In this document: in pieces, positions 1 to 64,000 of the stretch
How positions within the stretch are numbered: the first letter of the stretch is position 1
Layout of the letters: each line of letters begins with the position of its first letter
Assembly (NCBI RefSeq): GCF_002197845.1
Contig: NZ_NIDE01000001.1
Location: forward strand, 124,001 to 188,000
Direction of reading: 5' to 3'
Length of the DNA: 64,000 nucleotides
From: Fimbriiglobus ruber
Lineage (GTDB): Bacteria > Planctomycetota > Planctomycetia > Gemmatales > Gemmataceae
The notes under the pieces: generated by a model
What the model was told of the DNA's origin: nothing
Database searches by the model: none
What the model saw: only the letters and a program-made list of their open reading frames with translations
Position numbers and translations under genes: made by a program

Positions 1-251
1 TCGAGCGCGATCAGGTAGCCGAGTGTCGCGTGGGTCGAGGCGGGAACGAAGACCTTGTACACCGTGTACACGACCGACAGCACCGTCCCCACTTCGACCG
101 TGAACATGACCGGGTTCTTCCACATCAGGTCCGGCCGCAGCATGACGAACGCCCGGGCCAACGCGGCCTGCAGGAGGTCGGGTGCGAACAGCCCTTGCTT
201 GCGACTGAGTCGGCGGGCGGCCTTCAAGTCAGGTAAGGTAACGGCGGACAT
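1..251 (-). CDS. kdpB: Potassium-transporting ATPase subunit B, N-terminal part (cut by window edge)
   Basis: KdpB is the P-type ATPase subunit of the KdpFABC high-affinity potassium pump in the inner membrane; it hydrolyses ATP and drives uptake through KdpA. About 83 residues are visible, starting at the ATG at 251 with GAGG a few bases upstream. The N-terminus has the family's pattern: a basic amphipathic start, then a segment containing WKNPVMFTVEVG, followed by the first membrane helix. The phosphorylation motif and catalytic domains lie beyond the left edge. It follows kdpA on the same strand after a 130-base gap that contains a hairpin. Identity is firm from the conserved NPVMF-VEVG block plus the kdpF-kdpA context. 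Confidence 0.93.
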   Translation of the reverse strand, partial: MSAVTLPDLKAARRLSRKQGLFAPDLLQAALARAFVMLRPDLMWKNPVMFTVEVGTVLSVVYTVYKVFVPASTHATLGYLIAL

Positions 252-316
252 CGGAGACCTCGGAAGAAAGCACACGCAAAGTCGCAGTGACACAGATTTC
301 AGGAAGGCGGATCTCA

Positions 317-366
317 CGCGGGGACAGGGCAGCCGGGGCAATCACGCCAGCCGCCCTGTCCGCCGC
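317..366 (-). other. Hairpin in the kdpA-kdpB intergenic gap
   Basis: GGACAGGGC at 322-330 pairs with GCCCTGTCC at 353-361, extended by partly matching CG-rich outer bases. There is no T tract, so an mRNA stability or partial attenuation element is more likely than a full terminator. Function is inferred only from position between two genes of one operon. Confidence 0.4.
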
Positions 367-381
367 GTAAGACTCACCGGG

Positions 382-2220
382 TTACCGACCGAACGGCATC
401 GGCCCCAGGTGTTCGGCGACCGGCCCGAGGGCCAGGGCCGGGAGGAACAACAACGCGCCGACGAGGAGGACCGTCCCGAGCAGCACGAAGCCGAACGTCA
501 CCGTGTCCGTCCGCAGCGTGCCCGCCGTGAACGGGACCCGCTTTTTGGTCGCCAGGCTCCCGGCCAGGGCGAGCGGGGCGATGATCGGGACGAACCGCCC
601 GAGCAACATCACCAGCCCGGTCGCGATATCCCAGTGCGGGGAGTACGGGGCCGGCGTCGACAGGTTCTTTGCTCCATCGTTGAACCCGTAAGTGTCGCCC
701 AGACCCTCGAACCCGGACCCGTTGTTCGCGGACGACGAGGTGAACTCGTACAGGATTTCACTGAAGCCGTGCGCCCCGGGGTTGCTCTCCGCCGCCTTGC
801 CCCAATCCAGGGCCGCGAAGAGCCCGGTCGGCCCGAGGACGAGGAGCGGGTGGACCAGGAGGGCAAGCATGGCCAGTTTCATCTCCTTGGCCTCGATCTT
901 CTTGCCCAGGTACTCCGGGGTCCGCCCGACCATCAGGCCGGACAGGAACACCCCGACGACCAGGTAGATCAGCATGTTGATCAGCCCGACGCCCTTCCCG
1001 CCGAAGACGCAGTTCAGCATCATGCCGACCATCGGAGTGATGCCGGCCAGGGGGTTCAGGCTGTCGTGCATGCAGTTCACTGAACCGCACGTGACCGCCG
1101 TGGTGACGGCCGAGAAGGTCGCGCCGGCCGACGGACCGAAGCGGAGTTCCTTCCCTTCCAGGTTTCCGACGCCGGATTGGTCAACGGGCAACCCGACGAG
1201 CGGTGGAACCACTTTCTCAGGCGCCCCGGGTACGACGATCTTTCGCTCCGGTTGGGCGGTGAAAGCGGGGTTCGGCGTCAGGCTGTCGTGGTAGACCGCC
1301 CACCCGATCATTGCCACGAACATCAGCATCATGACCGAGTAAATCACGGCCGCGTGCCGCTCCTGACGGAGCATCCGCCCGAACATCACTACCAGGGAGA
1401 ACGGGAAAACCAGGATGCTGACGCACTCGATGAAGTTGGTCCACGCCGACGGGTTTTCGTACGGGTGGGCGGAGTTGGCCCCGAAGAAACCGCCGCCGTT
1501 CGTCCCGAAGTGCTTGATCGGGAGGATCGCCGCCACCGGCCCGCGGGCCACGACCTGCGGCTTGGGCACGTCTTTCCCGTCGACCGAGTCAGTACCCATC
1601 GCGCCGGCCTGAACCGTCTTCACCTCGGCGGACGGTTCGAGTGTCATCGGCATCCCGCACAGGATCAGGAGGACGCCGGCGACGACGCTCGCGGGGATGA
1701 ACACGTAAACGATGACCCGCCACATGTCGAGGTAGTAGTTACCCATGTGCGTGTCGCCGCGGAGCCCGCGGATGACTGCCGCCAGGGCGCAGAACCCGAC
1801 CGCCGCGGACGTGAACATGTTGAACACCACGAACAGCAACTGGCTGAAGTACGACAGGTGCTGCTCGCCCGAGTAGTGCTGCAGGTTGGTGTTCGTCATG
1901 AACGACACGGCCGTGTTAAAAATCGTCGTCGGGGACAGCATCAGTTTGCCGTCCGGGAACGCCGAGTCGTGCTGGTTCAGCGGTGCGAACGGTTGAACCA
2001 CCAGAATCACGTAGCCGAACACGAACATCAGCGTGTTGAACAGCAACAGCGCGACCGTGTACTGCTTCCAGTTCTGCGGACCGGTGTCGAGACGCGCCTC
2101 GAACCAACGGAAGAGGGCCGGCGGCGAATACCGTCCATCCATCACTTTGGCGAGGTATCGGCCCACGGGCACCGACAGGGCTACGGTGGTCAGTACGATC
2201 AAGATCGGTAAGAGCCACAT
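382..2220 (-). CDS. kdpA: Potassium-transporting ATPase subunit A
   Basis: KdpA is the potassium-selective channel-like subunit of the KdpFABC pump. The 612-residue product has about ten hydrophobic segments and the four pore-type selectivity loops of the family; TNGGGFFGANSAHPYENP, SFMTNTNLQHYSGE and TSSSANNGSGF are clear signature blocks. Length is slightly above the usual 550-600. The ATG at 2220 follows kdpF by 21 bases, with a weak GGGGGTT upstream. The gene order (31-aa ORF, kdpF, kdpA, kdpB) is that of a standard kdp operon, so kdpC and probably a KdpD-type sensor are expected beyond the left edge. Transcription probably begins at the sigma-54-like promoter near 2477-2491. Confidence 0.97.
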   Translation of the reverse strand: MWLLPILIVLTTVALSVPVGRYLAKVMDGRYSPPALFRWFEARLDTGPQNWKQYTVALLLFNTLMFVFGYVILVVQPFAPLNQHDSAFPDGKLMLSPTTIFNTAVSFMTNTNLQHYSGEQHLSYFSQLLFVVFNMFTSAAVGFCALAAVIRGLRGDTHMGNYYLDMWRVIVYVFIPASVVAGVLLILCGMPMTLEPSAEVKTVQAGAMGTDSVDGKDVPKPQVVARGPVAAILPIKHFGTNGGGFFGANSAHPYENPSAWTNFIECVSILVFPFSLVVMFGRMLRQERHAAVIYSVMMLMFVAMIGWAVYHDSLTPNPAFTAQPERKIVVPGAPEKVVPPLVGLPVDQSGVGNLEGKELRFGPSAGATFSAVTTAVTCGSVNCMHDSLNPLAGITPMVGMMLNCVFGGKGVGLINMLIYLVVGVFLSGLMVGRTPEYLGKKIEAKEMKLAMLALLVHPLLVLGPTGLFAALDWGKAAESNPGAHGFSEILYEFTSSSANNGSGFEGLGDTYGFNDGAKNLSTPAPYSPHWDIATGLVMLLGRFVPIIAPLALAGSLATKKRVPFTAGTLRTDTVTFGFVLLGTVLLVGALLFLPALALGPVAEHLGPMPFGR

Positions 2221-2241
2221 GGTTGTGGTGAACCCCCAGAG

Positions 2242-2322
2242 TTAGAACCGCTCGGGCCGCAACAGGGCGACGAGCAGGTAAGCGAACAGGAACAGGGTGA
2301 CGATCACCGTAATCCAGATCAT
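2242..2322 (-). CDS. kdpF: KdpF small membrane subunit of the Kdp ATPase
   Basis: This 26-residue peptide begins MIWITVIVTLFLFAYL and ends in a short basic tail LLRPERF. KdpF is a single-helix lipid-like stabiliser of the KdpABC complex. The ATG at 2322 has AGGTT a suitable distance upstream, and the stop is 21 bases before kdpA. Size, single hydrophobic helix and position directly before kdpA make the call secure despite the short length. Confidence 0.9.
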   Translation of the reverse strand: MIWITVIVTLFLFAYLLVALLRPERF

Positions 2323-2332
2323 GGTCGGAACC

Positions 2333-2428
2333 TCACACCTTGTCGCACGCGCGAAGGAATGCAAACATGAGCCCCATGGTCAACAGCCCCAGCCCGAAGG
2401 TGGCGGGTATCCAGACGGTCAGGTTCAT
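2333..2428 (-). CDS. 31-residue membrane peptide, first gene of the kdp operon
   Basis: The ORF starts at the ATG at 2428 with GAGGACC upstream and ends 10 bases before kdpF. The product has one hydrophobic stretch (residues about 5-25) and a polar end LRACDKV. Small single-helix ORFs occur before kdpF in other bacteria but have no established role that I can name. The good ribosome-binding site and tight spacing in the operon support translation. It may be an accessory Kdp peptide or a translational leader for kdpF. Confidence 0.6.
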   Translation of the reverse strand: MNLTVWIPATFGLGLLTMGLMFAFLRACDKV

Positions 2429-2476
2429 GGGTCGGTCCTCGGGCCGGTATGGTTGTCGTTGTCGCGAACTTATTAG

Positions 2477-2491
2477 GCACGCGACGTGCCG
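2477..2491 (-). promoter_or_regulatory. Sigma-54-type -24/-12 promoter for the kdp operon, within a perfect palindrome
   Basis: Read on the minus strand the bases are CGGCACG-TCGC-GTGC, against the consensus TGGCACG-N4-TTGC: GG and GC are at exact spacing and only two positions differ. A start near 2465 would leave a leader of about 37 bases before the ATG at 2428. The core is also a perfect palindrome, GGCACG-CGA-CGTGCC (2476-2490), so an operator for a dimeric regulator is the main alternative. The next gene, divergent, encodes a sigma-54 activator. Confidence 0.55.
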
Positions 2492-2620
2492 TGATTGGAA
2501 CGGATTGTTAACCTGCGGTCGCGAAAGGCTTTGTGCCGACGGATTGTTACTGCCGGTGCGATCCGCGGTTGCAAAATGCCCGATGGCGGATTGCCGTTTG
2601 CAAGAGATAAGGGGACGAAC

Positions 2621-3973
2621 ATGGCCGGGCCCGCCGACTCCTGCCGATTGTTAATCGTGGACGACGAGGCCCCCCTCCGTCGAACCTTGCGGACCGCGCT
2701 GGAGAGCATGGGGAACACCGTCAGCGAGGCCGCGAACTCCACTAAGGCGCTCGAACTCCTTCGCCTACAGATGTTCGACGCCGCGTTTCTCGACTTGCGG
2801 CTGGGCACGGAGAAGGGGATCGAGTTACTACCAGAACTACTAAGCGTGAGCCCTAGTCTGCACGTCATTATCGTCACCGCGCACGCCAGCATCGATTCGG
2901 CCGTGGAAGCCATGCGGCGGGGGGCATTCGACTACCTGCCCAAGCCGTTCACGCCCAACCAACTGCGGGTCGTTCTGGACCGCTCGGCCCTCGTCCGAGG
3001 GTTGAAGAACCGAGTCGCGGCACTGGAAGAACAGGTCGGCGGCTTCGCGCCCGAGACCGAACTGACGACGCTCGAACCCACCATGCGATCGGTGCTGGAA
3101 GTCGCGTTCCAGGTCGCGCCGTCCGAAGCGACCCTGTTGCTCCGCGGGGAGAGCGGCACCGGGAAGGGCGTGCTTGCGCGGGCCATCCACGCGCGGAGCG
3201 CGCGGGCTCGCCGGCCGTTCGTCACGGTTCACTGCCCGAGCCTGTCGGCCGAGTTGTTGGAAAGCGACCTGTTCGGGCACGTCCGTGGGTCGTTCACCGG
3301 GGCCGTGCGCGACGCGCGCGGGAAGGTCGAGGCGGCCCAGGGCGGGACGCTGTTTCTGGACGAGATCGGCGACCTCCCGCCGGCCATGCAACCGAAACTC
3401 TTGCGGCTCCTTCAGGACCGCACTTACGAACGGATCGGCGATGCCGACCCTCGCACGGCGGACGTGCGGATTATGGCGGCTACCAACCGAGATCTTGAGG
3501 ACGCCGTCAAGACGGGCCGGTTTCGCGAAGACTTGCTCTACCGGCTCAATGTCATCGAGCTAACACTACCGCCGCTCCGTATGCGCCGGAAGGATGTCCT
3601 GCCGTTGGCCAGACACCTTCTCGGTTTCTTCGCGCGCCAGGCTGGGAAATCGATCACCGGCTTCACTCCGGAAGCGGAAGCCGCGATGGGTGCGTACCCG
3701 TGGCCCGGGAACGTGCGCGAACTCCGCAACGCCGTCGAACGCGGGGCGATCCTGGCCCGCGACGCGCTGGTCGGACTGGAACACCTGCCCGGCCAACTGA
3801 CCGGGACGACGACCGCAAGGGTCGAAGTCGGCGGGCCGGTGACGTTGGAGGCACTGGAGGCGGAGCATATTCGCCGCGTCGTTGCCTCTGCCCCCTCACT
3901 CGACGACGCGGCCCGGATGCTAGGGATCGACCCAAGTACCCTTTATCGCAAGCGGAAACGAACAGGATCTTAA
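2621..3973 (+). CDS. Sigma-54-dependent response regulator, NtrC family
   Basis: The 450-residue protein has the three NtrC modules: an N-terminal receiver with phospho-acceptor Asp near residue 58 (FLDLRL), an AAA+ domain with Walker A GESGTGKG near 176, the sigma-54 contact loop as GSFTGA near 222 (usual form GAFTGA) and Walker B TLFLDEIGDL, and a C-terminal Fis-type helix-turn-helix ending near LYRKRK. It would remodel sigma-54 RNA polymerase at -24/-12 promoters. The ATG at 2621 is preceded by AAGGGGAC; an in-frame TTG at 2495 has no comparable site. It is transcribed away from the kdp operon, whose promoter looks sigma-54-type, so it may be the kdp activator. No cognate kinase is adjacent. 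Confidence 0.92.
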   Translation: MAGPADSCRLLIVDDEAPLRRTLRTALESMGNTVSEAANSTKALELLRLQMFDAAFLDLRLGTEKGIELLPELLSVSPSLHVIIVTAHASIDSAVEAMRRGAFDYLPKPFTPNQLRVVLDRSALVRGLKNRVAALEEQVGGFAPETELTTLEPTMRSVLEVAFQVAPSEATLLLRGESGTGKGVLARAIHARSARARRPFVTVHCPSLSAELLESDLFGHVRGSFTGAVRDARGKVEAAQGGTLFLDEIGDLPPAMQPKLLRLLQDRTYERIGDADPRTADVRIMAATNRDLEDAVKTGRFREDLLYRLNVIELTLPPLRMRRKDVLPLARHLLGFFARQAGKSITGFTPEAEAAMGAYPWPGNVRELRNAVERGAILARDALVGLEHLPGQLTGTTTARVEVGGPVTLEALEAEHIRRVVASAPSLDDAARMLGIDPSTLYRKRKRTGS

Positions 3974-4297
3974 ATTCACTTTGGCGGAATGAGAATTGCT
4001 TCCATCTGGCGTGGCTATTTAAATGGAGAAATGGATGTGGGCGCGCGGACAAACTGTGGCGGTGTGCGATTACACTTTATGTTTGGTCTTCCAGAATATC
4101 TTCTGCGAAGTGCGATTTTCCTGTTGAGAAGTGGGTTTCCCGAAAGGTGATTTTTTGAGCACCGCAATTCCAACCATCTGCGGCAGGTGCGTTAAGCTCG
4201 AAGGTCGAGGCTGGTGTTTACTTCCAGGCTGATGCGAATCACAGGTTGTCGAAGTCATTCTTGAGACAAGATACGGCCGACTTTGGATTCCCCTCTC
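3974..4297. other. Gene-free gap before the chemosensory operon
   Basis: These 324 bases are noticeably richer in A+T than the flanking genes. I see no credible ORF with a ribosome-binding site, no terminator hairpin and no clear -24/-12 motif. The promoter for the operon beginning at 4298 presumably lies here. Confidence 0.5.
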
Positions 4298-7200
4298 ATG
4301 ATCGATTTGTCTTCTCGGAAAGCTCGTGGTAGCCGCGCCGGAACAGATCTCACGCTCTCGCTCGGCCTGGCCGCCGTGATGCTCTTTTTCATAGTCAGTG
4401 GTGCCATTTCCTACCTCAACACCCGCACCCTTAGCCGGGGTGCCAGGCAGGTCGTTCATTCGCACGACGTCATTTCGGCTCTCGATGACATCGTGTCGCT
4501 CATGAAGGACGCGGAGACCGGGCAGCGGGGCTACCTCATTACCGGCGACCTCCGCTATCTCGAACCCCACACCGCGGCCGTCGCCCGCGTCGACGAGCGC
4601 TTTCACAACGTCGAGCAACTGACCGGCGACAACCCCGACCAACAAGCCCACCTTCCCGCGCTGAAGCACCAGATCGACGTCAAACTGCGGGAACTCGCCG
4701 AAACCATCGACCTACGTCGTACCCGGGGGTTCGAGCCCGCACGCGAAGTCGTTGTCAGTGACCGCGGCAAGGCGGCGATGGACATCGTTCGGACCCAGGT
4801 CAGCGCGATGCAGCAAATTGAAAAGGAATTGCTCGCCAAGCGTCTAGACGAGATGGACGGCGCGTTCCAAGTGGCCGTCGCTAGTGGCATCCTGACGGGG
4901 CTTCTCGGAGCCGTTCTTTCCGGGATCGTCGCGTACCTCGTGCGTCGGGCGGTCGCCACCCGGCGGCGCCAGGAGTGGCTCCAGTCGGGCGAGGTGGGCT
5001 TGGCCAAGGCGGTGGGCGGAGATCAGCGGGTGGAACCGCTCGGTGACGCAGCGCTCAAGTTTCTGGCCGAATATCTCGACGCCCATGCCGGGGCGTTCTT
5101 TACCAAGGACGGCGAGCGCTTCCGCCGCGCCGCCACTTACGGCATACCCGCCACTAACGGCACGCCCGAGCAGTTCGTGCCCGGCGAAGGGCTCCTCGGG
5201 CAAGCAGCGAAAGACGACCGAACGTTTTTCGTCCACGACGTGCCCGAAGGGTATCTGACGATCGGCTCGGCTCTCGGCCAAGGACAACCGCGCCACCTCG
5301 CGATTGCCCCTTTCGCCGCGGAAGACGCGGTAAACGCAGTGATCGAGTTGGGCTTCATCCATCCGCCTGATGACGCAACTACTGAGTTATTGGAGAAGGT
5401 GTCGGAGTCCGTGGGCGTGGCCGTCCGGTCTGCGAACTACCGCGCTCACCTGCAAAACTTACTGGAAGAGACGCAACGACAGTCCGAAGAGTTACAGGCC
5501 CAAGGTGAAGAACTTCGGGTCTCGAACGAGGAAATCGAAGAACAAAGTCGCGTACTCAAAGAGTCCCAGAGCCGCCTCGAAGAGCAACAGGTGGAGTTGG
5601 AACGGGCGAATGTTCAGCTTGAGGAACACGCCCAGTTTCTGGAAACCCAGCGGGACGACCTTTCCCGGGCGAAGACGAGATTGCAGACCCAGGCGGACGA
5701 TTTGGCCCAGGCGAGCCGGTACAAGTCCGACTTCCTCGCCAACATGTCGCACGAACTCCGCACCCCGCTCAATTCGTCGCTCATTCTGGCCAAACTGCTC
5801 GCCGACAATCCACAAGGGAATCTCTCGACCGAACAAGTGAGGTACGCGGAAACCATCCAGTCGGCCGGCAACGATCTGCTCACGCTCATCAACGACATCC
5901 TAGACCTGTCGAAGATCGAGGCCGGGCACATGGAAATCCGGCCGGAGCCCGTCCGACTCGCGCAACTGGCGGACGATCTCGGTCGTATTTTCCAGCCGGT
6001 TGCGGAGCAAAAGGGCCTGAAGTTTCACGTGACTATCATGCCGGGGTGCCCGGACACGCTCGACACCGACCGGCAGCGACTCGAACAGGTGCTCAAAAAT
6101 CTGTTGTCGAATGCGTTGAAGTTCACCGAGAAAGGCGCGGTCGAACTCCGCGCCCGGCGCGCCACCGACGGGCGGATCGCGTTCGCCGTCACAGACACCG
6201 GCATCGGCATCCCGGAACACCAGCAGCAGATGGTGTTCGAGGCGTTCCGCCAGGCGGACGGCACGACCAACCGCAAGTACGGCGGCACGGGCCTGGGCTT
6301 GTCCATCTCGCGGGAGTTGACGCGGTTGCTCGGCGGCGACATGCATCTGGCCAGCGAGCCGGGCCGCGGCAGTACGTTTACCGTCACGCTGCCCGCGTCT
6401 TACGACCCCTCGAAAGTCCAACCTCGCGCGCCTGCCCCAACACGTGAGCCGGCTCCGATCGAGGACCCACCGGGCGGTGCCCGCGCGAACCCCCCGCCCG
6501 ACGTTGCCACGAAGGCGATTCCCGCCGCAGCGCCCTCAAGGTCGTGGCGAACCCAAGACGACCGCGAGCGCCTGACGGGCAACAGCCGCGTGATCCTGGT
6601 CGTCGAGGACGACCTTCCGTTCGCGCGGATTCTCTACGAACTGGCCCACGAACTCGGCTTCGAATGCCTGATCGCCACGACGGCCGAAGAGGCGTTGGCG
6701 GTCGCTGTCCAGTATCTGCCGGGCGCCGTGGTCCTCGACATCGGGCTCCCCGACCATTCGGGATTGTCCGTCCTCGACCGGCTCAAACACGACGCCCGTA
6801 CCCGACACATTCCCGTCCACGTTGTCTCGGCCGGCGACTACGCCCAGACGGCGCTGTCCCTTGGGGCGGTTGGGTACATGCTGAAGCCGGTCAAGCGGGA
6901 CGAGTTGGCCGATACCCTGAAGCGACTTGAGACGCGGTTCGCCCAACGGATGCGCCGCGTCCTGGTTGTAGAGGACGACCCCGTTCAACTCGATAGTCTT
7001 CGGCGGCTCCTCGGCTCGCACGAGGTGGAAACGGTCGGGGCGGGCAGTGCGGCCGAGTGCCTGGACCGGCTCAAGGGCACGACCTTCGACTGCATGGTCC
7101 TCGACCTGGCCCTCCCGGACGCCACCGGGTATTCGTTGCTCGAAACACTCAGCCGGGAAGACGCTTACGCATTCCCGCCGGTCATCGTGTACACGGGTCG

Positions 7201-7771
7201 GGATCTCTCGGCCGACGAGGAACAGCGGCTCCGGCGGTATTCCAAGTCGATTATCATCAAGGGTGCCAAGTCCCCCGAGCGGTTGCTCGACGAGGTTACC
7301 CTGTTCCTTCACCAAGTGGTGTCCGAACTGCCCGCCGAACAGCAGAAGATGCTCGAGAAGGCCCGCAGTCGCGACGCGGCGTTGGAAGGTCGCCGCATCT
7401 TGGTCGTCGAGGACGACGTGCGTAACGTGTTCGCCCTCACCAGCATTCTCGAACCGCGCGGGGCGGTGATCCAGATCGCCCGGAACGGCCAGGAGGCGTT
7501 AACGGCCCTGGAACGGGTCCGGGGAAACCAAGCCGCGGCCATCGACCTCGTACTTATGGACGTGATGATGCCGGAGATGGACGGGATCACGGCCACCCGC
7601 GAGATCCGCAAGTGCCCGGAGTGGAAAAAGCTTCCCGTGATTATGCTGACGGCGAAGGCGATGCCGGACGACCAGGAGCGGTGCCTGGACGCCGGGGCGA
7701 ACGATTACATGGCCAAGCCGCTCGACGTGGAGAAACTGCTCTCGCTCGTCCGCGTCTGGATGCCCCGGTGA
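4298..7771 (+). CDS. CHASE3-GAF hybrid histidine kinase with three receiver domains
   Basis: This 1,157-residue membrane kinase has a helix near residues 18-36, a periplasmic CHASE3 domain with the typical DAETGQRGYLITG block, a second helix near 190-212, a cytoplasmic GAF-like domain (about 230-375), a long coiled coil rich in Q and E (385-475), HisKA (MSHELRTPLN, His near 485), HATPase_c (N box LLSNALKF near 600; G boxes DTGIGIP and GTGLGL) and three receivers with acceptor Asp near 810, 932 and 1086. The ATG at 4298 is preferred to an in-frame TTG at 4283; neither has a strong ribosome-binding site. It heads a tightly packed operon with cheR, cheB and a second hybrid kinase, so it probably signals through methylation-linked or phosphorelay outputs. 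Its ligand is unknown. Confidence 0.9.
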   Translation: MIDLSSRKARGSRAGTDLTLSLGLAAVMLFFIVSGAISYLNTRTLSRGARQVVHSHDVISALDDIVSLMKDAETGQRGYLITGDLRYLEPHTAAVARVDERFHNVEQLTGDNPDQQAHLPALKHQIDVKLRELAETIDLRRTRGFEPAREVVVSDRGKAAMDIVRTQVSAMQQIEKELLAKRLDEMDGAFQVAVASGILTGLLGAVLSGIVAYLVRRAVATRRRQEWLQSGEVGLAKAVGGDQRVEPLGDAALKFLAEYLDAHAGAFFTKDGERFRRAATYGIPATNGTPEQFVPGEGLLGQAAKDDRTFFVHDVPEGYLTIGSALGQGQPRHLAIAPFAAEDAVNAVIELGFIHPPDDATTELLEKVSESVGVAVRSANYRAHLQNLLEETQRQSEELQAQGEELRVSNEEIEEQSRVLKESQSRLEEQQVELERANVQLEEHAQFLETQRDDLSRAKTRLQTQADDLAQASRYKSDFLANMSHELRTPLNSSLILAKLLADNPQGNLSTEQVRYAETIQSAGNDLLTLINDILDLSKIEAGHMEIRPEPVRLAQLADDLGRIFQPVAEQKGLKFHVTIMPGCPDTLDTDRQRLEQVLKNLLSNALKFTEKGAVELRARRATDGRIAFAVTDTGIGIPEHQQQMVFEAFRQADGTTNRKYGGTGLGLSISRELTRLLGGDMHLASEPGRGSTFTVTLPASYDPSKVQPRAPAPTREPAPIEDPPGGARANPPPDVATKAIPAAAPSRSWRTQDDRERLTGNSRVILVVEDDLPFARILYELAHELGFECLIATTAEEALAVAVQYLPGAVVLDIGLPDHSGLSVLDRLKHDARTRHIPVHVVSAGDYAQTALSLGAVGYMLKPVKRDELADTLKRLETRFAQRMRRVLVVEDDPVQLDSLRRLLGSHEVETVGAGSAAECLDRLKGTTFDCMVLDLALPDATGYSLLETLSREDAYAFPPVIVYTGRDLSADEEQRLRRYSKSIIIKGAKSPERLLDEVTLFLHQVVSELPAEQQKMLEKARSRDAALEGRRILVVEDDVRNVFALTSILEPRGAVIQIARNGQEALTALERVRGNQAAAIDLVLMDVMMPEMDGITATREIRKCPEWKKLPVIMLTAKAMPDDQERCLDAGANDYMAKPLDVEKLLSLVRVWMPR

Positions 7772-7787
7772 GGAGGACGTCCGCCTC

Positions 7788-8615
7788 GTGGCCGACAAAA
7801 CCGACGATATCGAAATGCGGCTCTTGCTCGAAGCCATTTACCACCAGTACCACTACGATTTTCGGGGGTATTCGGTGGCGTCCGTCAAGCGCCGGCTGAG
7901 CCAGGCCCGGGAGCGGTTCGGCTGCCACACGTTTTCCCAACTCCAGGACCGGGTTCTGCACGACCCGGCCGTGCTGCCCGAACTGATTTCGTTTCTCACG
8001 GTGCAAGTGAGCGAGTTGTTCCGCGACCCCACGTATTTTCGCGGCCTCCGGGAACTCGTGGTGCCGCACCTGAAGACGTACCCGTCGCTCAAGGTGTGGG
8101 TGGCCGGGTGCAGTGCCGGCGAGGAAGTTTATTCGCTGGCGATCCTGTTCCGGGAAGAAGGGCTCGAAGATCGGACGATCTTTTACGGCACCGACATTAA
8201 CCCGGACGCGTTGAAGAAAGCCGAGGCGGGCGTGTACGAGTTGGAACGCATCCCCTTCTTCACCGAGAATCACCGGCGGGCGGGCGGAAAGTCCTCGCTC
8301 TCGGATTACTACACGGCGGCTTACGGGGCCGCCGTTTTCGACAAGAGTCTCCGTAAGCGGGCCGTCTTCTCCGACCACAGCCTCGTGACCGACGCGGTGT
8401 TCGCCGAAGTGCAACTCGTTTCCTGTCGGAACGTCCTCATCTATTTCGACCGGGATCTTCAAGACCGGGCCGTGGGCCTGTTCAAAGACGCGCTCACCCG
8501 GAAGGGATTTCTCGGCCTCGGGGCGAAGGAGAGTCTCCGGTTTTCCCGGCACGCGGACGCCTTCAGCGAGTTCGCCCGCGACGAACGGATTTATCAAAAG
8601 CGGGGTGGGCCGTGA
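7788..8615 (+). CDS. cheR: CheR-type protein-glutamate methyltransferase
   Basis: The product (275 residues) has the CheR layout: a short helical N-terminal domain, then a SAM-dependent methyltransferase fold with VWVAGCSAGEEVYSLAI as the SAM-binding loop, a GTDINPDAL block and the family motif SCRNVLIYFD. CheR methylates glutamates on chemoreceptors or related signalling proteins. The GTG start at 7788 follows GAGGAGGAC, 16 bases after the upstream kinase stop. It overlaps the next gene by four bases (GTGA). There is no chemoreceptor, CheA or CheW in the window, so the methylation target is probably one of the two flanking kinases or something else entirely. Confidence 0.93.
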   Translation: MADKTDDIEMRLLLEAIYHQYHYDFRGYSVASVKRRLSQARERFGCHTFSQLQDRVLHDPAVLPELISFLTVQVSELFRDPTYFRGLRELVVPHLKTYPSLKVWVAGCSAGEEVYSLAILFREEGLEDRTIFYGTDINPDALKKAEAGVYELERIPFFTENHRRAGGKSSLSDYYTAAYGAAVFDKSLRKRAVFSDHSLVTDAVFAEVQLVSCRNVLIYFDRDLQDRAVGLFKDALTRKGFLGLGAKESLRFSRHADAFSEFARDERIYQKRGGP

Positions 8616-9190
8616 CCAGTGCCCCTATCGAGGCAGTGGTCGTCGGCGCGTCGGCGGGCGCGCTGGAGGCACTCTCCGTCTTGCTCCCGGCTCTTCCCAC
8701 AGACTATCCTCTGCCGGTCCTGGTGGTGGTTCACCTGCCTCCGGATAAAAAGAGCGTCATGGCGGAACTCTTGCAGCAGAAGTGCCGGGTCGGGGTGCGG
8801 GAAGCCGAGGACAAAGAACCGATCCGGGCCGGCATCGTCTATTTCGCCCCGCCCGACTACCATCTATTGGTGGAACCGGACCGACGACTGTCCCTATCGA
8901 GCGAAGAACCAGTTTTGTACTCCCGCCCGTCGATTGATGTTTTATTTGAAACGGCCGCCGATGCTTACGGCCCCGGGCTGATCGGCGTCGTCCTGACCGG
9001 GGCCAACAGCGACGGCTCGCGGGGCTTGCGAGCCGTTCTGAGCGCGGGCGGAACCGGCTTGGTCCAGTGGCCGGATCTCGCGTATGCGTCCGCCATGCCG
9101 CAAGCCGCACTGGACGCCTGTCCCGGCGCCCGTGTACTCAGCCTGCCCGAAATCGCGACCTACCTTCTTGAGTGCGTCACCCCAGTATGA
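8612..9190 (+). CDS. cheB: CheB-type methylesterase domain protein (no receiver)
   Basis: The 192-residue protein is only the catalytic CheB_methylest domain. The Ser-His-Asp triad is visible in VVGASAGAL (Ser), VVVHLPPDK (His) and LTGANSDGSRGL (Asp). Classical CheB carries an N-terminal receiver, which is absent here, so its activity is not controlled by phosphorylation within the same chain; the receivers of the neighbouring hybrid kinases could serve instead. The GTG start overlaps the cheR stop by four bases, and its own TGA overlaps the ATG of the next kinase by four bases, showing strong translational coupling. Confidence 0.93.
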   Translation: MTSAPIEAVVVGASAGALEALSVLLPALPTDYPLPVLVVVHLPPDKKSVMAELLQQKCRVGVREAEDKEPIRAGIVYFAPPDYHLLVEPDRRLSLSSEEPVLYSRPSIDVLFETAADAYGPGLIGVVLTGANSDGSRGLRAVLSAGGTGLVQWPDLAYASAMPQAALDACPGARVLSLPEIATYLLECVTPV

Positions 9191-10809
9191 GCGTCATGCG
9201 GATAGACCCCGTTCATTTTCTGCTGGTCGACGACCTGGAGGAAAACCTCCTGGCCCTCGAAGGATTGCTCCGGCGCGACGGGCTCGTGTCGCTCAAGGCC
9301 CGCTCGGGGCCGGACGCCCTCGAATTGCTTCTCAAGCACGACGTCGCGCTCGCCCTCGTCGACGTGCAGATGCCCGGGATGGACGGCTTCGAACTGGCCG
9401 AGTTCATGCGCGGCACCGAGCGAACACGCCGCGTGCCGATCATCTTCCTGACGGCAGGCAACGCCGACCGCCAGCGGCGGTTCCGCGGCTACGAGGCGGG
9501 GGCCGTCGACTTCCTCCACAAGCCCCTCGAACCCGACATTCTGCGAAGTAAAGCCGATGTGTTCTTTGAACTCTTTCGCCAGCGGCAAGAGGTTGCCCGG
9601 CAGCGCGACGAGCTGAAATTGGCTACTGAGGAGAATGTCCGGCTACTCAAGGAAAGCCGCCAGTACGCCGAGGCACTGGAAGAGGCCGACCGGCGGAAGG
9701 ATGACTTTCTTGCCATGCTCGCGCACGAGTTGCGAAACCCCCTCGCCCCGGTCCGCAACGCCGTCGAAATCTTGCGGCAGTACGGGGCGAACGAAATAGC
9801 CGCGGGTAAGGCCCGCGAAATCATCGCCCGGCAGGTCGCTCACATGGCCCGACTGGTCGACGACTTGCTCGACGTGGCCCGCATCGCCCGCGGCAAGGTT
9901 GAACTCCGGACGGAGCGGTGCGACCTGACGACCGTGGTCCGCCAGACGGCCGAGGATTACCGGCCGATACTCACCGAAGCGGGTGTGAGCCTCGTGGTCG
10001 ACGTGCCGGCTCATCCTCTTTCGCTGACCGGCGACGCGACCCGACTGGCTCAAGTTGTCGGGAATCTGCTTCACAACGCCGGCAAATTCACGCCCCGGGG
10101 CGGCACCGTGACCGTCCGTGCGGCGGCCGATCCGGCGAACGAAACAGCCGTCGTCTCGGTGCGCGACACAGGGGTCGGCATTGATGCGGCCGTCCTGTCG
10201 CGGTTATTCGAGCCGTTCAGCCAGGCCCAGCAGAATTTAGACCGAAGCAAGGGTGGCCTGGGACTCGGGCTCGCCCTCGTTAGAGGGCTGATCGAGCTTC
10301 ACGGCGGCTCGGTGACTGCCGAAAGTCGTGGACCACAGCAGGGTTCGACGTTCACTCTGCGCCTCCCGATGGCTACGCCGACCGCAAAGGCCAAGGCCAC
10401 GGATCAGGATTCAGAACCCGTACCGTCGGCAAACAGCCACGGGTTGCGGATTCTCGTGGTTGAGGACAACCGGGACGCGGCCGAAAGCTTGCAGATGCTG
10501 CTCTCCATGTTGGGCCATCGTGTGGATGTGGCCTTCGACGGGTCCGCCGGAGTGGCGGCCGCCAAAAAGCTTCGCCCGGACGTTCTGGTATCAGACCTGG
10601 GATTGCCGGGCGAGATGACAGGCTACGCGGTCGCAAAGGCCGTGCGCACCGACCCGTCGCTGGCGCGAGTTTACCTCATCTCTCTCAGCGGATACGGACA
10701 TGACGACGACCGGCGGCGGGCGCTGGACGCGGGATTCAACTGCCACCTGGTCAAGCCCGTCGATCCGGCCGATCTTGAGGGCGTACTGGCGGCCGTGCCA
10801 CGCTTTTGA
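9187..10809 (+). CDS. Soluble hybrid histidine kinase (REC-HisKA-HATPase-REC)
   Basis: The 540-residue protein has no membrane segment. The order is receiver 1 (ALVDVQMPGMDG, Asp near 58), a coiled coil, HisKA (MLAHELRNPLAPV, His near 181), HATPase_c (N box VVGNLLHNAGKF, DTGVGI, GLGLGLALV) and receiver 2 (Asp near 470 in VLVSDLGLPG). The HELRNPL form of the H box is common in kinases linked to CheB/CheR. The ATG at 9187 overlaps the cheB stop (ATGA), which is preferred to an in-frame GTG at 9172. It is the last gene of the four-gene operon; a receiver at both ends suggests it takes phosphate from or passes it to the upstream kinase. Confidence 0.92.
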   Translation: MSVMRIDPVHFLLVDDLEENLLALEGLLRRDGLVSLKARSGPDALELLLKHDVALALVDVQMPGMDGFELAEFMRGTERTRRVPIIFLTAGNADRQRRFRGYEAGAVDFLHKPLEPDILRSKADVFFELFRQRQEVARQRDELKLATEENVRLLKESRQYAEALEEADRRKDDFLAMLAHELRNPLAPVRNAVEILRQYGANEIAAGKAREIIARQVAHMARLVDDLLDVARIARGKVELRTERCDLTTVVRQTAEDYRPILTEAGVSLVVDVPAHPLSLTGDATRLAQVVGNLLHNAGKFTPRGGTVTVRAAADPANETAVVSVRDTGVGIDAAVLSRLFEPFSQAQQNLDRSKGGLGLGLALVRGLIELHGGSVTAESRGPQQGSTFTLRLPMATPTAKAKATDQDSEPVPSANSHGLRILVVEDNRDAAESLQMLLSMLGHRVDVAFDGSAGVAAAKKLRPDVLVSDLGLPGEMTGYAVAKAVRTDPSLARVYLISLSGYGHDDDRRRALDAGFNCHLVKPVDPADLEGVLAAVPRF

Positions 10810-10884
10810 AGCCACAGTCCGACGCGATTAAGGCATCAAACATGATGATCGTCAGCTAATTGTATAGATGGCAGTGCAGCCGAT

Positions 10885-11769
10885 TCAGTCTCGGATTCTT
10901 TCCCGTCCCGAATAGATGTTGAACCGGCCGTCGCGGACGAAGCCGAGGACGGTGAGCCCGAACCGTTCGGCCGCCGCGATCGCCAGACTCGACGGCGCGC
11001 CGACCGCGGCCACGACCGGCACGCCCGCTGCCGCGGCTTTCTGAACCAATTCAAAACTGACCCGTCCGCTCAGAAAAAGCACATGGTCGGTCAGCGGAAC
11101 ACGACCCGCGAGAACCTCCGCGCCGATCAACTTATCGACGGCGTTGTGCCGCCCCACGTCCTCGCGCACGGACAGCAACCGCCCGGCCACATCAAAGAGA
11201 GCGGCCGCGTGGAGTCCGCCGGTCGTATTGAAGGTCCGTTGCACCTCTCGCAGTCGCTGCGGGAGAGCATGGACCACGGCGGCCGGGATCACAGGGGAAT
11301 ACGGGTAAGGTGCGGTCGATGTTGCGAATCGGGCTTCGAGTGCGTCGAGGGACGTGATCCCGCAGACTCCACAACTCGATGTTGTGTAAAAGTGCCGTTC
11401 GACCAAACCCGGATGAAATGTGGCTCCCGGTCGTAGTTCAACGACGACGACGTTCTGGCCTCCTCCGGGGCCGCTAGCCGGACCGGCCGCGCGGACGGCT
11501 ACGAGGTCGTTCGGGGCAGCGATGATCGCTTCGGACAGCAAGAAGCCGGCCGCCAGTTCCTCGTCGTGGCCGGGCGTGCGCATGGTGACCGCGAGAGCCT
11601 TCTGCTCGCGTTTCGCGACGGGGCCGAACACGATCCGGATCTCAAGTGGCTCTTCGATCGTGACCGCGTCCGTCCGAACGGAAAAAGTCTCTCCCACCAC
11701 CGCGCGGACCTCCACATTCGCCGCCTCCGGCGATCTGTTCGTGTCCGCGTCTGGCGGGCGAGCATCCAT
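10885..11769 (-). CDS. fdhD: Formate dehydrogenase accessory sulfurtransferase FdhD
   Basis: FdhD transfers sulfur from IscS to the molybdenum cofactor of formate dehydrogenase. The protein (294 residues) has the conserved block beginning [11 protein letters not shown], the SSCGVCG pair of catalytic cysteines, GGLHAAALFD, REDVGRHNAVDKLIG and SGRVSFELVQKA, all FdhD signatures. The ATG at 11769 has a textbook GGAGG six bases upstream; an in-frame TTG directly before it is less likely. The start lies inside the 3' end of the upstream ABC ATPase gene (128-base overlap), implying coupled translation. No formate dehydrogenase lies in the window. The assimilatory nitrate reductase nearby also uses a Mo cofactor, but FdhD is not known to serve that family. 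Confidence 0.95.
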   Translation of the reverse strand: MDARPPDADTNRSPEAANVEVRAVVGETFSVRTDAVTIEEPLEIRIVFGPVAKREQKALAVTMRTPGHDEELAAGFLLSEAIIAAPNDLVAVRAAGPASGPGGGQNVVVVELRPGATFHPGLVERHFYTTSSCGVCGITSLDALEARFATSTAPYPYSPVIPAAVVHALPQRLREVQRTFNTTGGLHAAALFDVAGRLLSVREDVGRHNAVDKLIGAEVLAGRVPLTDHVLFLSGRVSFELVQKAAAAGVPVVAAVGAPSSLAIAAAERFGLTVLGFVRDGRFNIYSGRERIRD

Positions 11770-12853
11770 CAATTACCTCCCTCCCGGGTCTTTCGTCGTC
11801 GACGAGATCCGTTTCCGGAATGAGCCACACGCGTTCGCCCGGCACGCCAACTTGAATGTGCTGACCCGATCTAATCTGGTCGGCCGCGCGACCCCGCGCG
11901 CGGAGCATCGGTCCCGCTTCGCACGCCACTTCCACGATCAGATCCGCTCCCAGGAACGTAACGCGGGAGACGACGGCTGACCAAGATCGGGTGCAAGAAT
12001 GGGCGGCCGGGCCGAGGACGATCTGCTCGGGCCGAATCATGGCGACGGAACCAGGTGGTAAGCCGAGCGTGTCTCCCGCGACCAGATTCGCCGCCCCCAG
12101 GAAGCGGGCCACGAACGGCGTACTCGGGCGGTCATAGACTTCGGCCGGCGTTCCGACCTGAAGCCCGCGTCCCTCGGACATGACGGCGACCAGATCGGAG
12201 ACGGCGAGTGCTTCTTCTTGGTCGTGAGTGACCACGATTGTCGTCACACCGGTGTCCCGTTGTACCGATCGCAACTCGTCGCGAAGTTGATCCCGCAAAT
12301 GCCGGTCGAGATTGGCGAGCGGTTCGTCGAGCAGGAGAACGTCTGGCTCAAAGACCAACGCCCGGGCCAAGGCGACCCGCTGTTGCTGGCCTCCGGAAAG
12401 GGCGGCAGGCTTACGATCCCGTTCGCCCGCACTCAACCCGACCTTCTCCAGTACCGCGTCAACCCGACGTGTACAGTCGGCTTTCGAGACCCGGCGAACT
12501 TCTAAACCGAACGCCACGTTCTGGCGTGCCGTCAGGTGAGGGAAGAGGGCGTAATTCTGGAATACCATCCCCGCGTTTCGCGCTTCGGGGGGAAGGGTGG
12601 TGACGTCGCGCCCGCAGAGTTCGATGCGGCCCGACGCGGGTGTTTGATACCCGCCAATGAGTTTCAGGAGGGTCGTTTTCCCACACCCGGATGGGCCGAG
12701 AAGGGTCAACAATTGCCCCGCCGGTACGGACAATGAAACGTCCCGTACTGCTGGTACGGCACCATACCCGAACCGAACGCCGACCACACGAACGGCGTCG
12801 GGCGAACCGTTCGCGTGGTGCGGGTTCGCGTTCGTGGGTAACGGTGTCAGCAC
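11642..12853 (-). CDS. ABC transporter ATP-binding protein (CysA/PotA/FbpC/ModC type with TOBE domain)
   Basis: The 403-residue product has Walker [10 protein letters not shown] near residue 55, the Q loop [11 protein letters not shown], signature LSGGQQQRV, Walker [13 protein letters not shown] and the switch His in [10 protein letters not shown], followed by a TOBE-like domain. This subfamily powers uptake of sulfate/molybdate, ferric iron or polyamines. No permease or binding protein is adjacent, so the substrate is open; molybdate is a reasonable guess beside fdhD. Recognisable TOBE sequence ends around [10 protein letters not shown], and the last 42 or so residues lie over the fdhD start in another frame and look non-conserved. 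The chosen GTG at 12853 has no good ribosome-binding site. Confidence 0.87.
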
Positions 12854-13367
12854 GGGCTAGACTCACACACTCGGCACTCTGGTGTCGTGAGGTCGATCGG
12901 GTCGGACGCGATCCTCAGAATGATATACTCTCCGCGACCGGAAATACGGCGTGTCCACATTTCCGATCGCGTACTCCTCGGAATTCAAGCAACACTGGCG
13001 TCTCGTATCGGCCCCTGTGTAGAGACTAATCTCCTTGCGACTGGGAACCGTGGCCAACCTGGTGACGCCAGGATAAAAGTGCCGGGGAGTTTTTGCGCTT
13101 TTTGCGCCTTAAACCGAGTTTCGTGAAAAAGCATGAACCAGGATACGAGTGCAGATGAGCCTTTTGCGCACATTTGGAGTGCGGCGCTTTACCGCCGCTT
13201 TTGCTTTTCAAAAAACCAAAGCGGCGGTAAAGCGCCGCACTCCAAATTCGGCACGGTGTCGCTTGCCTCGCCGTTAATTCTGCCGGACATCATTCCTCAC
13301 GCCGGAAAACCAAGTCCGTAAAATGGTATCGCCATCTGTGTTTTGATCGCCGCCGGAGAAGCCTTTC
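12854..13367. other. 514-base gene-free gap with a large palindrome
   Basis: The gap lies between two divergent genes and should hold promoters for both. No ORF here looks coding. The main structure is the 30-base-armed inverted repeat at 13172-13247. AGGAG-like GGAGAAG before the GTG at 13368 belongs to the next gene. Confidence 0.5.
13172..13247. repeat. Perfect inverted repeat, 30-base arms, 16-base loop
   Basis: Bases 13172-13201 are the exact reverse complement of 13218-13247. The arm core is GGAGTGCGGCGCTTTACCGC. Such near-perfect GC-rich palindromes are typical of REP/REPIN-like or MITE-like dispersed elements; the T-rich loop does not fit a terminator. No transposase is attached. Confidence 0.85.
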
Positions 13368-14459
13368 GTGTCGCCCGGTTCGCTCCGACCTTACCGCCCG
13401 GCGATCCTGTCCCTCCTACTCGTGGGCGTGGTTTTTGTCGTCGACCTGAACCTTCCCCTTGGCGTCGCGAGCGCGGTCCCGTACACCTTTGCCGTCTTGT
13501 TGGCGGTCAACGCCCCGTTCCGCTGGTTCGGCCACGCGGTCGCGGCCGGGTGCGTGGTGTTAACCATCGCGAAGATGGAGATCGTGCCCGAACGGGGTAC
13601 GACCGAGATGTGGAAGGTGATCGTCAACCGCGCGCTGGCCTGTTTCTCCATCAGTATGACGCTCTTCCTCGGCGTCCTCCGCAGGCGGGCGGAATCCCGC
13701 CGGGCGCGGGCCGAGGAGCGGGCGCAGGCGCACATGGCCGACCTGGCCCGGCTCGGCCGGCTGACGACCGCCGGGCAACTCGCCACCGGGATCGCCCACG
13801 AACTCAACCAACCCCTCACGGCCGTCTGCCTCCAGGCCGAAATGGCGGAGCGGTTCGCGGCCCTGGGCGACGACGGGCGAGAAAGCTTGTTCGAATGCCT
13901 GCGCGAAATCGCGGACCAATCGCAGCGGTCGGCGGAAATCGTTCGCACGCTCCGACGCTCGCTCCGGCGAGAGCCCCCGACCCCGGCCGCGGTCGATCTG
14001 GCCGAGGTAATACTGTCGGTGGTCCGGCTCATCGACTGGCAGATCCGCCGGGCCGACGCCGAGCTACAATTGCATTTCATGGCCGGGCTGTCCGTGGTGA
14101 TCGGGCACCGGGTGCAACTCGAACAGGTGGTCATGAACCTCGTTCAGAATGCCATTGAAGCGATCGCAGACAGGAATGACGGGCCGCGGGTCGTCAGGAT
14201 CGAAACGGCTGCCGACGGCCCGGCGCGCGTCGCCGTGACGGTGTCCGATACCGGAATCGGCCTCCCAATGAGCGGGGCCGATCAGGTGTTTGAACGATTC
14301 TTCACGACCAAGTCGGACGGCATGGGGATGGGCTTGGCCATCAGCCGGTCGATCGTCGAGGCCCACGGCGGACGGCTCGTCGCCCGTTCGGGTGTCGAGC
14401 AGGGGGCAGTGTTTATGTTTTCGTTGCCGGTCGAACGGGGGAGCGGGAGTGGACGTTGA
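13368..14459 (+). CDS. Membrane sensor histidine kinase, FixL/DctB-like
   Basis: The 363-residue kinase opens with three or four hydrophobic segments (about residues 10-105) with almost no extracytoplasmic loop, then a short coiled coil, HisKA (GIAHELNQPLTAV, His near 146) and HATPase_c (N box MNLVQNAIEAI, DTGIGLP, GMGLAIS). The HELNQPL form is usual for kinases paired with FixJ/TodT-type LuxR regulators. The GTG at 13368 follows GGAGAAG at good spacing. The next gene, which it overlaps by 11 bases, is exactly such a regulator, so the two form one system. A compact membrane sensor suggests it senses a membrane-related or redox signal, but no haem-PAS domain is present. Confidence 0.9.
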   Translation: MSPGSLRPYRPAILSLLLVGVVFVVDLNLPLGVASAVPYTFAVLLAVNAPFRWFGHAVAAGCVVLTIAKMEIVPERGTTEMWKVIVNRALACFSISMTLFLGVLRRRAESRRARAEERAQAHMADLARLGRLTTAGQLATGIAHELNQPLTAVCLQAEMAERFAALGDDGRESLFECLREIADQSQRSAEIVRTLRRSLRREPPTPAAVDLAEVILSVVRLIDWQIRRADAELQLHFMAGLSVVIGHRVQLEQVVMNLVQNAIEAIADRNDGPRVVRIETAADGPARVAVTVSDTGIGLPMSGADQVFERFFTTKSDGMGMGLAISRSIVEAHGGRLVARSGVEQGAVFMFSLPVERGSGSGR

Positions 14460-15066
14460 GACGACTATTTTTGTTGTGGACGACGATGAGGCGATCCGGA
14501 AGGCGCTCACGACAGCCGGCAAACTCATCGGCCGGCCGGTCCGTTCGTTCGCGTCGGCCGACGAATTCCTTGCCGGCTACGATCCCGCCGTTCCGGGTTG
14601 TCTCGTTCTCGACATCAAGATGCCGGGCATGACGGGTGTCGAACTTCAGCGGAAACTCATCGCGGACGGGACCGCCATCCCGGTCATTGTGGTCAGCGGG
14701 CACGCCGACGTCCGAATCGCCGTAGAGGTCATGAGCCGGGGGGCGGTGACGTTGCTCGAGAAGCCGTTTCGGCTCGACGAACTCCTCGCACACATTCGGA
14801 CTGCCATAGAAACGGACGCCGTTAATCGTGCGAAAATAGCCGAGCGAGCCGAAACCGAATCCCGACTGGCGGCCCTCACGCCGAAAGAGCTGGAGGTTCT
14901 CGACCTGATTGTCTCGGGTAAGACCAATAAGGACATTGCCGCTGTGTTGGGATTGAGTTTGCGAGCCGTGGAAGACCGGCGGGCCCGCCTGATGAAGAAG
15001 GCCGAAGCCCGCTCCATCGCCGACCTGATTCGGCTCCGCGACAGCCTTGCGGAAGGTGACATTTAA
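14449..15066 (+). CDS. FixJ-family response regulator (REC-LuxR HTH)
   Basis: The protein (205 residues) has a receiver (FVVDDDEAIR acidic pocket, acceptor Asp in LVLDIKMPGMTG near residue 54, conserved Lys in LLEKPF) and a C-terminal LuxR helix-turn-helix beginning LTPKELEVLDLIVSGKTNK. The GTG at 14449 has GGGGGAGC just upstream and lies inside the kinase gene, which ends 11 bases later. The next gene downstream in the same direction is the nitrate/nitrite operon, about 500 bases away, but a large palindrome and a separate promoter intervene, so co-transcription is unlikely. Confidence 0.92.
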   Translation: MDVETTIFVVDDDEAIRKALTTAGKLIGRPVRSFASADEFLAGYDPAVPGCLVLDIKMPGMTGVELQRKLIADGTAIPVIVVSGHADVRIAVEVMSRGAVTLLEKPFRLDELLAHIRTAIETDAVNRAKIAERAETESRLAALTPKELEVLDLIVSGKTNKDIAAVLGLSLRAVEDRRARLMKKAEARSIADLIRLRDSLAEGDI

Positions 15067-15067
15067 G

Positions 15068-15173
15068 CGCAATACCGTTCGTCGAAGGGGCAATGGCGGT
15101 CGCTTTCGTGACGTAAGTCCTTATTCGATGCCCCTTGGCCGTCCTGGGCGGGGCTTCGACGAACGGTATTGCG
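15068..15173. repeat. Long inverted repeat with nested stem after the response regulator
   Basis: CGCAATACCGTTCGTCGAAG (15068-15087) is exactly complementary to 15154-15173. A second stem lies inside (AGGGGCA near 15087-15093 with TGCCCCT near 15129-15135). The outer arm begins two bases after the regulator's stop codon. It resembles a small non-autonomous palindromic element, and could also stop transcription. Confidence 0.7.
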
Positions 15174-15333
15174 TTTAAGCGCCTCGAATTTGTGCAACAT
15201 GCCCGATTCGCGGGCCGCCGCCGCCTTTGGCTTGTGCAACCCAGCAAGTCACGAACCCATCTTTTTTGACGTGTTTCTTCACTGAGTTGAGATTTTTTCA
15301 GAGCTTCGTGATCGTCACTTTCCCTGGCTATTT

Positions 15334-15381
15334 ATGTGGTTAGCCACGTATATCACTTTCGGAAAACGTGGGAAACCACGT
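15334..15381. promoter_or_regulatory. Two 16-bp palindromes 32 bp apart, putative activator sites
   Basis: ATGTGG-TTAG-CCACGT (15334-15349) and ACGTGG-GAAA-CCACGT (15366-15381) share the form A-Y-GTGG-N4-CCACGT. Their 32-bp spacing is three helical turns, placing both on the same face of DNA. They lie about 79 and 47 bp (centres) upstream of the start predicted from the -24/-12 motif, where enhancer-binding activators of sigma-54 promoters act. The regulator is not identified. Confidence 0.6.
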
Positions 15382-15394
15382 ATCGAGGAGTCGT

Positions 15395-15410
15395 TGGCAA
15401 ACTCTTTGCA
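15395..15410 (+). promoter_or_regulatory. Sigma-54 promoter (-24/-12) of the nitrate/nitrite operon
   Basis: TGGCAAACTCTTTGCA matches the TGGCACG-N4-TTGCA consensus at all but two positions, with the invariant GG (15396-15397) and GC (15408-15409) correctly spaced. Transcription would begin near 15421, leaving a leader of about 140 bases before cobA. Nitrogen genes are classical sigma-54 targets. Confidence 0.65.
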
Positions 15411-15560
15411 TTGTTGGTGCTCGACCGAAAGCCTTTTCGTCGTGTTTGGCTGATTGATAACTCCCGCAGGCCTGCTGCCGGAGTCAGGCGTGTCGTTGCT
15501 GATGGGCCGAATGAATTGCCGCGGAGGTCTCCCTTCCGTCGGTCTGGGGAAGTGCGTCCT

Positions 15561-16349
15561 GTGAGAGACCGAAACGCTACTACCGGGATGGTTTCCCTCG
15601 TCGGTGCGGGCCCCGGGTCGCCCGACCTGATTACCGTCCGCGGGCTGGACCGCGTTCGCGCGGCTGACGTGGTGGTGTTCGACGCCCTCATCCACCCCGA
15701 CCTGCTGGCCGCCGCCCGGTCTGACGCAGAGATGGTGTACGCCGGCAAACGGGGCTACTGCGTCGGTTCGACGTTGCAAGAAACGATCAACGATCTGCTC
15801 GTTCACCGAGCCCGGCAGGGGTTGCGGGTCGTCAGGTTGAAGGGTGGCGATCCCTGCGTGTTCGGCCGCGGCGGGGAAGAGGCCGAATACCTCGCGGAAC
15901 GTGGAGTCTCGTTCGAGATCGTCCCCGGCGTGACCACAGCCGTCGGTGCGTGTGCCGCCGCATCGATCCCGTTGACTCATCGCGACGTGGGTCAGGCGGT
16001 GGCCCTGGTCACCGGACACTTCGACCCGGACTCGTCCGACTGCACAATCGATTGGGTCGCGCTCGCCGGCATGAGTACGGTCGTGGTTTATATGGGCCTG
16101 CGACACCTCGACCGGATCGCCGCGAAACTCATCGCCGCCGGGCTCCCCGCCGATACCCCGGCGGCCGTCGTCGCCCGGGCCACACTACCGGATCAAGTCG
16201 TAATCGACGCCCCCCTGGAAGACCTCGCTGCCCGTGTCGAGGTTGCCGGTGTGACCGCCCCGGCCGTCATTGTCGTGGGCGAATCGGTCCGGGTCCGGGC
16301 CCGCTTGCTTTCACTCTCCACGTCCGCCGCGCAAGGAGTCCTCGCGTGA
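15561..16349 (+). CDS. cobA: Uroporphyrinogen-III C-methyltransferase
   Basis: CobA (SUMT) adds two methyl groups to uroporphyrinogen III to give precorrin-2, the precursor of siroheme needed by the nitrite reductase encoded next. The family blocks are present: LVGAGPGSPDLIT, VVFDALIHPDLL, YAGKRG, RLKGGDPCVFGRGGEEAEYL and IVPGVTTAVGACAAASIPLTHRD. With the GTG at 15561, which has GGGGAAG eight bases upstream, the product is 262 residues; an ATG at 15588 would give 253. It is the single-domain form, without the CysG dehydrogenase/ferrochelatase part. Its stop overlaps the nirB start by four bases (GTGA), so the two are translationally coupled. Confidence 0.93.
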   Translation: MRDRNATTGMVSLVGAGPGSPDLITVRGLDRVRAADVVVFDALIHPDLLAAARSDAEMVYAGKRGYCVGSTLQETINDLLVHRARQGLRVVRLKGGDPCVFGRGGEEAEYLAERGVSFEIVPGVTTAVGACAAASIPLTHRDVGQAVALVTGHFDPDSSDCTIDWVALAGMSTVVVYMGLRHLDRIAAKLIAAGLPADTPAAVVARATLPDQVVIDAPLEDLAARVEVAGVTAPAVIVVGESVRVRARLLSLSTSAAQGVLA

Positions 16350-18811
16350 TCGTCGCCAACACCATCCCGACCACCCCGGTCACCCGCCGCCGGCTCGTCA
16401 TCATCGGGAACGGCATGGCCGGCGCCCGTTTCGCGGAAGACGTCATCGCGGCCGACCCGAACCACGAGTTCGACATCGTGATGTTCGGCGACGAACCTTA
16501 CGGAAACTATAACCGCATCCTCCTCTCGAACGTGCTGAACGGCGCGCAGGACGCCAAGGAAATCTTCCTCAACCCGCTCGACTGGTACGCGGCCAACGGC
16601 GTCACGTTGCACGCCGGCAAGCGCGTGACGCGGGTCGACCGCGAGAACAAGGTCGTGTACGCGGACGGCGTCGAGGAGCCTTACGACGTCCTCGTGTTCG
16701 CCACCGGCTCGCGGCCGTTCGTGCCCCCCATTCCGGGGACCACGCTCCACGGCGTCTTCCTCTTCCGCACGATCGACGACTGCCGGAACATCGCGTCGTT
16801 CGCCCAGGGCAAGAAGCACGCGGTCGTGATCGGCGGCGGGCTCCTCGGGCTCGAAGCCGCCAAGGGGCTCATGACCCACAACCTTGACGTGACAGTCGTC
16901 GAGATGGGGCCGTGGCTGATGGGCGTACAACTCGACGAGGCGGGCGGGAAAGTCCTCCAACAGACCATTGAAAAGCTCGGCATCCGGGCGCTGACGAGCG
17001 CGAGTACCAAGGAGTTCGTCGGGCACACGGAGGTGCGGGCCGTCCGGTTCGCGGACGGGACGGAGATCCTGGCCGACATGGTCGTGGTCTCCGCCGGCAT
17101 CCGGCCGAACAAGGAACTGGCCCAGGAGTGCGGGCTGACCGTCGACCGCGCGATCGTGGTCGACGACACGCTCCAGACGAGCGACCCGAACGTGTTCAGC
17201 GTCGGCGAATGCGCGCAACACCGGGGCATGGTTTACGGCCTCGTCGCCCCGATCTGGGAGCAGACGAAAGTCCTGGCAGGGCGTCTGACGGGCAAGAGCC
17301 CGGACGCCGAATACGTCGGATCGAAGCTGGCTACCAAGCTCAAGGTGATGGGCGTCGAACTCGCCAGCATGGGCCGCGTGAGCGACGTGAAGCCGACGGA
17401 CGAGGTCGTCCAATTCAGTGAGCCTGCTCGTCAGGTCTACTGGAAGGCGATCGTCCGGGAGGGCAAGGTGGTCGCCGGTTGTCTCCTGGGCGACCTCGGT
17501 CCGGCCGACGACATCGTCCGCCACTTTATGCAGGAAACACCCGCTCCGGCCCGTCGGTTGGAACTGTTCTTCGGGGCGAAAACCGAAGTCGCGGGCGGCG
17601 ACTTCTCGCTCGCCGATATGCCCGACGACCGGCAAATCTGCGACTGCAACGGCGTCAGTAAGGGAACGATCTGCGGCGCGATCCGCGCGGGCAAGTGTAC
17701 CGTCCAGGCGGTCGGCAAAGCGACCAGGGCAGGGTCCGGGTGTGGCTCGTGCAAGAAGTTGGTCAAGGGGCTGATCGAGGCGGTCGCCGGTGAGGTCAAG
17801 GCCGACCCGGCCGACGGCTGGTACGTCCCCGGCGTCCCGCTCGATAAGCCGGCGCTGGTGGCCGAGATTCGCGGCCGCGGGCTCAAGAGCGTGTCGGCCA
17901 CCCTCCGGGCGCTTGCGACCGGGGAGGACGAGAAGACCAAGATGGGCCTCGCGTCCTTGCTCAAATCGCTCTGGGGCAAGGAATACGTCGACGAGCGGGA
18001 CGCCCGGTACGTGAACGACCGGGTCCACGCGAACATCCAAAACGACGGCACATTTTCCGTCATCCCCCGGATGTACGGCGGCGTCACCACGGCCGACGAC
18101 CTCATCAAGATCGGCGAGGTGGCGAAGAAGCACCAGGTCCGCATGGTCAAGGTGACGGGCGGCCAACGGATCGACCTGCTCGGCATCACCAAGGACAAAT
18201 TGCCCGAAGTCTGGCGCGACCTGGGCATGCCGTCCGGGCACGCTTACACGAAAGCGTTCCGGACGTGTAAGACGTGCGTCGGGAGCGAATTCTGCCGGTA
18301 CGGGACCAACGACTCGACCGCCCTCGGCATCGCGATCGAGAAGAAATTCCAGGGCTTCGAGTTCCCGGCCAAGGTGAAGATGGCCGTCAGCGGGTGCCCG
18401 CGGAACTGTGCGGAAAGCACGGTCAAGGACGTCGGCGTGATCGCGACTGAGGGGGGCGAGTGGGAGGTCTCGATCGGCGGGGCGGCCGGGGCGAGCGTCC
18501 GGAAGACGGACATCCTCTGCCGGGTAAAAACGCAGGAAGAAGCTCTCCAAATCATTGGTCGGTTCTTGATTTACTACCGCGACAACGCCAAGTGGCTCGA
18601 ACGGACCTACGATTTCGTGCCGCGCGTCGGCCTGGACAAGATTAAAGCCATCCTCCTCGACGACTCGCTCGGGCTCTGCACGTACTTCGACACCGAGGTT
18701 CAAAAAACGGTTGATGCCTTCGTGGACCCCTGGCTCGAACGCGATCGGCCCGTTTACGCCGGCCAGTTCGAGGACGCGCGGACGATCGCGCTCCCGATGG
18801 TCGTCGGGTGA
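16346..18811 (+). CDS. nirB: Assimilatory nitrite reductase [NAD(P)H], large subunit
   Basis: NirB reduces nitrite to ammonium with NAD(P)H. The 821-residue protein has the full set of domains: FAD/NAD(P)-binding (VIIGNGMAG near the start, VVIGGGLLGLEAAKG), a BFD-like [2Fe-2S] domain (CDCNGVSKG then GSGCGSCKKLV), a ferredoxin-like half domain and the siroheme/[4Fe-4S] region with cysteines in CKTCVGSEFCRYG and SGCPRNCAES. The length is normal. The GTG at 16346 overlaps the cobA stop and follows AAGGAG. NirD follows after 96 bases. All cofactors can be bound by visible residues, so nitrite reduction should be functional even though the nitrate reductase gene downstream is broken. Confidence 0.96.
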   Translation: MIVANTIPTTPVTRRRLVIIGNGMAGARFAEDVIAADPNHEFDIVMFGDEPYGNYNRILLSNVLNGAQDAKEIFLNPLDWYAANGVTLHAGKRVTRVDRENKVVYADGVEEPYDVLVFATGSRPFVPPIPGTTLHGVFLFRTIDDCRNIASFAQGKKHAVVIGGGLLGLEAAKGLMTHNLDVTVVEMGPWLMGVQLDEAGGKVLQQTIEKLGIRALTSASTKEFVGHTEVRAVRFADGTEILADMVVVSAGIRPNKELAQECGLTVDRAIVVDDTLQTSDPNVFSVGECAQHRGMVYGLVAPIWEQTKVLAGRLTGKSPDAEYVGSKLATKLKVMGVELASMGRVSDVKPTDEVVQFSEPARQVYWKAIVREGKVVAGCLLGDLGPADDIVRHFMQETPAPARRLELFFGAKTEVAGGDFSLADMPDDRQICDCNGVSKGTICGAIRAGKCTVQAVGKATRAGSGCGSCKKLVKGLIEAVAGEVKADPADGWYVPGVPLDKPALVAEIRGRGLKSVSATLRALATGEDEKTKMGLASLLKSLWGKEYVDERDARYVNDRVHANIQNDGTFSVIPRMYGGVTTADDLIKIGEVAKKHQVRMVKVTGGQRIDLLGITKDKLPEVWRDLGMPSGHAYTKAFRTCKTCVGSEFCRYGTNDSTALGIAIEKKFQGFEFPAKVKMAVSGCPRNCAESTVKDVGVIATEGGEWEVSIGGAAGASVRKTDILCRVKTQEEALQIIGRFLIYYRDNAKWLERTYDFVPRVGLDKIKAILLDDSLGLCTYFDTEVQKTVDAFVDPWLERDRPVYAGQFEDARTIALPMVVG

Positions 18812-18907
18812 GCCGGTCGCCAAGGGTTGACACCCCGGGCAGTCTGGGGCGGACTGCCGTCTGGTTCCGAACCAGTTTGTGTGTTTCCAAATTTCCAGGG
18901 TGATGCG

Positions 18908-19228
18908 ATGCCGACGGCGACACTGACGCAGGTCAAATTGTGCGTACTCGACGACCTGCCTGAGGGTCTCGGCCGCGCGTTTACCGTGGGCGGGGCACCG
19001 ATCGCGGTGTTCCGCACGCGGACCGGAACGGTACTCGCCGTGGACGGCGTCTGTCCCCATAAGGGCGCCCCGCTCGCCGACGGGATGCTCGCCGGCGATC
19101 AGGTGGTCTGCCCGTACCACGCGTTCAAATTCGACACCCGAACGGGCGAGTGCGACCAGCCCGGAACCTGTGCCCTCAAGACGTACCCGGTCGAGGTCAG
19201 TGCCGGTGTGGTCGTCGTGACGGTCTGA
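18908..19228 (+). CDS. nirD: Nitrite reductase small subunit (Rieske-type)
   Basis: NirD is the 106-residue small subunit that associates with NirB. It has the Rieske [2Fe-2S] pattern CPHKG and CPYHAFKFD, with ligands Cys-X-His and Cys-X2-His, so this copy should hold a cluster; in some bacteria NirD has lost these residues. The ATG at 18908 follows CAGGGTG. It is placed between nirB and nasA in the operon. A weak hairpin lies just after its stop. Confidence 0.93.
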   Translation: MPTATLTQVKLCVLDDLPEGLGRAFTVGGAPIAVFRTRTGTVLAVDGVCPHKGAPLADGMLAGDQVVCPYHAFKFDTRTGECDQPGTCALKTYPVEVSAGVVVVTV

Positions 19229-19229
19229 C

Positions 19230-19265
19230 GCCGGACAACCGGCCCGTCAATTGTCGGCCTTTTCC
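19230..19265 (+). terminator. Weak hairpin plus T run between nirD and nasA
   Basis: GCCGGACAA (19230-19238) pairs with TTGTCGGC (19251-19258) with one bulged base, followed by CTTTTCC. It may reduce read-through from nirBD into the nitrate reductase gene; the pairing is imperfect and the T run is short. Confidence 0.35.
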
Positions 19266-19280
19266 TGAGCCTGGAACCGG

Positions 19281-21143
19281 GTGAGTCTCTTGTCGATCCT
19301 GAGTCGCCAACCTCTGACGCTCGCCCGGACCGAGTACGCATTACGGACGCACTGTCCTTACTGTGCGTTCCAGTGCGGAATGATATTGGGTGATGGCGAC
19401 GGGCGGCCCGAGCAGGTGGCCGGCGACCCACACTTCCCGGTCAATAACGGCCAGATGTGTATCAAGGGGTGGAGTTCTCACACCCTCCTGCGGCACCCGC
19501 GGCGACTCACCAAGCCTCTCATCCGCGACAAAATCACCGACGAGTATCGCGAGGCCGACTGGGACGAGGCACTCGATTTGATTGCGGACAAACTGAGGAC
19601 GATCCGCGCGGAATCCGGGGCGAACGCGGTCGGGGCGTTCGGGTCGGGCGCTTTGACCAACGAAAAGGCCTACCTGCTGGGGAAGTTCGCCCGCCTCGCT
19701 CTCGGAACCGCCCACATCGATTACAACGGCCGTTACTGTATGTCGAGCGCGGCGGCGGGTCAGAACCGGGCGTTCGGCATCGACCGCGGGCTGCCGTTCC
19801 CGGTCGCCGATATCGAACGCGCCGAGGTCATTTTCCTGGCCGGGGCCAACGTCGCCGACACCCTGCCGCCGATCATGCAGTGGTTCGAGCGGCAGAAGAA
19901 GGCGGGCGGCCGGTTGATCGTGTCCGACCCGCGGCGCACGATGACCGCGCGGGCGGCCGACCTGTTCCTCCAACTCACGCCGGGGACCGATCTCGCGCTG
20001 GCCAACGGGATGCTCGCCGTCGCCATCGAAGAAGGATTGGTCGACAAGTCTTACGTCGCGGAACGGACGATCGGGTTCGAGGCCATTCGCGCGATCGCCC
20101 TCCAGTACCATCCCGCCCGGGTCGAACGTCTGACCGGCATCCCGGAAGCCCAGATCCGCACGGCAGCCCGTTGGCTCGCGACCGCCAAGTCCGCGATGAT
20201 CTTGTCGGCACGGGGGGCGGAGCAGCACAGTAAGGGCGTGGACACGGTCCACTCACTCATCAACCTCGCCCTCGCGTTGGGCAAGGTCGGTAAGTCTTAC
20301 AGTGGGTACGGATGCCTGACGGGGCAGGGGAACGGTCAGGGCGGCCGCGAGCACGGACAGAAGGCGGACCAGCTCCCGGGCTACCGGCTGATCGAGGTCG
20401 ACGCGCACCGGGCGGCCGTCGCGAAGGTCTGGGGCGTCGACCCCAACGTCCTCCCGCGTAAGGGTCGCAGCGCCTTTGAATTACTCGACTCATTGGGGCC
20501 GGATGGTATCCGCGCGTTGGTCGTGATGGGGTCCAACGTCGCGGTGGCATCGCCCGACGCCGACCGCATCGAGAAGCGACTGAAGGCACTCGATTTCCTG
20601 GTCGTACTCGACGCCTTTCACAACGAAACGACGGCCCAGGCACACGTCGTCCTGCCCGTTTATCAGTGGGCGGAGGAAGAGGGGACGCTCACGAACCTGG
20701 AAGGGCGGGTGATCCGCCGCCGCGTGATCGCCCGCCCCCCGAACGGCGTCCGCGGCGACATCGACATCCTCCGCGACCTGGCCGCCCGACTCGGCGTCGG
20801 CGACAAGTTCGATTTTTACAGCCCCCGGGAAGTGTTCGACGAATTCCGCCGCGCGACGGCCGGCGGCCTCGCAGATTATAGCGGCATTACTTACGAGAAG
20901 ATCGACGCGAACGACGGCGTCTTCTGGCCGTGTCCGGCCCGGTCCAACGTCGGACCTGACGCAGCCCCCGACTCTAGCGACGGCGAAGTCTACGACCACC
21001 CCGGCACGCCCCGCCTGTTTGCCGACCGCTTCTACCACCCGGACGGCCGCGCGAAATTTTTCCCCGTCGAACATCGCGCCGCGGGCGAGGAACCGGACGC
21101 CACGTTTCCGATTTCAGTAGTTCAAAATTGGAGGTGGTCTTGA
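19281..21143 (+). pseudogene. nasA: Assimilatory nitrate reductase catalytic subunit, N-terminal 5/6, disrupted by an IS
   Basis: This is a NasA/NarB-type molybdopterin nitrate reductase. The N-terminal [4Fe-4S] ligands are present (HCPYCAFQCGM and NNGQMCIKGW), then the Mo-bis-MGD core with DYNGRYCMSSAAAGQNRAFG and GYGCLTGQGNGQGGREHGQK. Host sequence runs to 21114, in the codon after DATFPI; the reading frame then goes a few codons into the insertion sequence and stops at 21143 after about 620 residues. The missing part is found intact and in frame at 22400-22773. The polypeptide made here lacks the C-terminal cofactor-binding domain and should be inactive. The GTG at 19281 is taken as start, 52 bases after nirD. 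Confidence 0.93.
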
Positions 21144-21147
21144 AAAA

Positions 21148-21211
21148 AACGCATGTTTCGGCTCCATAGTGGGTTAGCACGACCTAGCCATGGAGTGGCG
21201 AAACATGCGTT
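21148..21211 (+). promoter_or_regulatory. Stem-loop covering the transposase start codon
   Basis: Bases 21148-21167 and 21190-21211 form a long stem; both arms share AACGCATGTTTCG and CTCCAT in complementary form. The ATG at 21190 and the in-frame ATG at 21205 both lie in the 3' arm. A transcript entering from nasA would fold and hide the start, while one starting within the loop would not, a known way for IS elements to avoid activation by outside transcription. Confidence 0.6.
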
Positions 21212-22347
21212 CTGCCAAGAAGCCTAAACTGTGTTCCCGGCAAATTCAAGATCGGGCTGCGGAACTGATCTCTCCGATCTTCAGACCATCGAGTTCGCGC
21301 AAATGTTCTGCGCCGGTTCTGCTCCAGGTCGTGTTGACGGCTGCGGCCAACATCATCTCGTTGTTCGGGGCCTGCCTTCGTCTGGGTACGATCTCCGATC
21401 AGACGGCGCGCAGCGAATTGAAGTCGCGTCTGCCCAAACAGCGCAAGCCGCTCGAAGCCAAGCTGAACCACGCCTTGCGCGAACCGCTGCCGCCGAACAC
21501 GCGCCGCCGGTCTCGGGATCTGGCGATCGATTACCACGAAATTCCGTATCACGGACACGGTCCCAAGAATCACGTCCGGGGCAACAAGCCACGCTCGGGG
21601 ACGACCACGTTTTTTACCTACGCCACCGCCTGTCTGATTCATCATGGGCACAGGTATACCCTGGCGTACACGTGGGTCCGGGCGGAAGACTCGACGGTCG
21701 AGGTTCTGCAACGACTCCTGACCGAGGTCGGGAACAGCGGCGTGAGGATTCGCAAACTGCTTCTGGATCGGGGGTTTTTCAGCGTCGCCGTGATGCAGTT
21801 TCTCCAGGAGCGCAACTGTCCCTTCCTGATGCCCGTGGTGATGCGCGGGCGGAAGCCGCGTCGCGGGAAGAAGTCCACGGGATGGCGGATGTTCCGGCGC
21901 AAGCCCGCCGGCTGGTATCGTCACACGCACCGTCACAAGGGTGAGGAGGTGACCGTGAGGGTCTGTGTGAGTTACAAGAGCTACCGCCACCACCGGACGA
22001 ACAAGCGGCGGGCCAAGACGTTGGTATTCGCCAGCTGGCGTGTGTCGGGTGCACCGAGGGACGTGCGTGACGCGTATCGCACACGGTTCGGGATCGAAAG
22101 CAGCTATCGGCAACTCGGTCAGGCGCGAATCCGGACCAGTACCCGGAACCCGATCCTGCGATCGTTCTTCGTGGGTCTGGCCCTGTTGCTGCGAAACCTT
22201 TGGGTGTGGTTTCAGGCGCTCTGGTTCGGGGAGGACAGGCACCCGCGAGTGCAAGCGGCATCGAAACGATTCCAGTTCAGGTGGATGTTGGCCGTACTTG
22301 CTCAAGGAAATAACGACAACGAAACGCTTTCTGATACGCGAACATAA
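21190..22347 (+). CDS. ISH3-family DDE transposase
   Basis: The 385-residue protein carries the DDE transposase blocks in the form seen in ISH3-type elements: LAIDYHEIPYHG (first Asp), a GTTTFFTYATACL strand, KLLLDRGFFSVAV (second Asp) and YRTRFGIESSYR (Glu in the YREK-like region). It would cut and rejoin the 14-bp ends of the surrounding element. The ATG at 21190 is used; the ATG at 21205 is an alternative. Family assignment rests on my recollection of ISH3 motifs such as GTT-FHAYAT and RFGIESSYR, so ISH3 is likely rather than certain. No frameshift or internal stop is present. Confidence 0.9.
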   Translation: MEWRNMRSAKKPKLCSRQIQDRAAELISPIFRPSSSRKCSAPVLLQVVLTAAANIISLFGACLRLGTISDQTARSELKSRLPKQRKPLEAKLNHALREPLPPNTRRRSRDLAIDYHEIPYHGHGPKNHVRGNKPRSGTTTFFTYATACLIHHGHRYTLAYTWVRAEDSTVEVLQRLLTEVGNSGVRIRKLLLDRGFFSVAVMQFLQERNCPFLMPVVMRGRKPRRGKKSTGWRMFRRKPAGWYRHTHRHKGEEVTVRVCVSYKSYRHHRTNKRRAKTLVFASWRVSGAPRDVRDAYRTRFGIESSYRQLGQARIRTSTRNPILRSFFVGLALLLRNLWVWFQALWFGEDRHPRVQAASKRFQFRWMLAVLAQGNNDNETLSDTRT

Positions 22348-22394
22348 CTGTTTAAAGAATAAAGGGTTTCACTCACGGGGATTTTGAACTACTG

Positions 22395-22773
22395 GATTTA
22401 CTTCACCACCGGCCGGTACAAGGAACACTACAACTCCGGCGCACAGACGCGAATGGTCGAGCGGCTAAACGCCTCCCGCCCGCGACCGCGGCTCCAGGTT
22501 CACCCCAGGCTAGCCCGGCGACACGGCATCGCGACTGGGTCCGTCGTCGTACTGGAAAGCCGCCGGTCGAAGGCCGAATTCGAGGCGGAATTGACGGTCG
22601 ACATTCGCCCGGACACGGTGTTCGCCCCGTTCCATTGGGGCGGTAAGCAAGCAGCGAACAAGCTGACCAACCCGGCCCTCGACCCGACGAGCCGGATGCC
22701 CGAGTTCAAGTATGCTGCCGTGCGCGTAGCCGGGGTAAGAGGAAGCAGTTTCGCCGCAGATGAACGCAGATAA
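22395..22773 (+). pseudogene. nasA: Assimilatory nitrate reductase, C-terminal fragment after the IS
   Basis: This is the molydopterin dinucleotide-binding C-terminal domain of the disrupted nitrate reductase, with YFTTGRYKEHYNSGAQTR, VHPRLARRHGI and FHWGGKQAANKLTNPALDP. The first five bases are the duplicated target GATTT. A TTG at 22384 inside the IS end could initiate, but there is no ribosome-binding site. The final residues SSFAADERR and the stop codon are supplied by the first arm of a dispersed palindrome at 22750, so the original C-terminus may already have been altered before the IS arrived. Confidence 0.93.
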
Positions 22774-22843
22774 ACGCGGATCAGAAGAGATCAGATGCTT
22801 ACATCTTTCTGATCCGCGTTTATCTGCGTTCATCTGCGGCGAA
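22750..22843. repeat. Perfect inverted repeat, 37-base arms, 20-base loop
   Basis: Bases 22750-22786 and 22807-22843 are exact reverse complements. The arm contains GCAGATGAACGCAGATAAAC. It lies over the end of nasA and just before nasB. A related sequence (GTAGATGCACGCGGATCAG) forms the hairpin after narK, so this is one member of a dispersed palindromic family. Confidence 0.9.
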
Positions 22844-22861
22844 GAATTGGTGATTTTCGAC

Positions 22862-24310
22862 ATGAAGAAGCGCCTCGCAATCATCGGCAACAGAATGGCC
22901 ACCGGCCGGCTGCTCGACGAATTGAGCCGCCGGAACGCGGGGCGGATGTACGCCATCACCGTGTTCGGCGAGGAACCGCACGGGTGTTACAACCGCATCC
23001 TGCTCGGCCGCGTTCTGTCCGGGGGTACGACCGACGAGATCACCCTGAAATCGCCCGCGTGGTACGCCCAAAACGATGTCACCCTGGAGTCGGGCGTTAG
23101 GGTCGAGAAGGTAGACACGGTTGCCCGGCAACTCGTTACCACTGACAGTGAGACACACTCTTACGACGCGGTTGTGTTCGCCACCGGGTCCGCGGCATTT
23201 ATCCCGAAAATCGACGGACTGAGATTGGCCGAAGGAACCGTGAAGCCGGGCGTGTTCGTCTTCCGCACCGTGGCGGACTGTACCGCCATGCGGGCTTACG
23301 CCCACCCGGCGGCGAGTGCGGTGGTAGTGGGTGGCGGGCTCCTGGGTCTGGAAGCCGCCAAGTCGCTATGCGATCTCGGGCTTCACGTCACAGTCCTGCA
23401 GAACTCCGACACGCTGATGAACGCGCAACTCGACAAACTCGGCGGCGACATGCTCCGGCGGGCGATCGAGAAGATGGGGATCTACGTGCGGACCGGCGTG
23501 TCGACGCAAGAGGTCATTGGGGACGACAAGGCGACCGCCGTCCGCCTCAGCGACGGCTCGGTCTTCCCCGCCGAACTCGTCGTCCTGGCGTGCGGGATCG
23601 CCCCGCGGACCGAGGTCGCGAAGGCGGCGAACGTGCCGGTCAAGCGGGCCATCGTCGTCAACGACCGCATGTCGACCGCCATCCCCGGCGTCTATGCGGT
23701 CGGCGAGTGCGCCGAACACGACGGCAAGGTGTACGGTTTGGTCGAGCCGATCTGGGACCAGTGTGGGGTACTCGCGGATGTCCTGACTGCGGCCAACCCG
23801 CGGGCGCGGTACACCGGGTCGAAGGTCTACGCCCGGCTCAAGGTCGTCGGCGTCGAGGTCGCGAGCATGGGCCTGACCGAGTCCGAGCGGGACACGGACG
23901 AAGTGATTCAGGTGATCGAAGACCGTAAGGGGATCTACCGCAAACTGATCGTCCGCGACGGCAAACTCGCTGGGGCCATGCTCGTCGGCAGCGCCGAGGC
24001 CGCCCCGGTGTTGATCCAACTCTACGACCGCGGTGACCCCCTCCCACCCAACCGGCTCGACGTGTTGGCCTCCCCGGGCGGTGGGCTGAGCGGCCCGGAA
24101 GCCGCGGGGCCGGAGGTGTGCAACTGCCACCACGTCACGGAGGGCGCACTTGTCGAAGCCATCAAAGGCGGTTGTACGACTCTCCCCATGCTTTCTGAAT
24201 GCACCAAGGCCGGGACCGGCTGCGGCTCGTGCCGCGGCCAACTCGCGAACCTGCTTCTGAAACACGCGCCCCGTGCCGAAGCCGTCGGCGCGAACGGCGT
24301 GGCACACTGA
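22862..24310 (+). CDS. nasB: FAD-dependent electron-transfer subunit of assimilatory nitrate reductase (NasB-like)
   Basis: The 482-residue flavoprotein resembles the front half of NirB: FAD-binding LAIIGNRMATGRLL, an NAD(P)-binding VVVGGGLLGLEAAKS, FAD contact GVYAVGECAEHDGKVYGLV, then a C-terminal BFD-like [2Fe-2S] domain (CNCHHVTEG and GTGCGSCRGQL). It lacks the siroheme region. Such proteins pass electrons from NAD(P)H to NasA. The ATG at 22862 is chosen because upstream in-frame sequence lies in the palindrome; there is no strong ribosome-binding site. It lies after the broken nasA and before narK in the same direction, so its partner is absent unless nasA is repaired. Confidence 0.88.
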   Translation: MKKRLAIIGNRMATGRLLDELSRRNAGRMYAITVFGEEPHGCYNRILLGRVLSGGTTDEITLKSPAWYAQNDVTLESGVRVEKVDTVARQLVTTDSETHSYDAVVFATGSAAFIPKIDGLRLAEGTVKPGVFVFRTVADCTAMRAYAHPAASAVVVGGGLLGLEAAKSLCDLGLHVTVLQNSDTLMNAQLDKLGGDMLRRAIEKMGIYVRTGVSTQEVIGDDKATAVRLSDGSVFPAELVVLACGIAPRTEVAKAANVPVKRAIVVNDRMSTAIPGVYAVGECAEHDGKVYGLVEPIWDQCGVLADVLTAANPRARYTGSKVYARLKVVGVEVASMGLTESERDTDEVIQVIEDRKGIYRKLIVRDGKLAGAMLVGSAEAAPVLIQLYDRGDPLPPNRLDVLASPGGGLSGPEAAGPEVCNCHHVTEGALVEAIKGGCTTLPMLSECTKAGTGCGSCRGQLANLLLKHAPRAEAVGANGVAH

Positions 24311-24388
24311 CGCTGCCCAAACCCGACTCCCTCCCCGAAGACCTCTCCAGTCCCTGTTGTCCTTCCCACCGAACGAGAGGCCCGAGTG

Positions 24389-25777
24389 ATGTCTACCGCT
24401 GTCAGCCCCGATGAGCCGGCCGGCCCGCGCCAGCGCGTGCTGTGGGTGTCCACGATCGTGTTCACGATGTTGTTCGCCGTCTGGCTGATGTTGGGCGTCC
24501 TCGGGCTCGAAATGAAGAAAGACGCCGTGCTCATGCTCGGCGCGGAGGCCGCGGAGACGCTCGCCCCGGAGGCCAAGAAGGCCGCCATCGAGTCGCGGTT
24601 CGAATGGCTCCTCGCGACGGCCATTCTGTCCGGTGCGATCTTCCGACTGACGTTCGGCATCTGGGCCGACAAGTACGGCGGGCGGACCATGATGGTTCTT
24701 CTCTTGCTGGTGTCAGCCGTCCCGACGTACCTGATCGGGCAGGCGACGAGTTACGCCGAGCTGCTCGCGTGTGCCGCCCTGTTCGGGCTGGCCGGGAACT
24801 CGTTCACCGTCGGGATCGCGTGGAATTCGGCGTGGTTCCCGGATCGGTCGAAGGGGACCGCCCTCGGGGTGTTCGGGGCCGGTAACGTTGGGGCGTCCGG
24901 GACGAAGATTCTCGTAATTCTGGTGCCGTCGGTGCTGACACTCGTTCCCGTCGCCGGGTACGCGGGCGGGTGGATTCCCGGCGGCTGGCGGTTCGTTCCC
25001 ACGATGTACGCCGCCCTGCTCGTGTTGGCCGCCATCGCGACCCTGGTGCTGACGCCGAAGACCGATCGTAAGCCGGGTCGGGGCCGCACGCTGACCGAAA
25101 TGCTGGCTCCGTTGAAATACATGCGCGTCTGGCGGTTCGGCCTGTACTACGTCGTCGTGTTCGGGGCTTACGTCGCGCTATCCGCGTGGCTGCCGAACTA
25201 CTACAAGACAAACTATTTCGCCGACAGGCCTGCCCAGGAAGCCGTCCAACTCGCGGCCCTGATGACCGCGGCCTACATCTTCCCGGCCGGTCTGCTCCGC
25301 CCCCTCGGTGGCTGGCTGTCCGACCTGTACGGCCCGCGCGTCGTGACGTACGCCGTGTTCATCGTCATGACGCTCGCGACGATCCCGCTTTGTCTTCCGT
25401 CGAGCGTGTTGCGTCTGGACGTCTGGTCGTTCACGGCTCTGATGTTCGTCGTCGGCGTCGGCATGGGAATCGGAAAGGCGAGTGTCTACAAGTACGTCCC
25501 GAACTATTTCCCGAACGACGTTGGCGCGGTGGGCGGACTCGTCGGCGCCTTGGGCGCGTTGGGCGGGTTCTTCCTCCCGCCGATGTTCGGCATGTTGGGG
25601 CGAACCACCGGTTCCCCCCAGGCCGCTTTCTACGCCCTCCTGGGGCTGACGGTTGGCAGCCTGGTATGGTTGCACGTCGTCGTGCTGCGCCTGAAAGCGG
25701 CTAGCCGGGCAGCGGCGACCGGGACGACAGACGCGGCGGCCAACCGCGAGCCGGTCGGTGCGCTGAGTGGGGTGTGA
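24389..25777 (+). CDS. narK: Nitrate/nitrite MFS transporter, NarK/NasA family
   Basis: The 462-residue protein has about 12 membrane helices. Nitrate/nitrite porter motifs are seen: GNSFTVGIAWNSAWFP and GVFGAGNVGASGTK, a glycine-rich signature in helix 5, and a second G-rich stretch GAVGGLVGALGALGGFFLP. It moves nitrate or nitrite across the inner membrane, by proton symport or nitrite exchange. The ATG at 24389 follows GAGAGG; the GTG immediately before it is less likely. It closes the operon, followed by a bidirectional hairpin. Even with nasA disrupted it could still supply nitrite to NirBD. Confidence 0.94.
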   Translation: MSTAVSPDEPAGPRQRVLWVSTIVFTMLFAVWLMLGVLGLEMKKDAVLMLGAEAAETLAPEAKKAAIESRFEWLLATAILSGAIFRLTFGIWADKYGGRTMMVLLLLVSAVPTYLIGQATSYAELLACAALFGLAGNSFTVGIAWNSAWFPDRSKGTALGVFGAGNVGASGTKILVILVPSVLTLVPVAGYAGGWIPGGWRFVPTMYAALLVLAAIATLVLTPKTDRKPGRGRTLTEMLAPLKYMRVWRFGLYYVVVFGAYVALSAWLPNYYKTNYFADRPAQEAVQLAALMTAAYIFPAGLLRPLGGWLSDLYGPRVVTYAVFIVMTLATIPLCLPSSVLRLDVWSFTALMFVVGVGMGIGKASVYKYVPNYFPNDVGAVGGLVGALGALGGFFLPPMFGMLGRTTGSPQAAFYALLGLTVGSLVWLHVVVLRLKAASRAAATGTTDAAANREPVGALSGV

Positions 25778-25780
25778 CGC

Positions 25781-25840
25781 AAGAGTATTTAGCCGTAGAT
25801 GCACGCGGATCAGCGCGTGCATCTGCGGCTAAATATTCTT
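25781..25840. terminator. Bidirectional hairpin between narK and the anti-sigma gene
   Basis: Arms at 25781-25807 and 25814-25840 pair over 27 bases with two mismatches around a 6-base loop. The gene on the minus strand uses a stop codon at the very edge of the arm (25839-25841). It sits between convergent genes and probably terminates both. The sequence belongs to the GCAGATG-type palindromes also found at 22750. Confidence 0.7.
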
Positions 25841-26726
25841 AATTAGCGGCTTTGTTCGCGTGCTTCGCGCGGCCCGGTTTGACGTGCTTCTTCGCCGCTT
25901 CGGTCAGTTTCTCCGCGAGAACGGCGATTTTCTCGGCCTGTTTCTTCTGTCGCTTTTCGATTAGCGACAGTCGTTGTTTCTTCTTTTCGTCTTGCTGAGC
26001 CTGCCGTTCCGCTTTGGTCATGTTCGCGTTGACGCCGTGGGTCGTAATCTTATTGTGCAAGCGAGCGTAAGTCTCGGACGCCGGGCCGGAAGACGACGAC
26101 CCAGCCGTCGTTTCCAGGTGGTCGAGTACCGTGTCCGCCAATTCTTGAAAGTGTTCCGCCTCATCGAGCGGATCGTCGTGTTCGGTTAGCCAGGCTCCGT
26201 GGTCGAGTAGCTGCTGTGCGAGTGCCTGATCCCGCTCGGGGAGTTTGGCGGTTTGCACCCGTTCACGGAGCGATGCGGATTGCTCCTGATAGAGCCGATC
26301 GCGCTCGGCGGGCGTTTTCGATTCGCTGAGCCGGATGTTCCACTCGACTAGTTGCTCGACGATTTCGGAATCCGCGTGGGCCTGACGGGTCGGGGTGAGG
26401 AAGAATGTGAGCGTGGCCACGCCGACGAACAAACTGGCTGCCACGACCCACCGCCAGCTTCCCGCCCGGGACCGGCGAGGCATAGGTTTGGGGTTCGGGA
26501 CGGGTACGGTGGGGTTGAGCCGCGCGAGAAACGCGGTCTGCGAACGATGCGCGGCCGCCGGAGTCGGAACCGCACGGACCACGCCTTCGACGCGAATTAG
26601 GTCGAGCGCGTACTGTCGGCACGCGCCGCACGATTGCAGGTGCGCGCGGACGACCCGGACCGGGCACCGGTCGGGGTGCGGGTCGTCCGCGCGGAGGAGC
26701 CAGTCTCGCGCCTGTTCGCAAATCAT
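25839..26726 (-). CDS. Membrane anti-sigma factor with zinc-finger N-terminus
   Basis: The 295-residue protein starts with an anti-sigma zinc-binding domain: Cys3 and H-X3-C-X2-C (His29, Cys33, Cys36). One membrane helix follows at about 92-110, and the rest is extracytoplasmic, with a strongly basic, Lys/Gln-rich helical tail (KKQRLSLIEKRQKKQAEK). Such proteins hold an ECF sigma factor at the membrane until a signal releases it. The ATG at 26726 is 11 bases after the stop of the upstream sigma-factor gene, with TTGAGGG as ribosome-binding site. The sigma gene is frameshifted, so whether this regulator has an active partner is uncertain. Confidence 0.85.
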   Translation of the reverse strand: MICEQARDWLLRADDPHPDRCPVRVVRAHLQSCGACRQYALDLIRVEGVVRAVPTPAAAHRSQTAFLARLNPTVPVPNPKPMPRRSRAGSWRWVVAASLFVGVATLTFFLTPTRQAHADSEIVEQLVEWNIRLSESKTPAERDRLYQEQSASLRERVQTAKLPERDQALAQQLLDHGAWLTEHDDPLDEAEHFQELADTVLDHLETTAGSSSSGPASETYARLHNKITTHGVNANMTKAERQAQQDEKKKQRLSLIEKRQKKQAEKIAVLAEKLTEAAKKHVKPGRAKHANKAAN

Positions 26727-26737
26727 TCCGTGAACCC

Positions 26738-27282
26738 TCAAGCCAAATCCGCCCGGTCGCGAGCACCGAGCCGTTTTTGCAGTTTCGTCCGCGCCTGGTG
26801 CATGTGCCACCGGGCAGCTTCTTCCGTGGTGTCCAGGGCGGCGGCTACGTCCGCGAACGACAGTTCGCCCTCGACGCGCATCAAAAACACGAGCCGCGTC
26901 GTCTCGCTCAATTCCCCAGAACAGCCCGTACGAGGGCCGATTCGTCCGCCAGTTCCGCGGCGTGTGTTGCGTCCGCCGCGGCAAAGGTCGGGTGTTCCGG
27001 CAGCGACACGAAACGCACCTTCTGTTTCCGCCGGTAAAGATCCGTGTAGGCGTTTCTGGCGATCCGCAGCACCCACGCCCGCGGGTTCGGGCCGGCTTCA
27101 AACTTGGGCCAGCTGTTCATGGCCCGCAAAAACGTTTCCTGGGTCAATTCCTCGGCGTCGTGGGTGTTGCCGGTCATGTGGTAGACGCAGCGGAACACCG
27201 TGACCCAGTGTTCCCGCACGACATCGGCGAAGGAAACACGGCCGGGAGAATCGTTCAGGGGATCGTGATCGGTCGGGGGCAC
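26738..27282 (-). pseudogene. ECF sigma factor gene with a one-base frameshift
   Basis: Region 2 is clear in the first frame (27282-26908): FRCVYHMTGNTHDAEELTQETFLRAM and ARNAYTDLYRRKQ. The frame then stops at GNWith TGA at 26908-26910. Region 4 continues in the next frame from 26914: ELSETTRLVFLMRVEGELSF and EEAARWHMHQARTKLQKRL. The shift lies in a run of four G on the minus strand (26914-26917); one more G would give an intact protein of about 180 residues. Either the gene is inactivated or a base is missing from the assembly. The GTG at 27282 has GAGGGAA upstream. It is coupled to the anti-sigma gene that follows. Confidence 0.85.
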
Positions 27283-27522
27283 CGTGCAAATTCCCTCGCC
27301 GTGTTAATCAACAACGATCGAATCGGGCGGTCGTGAGGTCGGGTAGGAGAAATTTTACTCGGCAACCCCCGGATGATGAGAGTACGCTGGACGACAGGGC
27401 TTCCTCGGGCGAAGTATCCGGGCGGTTCAAAAAAAAATTAATCGCGCGCCTCACACGCCGACAGTTCGTTCGTTTCCCTTTTCGTGACGGCGATTTCATC
27501 ACACAAGTGGGAGAAACCAGAG

Positions 27523-27891
27523 ATGAAACGATTCGTTCTCGCGGCGGTACTCGCGGTTTCGATCGGGACCGTGGCTCTATCGGCCGACGAGCTGAAGGGG
27601 ACGGTGAAGGGTATCGACGCGGCCAAGAACCAGATCACCGTGACGGTCGATGGCAAAAGTACCGTTTACACGGTCGGGAAGGATGCGAGCATCGTCAGCG
27701 TGGCCAATATGAAGGGAAAGAAGGGAAAGACGACCGAGAAAGTGACCCCGATTGATACCGGCCTGGCTGGCATCAAGACCGGCGCAACCGTCACCTTTTT
27801 AACCGAAACGCAGGACGGAAAAGACGTGATCACGTCCGTCAAAGTCGCCGACACAAACCCCGCGAAAAAGAAGAAAAAGAAAACGAACTGA
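27523..27891 (+). CDS. Small secreted protein with basic tail
   Basis: The 122-residue product has a signal peptide (MKRFVLAAVLAVSIGTVALSA, cleaved before DELKG by inspection), a short beta-rich region with GTVKGIDAAKNQITVTVDGK, which looks like a single OB- or SH3-like barrel, and a lysine-rich end. No family name is recognised; similar small proteins are common in planctomycetes. The ATG at 27523 has GGGAG upstream; an earlier in-frame start at 27484 would spoil the signal peptide. It starts about 240 bases from the divergent ECF sigma gene and could be a target of it, which is inference only. Confidence 0.75.
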   Translation: MKRFVLAAVLAVSIGTVALSADELKGTVKGIDAAKNQITVTVDGKSTVYTVGKDASIVSVANMKGKKGKTTEKVTPIDTGLAGIKTGATVTFLTETQDGKDVITSVKVADTNPAKKKKKKTN

Positions 27892-27975
27892 TCGGACTGC
27901 GGGATCTGTCACCCGTCGTTTAAGCCCCACCAGTTTCGTGTACGCCCGCCCGCCGATTTTATGAAGGTGCCCGAC

Positions 27976-29934
27976 ATGCGCTCCAAACAACCACAAGCTG
28001 GTGATCGCGGAAAGCCGTGGAAAGTCTGGCTGGCGATCGCTTTCCTTGCGGTCACGTGCTTCGCGTGGCTGACCATCCTGGCGGTCGCCCGTCCCGGCTC
28101 AAAAGGTCGGCACGAGGGCGAGAAGTTCGTCGACGCGGGGCACAATCACCTCGCCCTCCCTCCTTTGACCGAATCACCCCGCGAGCAAGAAGCGGGTGGG
28201 ATGGCGTCAATGGGATCGGCGATGGGGGCCGGGGACGACCCCGACGAGGAGCCCGAACCCATGTCGGCATCGACTGCCCCACTCGGGAACGATCCGCCGA
28301 TTGACGATCTGGTCCAGAAGGAATCGACGAAATGGGAAACGGAGGGGAAGGGCGGGGTGCTTTCGCCCATTCCAGTCACGGCCACCGGGCCGCGCGAACC
28401 GGCCGCTGTGGCGACCGAGATCGACCGGGCGATCAACGCCCGTCTGAAGACGGCTGGATTGACACCGGCTCCCCGCGCGGACGATGCCGAATTCCTCCGC
28501 CGGGCGTACCTGGACATTGTCGGGTGCATCCCACCCCTGGCCAAGACCAAGTCGTTCCTCGCGGACACGTCGCCGGGCAAGCGGGCCAAACTCATCGACG
28601 ACCTGCTGGCCGACCACGAGGCCGGCGTGAATTTCGCCCACTACTGGCAGGAATTGCTCGTCAAGCGTGACCCGGACAACAACAAGGCGATCCAGACCCG
28701 CGAAGTCTTCGTCAAATGGATGACCGGGCAGTTCAACCAGAACCACCCCTGGGACCACACGGTCAAGTCGATGCTGACGGCCCAGGGAGATCAAGCACTG
28801 GCAGGCGAAACGTTCTTCGTGCTGGCTAACGCGGAAAACGGCCAGCCGGCCGCGAACAAGATGGTCGGCACGGCCGCCGCGCTGTTCCTCGGGAACCAGC
28901 TCATGTGCGCCGAGTGCCACGTTCACCCGAACGTGCCGCAGTGGACCCAGCAGGATTTCTGGGGGCTGGCTGCATTCTTCGGCAAAACCCGCGCGACCCG
29001 CGCCGGTGCGGCCAAAAACCCGAACGATGCCGTCGCTCGGATTAGCGACGTCGCTGCCGCCCCCAAGGCCAAGGGCAAGAAAGCCGTCGTCGGGACGCTG
29101 CCCGATGGTTCGATCCCGATTCCCGATCCGCGGAACGACGGTAAAACGATCGGCTCGGCCAAGGCGAAGCTTTTCGGAGTCTCCGCGACAACTCCTTCCA
29201 CGTCTGTCAACCGGCCTTACGCGGCCGACTGGTTCGTATCGGCGAGCAATCCGTACTTTCCTCGTGCGGCCGCGAACCGGGTCTGGTCGCTTTACTTTGC
29301 ACGCGGGCTGATCAACCCGCTGGACGACATCCGCCCCGACAGCCGGGCGACACACGCGGAGGTGTTGCATCTGCTCGCCGAAGAATTGATCGTCTCGAAG
29401 TTCGATCTGAAACACCTGATGCGATGCATTTGTGCGACCGAGGCGTATCAACGATCCAGTCGCCCGGGGGCAGGTAACGCGGCGGACGAAGAGTTGTACA
29501 GCCACATGCCGGTCAAGGTCATCCCGCCCCGGGCACTTCTCGCCTCGCTGGCCGTGGCGACGGACAACCGTTTCCAGGCCCCGAAGGACGACGTACTCGA
29601 TAAACGGGGCAACGGCGAGCAAGGGCTGGCGTTCTTCGACGCCCGCGAGTACGACGAGAGCGCGGCCGAATACTCCTACGGGGTGCCGCACTTCCTCCGG
29701 CTGATGAACACGCAACTTCCCCCCGCGTGTGACGCGGCGGCCAAATCGATGGGGACCGGCCCGCGGGCACAAGTTATCGAGCAGCTCTACCTGCGGACGC
29801 TGGCCCGTCGGCCGACTGCGCAGGAGGCGGCCAAGATGACTGCGTTCGTCGGCCGCCAGACGGATCCGGTCAAAGGCTATTCCGCCGCGCTCTGGGTGTT
29901 GCTCACCAGCGCGGAATTCGTTTGCAACCACTGA
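27976..29934 (+). CDS. DUF1549/DUF1553 domain protein
   Basis: The 652-residue protein is membrane-anchored by one N-terminal helix (WLAIAFLAVTCFAWLTILAV) followed by a low-complexity, acidic linker. DUF1549 is seen from EFLRRAYLDIVGCIPP, with a CAECHVHP motif that has the CXXCH form of a haem c attachment site; DUF1553 follows, with ANRVWSLYFARGLINPLDD and LRLMNTQLPP. These proteins are encoded beside DUF1501 proteins throughout Planctomycetes; their biochemical role is not firmly known, though links to extracellular polysaccharide breakdown have been suggested. The ATG at 27976 has GAAGGTG upstream; an in-frame ATG at 27961 has nothing comparable. The DUF1501 gene follows after 90 bases. 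Confidence 0.9.
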   Translation: MRSKQPQAGDRGKPWKVWLAIAFLAVTCFAWLTILAVARPGSKGRHEGEKFVDAGHNHLALPPLTESPREQEAGGMASMGSAMGAGDDPDEEPEPMSASTAPLGNDPPIDDLVQKESTKWETEGKGGVLSPIPVTATGPREPAAVATEIDRAINARLKTAGLTPAPRADDAEFLRRAYLDIVGCIPPLAKTKSFLADTSPGKRAKLIDDLLADHEAGVNFAHYWQELLVKRDPDNNKAIQTREVFVKWMTGQFNQNHPWDHTVKSMLTAQGDQALAGETFFVLANAENGQPAANKMVGTAAALFLGNQLMCAECHVHPNVPQWTQQDFWGLAAFFGKTRATRAGAAKNPNDAVARISDVAAAPKAKGKKAVVGTLPDGSIPIPDPRNDGKTIGSAKAKLFGVSATTPSTSVNRPYAADWFVSASNPYFPRAAANRVWSLYFARGLINPLDDIRPDSRATHAEVLHLLAEELIVSKFDLKHLMRCICATEAYQRSSRPGAGNAADEELYSHMPVKVIPPRALLASLAVATDNRFQAPKDDVLDKRGNGEQGLAFFDAREYDESAAEYSYGVPHFLRLMNTQLPPACDAAAKSMGTGPRAQVIEQLYLRTLARRPTAQEAAKMTAFVGRQTDPVKGYSAALWVLLTSAEFVCNH

Positions 29935-30024
29935 GGCCCGAAGCCCGCCGCTCGCGACTCCGGGCTGGCGGGGTATCGGACGACCGATTCATACTGACCC
30001 ACAGCACGCATTCGGAGAACGACC

Positions 30025-31290
30025 ATGTTCGGCTTCGGTACTCGGAACGGCGGTGTGACCCGCCGCGACGCCCTCAGACTGTCCGCCGCCGGCTTCACCG
30101 GGGCGTGCGGTGCCCCCTGGTTCCACGCCCTCGCCGCCCACGCATCGGGTGAAACGATGGCGCCCCAGCGGCCGAAGAGCTGCATCCTGATCTGGCTGAT
30201 CGGCGGACCGCCGCAATCGCTCACGTTCGACATCAAGGGCCACAGCGCGATCAAGCCGATCGCGACCGCCGCCGCGGACGTGCGCATCAGCGAACACATG
30301 TCGAAGACGGCCCGGGTCATGCAAGACGTGACCTTGCTGCGCGGCATGCGGACCGCGGACTCGAACCACGGGACCGCCCGCTACCTCATGCACACCGGGT
30401 TTCGCAAGGGGCAGAACGGCGTCACCCACCCGGTCCTCGGCTCGATCGTCGCCCACGATCTCGGCGACATGGCCCACGACCTACCGACGTTCGTGTCTGT
30501 CGGCAGTCCACAGTTCGGCGGCTACGGGCCGGGCCACCTCGGGCCGAAGTACGCCCCTTCCCGAGTGGACAGCACGGCCGGCGGTCTGAGCGACTTGAAG
30601 CCGACGGGGTCATTGGCCGAATTCGACGCCCGGGCCGGGCTCCGGTCCGAACTCAATTCGACGTTTGCCGAAGACCACATGTCAAAGGCTGCCCAGGCTC
30701 ACCAAATTACGCTCGGCCAGGCCGCCCGGTTGATGCACTCGCCCAAAACGAAGGCGTTCGACGTGTCGACCGAGCCGGCTACCCTCCGCGACGCCTACGG
30801 CCGCGGGCAACTCGGGCAGTCGTGCCTGCTGGCCCGCCGACTGATCGAGTCCGGGGTTCAGTTCGTGGAAGTCCGCCACAGCGGGTGGGACGTTCACAAG
30901 GACACCGTGAACAAGACGAAAAAGCTGAGTGAGGAGTTCGATCCCGCGTTCGCCACGCTCGTCACCGACCTCAAACAGCGCGGCCGGCTGAACGACACCC
31001 TGGTCATTTGCATGGGCGAGTTCGGCCGCAATCCGGCGAACGGGTCGAACCACTTCTCCCGTGCGTGGACGACGGTGCTGGCCGGCGGCGGGCTCAAGAA
31101 CGGGCGGGCGATCGGCGACACCGGTGCGAGCGGCGGGACGGTCGAGGCGCGGCCGATCACTCCCGGCGATTTCATGGCCACCGTTTGCACCGCTCTGGGG
31201 ATCGATCCCAAGAAAGAGTGGACGGCGAGTAACGGACGCCCGCTCGATAAAGTCTCGAAAGGTGCCGAGCCCGTTCGCGAACTGTTTTAG
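30025..31290 (+). CDS. DUF1501 domain protein, Tat-type export signal
   Basis: The 421-residue product belongs to DUF1501, a sulfatase/alkaline-phosphatase-like fold typical of planctomycetes. The N-terminus TRRDALRLSAAGFTGAC fits a twin-arginine signal. Family blocks include SCILIWLIGGPPQSLTFDIK, HMSKTARVMQDVTLLRGM, GWDVHKD and VICMGEFGRNPANGSNH. The ATG at 30025 has GGAGAACG upstream. It is paired with the DUF1549/1553 gene before it, as in other members of the phylum, and is followed by a strong terminator. Confidence 0.92.
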   Translation: MFGFGTRNGGVTRRDALRLSAAGFTGACGAPWFHALAAHASGETMAPQRPKSCILIWLIGGPPQSLTFDIKGHSAIKPIATAAADVRISEHMSKTARVMQDVTLLRGMRTADSNHGTARYLMHTGFRKGQNGVTHPVLGSIVAHDLGDMAHDLPTFVSVGSPQFGGYGPGHLGPKYAPSRVDSTAGGLSDLKPTGSLAEFDARAGLRSELNSTFAEDHMSKAAQAHQITLGQAARLMHSPKTKAFDVSTEPATLRDAYGRGQLGQSCLLARRLIESGVQFVEVRHSGWDVHKDTVNKTKKLSEEFDPAFATLVTDLKQRGRLNDTLVICMGEFGRNPANGSNHFSRAWTTVLAGGGLKNGRAIGDTGASGGTVEARPITPGDFMATVCTALGIDPKKEWTASNGRPLDKVSKGAEPVRELF

Positions 31291-31314
31291 AATTAAGAGA
31301 CGTGAGAGTTGAGA

Positions 31315-31360
31315 AAACCGGCCCAAGTCGTTTCGGCGACTTGGGCCGGTTTACTTTTTT
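31315..31360 (+). terminator. Intrinsic terminator after the DUF1501 gene
   Basis: AAACCGGCCCAAGTCG (31315-31330) pairs perfectly with 31337-31352 across a 6-base loop, followed by ACTTTTTT. It is 24 bases after the stop codon. Confidence 0.9.
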
Positions 31361-31664
31361 AGACGTTCAAATCGTTCAAGGCACTTCAGCCGCTACCGGA
31401 TCAATTCACGACGACGCTTTGCAATGCGAGTTTATGAAAGGACTCTCACGAGTGCGGGCAACGTACGCTCCGTCGAATTACTATCACCATGACACGGCAG
31501 TTGCCATTCAACTCGAAAGACTGGAATATCGGGTCCGACTGCCGGGTCGTGGTGGTGGTCACGAGACAAGTATTCATATCCAGGGGCTGACGTTGTCCCG
31601 CACCATTTCAAACGCGAGTTTACGGCTCCGACCGTCGAAAATCGATGCGTGCTGCGAGTCACGC

Positions 31665-32048
31665 CTATTTCGTCGCCGTCTTCTTCTTGTAAACGCCTGG
31701 AACCGGTAGGACTTTCGGCGTACCGTCCAATCGTCCCGTCGGGCCGACCTTGTCGGCAGAGATGCCCACGGGCAACCGACAGACGTTCGTTCCTGTGTCG
31801 AAGTCGCACTCCCCGTAGTCGGCCACGTAGCGCCCGACTGCCGTCAGACGGTAAGTGGTGGCCCACGGGTCGCCGGTCACTTGGTCGACCGTCTCCAAAA
31901 GGCCGCGGACGACGAGGTTCGTGAGGAACATCCCGTCCTTCGTTTTCCGCGTCGGAACGAGGCGAAGTTCGCTGCCGTAAACGGGGCGACCGGCTCGGAG
32001 GGCAAAGCGGAGTTGTTGCCACTCGGTGGCCGCAATCAGAAAATGCAT
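31665..32048 (-). CDS. Hypothetical 127-residue protein
   Basis: The ATG at 32048 has AGGAG seven bases upstream, and codon use is like that of neighbouring genes, so the ORF is probably real. The product is soluble with no signal peptide; the first half (ATEWQQLRFALRAGRPVYGSELRLVP and TNLVVRGLLE) looks like a winged-helix or small alpha/beta domain, and the tail GVYKKKTATK is basic. No family is recognised. It stands alone between the DUF1501 terminator and an AT-rich gap. Confidence 0.65.
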   Translation of the reverse strand: MHFLIAATEWQQLRFALRAGRPVYGSELRLVPTRKTKDGMFLTNLVVRGLLETVDQVTGDPWATTYRLTAVGRYVADYGECDFDTGTNVCRLPVGISADKVGPTGRLDGTPKVLPVPGVYKKKTATK

Positions 32049-32722
32049 CGTGTCTCCTGGGGTTAAAATGTCGAAGCAATCGAAGTTAATCTATATATCC
32101 TGAGAACCTGTGCAAAAAATCCTAGCCCCCCCATGCTCGAATCGTAACAATCGCCGACGCCATTTCAATTTCATTTTGCCCTCAAAACTGACGGATTTTC
32201 CCCCACTGTAAGCTTTTCTTGCTTTTTTTGACGGTTTAGCACCCTGAATTCGTTTTTAGATCATACTTTTAGGCAAATTAAGCGCTCAAATACGACCTGC
32301 CGGCTTCAGCTGACGTGATACCGCCACGAAACATTCCCGCCGGTCGTGCGAAATCGCGACCTTTTCGGACGACATTGTCGGAGAAGAGGACAACGGTACG
32401 GACGGCGATAAATTCTGCCGAATGTTATTTATATACATGTCTGATAGTTTTGCGTTTTCGTTTCCCGCAGCATGTCATTTTGATGTCGGGTGGGTCAAAT
32501 CGGGTCGATTTGTCGTGGCTGTCTTCATCTCAGCTTCAGGTACGGGCTGGTAACTTGAAGATTAAAGACCTTTACAGAAGCTGTCGGCCGATGCCTTTCG
32601 AGTACTCACGACTCGCGTGAGGTGGCTCGGGCAAAACTGGCTCGGATCGGCGACTCCCAGCTTCATCGTCTGTCCATCTGCCAAATGTCCGACTCGCAGT
32701 CCGCTTGCGGAGGAATTTCACT
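32049..32722. other. 674-base gene-free, A+T-rich gap
   Basis: The gap lies between two divergent genes. It is A+T-rich compared with its surroundings, notably 32160-32300, with long T and A runs. No ORF has a ribosome-binding site with plausible codon use, and no tRNA or clear hairpin is seen. It may hold promoters or the remains of a lost gene. Confidence 0.5.
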
Positions 32723-33127
32723 TTGAACCGTATGATCGGTGGGATCGTAGCGTTCGCTGTCACAACGCTGGTCGTCATCGCTTCGGCTCCCCAATCCCCG
32801 GGCGGCGGCGAAGGCGGGGAAAAGAAGGGGCCGCCGGGGGCCAACGACAAAGGCGGCCCGCCGCGATTCGAGCTGGGTAAGGTACTCCCGCCGTTCGTCT
32901 TGGACGAATTAGACCTGACCGACAGCCAAAAGCAACAGATCGCGGCCCTGGAAAAAGATGTTAAAACCAAATTAAACAAAATCCTCACGACAGAACAGAA
33001 GCGGCACATTCAAACGATCCGGCCCCCACACGGTCCCGGTCCCGGTCCCGGTCCCGGTCCCGGCGGGCCGGGTGGCCGCCCCAAGGACGACGAAAAGGGA
33101 CCGCCGCCCCGGCCCGACAACGACTGA
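32723..33127 (+). CDS. Secreted Spy/CpxP-like small protein with Gly-Pro repeats
   Basis: The 134-residue protein has an N-terminal signal segment (MIGGIVAFAVTTLVVIASA), a Gly/Lys-rich linker, a helical core containing LDLTDSQKQQIAALEKDVK and LTTEQKR, and a Pro/Gly-rich tail with (GP)5. The LT-X2-Q form resembles the LTXXQ motif of Spy/CpxP envelope chaperones, which is the basis for the name. The TTG at 32723 is chosen because GGAGG lies ten bases upstream; the ATG at 32732 is the alternative. A two-component system follows about 490 bases downstream in the same direction, which fits a stress-sensing module, but this is inferred from position. Confidence 0.7.
   Translation: MNRMIGGIVAFAVTTLVVIASAPQSPGGGEGGEKKGPPGANDKGGPPRFELGKVLPPFVLDELDLTDSQKQQIAALEKDVKTKLNKILTTEQKRHIQTIRPPHGPGPGPGPGPGGPGGRPKDDEKGPPPRPDND
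33032..33061 (+). repeat. Five tandem GGTCCC hexamers inside the Spy-like gene
   Basis: Five exact GGTCCC units encode alternating Gly-Pro. Perfect short-unit repeats of this kind are prone to slippage by multiples of six bases, so tail length could vary between strains without frame loss. Confidence 0.9.
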
Positions 33128-33615
33128 GACATTCGTCCCGGCAGGACGCCCAACCTGTCGGGACGTGTAAACGGCGATCGGCAGGAGATAAAGAGATTTC
33201 CGTCATCAAGGTGGTCACGACGCGCGGTGTCGTGCGTGGTTCAAGACGAATCAGGAAGGCCGAAACTCGCATCGGCCTATCCTGTTCTTCCGAACTACGT
33301 CCTTGTAACGACGCGGTCATTGACGATACCCGAACAAACTCTCTCTTGCCGATCGCCGCGGGGCAGTCGTGTTGATAACAGTGAAATTATTGTCGTGACG
33401 TCATGGTTAATCGGCTTCGCCACGACAGTAATGGCTTTTGGGGGATGTTGACTCGTTGGTGGCCGTAGGCTAGACGAAGTGGGAGTATCCCGCGTTCTCC
33501 ACCAATTGACTGGGCACGCTTCGTTTCGGCCGCAACCGAAACGACCGTCCCACCCGTCCGTTCGCCGTTTGAACGATCGCTCCGGTGGCCCGGGCTATTA
33601 CGGAATCCACCTACG
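33128..33615. other. 488-base gap upstream of an OmpR-type system
   Basis: No credible gene is seen. There is no strong hairpin with a T run after the Spy-like gene. The promoter for the two-component genes is presumably in the last 200 bases, but no motif is clear enough to mark. Confidence 0.45.
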
Positions 33616-34269
33616 ATGCGCATACTCGTAGTTGAAGACGAACCGGAACTGTTGTCGGTCGTCGCCCGCGCGCTCCGCGAGGACGGGTACGCGGTCGACG
33701 AAGCCGCCGACGGCGCAGACGGCTTGTACAAGGCGACGGCCTGGGAATACGACGCGATCGTACTCGATTTGATGCTCCCCAAAGTCGACGGCTGGTCGAT
33801 CCTCGCGGGCTTGCGCAAGGTCCGCAAATCGCCGGTTTTACTACTCACCGCCCGCGACGCGGTGGCCGACCGGGTGCGGGGTCTGGACGGCGGGGCCGAT
33901 GATTATCTGGTCAAGCCGTTCGCCCTGGTCGAATTGCTCGCCCGCGTTCGCTCGCTCATCCGCCGGGCCGCCGGCCAACCGGCCCCGGTGATCGTCGTCG
34001 GGGACGTGACCATCGACACCGGGGCGAAACGGGTCGCCCGGGACGGACAGAATGTGGTGCTGACCGCCCGGGAATACGCGATCGTCGAGTTGCTCGCCCG
34101 GCACCGCGGGGCCGTTGTTACCAGGACGCGGATTTACGAACACATTTTTGACGAATCCGACGACTCGCTCTCGAATCTGGTCGAAGTTCATGTGTCCAAC
34201 GTGCGCAAGAAGCTCGGCAAGGAGTTCATCGCCACGCGCCGCGGGCTGGGGTACGTGATCGATGGGTAA
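33616..34269 (+). CDS. OmpR/PhoB-family response regulator
   Basis: The 217-residue protein has a receiver (ILVVEDEPELLS, acceptor Asp in IVLDLMLPKVDGW near residue 52, conserved Lys in DDYLVKPFAL) and a winged-helix DNA-binding domain (LTAREYAIVELLARHRGAVVTR, then VSNVRKKLGKEFIATRRGLGYVI). It pairs with the following kinase, whose ATG lies eight bases inside this gene (ATGGGTAA). The sequence resembles QseB/TctD/CusR-type regulators of envelope or metal stress, but the signal cannot be told from sequence. Confidence 0.95.
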   Translation: MRILVVEDEPELLSVVARALREDGYAVDEAADGADGLYKATAWEYDAIVLDLMLPKVDGWSILAGLRKVRKSPVLLLTARDAVADRVRGLDGGADDYLVKPFALVELLARVRSLIRRAAGQPAPVIVVGDVTIDTGAKRVARDGQNVVLTAREYAIVELLARHRGAVVTRTRIYEHIFDESDDSLSNLVEVHVSNVRKKLGKEFIATRRGLGYVIDG

Positions 34270-35926
34270 GTCCATTCGTTGGCGACTCCAATTCTGGTAC
34301 GGGTTGATTCTCGCCGGAACTGTCGGCGGGTTTGCCGCACTTTTGTACTTTGAAATCCGTTCCTCTCGACTGCAAGAGGTGGATAAGGACCTCAGCGCGG
34401 CCGCCAACTATTTAGACGTCTTCTTGCGCACCGCCCCGCGACACGAGTTGGTTGAGGAAGGCGCCCGCAGACCTCCACCGGACGCCTCTCCACCCGAAGG
34501 GCCTCCCCCTGACGGTCCTTTCCCGGACGGCTCTCGCCCCTTCCGACAACCCGACCCGTTCGGAGTTAAAGGTGGCAAGTGGGCCGACCATGCTCCCCCG
34601 GGGCCGAAAGGGCTCGGGCCACGCATGAAGGGATTCGGGCCGGGTTCCGGCCCGCCTGGCGAGAAAGACCGACCACCGCCGAGACCGGATGGTCCGCCGG
34701 TTCCGCTCCGGACGCGGCAACAATTTCTGGATCAGTTATCCCCGCCCGGGTGGGCCTCTGTTGAATCACCTTCCAGCGACAGGTATTTCGCCATTTGGAG
34801 AAACGACGGGAGTGTGTTGAAGTCGGCGGGCACGACCGACGGGATTACCAGGGATGTCGTCGGGGAACCGGGGTACTATTCGATTACGCGCGACCGTGGG
34901 TCGATGCGCGAGGTGGTCATGCGGGGACCGGGGGACACGCTGATCCTCGTCGGCCGCTCGACGGTGCGGATGACGGCCGACCTGCGGGCATTCGCGTGGC
35001 AACTCGCCGGGACCGGAGTCCTGGTGCTGATGGTCGGGTTGGTCGGCGGGTGGGTCATCTCGTCGCGGATCGTTCGGCCGATCCGCCAGATCACCGAAAC
35101 GGCGGCGGGGATCTCGGCAGCGAGTTTGTCCGGGCGGATCGAGACCGCGGCGGTAGAGAACGAGTTGGCCGACCTGGCCGGGGTATTGAACGCCATGTTC
35201 GCGCGCCTCGAAGGCGCGTTCGCCCGGCAAGCCCAGTTCACGGCCGACGCGTCTCACGAGTTGCGAACCCCGCTCGCGGTCATCAAATCGAACGCGGAAC
35301 TGGCCCTCTCGCGTCCGCGCGAGTCCGAGGAGTACCGGCGGACCATCGAGGCCTGCCGGAAAGCCGCGGACCGAATGACCGGGATTGTCGACGGGTTGCT
35401 CCTGCTGGCCCGCGCCGACAACGGGCGGCTCGACTCGCGGACGGAGGCGATCGATCTCGGGGAAATCGTCGACGAGACGGTGGGACTTCTGACCGCGATG
35501 GCCGGAGAAAAAGGAGTCCGCATCAGTGCGGACATCGATACCGTTCAACTGCCCGGCGACGCCGAAGCACTGGGGCGCCTGGTGAGCAACTTGCTCGTCA
35601 ACGCGGTGCTGTACAACCGCCCGGGAGGGAGTGTTAGCGTCTCGTTGCGGGCCGCGCGAGGGTCCGTAGTCCTCACGGTGGCCGATTCGGGCTGTGGCAT
35701 TTCCGAGGAAGACCAGTCCCACATTTTCGAGCGGTTTTTCCGGGTCGACCGCGCTCGTTCGAGGGCATCAGGCGGAACGGGGTTGGGGTTGGCCATCTGC
35801 CGGAGTATCGTCGACGCGCACGGCGGTGTCATTGGTTTCACATCTCAAGTAAACGAAGGGACGACGTTCAAGGTTCGCCTCCCATTGTCGCGCCAAGGCG
35901 TTTCGGCGATCGCCGAAGAAAACTGA
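34262..35926 (+). CDS. Sensor histidine kinase with proline-rich sensor region
   Basis: The 554-residue kinase has two membrane helices (about 12-30 and 240-263). Between them lies an extracytoplasmic region unusually rich in Pro, Gly and Asp (PPPDASPPEGPPPDG, then GPKGLGP and PPPRPDGPPVP). HAMP follows (VRPIRQITETAAGISAASL), then HisKA (DASHELRTPLAVI, His near 336) and HATPase_c (DSGCGI, GTGLGLAIC). Partner of the preceding regulator by overlap. The disordered Pro-rich insert is reminiscent of the Pro/Gly tail of the Spy-like protein upstream, which may be coincidence of composition or a shared binding theme. A terminator follows about 90 bases after the stop. Confidence 0.93.
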   Translation: MGKSIRWRLQFWYGLILAGTVGGFAALLYFEIRSSRLQEVDKDLSAAANYLDVFLRTAPRHELVEEGARRPPPDASPPEGPPPDGPFPDGSRPFRQPDPFGVKGGKWADHAPPGPKGLGPRMKGFGPGSGPPGEKDRPPPRPDGPPVPLRTRQQFLDQLSPPGWASVESPSSDRYFAIWRNDGSVLKSAGTTDGITRDVVGEPGYYSITRDRGSMREVVMRGPGDTLILVGRSTVRMTADLRAFAWQLAGTGVLVLMVGLVGGWVISSRIVRPIRQITETAAGISAASLSGRIETAAVENELADLAGVLNAMFARLEGAFARQAQFTADASHELRTPLAVIKSNAELALSRPRESEEYRRTIEACRKAADRMTGIVDGLLLLARADNGRLDSRTEAIDLGEIVDETVGLLTAMAGEKGVRISADIDTVQLPGDAEALGRLVSNLLVNAVLYNRPGGSVSVSLRAARGSVVLTVADSGCGISEEDQSHIFERFFRVDRARSRASGGTGLGLAICRSIVDAHGGVIGFTSQVNEGTTFKVRLPLSRQGVSAIAEEN

Positions 35927-36018
35927 GAACAAGGCCGGAATGGATTGTTTGAATTAACCGGATGCCATTCTTCACTGACGTGAGTCTTAAATCCCGAGCC
36001 GTTGAGTAATAACTGGTG

Positions 36019-36049
36019 AGCGCCGCGCATAAAAATGCGCGGCGCTTTT
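36019..36049. terminator. Intrinsic terminator between convergent genes
   Basis: AGCGCCGCGCAT (36019-36030) pairs with ATGCGCGGCGCT (36035-36046) across AAAA, followed by TTTC on the plus strand. It serves the two-component operon and possibly the convergent minus-strand gene. Confidence 0.85.
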
Positions 36050-36081
36050 CGCACCGCGCATCGGCGTTCCCACGGATTTTT

Positions 36082-36534
36082 TTAGTGTGGAGCGGCAACT
36101 CCCGCCATTGCCCCCGGTATCCCCACGGGCTGTTGGGTCGGGGCAACGGGAGCCGGCATGGGGGCAGCGGTGTTGGCCGGATAAGTGTTCGGAACAGGCG
36201 CCATTCCCACTGCGTTCACTGGCATGACGGGGTGCGGGGCTGCCGCGGCCGTTTGTTGGATCGTGGCTTCCATCGGCGTGGCGTCCGCCGGGGGAAGTTC
36301 CGATTTGCGAGCCGCACGGCCGATCGAGCCGAGCAACAAACCGATTGCCACGAGAGTAATGCCGGTCAAAAACAGCCCCAGTAACCAGAACCGCGTCCGG
36401 TCGGACATGGGGTCGGTATCACTGTGAGCGAAAGCGACATACCAAACGGCCGTCCACACATCCGTGAGCGTACCAGCAGTGATATAAATCAAAGCGGTAC
36501 GGGGTCCGAAGCCGGGTTGAGTCAGAATGGCCAT
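36082..36534 (-). CDS. Small membrane protein with Pro/Ala-rich tail
   Basis: The 150-residue product has two hydrophobic segments (about 12-32 and 42-62: FWLLGLFLTGITLVAIGLLLG) and a long Pro/Ala/Val-rich C-terminal tail (PVAPTQQPVGIPG). No family is recognised. The ATG at 36534 follows AGGAGCATCT at good spacing, which decides against the longer frame starting at 36624. It is monocistronic as far as the sequence shows. Confidence 0.7.
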   Translation of the reverse strand: MAILTQPGFGPRTALIYITAGTLTDVWTAVWYVAFAHSDTDPMSDRTRFWLLGLFLTGITLVAIGLLLGSIGRAARKSELPPADATPMEATIQQTAAAAPHPVMPVNAVGMAPVPNTYPANTAAPMPAPVAPTQQPVGIPGAMAGVAAPH

Positions 36535-36948
36535 AGATGCTCCTGGAATATTGAAGTGCCGTCTATTCAAGTTGACAGTCCTTTGAATCAATTCCAGCAT
36601 TTGAAGTGCCAAATACAAACACAAGCGAATATCTTCGATTCGTTCTTCACTGCCCGGCCGTGCGCAGTGATGTGCGCACTTTTGGCGGCGATTATTTCGG
36701 TTGGACTCTTTAAAATCTTGCTAAATAACCACTTGCGGTGCGAAGTGTTTGGCATCAGACATGCTTTGAATGCTTACGGGGATTTTCCCGCGTTTTTGTT
36801 CCTTGTAACGCTCCTTTTCGGATGATCTCCGTGACTGCTGTGCAATATTCGGTTTGACTGGCGCGAAACATGCGAGTGCTTAGACACGTTATGATGTAGC
36901 GGCTCTTGTGGCCATTACAATTCGCCTTCAGTCGTCCTGAGGTGTTTT
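36535..36948. other. 414-base gap between divergent genes
   Basis: The region is A+T-rich and carries no ORF with convincing start signals; a frame at 36424-36825 on the plus strand lacks a ribosome-binding site and overlaps the coding start on the other strand. Promoters for both flanking genes are expected here. Confidence 0.45.
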
Positions 36949-37479
36949 ATGTCTACCCATGTGCTGACCTCCTCAGACTGCAAACTAGAAATGGCTACCT
37001 TGCGACGTTCAGCGCTGGAACACAATCTGGCCACGGCGGCGGCGGGCGGGCACGCGGCGATCAATGATCGCCTGGCTCTACTGGAACGAGAGTGGAGTGC
37101 GGGCCGGATGACCAAGGCCGTTACCGGCGTGTTCATCCTGGCCGGCCTGGTTGCGGCTCTCGTCGTCAACCCTTGGTTCGCGGTCATTCCGGCAGCGGGC
37201 GGGTTGATCCTCGCCCAATACTTCTTCGGCCGCCGAAGCTGGCTGGGCGAACTGTTCGGGGCTCTCGGCTACCGGTCCGGCACCGAGATCGACCGCGAGC
37301 GACTGGCGTTGCTGGCTCTGCGAGGCGACTTCTGCAATCTCCCCACCGTCCACCACGTCGAAGACCCCGACGCCATTGCCCGACTAGAAGGCGAAGGCGG
37401 TATCGTGTTCGAGCCCGACGAGGCAAAACTTGCTCCGATGGACGCTGTGAAAGTGGTCGTGGAAGCAACGCACAAATGA
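36949..37479 (+). CDS. Hypothetical membrane protein, 176 residues
   Basis: The product has a helical N-terminus, a pair of hydrophobic segments near residues 60-95 (VTGVFILAGLVAALVVNPWFAVIPAAGGLIL) and a soluble C-terminal part with HVEDPDAIARLEGEGG. It looks like the YgaP/DUF2892-type hairpin membrane module in outline, but I do not assign a family. The ATG at 36949 follows GAGGTG. The next gene starts 40 bases later in the same direction with its own ribosome-binding site, so the two probably form an operon. Confidence 0.75.
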   Translation: MSTHVLTSSDCKLEMATLRRSALEHNLATAAAGGHAAINDRLALLEREWSAGRMTKAVTGVFILAGLVAALVVNPWFAVIPAAGGLILAQYFFGRRSWLGELFGALGYRSGTEIDRERLALLALRGDFCNLPTVHHVEDPDAIARLEGEGGIVFEPDEAKLAPMDAVKVVVEATHK

Positions 37480-37519
37480 TCCGGGTTTTTCAATCGCTCG
37501 GCACCCAAGGAGAACGACC

Positions 37520-38197
37520 GTGGAAGAGAAAACACCGGAAATGATCGAGCAGGAAATGCACGAAACTCGGTCTTCGCTAACGGAGAAGGTTTCCGCGCTC
37601 GAACAGCACGTAATCGGCACGATTCAAGACACGACGACGGCCGTTCAAGACACTGTTCAGACTCTGAAATCCACGGTCCAGGGTACGGCCGAATCGGTGC
37701 GAGACACCGTACAGGAATCGGTCGACGCCGTTAAAGATACCGTTAAGCAGACGTTTGATATGTCCGGGCACGTGCGCGAACGGCCGTGGGCCATGCTCGG
37801 TGGCGCCGTCGCCACCGGGTTCGTAGCTGGCTGGCTGATTTCGCGTTTAGGAGCGAGAAATACGGGAAGTGAGAAGCAGGCCGCGAAAGAAAGTGTTCAG
37901 CCGTTCGTGGCTTCCCAACCGCCCCAGTCAGTTCGCGAAAGCGAACCCCGGCGGCCCGGCCTCGTTGACGATTTGCTCAGTATGGCCGGAGGTGAGATCA
38001 AGAAATTGGGAGAGGAAGCGCTCGCGACCGTGGCCGCCTCCCTTCACGAATGCGTGCGCGACGAATTGCCCAAAATTGTCACCTCGGTCATGACGCGAGC
38101 CGGAGAGCGGGCCGAACAATACGCCTCTCAAGCCGCGGCATCGTCACCACCCTCGACAGACCCCAGTGCCCACTACGAACCGACACGCCGGTTCTAA
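37520..38197 (+). CDS. DUF3618-like membrane-anchored coiled-coil protein
   Basis: The 225-residue protein begins with a motif typical of DUF3618 (EMIEQEMHETRSSLTEKVSALEQ), continues as an amphipathic helix made of near 11-residue repeats (TVQGTAESVRDTVQESVDAV, LEA-like), then RERPWAMLGGAVATGFVAGWL, a glycine-zipper membrane helix, and a polar tail. Related proteins (DUF3618, ElaB/YqjD) attach to membranes and are linked to stress and stationary phase. The GTG at 37520 has AAGGAG upstream. It is co-oriented with the preceding membrane protein gene and followed by a GC-rich hairpin. Confidence 0.78.
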   Translation: MEEKTPEMIEQEMHETRSSLTEKVSALEQHVIGTIQDTTTAVQDTVQTLKSTVQGTAESVRDTVQESVDAVKDTVKQTFDMSGHVRERPWAMLGGAVATGFVAGWLISRLGARNTGSEKQAAKESVQPFVASQPPQSVRESEPRRPGLVDDLLSMAGGEIKKLGEEALATVAASLHECVRDELPKIVTSVMTRAGERAEQYASQAAASSPPSTDPSAHYEPTRRF

Positions 38198-38268
38198 AGT
38201 GTGATGGATCAAACTGAAGGGCCGTGCGGGAGAGAGTCGTTGCTTTTAACATAATCGGTTGATCAAAG

Positions 38269-38310
38269 CGAGCGGCGGCCGGGTCTGACATCAGAGCCGG
38301 CCGCCGCTCG
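38269..38310 (+). terminator. GC-rich hairpin downstream of the DUF3618-like gene
   Basis: CGAGCGGCGGCCGG (38269-38282) pairs perfectly with CCGGCCGCCGCTCG (38297-38310). The tail TCATTCTT is only partly T-rich, so termination strength is uncertain. Confidence 0.6.
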
Positions 38311-38430
38311 TCATTCTTAGCAGTCCTGGGGAATTAGCCACTGATTCGTGCGGAACGGCATTCTCTTTGCTTTGTCTACTGCACCTACCGACCGTTTCCA
38401 CTCTTCACACCCGATTACCCAAAGCCCTAT

Positions 38431-40329
38431 ATGCCCCGTGTGATAAACAAGCCCGACTGGCAGCGCGCCGTCATTATTACTTCGGCCACCGTCCTGACCG
38501 TAACGATCGGGAGCCTCTTGTATTGGGCTCAAGCGATTGTGATTCCGCTGGCACTCGCGGTGTTTTTATCGTTCGTGCTGAGCCCCATCGTGTCGGCGCT
38601 CCAGAGGCGTGGCATACCGCGAATCCCGTCCGTCGTGTTCGCGGTTCTGGTCGCAGTGGCCGTTTGCGTTTCGGTCGTAGGGGTGGTCGGAAGTCAACTC
38701 GCAAGCATGACTAGGACTCTACCTAAGCACGAAGAGAACATCAATCGTAAACTCGCGACTGCCCGCAAATGGGCTTTAGGTATGGAGGGTAGCAATCGCA
38801 TCGGGGCCATGATCGACAGGTTGGGCAAGACACTGTCGCCGACCCCTCCAGTAACGGAATCACAATCCCAGAACGAAGAAGCTTCTGCCGCCCCTGCGCC
38901 TTCGACGGTAGTCCTCGAAGCCCAAAGGCCTTCGTGGGCATCGAAACTGGATGGTTACGTGTCGCCCGTGGCCGGGTTTTTAGGAGAGGCTGCGTTCTCT
39001 TTTATCCTGGTGATTTTTATTCTTATCAATAAAGAAGATTTGCGAAACAGAATGATCAGGCTTATGGGTGATGGAAAAGTTACTACCACAACCCGCGCCA
39101 TGGACGACGCTTCGCGGCGGGTGAGCCGATACCTGCTCGTTCAATTCCTTTTGAACTCCTCCTTCGGCATCATCATCGCGCTAGTTCTGTTTGCTATCGG
39201 GGTCAACTATGCTTTGCTCTGGGGCTTCGTGGCGGCGATCATGCGGTACGTGCCATATATCGGGAGTTGGATCGCCGTGATCCCGCCCACGATCTTCACG
39301 CTCGCGGTGTCGGACGGATTCTGGGAACCCATAGTCGTCGTCGTATTATTCCTCGGTCTGGAAGCCATCTGCGGCAACGTCTTCGAACCCTGGCTGTACG
39401 GCTCCAGCCTGGGCGTTTCGGGCGTGGCCCAGCTCGTTTCGGCGGCGTTCTGGTCGTTCCTGTGGGGTCCGATCGGGCTGATTTTGTCCGGGCCGATTAC
39501 CGCGTGCCTCTTGATACTCGGCAAATACACGCCGTCGCTTCATTTCATAGAGATCATCCTCGGGGACGAGCCCGCCTTGTCGCCCAGTGTGGCCCTCTTC
39601 CAGCGACTCGCGGCACGCGACCAGGACGAGGCGGCACGGATCGTCCTGGCCGAGTCAAAGAAAATGTCGCCAGTGGATGTTTGCGATCAGGTCATTATTC
39701 CCGCCTTGGCAATGACGAAAGCCGCCTCACAGGAAGGGGACTTTTCGCGGGAAGAGTTGGACGAGCTACTCAAAACCTCGCGCGAGGTGGTGGAGGAGGT
39801 GTTGCACGAATTGCCTCTCCCGGCGTCCGCCAATGTCGCTTCGGAGAACCCGGTTCGCGTGCTCCTCTGCCCGGCCCAGGACGATATCGACCAGGTGTCG
39901 CTGGAGGCATTTGCCCGCCTGCTCGACCCGACTAAATGGGAGGTGCGGGTCACGGAGGTCGTCGCGTTGGCTTCCGAAGTTTTGAAACTCGTGGCCGAAG
40001 TCAAGCCGGCGATCGTTTTCGTGGGTTCACTTCCCCCCGGTGGAATGGCGCACACCCGGTATTTGTGCAAGCGGTTGAAGACACACTTTCCCGACCTGAA
40101 AATCGTGGTTGGGCGATGGAGTTCCTTGGAAACGGCCGAGGATTCCGAAAAGGAATTGTTGGAGGCGGGCGTTGATCGTGTCGACACGACGATGGAATCC
40201 GCGCGTAACCATCTCGATAACTGGCATCCGGTGATGACGGCTCAACGATCCGCGGACGGGGAACCCGAACAATCCGCGGGTGGCTCGCCGACGAGAAACC
40301 GCTCGCCCGCCACGGCTTCCGCGTCGTGA
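38431..40329 (+). CDS. AI-2E family transporter with an extra C-terminal cytoplasmic domain
   Basis: The first 390 residues form an AI-2E/PerM-family permease with about seven or eight helices (WAQAIVIPLALAVFLSFVLSP, LVQFLLNSSFGIIIALVLFAIGVNYALLWGF, RYVPYIGSWIAVIPP). The remaining 240 residues are soluble: a helical linker, then a Rossmann-like region (VRVLLCPAQDDIDQVSLEAF, IVFVGSLPPGGMAHTRYLCK, LKIVVGRW) similar in outline to B12-binding or receiver folds. Usual family members end after the permease. The ATG at 38431 has no good ribosome-binding site. Members export or import various molecules, some sodium/proton; the substrate is unknown here. Confidence 0.85.
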   Translation: MPRVINKPDWQRAVIITSATVLTVTIGSLLYWAQAIVIPLALAVFLSFVLSPIVSALQRRGIPRIPSVVFAVLVAVAVCVSVVGVVGSQLASMTRTLPKHEENINRKLATARKWALGMEGSNRIGAMIDRLGKTLSPTPPVTESQSQNEEASAAPAPSTVVLEAQRPSWASKLDGYVSPVAGFLGEAAFSFILVIFILINKEDLRNRMIRLMGDGKVTTTTRAMDDASRRVSRYLLVQFLLNSSFGIIIALVLFAIGVNYALLWGFVAAIMRYVPYIGSWIAVIPPTIFTLAVSDGFWEPIVVVVLFLGLEAICGNVFEPWLYGSSLGVSGVAQLVSAAFWSFLWGPIGLILSGPITACLLILGKYTPSLHFIEIILGDEPALSPSVALFQRLAARDQDEAARIVLAESKKMSPVDVCDQVIIPALAMTKAASQEGDFSREELDELLKTSREVVEEVLHELPLPASANVASENPVRVLLCPAQDDIDQVSLEAFARLLDPTKWEVRVTEVVALASEVLKLVAEVKPAIVFVGSLPPGGMAHTRYLCKRLKTHFPDLKIVVGRWSSLETAEDSEKELLEAGVDRVDTTMESARNHLDNWHPVMTAQRSADGEPEQSAGGSPTRNRSPATASAS

Positions 40330-40372
40330 ATTCGTTGGGCGGTTAAGCTTTGACCGATGGCTTGGTCGATTC

Positions 40373-40425
40373 GTAACGCATTGCGATTCGTGTGACCCCT
40401 GGTCACACGAATCGCAATGCGTTAC
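40373..40425. repeat. Perfect palindrome, 25-base arms, 3-base loop
   Basis: Bases 40373-40397 and 40401-40425 are exact reverse complements around CCT; the arm begins GTAACGCATTGCGATTCG. It lies between convergent genes and supplies the stop codon of the GH18 gene (40422-40424). It may act as a bidirectional terminator, although it has no T run. Confidence 0.9.
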
Positions 40426-41396
40426 CGCTTTTGCCGGCTCGCGTCGATCGCTCTTCGGATCACGGGCAGCAACTTCTCGCTCTCGCCCGCGGCGTCCTGG
40501 CCCAGCTCCCAGATCATGACGCCGCCGAGTTTCTTTTCCAGAGCCAACATCGTTTTCCGCTCGATCGTCTTCGGGCCGTTGAAGTACACACCGTCGACCT
40601 CGTTCACTTCAGGCGCGGGGTGAGACTTCTTCACGATTTGACCGTACGTCAGGGCGGTGTCGTGCTTCGCGACGGCTCGTCCGTAAAATGGCACGCCCAG
40701 GCAAATTTTCTCAAGCGGAACGTTCTTTTTCGCGACCCGCGTGATCTCGGCGTCGGCGAACTCGAACGTCGAGTGTCGCCCCTTACCGTCGTAGGCCATC
40801 AGGTGAACCGCGTCGACCGCCGCGATCGCTTCGGGGCTGATTTCTTGCCATCCCGCCATCGCCACGCTCAGTCGAAGCTTGTGGGGTTCAAACGCTTTTT
40901 TCATGTCGCCTAGTAGCAGTGCGTGATCCTTCAACTCCCTGGCTTTGGTCGGATGCTCCCAATCCACGTCCACGCCGTCGAACCCGTTCGTCAAACAGAA
41001 CTGGGTCACTTGCCCCGCGAGTTTCTTTCGGGCGTCCGCGGACGCGGCGAGTTCCGCGAAGTTCTTGGACCGGTTCCACCCGCCGAGACAGATGTGGACG
41101 CGGACCCCATGTTTTTCCTTGATCTGCTTGAGGAAATTCAACGTCGCAGGCTTGATCCGTTCGAGCCCGGCCTCGCCCGACGGACTCGGCTCGGCCGCGA
41201 AGTAGATTAGGTCGGTGAGATACTTCGCGGCGTCGGCATCGTAAGAAGCCACGCGGTAATCGGGCACATACCCGACGACGCGAAAAGGTGACGGTTCTCG
41301 TTCCTTCGCGGGCGGCTCGGCCGCGCGGAGTGCCATCGTCGGCCGACCGAGCAGACAAAGCCCGACAATGAGCGAAACAGAAACGGGTACTTGCAT
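40422..41396 (-). CDS. Secreted glycoside hydrolase family 18 protein (chitinase-like)
   Basis: The 324-residue protein has a signal peptide (VSVSLIVGLCLLGRPTMALRA) and a GH18 barrel: VVGYVPDYR strand 1, VHICLGGWN strand 3, the catalytic DXXDXDXE motif as DGVDVDWE near residues 137-144, MAYDGKG and GVPFYGRA. The catalytic Glu is present, so it should cleave beta-1,4-N-acetylglucosamine links, in chitin or peptidoglycan-like substrates. No carbohydrate-binding module is attached. The ATG at 41396 with GGGAG upstream is preferred to an in-frame start at 41435. The final residues RQKR and the stop come from the arm of a palindrome. Confidence 0.92.
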   Translation of the reverse strand: MQVPVSVSLIVGLCLLGRPTMALRAAEPPAKEREPSPFRVVGYVPDYRVASYDADAAKYLTDLIYFAAEPSPSGEAGLERIKPATLNFLKQIKEKHGVRVHICLGGWNRSKNFAELAASADARKKLAGQVTQFCLTNGFDGVDVDWEHPTKARELKDHALLLGDMKKAFEPHKLRLSVAMAGWQEISPEAIAAVDAVHLMAYDGKGRHSTFEFADAEITRVAKKNVPLEKICLGVPFYGRAVAKHDTALTYGQIVKKSHPAPEVNEVDGVYFNGPKTIERKTMLALEKKLGGVMIWELGQDAAGESEKLLPVIRRAIDASRQKR

Positions 41397-41692
41397 GGGC
41401 ACTCCCGGAAGAAATCTCGACAAAACTTCACGCATCAGGCTACAGGAATCGCGATGCGTTTCCTACGAGCAGAACCACAGCCCACGTGCTTCAGCCCGAT
41501 GAAACACGAGATCGATTCCCGTCCAAAACTCAACACGCGGACAAATCGGGCCGATCTCATGTGCCGGCATGTGCCGTCGGTAAACGAATTCATCGTCTGG
41601 GCATACGCCTCGACATCGGCTACGATCCAGGTAGATTTCGTGGGCCTGCCGCAGCCTCTCGATCATTCCCACCCGACTCAGCGAGTCTGTTC

Positions 41693-42832
41693 ATGACTCT
41701 CCGCTTGTCCCTTTCCGCTTCCGTCGTTCTGTGCTTTCTCTCCCTGGCCCCGGCACAAACGCCGGCCACGTTCCCGGACGCCAAGTTCGGCCGCGGCGAG
41801 ATGACGCACGTCCAGGGCGTGCCGGTGCTGACGCTCCGCGGCAAGCCGGCCGAGATCGGCGAACAGTACGGCGTGCTGGCGGTGAAGAACGCACCCGACC
41901 TGGACCGCCTCCAGCGGAACTTCTTCAAGGACGCCAAGATTGAAAACCGCGCGGGCTTTGTCAAGTTACTGGCGTTGCGCCTCAAGCCCGGCATCCCGGC
42001 CGACCACATGGCCGAGATCGAGGCGATCGTGAAAGCCAGCAAGCGCGACCTCGATCTGGCGTTGTTCGCGAACGCCGTCTACGACTTGTCGAGCGGGATG
42101 GGGTGTTCGACGGTGATCGTGGAGAAGGGGCGGAGCAAGACCGGTGGACCGCTGTTCGGCCGCAATTTCGACTGGCTGCCGAGCGACGGGATGCGCGAAC
42201 ATACCTTCCTCGCCGTCTTCCACCCGGAGGGCAAGCGGTCGTTCGCGATCGTGACCGTGTCCCCGATCATCGGGTGTATTTCAGGTATGAACGACGCCGG
42301 CTTGTCGTGTACGCTCAACGAAATTCATCTCGACCAGTCCAAAGACAAACCGGCTTTCAATTGGGACGGCACGCCCACGATGCTGGCATTCCGCAGGGTG
42401 CTTGAAGAATGCGGCAGCGTTGAGGAAGCGGCCACGCTGCTCCGGGGCATGAAGCGGACCACGACTGCGTGTCTCTCGATCTGCGACAAGACCGGCGGGG
42501 CCGTGTTCGAGATCACGCCGAAGACGGTCGAGATTCGGAAGGCCGTCAACGACGTCTGTTGCTGCACCAACCACTTCCGCGCGGATTCGCTCAGTGTCAC
42601 CACGAAATGCTGGCGTTACAAAGCCCTGGAACCACTCCAGAAGGAAACGAGCCAGTTCGGCGTGACCGACGTCTTCGGCCAACTCCACGAAGTGAATCAG
42701 GGCAAGTTCACAATCCAGTCGATGGTCTTCGAGCCGGTCGCCCGCAAACTCCACCTTAAATACGGCGGCGAACCGGCCACCGCACAAGTGGCCAAAACAT
42801 TCGACCTGGGCGTGTTGTTTGATAAGAAGTGA
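41693..42832 (+). CDS. Secreted C45-family autoproteolytic acyltransferase/hydrolase
   Basis: The 379-residue product has a signal peptide (LSLSASVVLCFLSLAPAQT) and belongs to the acyl-CoA:6-aminopenicillanate acyltransferase-like Ntn-hydrolases (peptidase C45). Conserved parts are GKPAEIGEQYG, the likely nucleophile Cys near residue 138 in SSGMGCSTVIVE, and GPLFGRNFDW. In this family the precursor cleaves itself before that Cys. Substrates are amides of unknown type; in other bacteria relatives process peptides or N-acyl compounds. The ATG at 41693 is chosen from the signal peptide; no strong ribosome-binding site is visible. Confidence 0.82.
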   Translation: MTLRLSLSASVVLCFLSLAPAQTPATFPDAKFGRGEMTHVQGVPVLTLRGKPAEIGEQYGVLAVKNAPDLDRLQRNFFKDAKIENRAGFVKLLALRLKPGIPADHMAEIEAIVKASKRDLDLALFANAVYDLSSGMGCSTVIVEKGRSKTGGPLFGRNFDWLPSDGMREHTFLAVFHPEGKRSFAIVTVSPIIGCISGMNDAGLSCTLNEIHLDQSKDKPAFNWDGTPTMLAFRRVLEECGSVEEAATLLRGMKRTTTACLSICDKTGGAVFEITPKTVEIRKAVNDVCCCTNHFRADSLSVTTKCWRYKALEPLQKETSQFGVTDVFGQLHEVNQGKFTIQSMVFEPVARKLHLKYGGEPATAQVAKTFDLGVLFDKK

Positions 42833-42895
42833 TCCGAACGTAAGGGCACCGTCTCTGCCCAAAGGACGACTCGCGGGGGAGTGCATCAAAGATGT

Positions 42896-43669
42896 TTACG
42901 CCGCGTTCCGGTGGGACGGAACGCCCTGGGTGAGTTCGGTACAGAGTTCGTTATTCAACACCGATTCTAGCTCGCCGAGGATGCGACCCGCGGTGTAGCC
43001 GTCGAAAACGCGGTGGTCGAACGCGAGCTGGACGCTCATCTCACCTTCCCGGCTCACCGCGTCGTAGAACAAGGCGGCCGTAATCGGGATCGTGGTTTGC
43101 ACCATACCAATCCGCCCGCCTGCCATCGAGTTAATTCCGTACGTACCGAAAAAGCGGGCGCGGACCAACCCGGACGCGTCCATGCCGATTCGCCACAAGA
43201 GCCGGCGAATGGGCAGGGGATAGCGGGTCGTTCGGATCAGCCGGCGGAACGCCCCGACCGTCTCGACGGGCGCGTTCTTGAAGTGGTCCAGTTTCTCCTG
43301 AATGACGGTCAACGACAGCCGTTCTGGGTAAAGCATGGAAGCGGAAAACACCGCGTGCTCGCCCTCGTACTCGCGGTCGACCACAACGGACGCCACGCTG
43401 TAAGGGGCTTCGTAAAAGTGCGGCCACGGGTACGGCATGTAGATCTGCCGCAGCGCCGGTACGCGGGTAGACACGAGAGCCATGCCCTTGACGAGTAACG
43501 CGCCCCACCCGACGGAGAGACCGTTCGCTTTCCGCGCTTCCGCGATCGTGCGGACCCGCAACGTACGCCCCACCGCCACGGTCGGCACGCGGGCGGCGCA
43601 GCGGAGTAGATCGGTCATCCATTTCCGCGGCAGGGACAACGGAACCCACCGGCCTTTCTCGGTCGCCAC
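42896..43669 (-). CDS. 2-oxoacid dehydrogenase acyltransferase-fold protein without lipoyl domain
   Basis: The 257-residue protein is a catalytic-domain-only member of the lipoamide acyltransferase/CAT superfamily. The active-site motif is LAFDHRVFDGYTAGRIL, with His and Asp in DHRVXDG. It lacks lipoyl and peripheral-subunit-binding domains, and no E1 or E3 gene is nearby, so it is unlikely to be part of a pyruvate-type dehydrogenase complex. It may acylate a small molecule or lipid. The GTG at 43669 has GGGAG at good spacing. Convergent with the C45 gene, with 63 bases between stops. Confidence 0.78.
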   Translation of the reverse strand: MATEKGRWVPLSLPRKWMTDLLRCAARVPTVAVGRTLRVRTIAEARKANGLSVGWGALLVKGMALVSTRVPALRQIYMPYPWPHFYEAPYSVASVVVDREYEGEHAVFSASMLYPERLSLTVIQEKLDHFKNAPVETVGAFRRLIRTTRYPLPIRRLLWRIGMDASGLVRARFFGTYGINSMAGGRIGMVQTTIPITAALFYDAVSREGEMSVQLAFDHRVFDGYTAGRILGELESVLNNELCTELTQGVPSHRNAA

Positions 43670-43984
43670 GGCTATCTCCCGGGAATTGACATTTCAACGA
43701 CGGGCCGAGTCCATTCTGGCGGATGTCTGGATTATCGTCGCAGTCCCATCGTTTGATCCAATCAATTCCGCTCTGAAAACAGCTATGAGAACGAATGCTG
43801 TCAGCTGTGCGGGAACGGGGGATCATTCCGGAAACACCGATGCGGTCGATTTCACGTGCGGACGGCGGGTCTCGTCGTAATCCCATTCCCGATAAGTTCG
43901 GCCGCGTGGGCGGTCAGTGAAAACAATACGGCCCGGAGTGTTACCCCCGGGCCGCGGCGTCGAGTCGTAGTTCGTCACGCGATG
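43670..43984. other. 315-base gap with a terminator
   Basis: No gene is seen. The gap separates two minus-strand genes; it contains the terminator of the regulator gene (43921-43955) and presumably the promoter of the acyltransferase-like gene. Confidence 0.45.
43921..43955 (-). terminator. Intrinsic terminator after the REC-XRE regulator
   Basis: On the minus strand CGGCCCGG (43955-43948) pairs with CCGGGCCG (43937-43930), followed by TATTGTTTT. It is 30 bases after the stop codon. Confidence 0.7.
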
Positions 43985-44680
43985 TTATTGCCGCTGGACG
44001 GCCGCGAAGAGGTCGCTCATCTTGATGCCCAAAGCCAGACAGATGCGGTAGAGCGTTTCGATCGAGGCCGAGTTCTTGCCCAGTTCGATTTGGGACAGAT
44101 AGCCCAGCGATACCCCCGTCCGTTCGCTCATGTTCGAGAGCGTAAACCCGAGTACCTTCCGCTTCTCGCGGATGGCGGCGCCGAGCGCTTCCTTGAGGGC
44201 GTCCTCGGTCATCCGGAGGAGCCCCTTGCTCTCCAGGCACCGGATCACGATCTCGCGGAGGTTGTCGACCTGGAACGGCTTGGTCAGGTAGTCGTACGTC
44301 CGGGCCCGAAGGCAGTTCAGGGCGCTGTCGACGGACGGGTAGCCGGTCACGACGACGATGTTCGCTTCGGGCTGGTTGTCGCGGACCCAGCCGAACACCT
44401 GATCCGGCTCGAGGCCCGGGATCACGTAGTCCATAATGATCAGGTGGTAGTGATTCTTCCGCGTGAGTACCGATTCGACCATGGTCGGGTCGGACACGGT
44501 GTCGATCTGGAAGTCCCGGTTCGACAGGGCCGCCTGGATCACCGCGCAGGTGGCGGGGTCGTCGTCCAGGATCAGGAGGCGGATGTCCCCGCTACTCTGG
44601 AGTTCCCCAAGAGGGACCGGGGCAGGGGTGCGGGCCGGTCGGGGTGTCGCGCGGAGGCGATCTTCGATGTCAACGGTCAT
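43985..44680 (-). CDS. Response regulator with C-terminal XRE-type helix-turn-helix
   Basis: The 231-residue protein has a receiver (LLILDDDPATCAVI, acceptor Asp in LIIMDYVIPGLEP, Lys in YDYLTKPFQV) and ends in a Cro/C1-type domain (LGAAIREKRKVLGFTLSNMS, GVSLGYLSQIELGKNSASIE, ALGIKMSDLF). REC with an XRE domain is far less common than REC with LuxR, OmpR or Fis domains. It follows the kinase gene by 13 bases and is almost certainly its partner. The ATG at 44680 has no clear ribosome-binding site, which suits translational coupling to the kinase. A terminator follows. Confidence 0.88.
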   Translation of the reverse strand: MTVDIEDRLRATPRPARTPAPVPLGELQSSGDIRLLILDDDPATCAVIQAALSNRDFQIDTVSDPTMVESVLTRKNHYHLIIMDYVIPGLEPDQVFGWVRDNQPEANIVVVTGYPSVDSALNCLRARTYDYLTKPFQVDNLREIVIRCLESKGLLRMTEDALKEALGAAIREKRKVLGFTLSNMSERTGVSLGYLSQIELGKNSASIETLYRICLALGIKMSDLFAAVQRQ

Positions 44681-44693
44681 GGGAGTTATCCGG

Positions 44694-45941
44694 TTAAATT
44701 ACGATGGTGGAAGCGGCGGGTGACGTCTGGACCGCGGGCATAACGGCGGGCCGGGCGGCGGCCGGCGGGAGTACGATTCGAGCGATCGTGCCCGTTTCCG
44801 GGGCGGCGACCTGATCGATCCGGACGCCCCCGCGGTGCGCACACACCGCCCGGTATACGATCGCGAGACCCAACCCGCGGTGTCGGACTTTAGTCGTATA
44901 GAACGGATCTGCGAACAATTTCGCGCGGACGTCGGATTTTATCCCCGGACCCGAGTCCTGAACCGTCAGCTCGATGTGCGGTCCCGGGCCGACCTGCCCC
45001 AGATAGCCCTTGGCATCCACCGGCGAAAGTTCGACGAGACGGGCGGACACGATGATCCGGCCGTGGGCCGGCGTCGCCTCGGCCGCGTTGTCGAGCAAGT
45101 GACCCACGACCACGCCCAGCGGGGACGCGTCGATCGCGACCGCACTGAGCTGCGACGGGATCGCGGACACCACCTGGACGCCGGACTGAACCATCGTCCG
45201 AATCCGTGCTTCTTCCCGTGCGACGGCGGCGGCGACGGACGCGGGTTGCGGGCGCGGCTGGCCGCTCCGGTTGAGCTGGTGTAACTGCTGGGTGAACGCG
45301 ATACCGCGGTGCCCGACCTTACTGATTTCGCCGACGAATTTAGCCTGTTGCGACCCGGCGGGGAGCAAGGGGACGGACAAATCGGCGAACCCGATGATCC
45401 CGGTCAAGATGTTGTCGAAGTCGTGAGCCATCCGCCCGGCGATCACGGACGCGTCCGTCAACCGTTGTTGGAGCCGTTCCGGGTCGACGACCGGCCCGAT
45501 GTGGACGGCCAACGCGGGCGACCGTTCGATGAGCCGGGCCGCGAGCTTGACGTAATTCCGCTCGGCTTCAGTCCACGGCTCCCCCGGACCCCGCTCGGCC
45601 CAGATAACACCGGGTTCGCGGCCGTGGGGGGTGATGAGCGTGTACAATCGGCCGGACGTACCGGGTACTGCCCACACCACCGTGATGCTTCCCGTCCGGA
45701 GTGACTTCATCACCTCGGGAAGTTCGGGCGGTATTTGTGCGAGTCTTTCAATTCCGTCCGGGCGTGCAATCAATTGCACCCCGGGATTCGTATCGACCGG
45801 CCAAACCATCCCCGCCGCCCGCCAACCGGACGCCCGGACCCACGCGCTCAACAATGTGTCGAGCGCGTTCGAGTCTTTCGCGTCGTTTAGCCAGACAGGG
45901 AGGAAAGCCAGACCGGCAGCTAAACCGCCAGGCGTGGTCAT
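44694..45941 (-). CDS. Soluble histidine kinase with GAF-like sensor and HDFDN motif
   Basis: The 415-residue kinase has no membrane segment. Residues 10-170 look like a GAF-type sensor (WRAAGMVWPVDTNPGVQL, TLITPHGREPGVIWAERGPG). The dimerisation helix has AGRMAHDFDNILTGIIGFADL, the H-[DE]-F-[DN]-N form of kinases with few close paralogues, and HATPase_c follows (LLDNAAEATPAHG, DSGPGI, GLGLAIVYR). The ATG at 45941 has GGAGAG upstream and is preferred to an in-frame start at 45998. It forms an operon with the REC-XRE regulator downstream. The cytoplasmic sensor suggests an intracellular signal. Confidence 0.88.
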   Translation of the reverse strand: MTTPGGLAAGLAFLPVWLNDAKDSNALDTLLSAWVRASGWRAAGMVWPVDTNPGVQLIARPDGIERLAQIPPELPEVMKSLRTGSITVVWAVPGTSGRLYTLITPHGREPGVIWAERGPGEPWTEAERNYVKLAARLIERSPALAVHIGPVVDPERLQQRLTDASVIAGRMAHDFDNILTGIIGFADLSVPLLPAGSQQAKFVGEISKVGHRGIAFTQQLHQLNRSGQPRPQPASVAAAVAREEARIRTMVQSGVQVVSAIPSQLSAVAIDASPLGVVVGHLLDNAAEATPAHGRIIVSARLVELSPVDAKGYLGQVGPGPHIELTVQDSGPGIKSDVRAKLFADPFYTTKVRHRGLGLAIVYRAVCAHRGGVRIDQVAAPETGTIARIVLPPAAARPAVMPAVQTSPAASTIVI

Positions 45942-46172
45942 ATGTGGCTCTCCAAAGGCTGACTTGGACGGGGGGTGGGTCAGCCTTTGACGTAGCATGA
46001 ATTAGTTGTTCTGAGAGCATATTTAGTACAGCCCTAAGCGAAGTCAACCGATTTTTCCCGCTGGGAGCGCAACGACGTGCTCACGCGGGATCTAAAAAAG
46101 CACGAAATCGGGCCCGAAAATCAGGCCAAATACGCGAATCTATCGGTACGCAAAATATTCAGGATGAATTGG

Positions 46173-47312
46173 TTAGGGCTTAATCCTGACAGCCGGGCGC
46201 TCAATTTGTTTGAGGGCCGCGGTCGCCGCTTCACGAACTTTAATTTGTGGGTCTCTCTGAGCTTGACGCAGATACGGTAATGCCGCCTTTCCGTATTGCC
46301 CGGTTGCACCCAGTTCCTCGGCAATTGCAACTCTCACCTCAAAATCGGGATCGGCTTTGAGTCCTTCAGCTAACAGCGTAATTAATTGAGGCGAATCGGT
46401 TCCGTAGGCCGCACCGAGAGCACGCACCGCATAAGCCCGTATCAGTTTGTCTTTGTCTTCTCGGAAAGCCTTTTTCAGCTCCGACTCAGCTGAACGCGAA
46501 ACCGGTCCAAATTTGGCAAGTATGAGAACGACTTCCCGCCGCAGCTCGACATCTTTGTCTTGGGCCAAAACACCGGCCAACGACGCGACCACGGATACCG
46601 TTTTTTCTCCGAGGAATCCCAGGGCCAGTACCAGCTCACGGCGAATATCGAGATCGGTTTCCGACATAAGCATTCCGATGAGCGTGTCGGCCGGACCGGT
46701 TTTATCGTCCGGCTCGATCCGCCCGAGCGCGAACACAGCCGCCTGCCGGACGCTTTTGTCTTTTTCCTTTAATAGAGGAGACAGCTCTGGCAGTGCGGCT
46801 GACGCGTCGGCTCCGATCCGTCCGAGCGCGTCGGCGGCGGCCGCGCGGACGGCGGGGTCGGTGTCCTTGAGAGAAGCGGTCAGGGGGATGACCGCCGGCT
46901 TCGCGAACTTCCCGTACCGTCCCAACGCCGTCGCGACCTCCCGCCGGACACCCGGTTCCTTCTCGACCCGGAGTGATTCGGTCAGGTCCGGAACGACGAC
47001 CAGGGCACTCTCGTCCTTCTGTTGGCCGAGCACGGCAGCGGCTTGCTGCCGGACGACCGGGGCCGCGTCGTTCCGCAAGGCCCGGCCGAGGGCCCCCAGA
47101 ATGATTGGCAACTGCGGCCTGTTCTCGGCCCCAATTTGTCCGAGTGCCACGGCCGCCGCGCGGCGAATCCGCGGGGTCGTGTCTTCTTTGAGGAGCCGCA
47201 TCCATTCCGTCATCTTGCGGCCGTTAAATTCGGGATCGTCGTCCGCCCGCGTGCAGGGAGCGATCGCCGCCAGCGCGACTGCGACTATGACCCAGCGTGT
47301 GGAACGGGGCAT
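46173..47312 (-). CDS. Secreted HEAT-repeat protein
   Basis: The 379-residue protein has a signal peptide (RWVIVAVALAAIAPCTRA, cut before DDDPEF) and then eight or nine HEAT/PBS-lyase-like repeats of about 35-38 residues, seen as recurring PXVRXXAAXALG (RIRRAAAVALGQIGAE, VRREVATALGRYGKFA, AVRAAAADALGRIGAD, SVRQAAVFALGRIEPD). Such solenoids bind other proteins; planctomycetes have many secreted ones of unknown partner. The ATG at 47312 follows GAGGTT. It is a single gene with the divergent decarboxylase gene starting about 250 bases away. Confidence 0.88.
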   Translation of the reverse strand: MPRSTRWVIVAVALAAIAPCTRADDDPEFNGRKMTEWMRLLKEDTTPRIRRAAAVALGQIGAENRPQLPIILGALGRALRNDAAPVVRQQAAAVLGQQKDESALVVVPDLTESLRVEKEPGVRREVATALGRYGKFAKPAVIPLTASLKDTDPAVRAAAADALGRIGADASAALPELSPLLKEKDKSVRQAAVFALGRIEPDDKTGPADTLIGMLMSETDLDIRRELVLALGFLGEKTVSVVASLAGVLAQDKDVELRREVVLILAKFGPVSRSAESELKKAFREDKDKLIRAYAVRALGAAYGTDSPQLITLLAEGLKADPDFEVRVAIAEELGATGQYGKAALPYLRQAQRDPQIKVREAATAALKQIERPAVRIKP

Positions 47313-47565
47313 ACCGTGAACCTCGGAAAGCGGGCGAAGAACCTGACGGGACTTGATGATATGACGCCGAACGAAACTTGGTCAAACCGTTTTCGTCGAC
47401 CTCGGCACGACTGGCGAGCTGTGGCGGGAGCCTTGACGTACTCATAACGTTTACAAGAGCGGCTCCGCCCGGTCGAAAAGCCGGTCGCGGGATGAGCCGT
47501 CTTGCGGGCATATAATTTGACGGGGCCGACCGCCCGTTCCCTCCCTCTCCCGTTGCCATTCCAAT

Positions 47566-49167
47566 ATGGACCGTGCCCGATACGACGCGTTCGTCAAAAC
47601 GTTCTTCGAGTGCGACCCGGTAGCCGTCACCGACGTCTTCCGGGAGTTCCTCGCGGCCATGGCGGCCGAGGAGGCACTGCCGCCGGGGCACCACATGTCG
47701 CAGAACTACGACACCGCCCAGGCGAACCCCGAAATCCATCTACTGCCGGGCAACCTCAAGGACGCGAGAGATGCCATCTTCCCCTATTTCTGGGGGACCG
47801 ACGGGTGGTCGAGCAAGTTGCACCTGGAAAACGTCCGCGGCCCGGCGAATTACGCCTCTCTGATCGGGGCCATCGCCTGCCTGCTCAAAAACCCGAACCT
47901 CTGCACGGATAGTTATAGCCAGCGGTCGAACGAGCTGGAGGTGAAAGCGATCACCGCCCTGGCCAACCTGGTCTTTTACCACACCCAGGACCCGTGGGGC
48001 GTGTTCACGATCGGCGGGACGATTTCAAACATGTACGGGGCCAAGATCGGCATCGAAAAGGTGTTGCCCGTGGCGATGCGGAAAGGCTTACAAGGGCAAA
48101 CAGTCACCGGGATTTGCTCCGAAGCCGCCCACTATTGCGCGACGACGATTTCCGGGTGGCTCGGGATCGGCACGGAGAATCTGCACGAAATTCCCACGGA
48201 CGCCGCGCTGGCGATCCGCCTCGATCTCCTCGCCGCGAAACTCGACGAACTGTACCAGCGCGGCTCGAAGGTCGCATTCGTCATCGCCACGTTCGGAACG
48301 ACGGACGCCTTCGGCATTGATGACGTGGCTGCGATCCGAAAACTCGTTGACGAAAAGGCCGCCCAGTACGGCGTACCCGCGCCTCAACTCCACGCGGACG
48401 CGGCCGTGGGCTGGGGCATCTGTTTCTTGAACGAATACGACTTTGAACGAAACCTACTCCAGCTCTCGCCCGATTTAAAGCCGGTACTCGCCCGCATTCA
48501 TCAGATGTGCGCGGGACTCCAGTTCGCGGACAGCGTGACGCTGGATTTTCACAAGACCGGCCGCGGCCACTATCCCAGCAGCGCGTTCATCGTCAACCGC
48601 AAAGACGACCTCAAGTACCTCGCCCGGAGCAAAGACGACACGCCGTATTTTCCCGAAGCGGACAGCCGCCGGGATCCGGCCCTGTTCACGCTCGAAACCT
48701 CCCGGCCGGGTCTCGGGCCGTATATGGTGATGGCGTCGCTGAACGGGATCGGCCTCCAGGGCTGGCAGATGTTGATGTCGCGCTCCCTGGAACTCGCTCA
48801 TTACCTCAAGCAGCGCCTCGACAAACTCGACTATTGCATGGTGCTGAACGAGGAAACGGTCGGCTCGAACGTCGTGTTTTGGGTGCTGCCCAAGGGGCGG
48901 AACGCCAAGCAGATCTTCGCGGCACTGGAGGCCGGAACCCTCCCCCCGGAAGACGCCCAGCGTTACATGGCGGAAGTCCACCGGCTATTCTCCAAGCGCG
49001 AGCGGGCGCTCGACCCCGCGCTCGATGCCCGCCTCAGCTTCACCACGGGCATCGGCTACCGACCCCACGGGCACGACCTGCCGGCGTGGAAAGCCGTCTT
49101 CTTCAACCCGAAGACAGACGAGGGTGTCATCGACCGGCTCATCTACAGCATCGAAGAGCTGGTGTAG
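47566..49167 (+). CDS. PLP-dependent group II amino-acid decarboxylase
   Basis: The 533-residue protein has the type I PLP fold of glutamate/aromatic amino-acid/diaminobutyrate decarboxylases: GVFTIGGTISNMYG, HYCATTISGWLGIG, the aspartate in LHADAAVGWGI and the PLP lysine near residue 330 in SVTLDFHKTGRGHYP. The spacing and length fit group II decarboxylases. The substrate cannot be chosen from motifs; glutamate, cysteine sulfinate and diaminobutyrate are all possible. The ATG at 47566 has no strong ribosome-binding site. No antiporter or partner gene is adjacent. Confidence 0.87.
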   Translation: MDRARYDAFVKTFFECDPVAVTDVFREFLAAMAAEEALPPGHHMSQNYDTAQANPEIHLLPGNLKDARDAIFPYFWGTDGWSSKLHLENVRGPANYASLIGAIACLLKNPNLCTDSYSQRSNELEVKAITALANLVFYHTQDPWGVFTIGGTISNMYGAKIGIEKVLPVAMRKGLQGQTVTGICSEAAHYCATTISGWLGIGTENLHEIPTDAALAIRLDLLAAKLDELYQRGSKVAFVIATFGTTDAFGIDDVAAIRKLVDEKAAQYGVPAPQLHADAAVGWGICFLNEYDFERNLLQLSPDLKPVLARIHQMCAGLQFADSVTLDFHKTGRGHYPSSAFIVNRKDDLKYLARSKDDTPYFPEADSRRDPALFTLETSRPGLGPYMVMASLNGIGLQGWQMLMSRSLELAHYLKQRLDKLDYCMVLNEETVGSNVVFWVLPKGRNAKQIFAALEAGTLPPEDAQRYMAEVHRLFSKRERALDPALDARLSFTTGIGYRPHGHDLPAWKAVFFNPKTDEGVIDRLIYSIEELV

Positions 49168-49582
49168 CGGAAGGATACCGTCGGTGAGGCGCCACGAGGC
49201 AGTCGAGCCGTGGCGCCTGGAAGCATTTTTTCAACGGCCCGGCAGAAGGCTAAGCGAGTGTAAGTATTGTTCATCAAGTGTTTTGAGCAAGATGGGGCGT
49301 TTTTTATTGGAGCGAGCCCGAATAACCCTTAACCCCGTATCCGTTTTTCGTGGGGAACTCCACTCCTGCTGCTCCACCGTCAGGATTTGTTGCGTAAAAA
49401 CAGTGCCAGCTGGCCAGCGGGTACTCATGACAGGCCTCCCCACAGACTCGGGCGAGGAGGGCACCTATTTTTGTACATCGCCACACTTACGGCGATTTAG
49501 CTTCCCCCGGGCCGTTGTGAAAAAACCGTGGGGCGGGCATCGAGCCCGCCCCACGGTGAGGGTTAACGATTGTCAGCCGCTG
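49168..49582. other. 415-base gap between convergent genes
   Basis: The gap holds the rpsA terminator at 49519-49557. No gene is seen; a 77-codon frame on the minus strand (49231-49464) lacks a ribosome-binding site and has atypical codon use. Confidence 0.45.
49519..49557 (-). terminator. Intrinsic terminator of rpsA
   Basis: ACCGTGGGGCGGGC (49525-49538) pairs perfectly with GCCCGCCCCACGGT (49544-49557) across ATCGA. Read on the minus strand, the stem is followed by TTTTTT. It begins 26 bases after the rpsA stop. Confidence 0.92.
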
Positions 49583-51427
49583 TTACTTTGCGGGCTCTTC
49601 GCCGGTCGGGGGCATTTGAATGAGCAGGCCGCCGGCGCCGGTGCCGCCGCGCAGTTCGCGCTTCGTATCGCCGCCGCCCTTGTCAGCCTTTTCACCCTTT
49701 TCGCCCTTGTCAGCCTTTTCGCTCTTGGCCGGCTTGGCGGCCGGTTCGGTGGGCATGTCTTCGAGCGGGTGATCGGGGATGTCGTCCGGGACCGTGGGGT
49801 CGTCCACGTTCCGCTTGCTCAGCCCGATCTTGCGGTCCTTGGCGTCCACGCGGAGGACCTTGACCTCGATCTCGTCGCCGACCTTGACGACTTCTTCCGG
49901 CGACTCGATCTTGTCGTCCGACAGTTCGCTGATGTGGAGCAGGCCTTCGAGACCCTGTTCCAGTTCGACGAACACGCCGAAGTTGGTGAGCTTGGTGACT
50001 TTCCCGCTGACCTTCTGGCCCGGCTTGTATCGGCCCGGGATGTCCCCTTCCCACGGGTCGTTGGCCATCTGCTTGAGGCCGAGGGCGACCCGCTTCCGCT
50101 CCTGGTCGACGCTCAGCACCACGCAGGTAACCTTCTGGCCCTTCTGGACGACTTCGCTCGGGTTCGACACCTTCCGCACCCAGCTCATGTCGCTGACGTG
50201 CAGGAGGCCGTCGATCCCCTCTTCGATCTCGATGAAGGCGCCGTAGCTGGTCAGGTTCCGGACGGTGCCGGTGATCTGCGTGTTCGGCGGGTACTTCTTG
50301 GCGACCTCGTCCCACGGGTTCTGCTGGCACTGCTTCATGCCGAGCGAGATTTCCTTCTTGTCGTGGTTGATGTTCAGCACCTGAACTTCGACCTTGTCGC
50401 CGGACGACACGACCTCGTTCGGGTGGCTGATCCGCTTCGTCCACGACATCTCGGAGATGTGGACGAGGCCCTCGATGCCGGGCTCGAGTTTGACGAACGC
50501 CCCGTACGGCATGATGTTGACGACTTCCCCGGTGTGCTTGGTGCCGATCGGGTACTTCGTCTCGATGTTCTGCCACGGGCTCGGCGTCTTGTGCTTCAGC
50601 GAGAGGGCGATCTTTTCCTTCTCGCGGTCGATCCCGAGGATGTAGACCTCGAGTTCCTGGTTGATCTTAACCACGTCGTGCGGGTTGGTGACGCGGTGCC
50701 AGCCCATGTCCGTGATGTGCAACAGGCCGTCGATCCCGCCGAGGTCGACGAACGCGCCGAAGTCGGCGATGTTCTTGACGATCCCCTTGCGGACCTGGCC
50801 GATCGCCAGTTCGGAGAGGAGCTCTTTCTTCATCCGCTCGCGCATGACCTCGATCAGCTTGCGGCGGCTGACGACGATGTTCCGCCGCTGCTCGTCGATC
50901 TTGAGGATCATGCACTGGATGGTCTGGCCGATGTACTCGCCGATGTCCGGCGGGCGGCGGATGTCGACCTGGCTCGCGGGCAGGAAGACGTTGACCCCGA
51001 TGTTGACCAGCAGGCCGCCCTTGATCTTCTTGGTGACCCCGCCGGTGACGACGTCCCCTTCCTTGTGCTTGGAAAGGATCGCCTCCCATTCCTTCTGCCG
51101 CTTCGCCTTGCGGTACGACAGGGCGATACTACCGTCTTCGCCCTCGACCGTTTCCAGGAGGACTTCGACGGTGTCGCCCGGCTTGGGGACGGCGACCAGA
51201 TCGCCGCCCTCGTCGCGCCACTCGTCCAGCTTGATCAGGCCTTCGGACTTGTACCCGATGTCGATAACGACGTCGTCGCCGCGGATGTCGAGAACTTTGC
51301 CGGTGACGATCTTGTTCGATTCGAAAACCTGAAGTTCTTCCCGGAGCCAGTCCTCCTGGAAGAGTTCCTCGATCTCGCGTTCGGTTTCGTCACTGTCGAA
51401 CTGGCGGAGCAGAGTACGGTTAGCCAT
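49583..51427 (-). CDS. rpsA: 30S ribosomal protein S1
   Basis: S1 binds mRNA and helps load it on the 30S subunit. The 614-residue protein has six S1 (OB-fold) domains; the later four show the canonical pattern GIVKNIADFGAFVDLGG, GEVVNIMPYGAFVKLEPG, GTVRNLTSYGAFIEIEEG and GKVTKLTNFGVFVELEQG, each followed by GLLHISEMSW-type ends. A charged Lys/Glu/Gly-rich tail of about 70 residues follows (KSEKADKGEKGEKADKGG), longer than in E. coli. The ATG at 51427 lacks a Shine-Dalgarno sequence, as is common for rpsA genes. A strong terminator follows. Confidence 0.95.
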   Translation of the reverse strand: MANRTLLRQFDSDETEREIEELFQEDWLREELQVFESNKIVTGKVLDIRGDDVVIDIGYKSEGLIKLDEWRDEGGDLVAVPKPGDTVEVLLETVEGEDGSIALSYRKAKRQKEWEAILSKHKEGDVVTGGVTKKIKGGLLVNIGVNVFLPASQVDIRRPPDIGEYIGQTIQCMILKIDEQRRNIVVSRRKLIEVMRERMKKELLSELAIGQVRKGIVKNIADFGAFVDLGGIDGLLHITDMGWHRVTNPHDVVKINQELEVYILGIDREKEKIALSLKHKTPSPWQNIETKYPIGTKHTGEVVNIMPYGAFVKLEPGIEGLVHISEMSWTKRISHPNEVVSSGDKVEVQVLNINHDKKEISLGMKQCQQNPWDEVAKKYPPNTQITGTVRNLTSYGAFIEIEEGIDGLLHVSDMSWVRKVSNPSEVVQKGQKVTCVVLSVDQERKRVALGLKQMANDPWEGDIPGRYKPGQKVSGKVTKLTNFGVFVELEQGLEGLLHISELSDDKIESPEEVVKVGDEIEVKVLRVDAKDRKIGLSKRNVDDPTVPDDIPDHPLEDMPTEPAAKPAKSEKADKGEKGEKADKGGGDTKRELRGGTGAGGLLIQMPPTGEEPAK

Positions 51428-51845
51428 AGAGTGTGGGAGGGAACCCCGTGGGCACGGCTGCTTCGTCGGGTCGCGGGACCCGGCCGGATTAGCCGGTCAC
51501 GAAAAAGAGAAAACCGTCCCCGGCGTACCGAATTCGGCACGCATCATCGGGAACCGCAGACTGGCAATTATAGAAAGGACGTCAAAAAGCGGCAGGCCAT
51601 CTCGGAAAAATCCCCGCGCGAATTTGAGTGTGTTTCTGGTCTGCTCGTGAGATCTCGGTCGGGCTCTGGGAACATGGGCTGAATGGATCGATTCTACGCA
51701 AGATGTTACGACCTAGTATCACGCGACGGTATTTCGGCTTGTGTCAAAATATTCTGCCGACTTACTTCTCCGAGCAAAGGCTTTTTCCCCGCACTGATTT
51801 CGGCGCTTTTTGGTGAATTTTTGATCTACATTTGGGGCGTGTTGA
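51428..51845. other. 418-base gap upstream of rpsA and the kinase gene
   Basis: Divergent gap that should contain the rpsA promoter and leader. No ORF or recognisable RNA element is seen; a search for an S1 autoregulatory leader would be needed, and none is clear by eye. Confidence 0.45.
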
Positions 51846-52463
51846 ATGGACGCCGGCTATTTTGTCCAAATACCCTCCGGTGCCCCAGTGCCGACCGCGG
51901 CTAGCGCCCCATCCGCGAACGACCAGCCCTATGCTAAGAGTCCCGGCGACGAACCACTCCCCGGGTATCGTTTGCTCGAACCCCTTGGCCGGGGTGGGTT
52001 TGGCGAAGTTTGGAAATGTGAGGCTCCGGGCGGCCTGCACAAAGCGATCAAGTTCGTCCCCAACGGTCAGACCGAGGGAGAAGGCCAGTCGTTTCGACAA
52101 GAGTTTGAAGCCTTTCAACACATCAAAGCGATTCGCCACCCGTTCCTACTCACCTTGGAACGCGTCGAATTGATCGAGGGTGATTTGGTCATGGTCATGG
52201 AGCTGGCCGACCAGCAACTCCAGGACCGATTTGTCGAATGTGCCACGCAGCGACTGCCCGGCATTCCGCGGCAAGAATTGCTCATGTACCTGGTCGATGC
52301 GGCCGAGGCCCTCGATTATATCGGCTCGAAGTACGGGCTGCAGCACCTCGACGTTAAGCCGGCCAACCTCTTTCTGGTGAGCGGGCACGTCAAACTCGGG
52401 ATTACGGGCTCGTCGGCACGTTCCGGTCGGCGACCGCCAAGGTCGATCAGGCCCGCGGGCTGA
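51846..52463 (+). pseudogene. Serine/threonine protein kinase, N-terminal part before a frameshift
   Basis: The first frame encodes a Pknb-type kinase N-lobe and half the C-lobe: ATP loop LGRGGFGEVWKCEA, Lys in HKAIKFVP, and the catalytic loop as LQHLDVKPANLFLV (HLDVKPAN, with the Asp and Asn of the HRD-type loop). At 52398-52400 the sequence reads CTCGGGATTACGG; the next motif, the metal-binding DYG, is only read if one further G is added. The frame then runs off into non-conserved sequence and ends at 52463. The rest of the kinase follows in the next frame. Confidence 0.85.
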
Positions 52464-54040
52464 CGCCCCGGTACACCGCGCCGGAAATTCTCCGCGGCCA
52501 GATCGATTCCCGGTCCGATCAATACTGTCTCGCACTGGTCTATCAGGAGCTGCTGACGGGAAAATTCCCCTACGCGGCCCGGTCGGCCCAGCAGATGATG
52601 CTGCAACACGTTAGCGCCCAGCCCGACCTGACGCCATTGCCTGCCCCGGACCGCCCGGCCGTCGCGCGGGCGTTGGCCAAGAACCCCGCGGAACGATTCC
52701 GGACGTGCGTCGAGTTCCTTCATGCTCTTATCATTGCCGAGTCGGCACCGGTCCCCACGAGCCCGTCTTCCGTCTTGCCGTCGGCGGGCGCTTCCCGCTT
52801 CCCCAACCTGACCCAGCCGGCCCCCAATACTTACACGCCTCTAAACAACCCGCCGCCGCAACACCACTCGGGCCAAACCCACTTCGGCGGCGCGGACAAA
52901 ACCATGCCGCGCCCGCAGTCGGGCAGCGGGGCTTTTCCGTACCCGTCCGCCCCACCGGGGTCGAACCACGGACAATACACGGGCGACCGCACCGCGCGCG
53001 TCGGCGTAACCCCGTCGCTCACGATTCCGGCCCTGATCACCCCCCGCAAACCGCCCGGGCTGGTGACTCCCGGTGGCCCGTCCGCGCCCGCAAGTGGAAC
53101 CTCGGGCGCCCCGACGCCGCCCATGACCACAACTCCGGGGCCGCGGGCACGCCCCCAGCTCATCGAGCCGGACCCCGAAATCCTGGACCTGATCGCCCTG
53201 ACTCCGGGGGCACCGAAAGCCGGCGGGTCGAGGTGGCCGCTCCAACTCCCGCGGATTTGGCCGGTCATGCCGGTGGCGTGGCTCAACGGCATCGGCGGGC
53301 ACCCGTTCGACCACCCGCCGACGGGCGACCTCGCGCAAGCGATTACCCGGGCGGCGTGCCCGGACGGGTCGATTCCGCCCGGGTCCGGTGAGCCCGTCCG
53401 GTTCGCGGACGGGACGTGGGCGAGCCTGTTCCCGTCACGGCAAATCTCAGGCGTGGCCCGAGTCAAACTCGACGTCGCGCGGGAGCGGTGGGGGTTCGAA
53501 GTGACGCAGCCCGACCCCTCGACTTTCCTCCTCCGGCGGGCCGCGCAGTCGGGCAGCGGGATTTTGAGCCGGTGGTCGGGCAAGAAGCCCGCGGGTTTGG
53601 AAATCGTCATCCAACTTCCGACGACTGGTTCTTTAATGGGGGGGGTCGAGTTGACGGGCCGTCTCTACGGGACGCCGTCGCCGGAGTTCGCGAAGGAAGC
53701 GGACCTCGCCCTCCCGCAAATGTTAAGCGACATTCGGAAACTCTTGCAAAACGTCGAAGACCGCCGCCGCGACATCCGGCTACCGGCCTCGTTCCCGATT
53801 TCGCTTTACCCGGTCCACGGCGACGGTACGGTCCTCGCGCCGCTGCCCGGCAAGTGCCGGAACGTGTCGTTCAGCGGGGTCTGTTGCGTCGTCTCCGGGC
53901 CGGTCGACGCGGCCCACGTCTTCGTGGCCTTTGAAGGCGTCCCCGTGGCGGCCGGGTGGGCGATCCTCACCCGCTTGAGCCGGGCGAACCCCGACTCCGA
54001 AGGCCATCTCATTGCCGGGCGGTTCCGTGTCGACCTGTGA
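52400..54040 (+). pseudogene. Serine/threonine kinase, C-terminal part with Pro-rich linker and PilZ-like tail
   Basis: From codon GAT at 52400 the shifted frame gives DYGLVGTFRSATAKVD, TPRYTAPEILRGQIDSRSDQ (activation segment and APE) and SAQQMMLQHVSAQPDLTPLP, completing the kinase. A long Pro/Gly/Thr-rich linker follows (about 150 residues), then a folded C-terminal region. The last 90 residues have FPISLYPVHGDGTVLAPLPG and CRNVSFSGVCCVVSG, resembling a PilZ-type c-di-GMP module; this is only a resemblance. The coding is otherwise intact over 546 codons, which favours a recent mutation or a sequencing error over old decay. It ends 9 bases from the convergent transporter gene. Confidence 0.82.
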
Positions 54041-54049
54041 GCCGCCGGC

Positions 54050-55105
54050 TTAGACTGTTTCTTCGGGTGCGGATCGGCTCAACAGGTAGTCGACGCACCC
54101 GGCCGCCAGGTGCTGGAACAAGTTGTAAAAGATGATCGGCAGGAGTACGTCCGGGTGGTCGGCGAGGGCCATCGAGGCGAGTACCAGCCCGGTCCCATTG
54201 TTGTTCATTCCCAGCCCGAACATCAACGACGCCCGCCGCGTCGGCCCGGTGCCGGTCGCCCAGCCGACCACCGCCCCCGACGCGAACGCGAGCGTGCAGA
54301 GGCCGATCACCACCACGAGGATCGCGGCGAGAAAATCCCAGTCCGGGTGGGCGATCGCCTGCGGCAGCGACACCGCCGCGTTCGCGTAATTCAGTACGAG
54401 TAGCGCGGCCGTGTTCAGGAGTCGCAGGGCCGGGCGAACGGCTTCCACTCGCGCACCGCCGGCCACCTGCCGAACGACCAACCCCGCAATGCACGGCATA
54501 ACCACCGATACGACCAGGAAGCTCCCTGTTTCCCCGGTCGCGAGGGAGTGCAAGTTCTCGGCGTACTCGCCGGCCGCCATCCAGCCGACCGCGTGCAGGG
54601 CGACCGGCGTGGTCAGGGGGCTGAACAGGGTGGACAGCAGGACAAGCCCGAGACTGAGGGCCAGATCCCCGTTCGCGTTCTGAGCCCACGCGGTCGACGA
54701 CCCGGCGATCGGCATCGACGCAACCAGGGCCAAGCCGACCAGAATGTTCTGCACCTCGTCCGCGTTGTGCCACAGCTGCATCGTCTGAGCGACGGCGAAA
54801 ATGAACGCGACCGGCACCAACAAGTTGGCGGCCAGTCCCAAGGCGAGCGGCAGCGGCGCGCGGACGAGCCCCCGCAGCTCGCTCGACCGCACCCCCAACC
54901 CGGCATTGAAGATGAGGAACGCGAGCAGCACGACGGGCAGGGTCAGGGTGGTCCGTTGGCCCGCCACGGCGACCGCGCCGAACGACAGACTCCGAATTCC
55001 CAGACCCGGCCCCGGAACCACCGCGGCGACGGCATACGACCCGATCAGGAGCCAGAGGAAGTGGGCGTGAACGAAGTGCGAAACAGCCTGGATCCGGTCC
55101 CGCAT
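54050..55105 (-). CDS. Bile acid:sodium symporter family (BASS) membrane transporter
   Basis: The 351-residue protein has nine or ten helices and family features such as LAFLIFNAGLGVRSSELRGL, LVASMPIAGSSTAWAQNANGDLALS and GLGMNNNGTGLVLASMAL. BASS members take up organic anions such as bile acids or pyruvate with sodium; some relatives move arsenite. The substrate here is unknown. The ATG at 55105 has AGGAG upstream and is preferred to an in-frame start at 55135. It converges with the kinase gene with only 9 bases between the stops. Confidence 0.85.
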   Translation of the reverse strand: MRDRIQAVSHFVHAHFLWLLIGSYAVAAVVPGPGLGIRSLSFGAVAVAGQRTTLTLPVVLLAFLIFNAGLGVRSSELRGLVRAPLPLALGLAANLLVPVAFIFAVAQTMQLWHNADEVQNILVGLALVASMPIAGSSTAWAQNANGDLALSLGLVLLSTLFSPLTTPVALHAVGWMAAGEYAENLHSLATGETGSFLVVSVVMPCIAGLVVRQVAGGARVEAVRPALRLLNTAALLVLNYANAAVSLPQAIAHPDWDFLAAILVVVIGLCTLAFASGAVVGWATGTGPTRRASLMFGLGMNNNGTGLVLASMALADHPDVLLPIIFYNLFQHLAAGCVDYLLSRSAPEETV

Positions 55106-55444
55106 GGTCTTCTCCTGATAGCGTGAGCCCGGCACGATCGCACCGGCCGTCCTGGCTGGCGAACTTTCACGCGGGGCACAACCCGCTTCATGACACCGTG
55201 GCCGCGACTACAGAACCATACCCGGGCGACGTGATCGGCGAATGAGGCGGGGATAAATTCGGGCTTATCGGCCGAGACGAAGGGGCACCGCCGGGTTTCC
55301 CGTTCCCGAACGTGCGTGAACCAGAAACCACCAGAAGCCTCTCGGGTCCGTCATTACCACTGTTCGGAAAGGTGTGTACCGGGTATTTTTGAAGACACTG
55401 GAAGTCATTCCCGTGGATTCGTGCCGCACTACAGGGCCGCGCCC

Positions 55445-56644
55445 GTGGTCGAAACGCTCGCCGAGTACATGCCGCCGTGGGCCGCGATTCTCTGCACGGC
55501 GGGGGTCGCGGCCGGGTTGATCGTGTCGTTCATCGGCGTGTCCGCCTTGATGTTCATCTGGGCCGAGCGGAAGGTCTCCGGCCGCATTCAAGACCGCCTC
55601 GGGCCGACGCGGACCGGTCCCCTCGGCTTGCTCCAATCCTTTGCGGACGGCATCAAGCTCCTGACCAAGGAAGACACCACGCCGGACATCGCGGACCACT
55701 TCCTTTTTCGCATTGCTCCTTATCTCGCGTTTTGTGCCGCGTTCGCGGGGTTCATCGCGTTACCCTTTGGTAAGGGGGTCGTGCCCTACGAATTGAACGC
55801 GGCGGCGTTTTTCATGCTCGCGGTTCTATCCAGTGAAGTCTTTGGCGTGATGCTGGCGGGGTACGCCTCGGGCAGCAAGTGGTCGCTGTTCGGCGGCGTG
55901 CGGGAGGCGGCCCAGGTGGTGAGCTACGAGGTGCCGCGGTCGCTCTGCGTGGTGATCCCCATCTGCCTGGCGGGGACGCTCGACCTGACAGTCATCGCCA
56001 CCCAGCAACAAGGCTGGTTTTGGACCTGGAACATCTTCCACGACCCGTTCACGTTCCTGGCGTTCTTCATCTTCTTCGCGACGGCGACGGCGAGTTGCAA
56101 GCGAGCCCCGTTCGACCTGGCCGAAGCCGAGAGCGAACTGGTCGGCGGGTTCCACACCGAGTACAGCGGCCTCCGCTGGTCGTTCTTTTTCATGGCCGAG
56201 TACGGCAGTATGTTCGCGGTGAGCGGGCTGGCCGCGCTCCTGTACCTGGGCGGGTGGCACACGGGCGTGTTGCCGTTCGAGCCGAGTGAGCGGTTCGGGA
56301 TGTGGGCCGGGAATCTGCTGAACGCCGCGGTGTTTATCGGCAAAGGATCGTTACTTGTGCTGGTCATGATGTGGGTCCGCTGGTCGCTTCCCCGCCTGCG
56401 GATCGACCAGGTGATGATGACCTGTCTGAAATACTTCCTGCCGATCAGCTGCGGCTTGCTGCTGGGCGCGTGTGCGTGGCAGTTGTATATCCCCGCTTCG
56501 GCGGCCGAAGTCGTGCGGTATGCCCTGGCCGGTGGGTCGGCGTTGTTCGTCGCGGGCGTCCTCGCGAGCTTATTGGTCGTGAAAGGTGACGTCCCGAGCG
56601 GGCGCCTCGCTGGCGTGTGGGCCAAGGCGCCGGCGGCCGAATGA
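55445..56644 (+). CDS. nuoH: NADH-quinone oxidoreductase subunit H
   Basis: NuoH is the membrane subunit of complex I at the quinone site. The protein has about eight or nine helices and the family blocks ERKVSGRIQDRLGPTRTGP, LLQSFADGIKLLTKED, GGVREAAQVVSYEVP and KRAPFDLAEAESELVGGFHTEYSG. The GTG at 55445 (399 residues) with AGGG upstream is taken as start; a GTG at 55421 is the alternative. The C-terminus is somewhat longer than usual. No other nuo gene is in the flanking 8 kb, so the gene stands alone here; it may be the only copy in a split nuo set or a second copy. Confidence 0.93.
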   Translation: MVETLAEYMPPWAAILCTAGVAAGLIVSFIGVSALMFIWAERKVSGRIQDRLGPTRTGPLGLLQSFADGIKLLTKEDTTPDIADHFLFRIAPYLAFCAAFAGFIALPFGKGVVPYELNAAAFFMLAVLSSEVFGVMLAGYASGSKWSLFGGVREAAQVVSYEVPRSLCVVIPICLAGTLDLTVIATQQQGWFWTWNIFHDPFTFLAFFIFFATATASCKRAPFDLAEAESELVGGFHTEYSGLRWSFFFMAEYGSMFAVSGLAALLYLGGWHTGVLPFEPSERFGMWAGNLLNAAVFIGKGSLLVLVMMWVRWSLPRLRIDQVMMTCLKYFLPISCGLLLGACAWQLYIPASAAEVVRYALAGGSALFVAGVLASLLVVKGDVPSGRLAGVWAKAPAAE

Positions 56645-56801
56645 GTGCGGTCGCGTGGCCGCGAAACAGGTAACCCTCAATACGGATCCTGCGGTCCGAT
56701 TCTTCTGCCGAAGGTGCGGTGCAATTCCCGTTCGACCGGTGGGCTACTTATAGGAGAACCCGGGCCGTAGGTGGTGGATTGAGGGTGGGTAGACCGGCAT
56801 T

Positions 56802-56862
56802 GTGGCAAAAGCCCGGTCGATTTCGCGGAAGACTTCTGCGAAATCGACCGGGCTTTTACCAC
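56802..56862. repeat. Inverted repeat, 25-base arms with one mismatch
   Basis: The inner 20 bases are perfect: AAAAGCCCGGTCGATTTCGC (56807-56826) with 56838-56857, around an 11-base loop, and four further outer pairs follow one mismatch. It lies 160 bases after nuoH. A tract TTTT sits within the 3' arm, so it may also end nuoH transcription. Confidence 0.85.
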
Positions 56863-56919
56863 GATACCGGACGCCGACAGGTAAGCGTAAAAGCTTCGAC
56901 GAAGGGATCCCACGTTCAT

Positions 56920-56972
56920 TGCGCTCGGAGGGAGTCGGACCCCCAACCTATGATTCCGAAGTTCTTAGGTCG
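56920..56972 (-). other. Possible remnant of a tRNA 3' half
   Basis: On the minus strand a T-arm-like stem and loop, GGGGG-TCCGACT-CCCTC, is followed by CGAGCGC and A, in the order T-arm, acceptor strand and discriminator. No matching 5' acceptor strand, D-arm or sound anticodon stem lies upstream, so it is not a working tRNA. It could mark an attachment site. Confidence 0.3.
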
Positions 56973-57107
56973 GTGACTTCTGCTAAATCGAAGGATTATC
57001 ACATTTGCTCAAAATTGCAGATAACCTACTAACATATATGAAGTTACGAACGGAGACTTACCGAAGACTTTTACTTGGAGTTACCTTTATTTACTCCAGA
57101 TTCCCAG

Positions 57108-57129
57108 GATTCTGGGGCGATTCTGGGGC
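57108..57129 (+). repeat. Two-copy tandem repeat GATTCTGGGGC (left copy of a flanking pair)
   Basis: GATTCTGGGGC occurs twice in succession. A near-identical double unit (AATTCTGGGGG twice) occurs at 58999-59020, and the bases around both loci also agree (TTACCT and TTTTAC before, CCT and TCGAGGCT after). The pair brackets the PQQ-propeller gene in direct orientation. Confidence 0.75.
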
Positions 57130-57401
57130 CTTTTTTACCGAGTTACCTCGTCGAGGCTATGATCGTCTTGTTGACGTCAACCGAAAGACTTTCGCCACTG
57201 CCTAGTCTGGCGCTTACACCTGTTTATGGCACAGCAGATCGCATCGGGCTTAATCGCCCGACGAAGTTTATTTCAACCTCTGAAGTAAAGCCGGCCGCAA
57301 TTGGAGATACTCGTTAGTCGCGTTGACGCGGCGCGGTATCTTTTTCAACTGGCGGACCGCCGGGTATCGCCAGCGTCTTATTCATTGCCGTAGGAGGCGA
57401 C

Positions 57402-58781
57402 ATGAACCGTCCTATCCGATCCGCCTGGGTTTCTGTATTCGCGGTTGTCGCGGCCTTGACCGGGCCGCAACTCCGAGCCGACGACTGGCCACAATGGATG
57501 GGCCCGAATCGGGATGCCGTCTGGTCCGAGACGGGAATCCTCGACGCCTTCCCAGCCAACGGGCCCAAAGTCCTATGGCGAGTTCCGATTGGCGGCGGGT
57601 ACTCCGGGCCGGCCGTAGCGGGCGGGAAGGTTTTTGTGGCCGACAAGATCCTGAAGGGGGGAGCAAAAGACCCGGCGAACCTATTCGATACCAAAACGAA
57701 GGTCGAAGCCACAGAGCGGGTACTCTGCTTCGACGCCAAGACCGGCAAGGAAATCTGGAAGCACGAATACGCCTGTCCCTACCAAGTCAGTTACCCGGCC
57801 GGCCCTCGATGTACCCCGACCGTGAGCGGGGGCAAAGTCTACACGCTGGGGGCGATGGGCGATCTTCTTTGCCTTGACGCTGAGAAGGGCAAAGTGATTT
57901 GGCAGAAGAACTTCCCAAAGGACTACGCCGCGAAGGTTCCGATTTGGGGATTTGCTGCTCACCCGCTTGTTTACAAGAATCTCCTGATCTGCTTGGTCGG
58001 CGGCGACGGAAGCGTGGTCGTTGCATTTGACAAGGAAACCGGGAAAGAAGTTTGGAAAAACTTGTCCGCACCGGAGCCGGGTTACTGCCCGCCGACGTTG
58101 ATCGAAGTCGGCGGAAAACCGCAGCTGATAATTTGGCACTCCACAAAGATCAATGGGTTGAACCCGGAGACCGGCTCTCTGTATTGGTCCGAACCTCTCA
58201 AGCCAAATTCGGGCATGTCGATCATGGCCCCGCGAAAAGAGGGAGATTACCTGTATGCGGGCGGGAATGGCGGATGCCAAGCCGTCTTAAAACTCAGTGA
58301 GACGAAGCCGGAAGCAACGATCGTTTGGCAACAAGATGCGGTGCCGCAAGGCAAAAAAGCCGGACCTCTCGGAATGGCCCCGATCAACATGACTCCGTTC
58401 ATTGAAGGGGGCGTGATCTATGGGGTCGACCAGCCAGGAATGTTCCGGGCTGTCGAACTCAAGACCGGAAAAAGGCTTTGGTACAGTTTCATGCCCGTGA
58501 TCGGCAAAGACGAGGACGAGGAGTACAAACAAGCGGCGACCGGCACCGCTTTCGTAATCAAACACGCAGATCGGTTTTTCCTGTTCGCAGAAACGGGGGA
58601 TCTGATCATCGCCAAGCTATCGCCGAAAGGCTACGAAGAGATTGGTCGGGCGAGGCTTCTCGATCCGACGGGGCCATCGTTCGGTCGCAAGGTCGTATGG
58701 AGTTACCCGGCATTCGCAGAAAAGTGCGTCTTCGCCCGCAACGACAAGGAGATCGTCTGCGTTTCTCTGGCAAAGGAATGA
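57402..58781 (+). CDS. Secreted PQQ-binding-like beta-propeller protein
   Basis: The 459-residue protein has a signal peptide (AWVSVFAVVAALTGPQLRA, cut before DDWPQWM) and then the pattern of a BamB/PQQ-type eight-bladed propeller: WPQWMGPNRDAVW, LWRVPIGGGYSGPAVAGGKVFV, CFDAKTGKEIWKHEY, CLDAEKGKVIWQKNF, AFDKETGKEVWKN, each repeat with [AK]-X-TGK-X-[IV]-W. Such proteins are very common in planctomycetes; most are thought to act in the periplasm as binding or scaffold proteins. The ATG at 57402 has an excellent TAGGAGG upstream. It lies alone between two copies of a short repeat. Confidence 0.9.
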   Translation: MNRPIRSAWVSVFAVVAALTGPQLRADDWPQWMGPNRDAVWSETGILDAFPANGPKVLWRVPIGGGYSGPAVAGGKVFVADKILKGGAKDPANLFDTKTKVEATERVLCFDAKTGKEIWKHEYACPYQVSYPAGPRCTPTVSGGKVYTLGAMGDLLCLDAEKGKVIWQKNFPKDYAAKVPIWGFAAHPLVYKNLLICLVGGDGSVVVAFDKETGKEVWKNLSAPEPGYCPPTLIEVGGKPQLIIWHSTKINGLNPETGSLYWSEPLKPNSGMSIMAPRKEGDYLYAGGNGGCQAVLKLSETKPEATIVWQQDAVPQGKKAGPLGMAPINMTPFIEGGVIYGVDQPGMFRAVELKTGKRLWYSFMPVIGKDEDEEYKQAATGTAFVIKHADRFFLFAETGDLIIAKLSPKGYEEIGRARLLDPTGPSFGRKVVWSYPAFAEKCVFARNDKEIVCVSLAKE

Positions 58782-59230
58782 TCTAGCGAACCTGCTGCGG
58801 CCGGTCTCAGTAGGCAGGGTACCGCTTAACAGCGATCTTTGCTCTGCCTGCTGATTAAGAGTTATCGACTAACCACAAATCATAGATAGTCAAATCGACT
58901 GCAAAATAAGGTAAAATATTTCAGAGCAAGACCTAACGGCGGCTTTCGTCATCAAGATATTTTGCCTATCGTTCCCGCGATTTACCTGTTTTTACCCCAA
59001 TTCTGGGGGAATTCTGGGGGCCTAAATCGAGGCTTAATCAGCTGTTTGCTACTTCTTACCCGAGGCGCACGGACACTCCACAGGACGCGCAACCTATCCG
59101 AATCTCACTGTGGCGCTTTCATTGTAGCCACTGGCCAAAAACTCTCAGCGTCGCTGAGAGAAAAGGAATTCGGCCGCGATCTGGGATCGCCTACCAAGAA
59201 CCACTGCCTTCCAAATTAGGGAGTGATCAG
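58782..59230. other. 449-base gap with the right copy of the short tandem repeat
   Basis: No gene is seen. A weak stem (CAGTAGGCAG at 58808 with CTGCCTGCTG at 58844, one mismatch) follows the PQQ gene. The A+T-rich stretch 58860-58990 leads to the tandem repeat at 58999-59020. The gap ends at the 3' end of the convergent nuclease gene. Confidence 0.45.
58999..59020 (+). repeat. Two-copy tandem repeat AATTCTGGGGG (right copy of a flanking pair)
   Basis: AATTCTGGGGG occurs twice in succession, matching the unit at 57108-57129 in 9 of 11 positions, in the same orientation. See the left copy. Confidence 0.75.
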
Positions 59231-60379
59231 TCAAGGCTTCTTGCCCTTCCGTTCCGTGGTCGCCTTTGCGGGCGGCTTCGGCGCTTTGAGAGGCGGCCGC
59301 TCGGCCTCTGACTGGGCTAGCTCGTAGAACTCGTGCAATTTGGTTTGCAGGAATGCCTTAGCTGGTAACCGAGTCTGATACTCGGCAACGAGCGCCGGGG
59401 ACATCGTTCTGCTGAGGGCGTATTCGACGACTTCGTTGTCTTTCGTTGCGCACAGCAACACACCAATGGACGGTTGCTCGTGGGGCTTCTTGATATCCCG
59501 GTCGAGGGCTTCGAGATAGAACTGAAGTTGCCCTAAATCGGCTGGCTCGAACTGTTCCACCTTTAGTTCGATGGCGATTAGGCAAGTCAGGCTGCGGTGG
59601 TAGAAGAGCAGATCCAGGAAGAAATCCCGACCGCCAACTTGCAACCGGTATTGTTCGCCGACGAACGTGAAATCTCCGCCCAGTTCCATCAGGAACTGTC
59701 GCAGGTTGGCGACGAGCGACCGTTGTAGGTCGGCCTCGGTATGTAACTGCGGGAGATTTAGGAACTCCACCAAGTAGGTGTCCTTAAACGCAGCAGCAGC
59801 GTCTCCGGGCATTTGTGTCAGCGGCGGTGACACTTTTGCTGGCGACAGGACCACCCGCTCAAACAGCGCTCCGTCTAGTTGCCGCTGCAATTCCCGCTTG
59901 GTCCAGCGTTCCCGGATCGCCATTCGCAAGTAGAACTCGCGTTCCTCCGGACGCTTGGACCGACTCAGAATCAGAAGGTTGTGGGTCCAGGGTAATTGTC
60001 GCACCAGCGGTGCGACTTTCTCTTCTCCCTTGTAGGTAGCGTAGAATTGCCGCATCCGGAAGAGGTTGGCGCGGGTGAAACCCTGAAGGGTCGGAAGCAT
60101 CCTGGCAATATGGGCGGCCAGTTGGTCGACCACGCCCTCGCCCCACGCGGCCGATTCAATCTTTCTGCTGATGTACTCCCCGACTTGCCAGTAAAGGCTG
60201 ACAAGCTCGTGATTCACGGCAGCGAACGCGCGTTCGCGAGCGGCGTTGATCAGGGCAGTCACTTCCTCAAAGTCCGAAGTCACCTGAGCGGCCAGCAAAC
60301 TCGGCTGAGCGCCGTTGGAGGTCGCGGACGCTTCCCTGGTTTTCTCTGGGAGTGATTTTGGTTTTTTGCGCCCTGGCAT
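59231..60379 (-). CDS. DUF1016 / PD-(D/E)XK nuclease-domain protein (YhcG-like)
   Basis: The 382-residue protein has the DUF1016 N-terminal helical domain (AVNHELVSLYWQVGEYISRK, FTRANLFRMRQFY, LPWTHNLLIL) and a C-terminal PD-(D/E)XK nuclease fold (DFFLDLLFYHRSLTCLIAIELKV, with Asp and E-X-K as likely metal ligands; then LGQLQFYLEALDRD). Members are scattered, horizontally moved genes, often near restriction or other defence genes; exact function is not settled. The ATG at 60379 has GAGGAG upstream and decides against the longer frame at 60433. It is divergent from an Mrr-like nuclease gene 145 bases away. Confidence 0.9.
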   Translation of the reverse strand: MPGRKKPKSLPEKTREASATSNGAQPSLLAAQVTSDFEEVTALINAARERAFAAVNHELVSLYWQVGEYISRKIESAAWGEGVVDQLAAHIARMLPTLQGFTRANLFRMRQFYATYKGEEKVAPLVRQLPWTHNLLILSRSKRPEEREFYLRMAIRERWTKRELQRQLDGALFERVVLSPAKVSPPLTQMPGDAAAAFKDTYLVEFLNLPQLHTEADLQRSLVANLRQFLMELGGDFTFVGEQYRLQVGGRDFFLDLLFYHRSLTCLIAIELKVEQFEPADLGQLQFYLEALDRDIKKPHEQPSIGVLLCATKDNEVVEYALSRTMSPALVAEYQTRLPAKAFLQTKLHEFYELAQSEAERPPLKAPKPPAKATTERKGKKP

Positions 60380-60524
60380 TTCTTTCTCCTCTTCCTCGGG
60401 CAGGACGCTATCAGGACAAAGCTTCACAAGCAAGTCGTTTCGGCAGGAGAGGCGGGCCGCTTGACAGGGGAACTCAAGCCGATCAAAGTGACCAGGAAGG
60501 GGACGAAGAGAGGGGACGTGAACT

Positions 60525-61205
60525 ATGTCGGCGGAAGTTGCTTATGCGAACTGCAAATACGTCTTCTCTGATCCGAAGGTTCCGCCCGAACCTTGCCCGC
60601 AATGTGGTTCCCTCGTCCATACCGTTAGCGCTTCGGGCCACGCTACGGGGGGCGCATCAGCCGTCGGAGTTGGGCGGGTCGTCCAAGCTCATAGCCGCTT
60701 CGTAATCCAAGCCCAAATCGTCATCCTCGGAAACCGCACGTTCGACGGAAACCTGGTCGCTGCCGTCGCCCCCGCCTGGGCGGAGATGGCGAAGTTGATC
60801 GTTGCCGATCCTACGGCAATGCACCAAATCAATCCCCGAAAGTGGGAAGAGATGATCGCGGGTTGGTACAAGGAATACGGATTCGATGAAGTGACTTTGA
60901 CCCCTGCCAGTGGTGACCGCGGACGGGATGTCATCGCGGTTAAACATGGGGCTCTGTCCGTTCGCATCCTCGATCAAGTCAAAGCATACAAACCGGGCCA
61001 TCTCGTCACTGCCAACGATGTCCGTGCCCTCCTGGGAGTGCTAGCGGGCGACCGCGCCGCAACGAAGGGGCTAGTAACAACAACCTCCGAATTCGCCCCG
61101 GGGATCGACACCGATCCGAGTATCGCTCCATTCGTGCCCACCCGGTTGGAGATGGTCAACGGAGCAGAGTTGGTGCGTCGCCTGGGTGATTTGTCGAAGA
61201 AGTGA
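60525..61205 (+). CDS. Mrr-like restriction endonuclease with N-terminal zinc ribbon
   Basis: The 226-residue protein begins with a cysteine-containing segment (CKYVFSDPKVPPEPCPQCGS) that looks like a small zinc ribbon. The C-terminal half fits the Mrr-cat PD-(D/E)XK fold: WYKEYGFDEVTLTPASGDRGRDVIAVK, then LDQVKAYKPGHLVTANDVRALLGVL, with Asp and Q-X-K as likely catalytic residues, and GLVTTTSEFAPGI. Mrr-type enzymes cut modified DNA. There is no methyltransferase nearby, which suits a type IV-like, modification-dependent enzyme. The ATG at 60525 has GAGGGGAC upstream. It is divergent from the DUF1016 nuclease gene. Confidence 0.85.
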   Translation: MSAEVAYANCKYVFSDPKVPPEPCPQCGSLVHTVSASGHATGGASAVGVGRVVQAHSRFVIQAQIVILGNRTFDGNLVAAVAPAWAEMAKLIVADPTAMHQINPRKWEEMIAGWYKEYGFDEVTLTPASGDRGRDVIAVKHGALSVRILDQVKAYKPGHLVTANDVRALLGVLAGDRAATKGLVTTTSEFAPGIDTDPSIAPFVPTRLEMVNGAELVRRLGDLSKK

Positions 61206-62297
61206 TCTGGTCTCCCTTAATATGAGGGATTCGACCAGTTAATCCCGCCCGTAGACTTCTTGCACCCCAATTTGCGGTGCTACCGGCCTGCTTGCAGCAA
61301 ACCCTTACGGATTCGCCTCTTTACGAATCGTACTGATCGCACGGAACGTCGTCAATCGCAGGCTTCGCACCTTTCCTGCTGCAAGTTGCTGCAACCCGAT
61401 ACACCGCTTGGATTCGTTCTATTTGGCCCCGCCCTCGGGAGTTGAGCCACCATCATGCGATCCGGTAGTGACCGGCTGCGCGTGATGGCTTTCGTTAGAG
61501 CGACCGCAAAGCCGTAACCTGTAGAAACTGCTGCGGGCCTTTTGCGATACCGTGCCACGCTGTGGGCCACTACCCAGCAATGTTTCCGATTTGCCCCCAC
61601 ATCAAGCTCTTCCACCTACACAAGTAGTTTCAGCATTTTCTCGTCCGCATCAGGCACCATGGCCGCTTGCGTTGAAAGCGGACGAGCCAGGCGAACTCAA
61701 CAGATTCAAGTTTTTCAATGGTATACAAGTTGCGAATTATCCAGCGATCGCCCGTCCGTGTAATACCCCGAGACGATCCGTGCTCAGCGAAGACATTCTC
61801 CCCATTGCCCACATCGAATTAAATGCCGCCGTGGTCCTAGCTCACATCGCTCACAGGAATGGGAAGGCCGCCACATTAAAGCGGGTTCAATCGATAATTA
61901 CGACCAAAGTTGCCTTGATCGAATCAATATTAAAGCAGTCGCCCGATCTGTCGACACACGAACATGACGACGACCTAGCGGCGGCTAAGAAAGCGATAAG
62001 ATTCTTGATTGAGTGACGGAGCGTTATAGCGGGGAACTAGGTTTCCAAGCCCGTAAAAACTCACCGCGGCCCCGGTGTGCTTTTGAGGTCCGTGGTGGGT
62101 TTGGGCATGATCGCAGGTCATTCGACTATGGGATGAATTTGGTACGTATACCTGACGTGTAACCGTCTGACTCCTGGCGTAAATTCGACAACCTAAGCAC
62201 ATTCGGTCCAACGGGTTTGCACGCACTCAGGGCATGATCTAGGTAATAATACCACCCGCCCGCCCTTTTTCGCCGCTCAACCTACTTGGAAACCATC
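61206..62297. other. 1.1-kb region with little coding content
   Basis: Codon use and start signals do not support a clear gene except perhaps the short frame at 61780-62016. The rest looks non-coding and may hold decayed accessory DNA downstream of the nuclease pair. A leader for the Flp pilin gene lies near its end. Confidence 0.4.
61780..62016 (+). CDS. Possible small helical protein
   Basis: From the GTG at 61780 the frame gives 78 residues with a plausible all-helical sequence (LNAAVVLAHIAHRNGKAATL, VALIESILKQSPDL, LAAAKKAIRFLIE). The frame is open further upstream to 61552, but that part is low-complexity and unlike protein. No strong ribosome-binding site or family match is seen. It may be a real small gene or the end of a decayed one. 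Confidence 0.3.
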   Translation: MLSEDILPIAHIELNAAVVLAHIAHRNGKAATLKRVQSIITTKVALIESILKQSPDLSTHEHDDDLAAAKKAIRFLIE

Positions 62298-62483
62298 ATG
62301 AAGCTGGTCAAGGACATTGTCGAGTTCCTGACAAAGGAAGATGGCCCGACTGCAGTCGAGTATGCGGTTATGTTGGCCCTGATCGTCGTCGTCTGCATCG
62401 CTGCTATCACTGCGATTGGGACCAACGCCAACGCCACTTTCTCGCATGTCGGCTCGGCCCTTAAGCCGGCCACCGCCAGCTAA
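62298..62483 (+). CDS. Flp-family type IVb pilin
   Basis: The 61-residue product has the Flp pilin pattern: a short N-terminal leader ending in EDGPTAVEYAVMLALIVVV, with the G-X4-EY block needed for prepilin peptidase cleavage and the hydrophobic helix, then a short polar end. Flp pilins form Tad adhesive pili. The ATG at 62298 has GGAAA upstream; a TTG at 62286 is less likely. No tad assembly genes are in the window, so this is an isolated pilin gene. Confidence 0.88.
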   Translation: MKLVKDIVEFLTKEDGPTAVEYAVMLALIVVVCIAAITAIGTNANATFSHVGSALKPATAS

Positions 62484-62713
62484 TCCGATCGTCTTCGATC
62501 GGTTCAAAAATTGCTAGGAACGAGACACCGGAAGGGTCGCTCGGCATTGGCAATATTAATCCGATGGTGCGAATGTTGGCGGCCCATTTCCATATTCAGA
62601 TCCAGTTGGGTTTGCTACCCTAGAAAAAACAATGGCCGGAGATACCGGGCGCCAGTTGCGACGCCCCTCCGAGGCGACAGCACCATTCAGGTCATTTTGT
62701 TGTAAGGAAAAGC

Positions 62714-63790
62714 TTACCAATCCGAAGACATGACGAGCCCGTCATCGGGTGCCATTGCTTGCCACCAAGTGGTGGTACTCATTCCCTTGGCGCAAATGCG
62801 CACACTACCATCGCCGAGACCGGCCATAATGCCACCAACGTGACCAGTGCTTGCGATGCTCGCCTGGCACGCGCTGCTCGCCCACGGGCTGGGATTCACC
62901 TGAAAGTAACCGCTCGCGCCGTAATTGACCGGGACATCGGGCGCGGCAGCGTCCGCGGGATAATACCCGATACATGGCATCCCCTGGACGTCGAACCGAT
63001 CCGCCCACTGGGTGCTGCCGACGTAACCACTGCCGTTGCTAGGCATGGTGGGGCCGCATCGCGCGAGCTTCTCAGTCCAGATGATCGTGTTGGACGTACC
63101 GTCAGACCAGGATGCGGGAATCCGCTTGCCGCCCATGCAAATGGGGTAGCTCTGGATGGTAGTGACCACGGCGGTTGGACGCGTTCCGGCCACGTAGTAA
63201 CTCATGACGTCGCCGGCTGCGCCGTTGAAGGTTCCTTTACTGAACGCTAGCGAATTGGCGGCGTAACACCCGAAGGCAAACCCGCCCGCCAACGCGCTGG
63301 TCCAGGTCGAATCAGATGGGCAGACATATGTTTTAATTATTGCTCCCTGCACATTATTGTTGGCCGATCGATAGTTGCCCGTACTCCCCATTGAGCTGTT
63401 CCACAAGTTTTGTTGTTCGATAAACGGCAAGATGTAGAACGTGAGCGGGCCGTAATTGCCGACGGTCGTGGAGGAGGGTGTAGTGGGAACGGACGGGAAG
63501 ATACCCACCGTAGGCGGTAGCTGGTTATATGTGTCATGCAGACCATGCACGGCCAGACCCATTTGCTTCAGGTTGTTGGTACATTGTGCTCGTGCCGCCG
63601 CTTCGCGAACCTTCTGCACGGCGGGCAGCAGCAAACCGATCAGGATCGCAATAATGGCGATCACGACAAGTAGTTCGATCAGGGTGAAGCCCCGCCGTAG
63701 CCGCATGTGGCGGTCCACCGGCATCCGGAGCCGCCGCACCTTCGGAAAACATCGGGCCAGCTGGTCTTGAGCCGATGGAAGAGACTTCAT
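62714..63790 (-). CDS. DUF1559 domain protein (type II-pseudopilin-like)
   Basis: The 358-residue protein begins with a type IV/II prepilin N-terminus ([36 protein letters not shown]), cleaved after the Gly before FTLIEL, followed by the DUF1559 body with [20 protein letters not shown] and, near the end, [15 protein letters not shown], a signature of this planctomycete family. They number in the dozens to hundreds per planctomycete genome; their exact roles are unknown. The ATG at 63790 has AAGGA upstream; later in-frame ATGs are alternatives. Bases 63791-64000 after its start hold no further gene. Confidence 0.93.
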
Positions 63791-64000
63791 GGGGAAATCC
63801 TTTTACTTTTATACGCCGGGGGTTGTGTTCATCTGGCTCATTATGTGAGCTATAAAACCACGCAAAAACTATGGATCAATAGAAAAAACGTAGATAACAT
63901 TTTGCCTCATATTGGTACAAAACAGAACAAGGGATGAACGTGATTTTGCCCGATGACCGGAGTGATAATGCTATACAGAACCTGTTTCTCGGCTTTTGAT

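Follow-up and report, generated by a model that had tools for sequence, protein, structure and literature searches.

A conserved palindrome at the predicted sigma-54 promoter of a nitrate/nitrite operon in Fimbriiglobus ruber and its relatives: a likely response-regulator box

Genes and promoter features of the locus

The window analysed here is a single stretch of 64,000 nucleotides from Fimbriiglobus ruber (genome G000 of the comparison). It carries an operon for nitrate and nitrite use, preceded by genes for a histidine kinase and a response regulator. The region between the regulator gene and cobA holds the predicted control sites:

13368–14459, + strand: histidine kinase; Pfam matches to HisKA and HATPase_c only, core resembling FixL, N-terminal part without a Pfam match
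14449–15066, + strand: FixJ/StyR-like response regulator (receiver domain plus GerE helix-turn-helix), the proposed palindrome-binding protein; putative start codon
15180–15196, no strand: possible third NtrC-like site, CGCCTCGAATTTGTGCA
15200–15216, no strand: NtrC-like site TGCCCGATTCGCGGGCC; proposed enhancer, weak in this genome
15222–15238, no strand: NtrC-like site CGCCTTTGGCTTGTGCA, 22 bp from the TGCCCGATTCGCGGGCC site; proposed enhancer, weak here
15334–15349, no strand: palindrome 1, ATGTGGTTAGCCACGT, centred at about -79 from the predicted start; proposed FixJ-type response-regulator box, with a counterpart in 18 cobA promoters
15366–15381, no strand: palindrome 2, ACGTGGGAAACCACGT, 32 bp 3' of palindrome 1, centred at about -47
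15395–15410, + strand: predicted sigma-54 -24/-12 element, TGGCAAACTCTTTGCA; predicted transcription start near 15421
15561–16349, + strand: cobA, uroporphyrinogen-III C-methyltransferase, first gene of the operon
16379–18811, + strand: nirB, nitrite reductase large subunit, above the TIGR02374 cut-off; start approximate
18827–19228, + strand: Rieske protein, nirD-like by position
19281–21143, + strand: nasC-like assimilatory nitrate reductase, N-terminal part
22384–22773, + strand: C-terminal molybdopterin-binding part of the nasC-like nitrate reductase
22760–24310, + strand: FAD/BFD reductase, like the first half of NirB
24386–25777, + strand: NarK-like nitrate/nitrite transporter, below its cut-off

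A DDE transposase gene (21190–22347) splits the nasC-like gene (19281–22773), and nitrate reduction by this enzyme may therefore be lost in this strain; in the relative G074 a single open frame of 776 codons covers both nasC-like parts. Directly 3' of the response-regulator gene is a perfect 19-bp inverted repeat (GCAATACCGTTCGTCGAAG; arms at 15069–15087 and 15154–15172, with 66 bp between them), possibly a terminator or a mobile-element remnant.

The two palindromes have the form AYGTGG-N4-CCACRT, with the -24/-12 element directly 3' and cobA-nirB about 150 bp further on. The original prediction had described them as lying 32 bp apart before a -24/-12 element, and they are found at those positions; no other stretch of the window matches AYGTGGN4CCACRT exactly, and allowing up to two mismatches raises the count to 17, against 9.4 expected. 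The exact palindrome occurs at five places in the 12.36 Mb genome (12,363,577 bases), compared with two for a reversed-pattern control, and two of the other three places are inside long reading frames. A pair of GTGGN4CCAC cores 5–35 bp apart is present once in the genome (control, 0). The -24/-12 element taken alone is common, with 71 places in the window at up to one mismatch (55 expected), four of them exact, and its weight comes from conservation across promoters and not from rarity. In TGGCAAACTCTTTGC the GG and GC stand ten bases apart within a TGGCAC-N5-TTGC-like sequence, as in sigma-54 promoters. The genome has one match to the RpoN DNA-binding domain, and RpoN is present in 94 of the 102 genomes of the order.

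Conservation of the promoter among relatives

NirB orthologues (at least 68% identity) are present in 29 of the 102 genomes, own included. Palindrome-bearing cobA promoters were gathered from NirB loci, kinase loci and palindrome searches, giving 18, all from one family of relatives: G000, G092, G087, G018, G015, G022, G011, G008, G009, G026, G010, G074, G094, G024, G012, G016, G025 and G047 (cobA was checked in G025 and G012). The conservation of the palindrome itself is partly selected, since these promoters were chosen by it; the -24/-12 element played no part in the choice, except for G012, which also came up in the combined scan described below. Distances were measured between the G that opens the GTGG core and the T of TGG. 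Searched over 20–139 bp, every one of the 18 promoters has its best -24/-12 match either 46–49 bp (15 promoters) or 58–59 bp (three) from palindrome 1, against a mean of 1.3 and a maximum of 7 of 18 in 1000 letter-by-letter shuffles, the six allowed distances having been fixed after the distances were seen and close relatives such as G008 and G009 being counted separately. The longer distance, found in G000, G092 and G087, is one helical turn more than the shorter; the match in G087 is poor. The element is thus very probably a genuine sigma-54 promoter, as originally proposed, and the expected recurrence of the palindromes before orthologous operons is seen in the 18 cobA promoters of this family.

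Palindrome 1 is the conserved one. Palindrome 2 is strong (7–8 of 8 core letters) in only nine of the 18, and the best second site lies at 30–33 bp in 14, ties counted (shuffle mean 3.0, maximum 9). A scan for two cores 5–35 bp apart gave matches in 22 of the 102 genomes of the order, and in five of the 22 they precede cobA-nirB (the surroundings of seven hits were read). When 14 promoters were aligned without gaps, the columns above 1 bit fell in palindrome 1 and the A/T-rich stretch flanking it, in the -24/-12 element and in the NtrC-like sites, and no -10-like block was among them. In G022 (L104) and G047 (L105) cobA and the kinase-regulator pair are arranged divergently; both loci have the palindrome and a -24/-12 element but no nirB match beside cobA.

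The kinase-regulator pair and the NtrC-like sites

Neither protein of the pair is FixL or FixJ proper, since both score under the NCBIfam equivalog cut-offs (kinase against FixL, 156.5 bits, cut-off 850; regulator against FixJ, 180.6, cut-off 255). The closest solved relatives of the regulator are StyR (2.7e-36) and FixJ (3.4e-35), and it has no AAA+ domain. The kinase probably resides in the membrane, judging from its hydrophobic stretches; no Pfam sensor domain was found in it. Orthologues of the kinase (best match below 1e-58) occur in 19 of the 102 genomes, own included, with at most 19 candidates scored per genome; the next best genome reaches 1.4e-39. For the regulator, all candidates were scored in genomes without a match, G051 excepted. 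The pair adjoins the palindrome in 14 of the 18 promoters, lies elsewhere in two and is missing in two. In G087 it is about 600 kb from the promoter, and in G016 it is on another contig, the promoter being near a contig end. The kinase gene is mostly divergent in the relatives, beginning some 150–260 bp away. The locus shows two features of FixJ/StyR-type boxes: a 6-N4-6 inverted repeat and, close to it, genes for a kinase and for a regulator with receiver and GerE domains. Among the matches listed for relatives of the kinase elsewhere, none of 80 loci has a CobA/NirB match (tblastn, 1e-12), a set that did not include the kinase copies of this family. Two of these loci (L238, L271) show weak molybdopterin-oxidoreductase matches (31% and 27%), and five of the 80 have a palindrome-like match.

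Among 27 scored NirB genomes, palindrome and kinase are both present in 13, the palindrome alone in two, the kinase alone in none, and neither in 12 (Fisher, 6e-6, with kinship ignored). Left out of this table were G059 (distant NirB) and G089 and G090 (promoter not on the contig), and in G046 and G054 the palindrome was searched for in the 1.5 kb upstream of nirB only. Six kinase-bearing genomes lie outside the table: G022, G047 and G025, where the palindrome is present; G089 and G033, where the promoter is not on the contig or there is no close NirB; and G020, in which NirB has no match and the pair is present with no palindrome next to it. Genomes with the same genus code can differ: G000 has both and G007 neither, G092 and G087 have both and G091 neither, G047 has both and G044–G046 neither. 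Three independent pairs are available on well-supported branches of the NirB tree, in which the kinase tracks the palindrome in 2.9 of 3 on average and the opposite is never seen (p 0.25). The tree itself, of 30 genomes, disagrees with the genus codes (e.g. G044 and G094; G091 apart from G092), so that whole operons may have moved, a hint at transfer of this one between lineages.

The exceptions G012 and G024, which have good palindromes and no kinase-regulator pair, form a sister pair (100/99) nested in a group whose other members have both. Compared with its relative G025, G024 lacks about 1.57 kb, nearly the whole pair, and both flanks align. G012 retains a 42-codon kinase remnant at the kinase place, its cobA side aligning with G025 and its far flank not found within the fetched 9 kb. 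Both appear to carry traces of recent loss of the pair. The pair has also been lost from G019, with both flanks aligning; here both palindromes have decayed, while the -24/-12 element is intact and the NtrC-like sites are kept. Decay of the box after loss of the regulator is what would be expected if the palindrome serves the regulator, and this fits the pattern in G019, G012 and G024. Pair and palindrome are usually neighbours, and for this reason shared inheritance alone could explain much of the co-occurrence; two cases speak against mere linkage: in G087 both are present though unlinked, and in G019 the pair is gone and the palindromes have decayed. The palindromes are likely to be the box of the adjacent two-component system, with binding by the regulator predicted from the site form and its distribution.

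The textbook NtrC site is TGCAC-N7-GTGCA. The dyad AYGTGG-N4-CCACRT is unlike it, in agreement with the original prediction, and NtrC as binder of the palindromes was ruled out by sequence. NtrC-like sites, which the original prediction did not mention, lie further upstream, about 150–215 bp before the predicted start. Site pairs were scored with the textbook consensus in 21 promoters: the 18, that of G019, and two that lack the palindrome (G072 and G073). At spacings of 21–23 or 31–34 bp, picked after the sites had been seen, the best pairs total 305, against 244.5 in shuffles (sd 4.4, maximum 257); a downstream control stretch gave 221 (own shuffles 235.6), and spacings out of phase likewise scored above shuffles (277 vs 243.6). 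Twelve of the 21 promoters have a pair that begins 160–164 bp before the -24/-12 element with a spacing of 32 bp. The half-sites depart from the textbook letters: the pair in the window reaches 14 of 20, with a shuffle average of about 11.6 per promoter, and those of G025, G026, G047 and G073 reach 12–13. An upstream NtrC-like enhancer is a probable feature of these promoters for the family, and a less clear one in this genome. A candidate NtrC homologue in G024 (L318) scores 442.9 bits to NtrC, below the cut-off of 558.6.

The same kind of site was scored before amt, for which there are 14 matches spread over 12 genomes, two of which have two amt genes (six of 20 rows were dropped as second gene pieces). 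Ten of the 14 have an upstream -24/-12 match of at least 8 of 10, and the other four were left out of site scoring. In these ten loci the NtrC-like sites, the only ones compared with shuffles, total 79 against 63.6 (sd 2.2, maximum 70). The original prediction had pointed to nir and amt genes of relatives as places to look for the palindrome. It was found before cobA-nirB, but a core occurs within 1.5 kb upstream of only one of the 14 amt matches (G045, 1158 bp away). Because amt has the NtrC-like site and essentially not the palindrome, the former looks general and the latter operon-specific.

An integrating promoter and its alternatives

The comings and goings of the palindromes together with the kinase-regulator pair suggest that two signals are combined at one promoter. 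We consider it quite probable that NtrC-like general nitrogen control, sigma-54 and an operon-specific FixJ-type box are integrated here. Sigma-54 RNA polymerase would use the element at 15395–15410, and an NtrC-like AAA+ activator, bound at the helically spaced TGC-N11-GCA-type pair upstream, would impose general nitrogen control. The palindromes, between the NtrC-like sites and the promoter, would be the box of the FixL/FixJ-like system encoded at 13368–15066, and dimers of the phosphorylated regulator, placed on one face of the DNA, would tune expression to another signal, which might be nitrate, nitrite or redox state. What the sequence displays is a conserved promoter with the palindrome at fixed distances from it, the NtrC-like pair (found family-wide, weak here) and the joint occurrence of palindrome and gene pair; the regulator as ligand of the palindromes, an NtrC homologue as ligand of the upstream pair and the nature of the signal are inferred. 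Regulators of the FixJ type are not known to open sigma-54 promoters by themselves, which counts against this arrangement. Co-activation by it is somewhat favoured, and repression is possible though less readily expected; the lean towards co-activation comes from the promoter distance, which shifts by a whole helical turn and leaves no single fixed overlap with polymerase. A bolder statement is that, in this planctomycete family, a FixJ-type regulator lacking an AAA+ domain acts directly on a sigma-54 promoter through two in-register sites between an NtrC-type enhancer and the polymerase, that the promoter computes nitrogen starvation AND a nitrate/redox signal sensed by the kinase, and that AYGTGG-N4-CCACRT is a previously undescribed operator; on this our judgement is evenly balanced.

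The original prediction took the palindromes for the enhancer of a sigma-54 activator, the one encoded at 2621–3973 being a candidate. Phased palindromes near a sigma-54 promoter would suit an undescribed NtrC-family AAA+ activator, and so would their retention in G012 and G024 without the FixJ-type pair. Activators were collected as Pfam matches in 12 genomes, with 80 loci fetched from eight (nine loci only from G091), and comparisons are among the matches listed. Six activators are reciprocally common to the fetched sets of G012 and G024, and since all six are also matched reciprocally in the palindrome-less G045 and G046, no activator among those compared follows the palindrome, whereas the FixJ-type regulator, which has no AAA+ domain, does. 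One activator, of the L309 type, seemed at first to track the palindrome; as a palindrome-specific binder it is ruled out, being found in 91 of the 102 genomes, including G045, G046 and G007, which lack the palindrome. The protein encoded at 2621–3973 is likewise ruled out as a conserved binder, its matches among the fetched activators of the palindrome-keeping G012 and G024 being only 42–43%. In addition, palindrome 2 at about -37 or -47 is near for an enhancer, NtrC-like sites are found upstream, and in G019 the promoter and the NtrC-like pair persist with the palindromes gone. The enhancer reading is thus improbable, although a ubiquitous activator whose site vanished in some genomes would be compatible with the comparison.

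It is also improbable that the box belongs to a sigma-70 promoter of its own, or to autoregulation of the divergent kinase gene, with the distance to the -24/-12 element incidental. FixJ-type regulators usually work with sigma-70, and the kinase gene is divergent in most relatives, beginning about 150–260 bp away; but the pair of G000 and G092 lies upstream in the same direction, which leaves cobA as the only gene that the palindromes directly precede, the fixed distances point to a functional connection, and the gapless alignment of 14 promoters has no -10-like block among its columns above 1 bit. Rather less improbable, yet still unlikely, is a variant of the integrating model with reversed sign, in which the FixJ-type regulator on the palindromes acts mainly as a repressor or anti-activator, blocking the loop or the polymerase at the sigma-54 promoter. 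At the 46–49 bp distance (15 promoters) the place of palindrome 2 directly precedes the -24 element, and the site is strong in seven of these; according to excerpts of PMC2442086, StyR dimers occupying two sites can be activating, and a looped, repressed state in which they close the promoter is proposed. Simple occlusion is weakened by the array standing one turn further out in G000, G092 and G087, and palindrome 2 is weak or absent in half of the promoters. Integration of the two signals is the reading preferred here.

Nitrate assimilation is known to be controlled in two tiers, for example by NtrC plus NasR or NasT antitermination. The proposed integrating promoter resembles this in joining general nitrogen control to a pathway signal, but the second tier appears to be a kinase with a predicted DNA-binding regulator of FixJ type rather than an RNA-binding antiterminator. 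As in NtrC/sigma-54 control, a -24/-12 promoter has TGCAC-N7-GTGCA-like sites upstream, and the same kind of site precedes amt; what differs is the extra response-regulator box between NtrC-like sites and promoter. As with StyR, TodT and FixJ, a receiver and GerE regulator is encoded with a kinase beside its target operon, and the 16-bp palindrome shares with StyR-type boxes the 6-N4-6 form and the presence of more than one site per promoter (excerpts of PMC5874301 and PMC2442086). In the first of these excerpts StyR-like regulators are described as recognising ATAAACN4GTTTAT, and GGTGTTCGCACC is proposed as the TdiR box, the site being upstream of -35 regions (PMC5874301). The locus differs from StyR, TodT and TdiR in its half-site, AYGTGG, in its target, a nitrate/nitrite operon and not aromatic degradation, and in its conserved -24/-12 promoter. 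Excerpts of a sigma-54 survey report NAD(P)H-nitrite reductase genes as enriched for sigma-54 in Pseudomonadota and the conservation and function of NtrB/NtrC as limited in Planctomycetota, and mention NasT antitermination (PMC12316311). In the open-access literature we found no description of a box, sigma-54 and NtrC-like sites in combination, and little on the regulation of nitrogen use in planctomycetes, for which the locus offers a concrete candidate operator, a candidate regulator and candidate NtrC-like sites. If true, the locus would illustrate how a response regulator that is not an AAA+ protein can act at a sigma-54 promoter.

Scans for the palindrome elsewhere touch on a possible wider regulon. 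Searching the 102 genomes for the strict palindrome RYGTGGTTWNCCACGT turned up 23 hits, spread over 18 genomes (control, seven); 13 are in cobA promoters, and several of the 10 elsewhere are inside long frames. No nitrogen gene was recognised near these 10 from frame beginnings, with family searches for three neighbouring proteins. The combined scan for palindrome and -24/-12 element gave 27 hits in 25 of the 397 genomes of the class (control, 10), and 14 of the 27 are cobA promoters of Gemmataceae. In G008 (L030, 4482 and 4524) and G011 (L033, 4670 and 4713) a similar pair of palindromes, 42–43 bp apart, lies upstream of chemotaxis-type genes, identified by Pfam in G008 (CheW and 4HB MCP) and by similar frame beginnings in G011; these loci are perhaps a second target of the palindrome regulator. 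The genome of the window itself also has a single strict palindrome, GCGTGGTTTACCACGT (C17:1640696; about 4697–4712 of L189), which is apparently intergenic and lies about 330 bp upstream of a gene for a BBP2-type porin.
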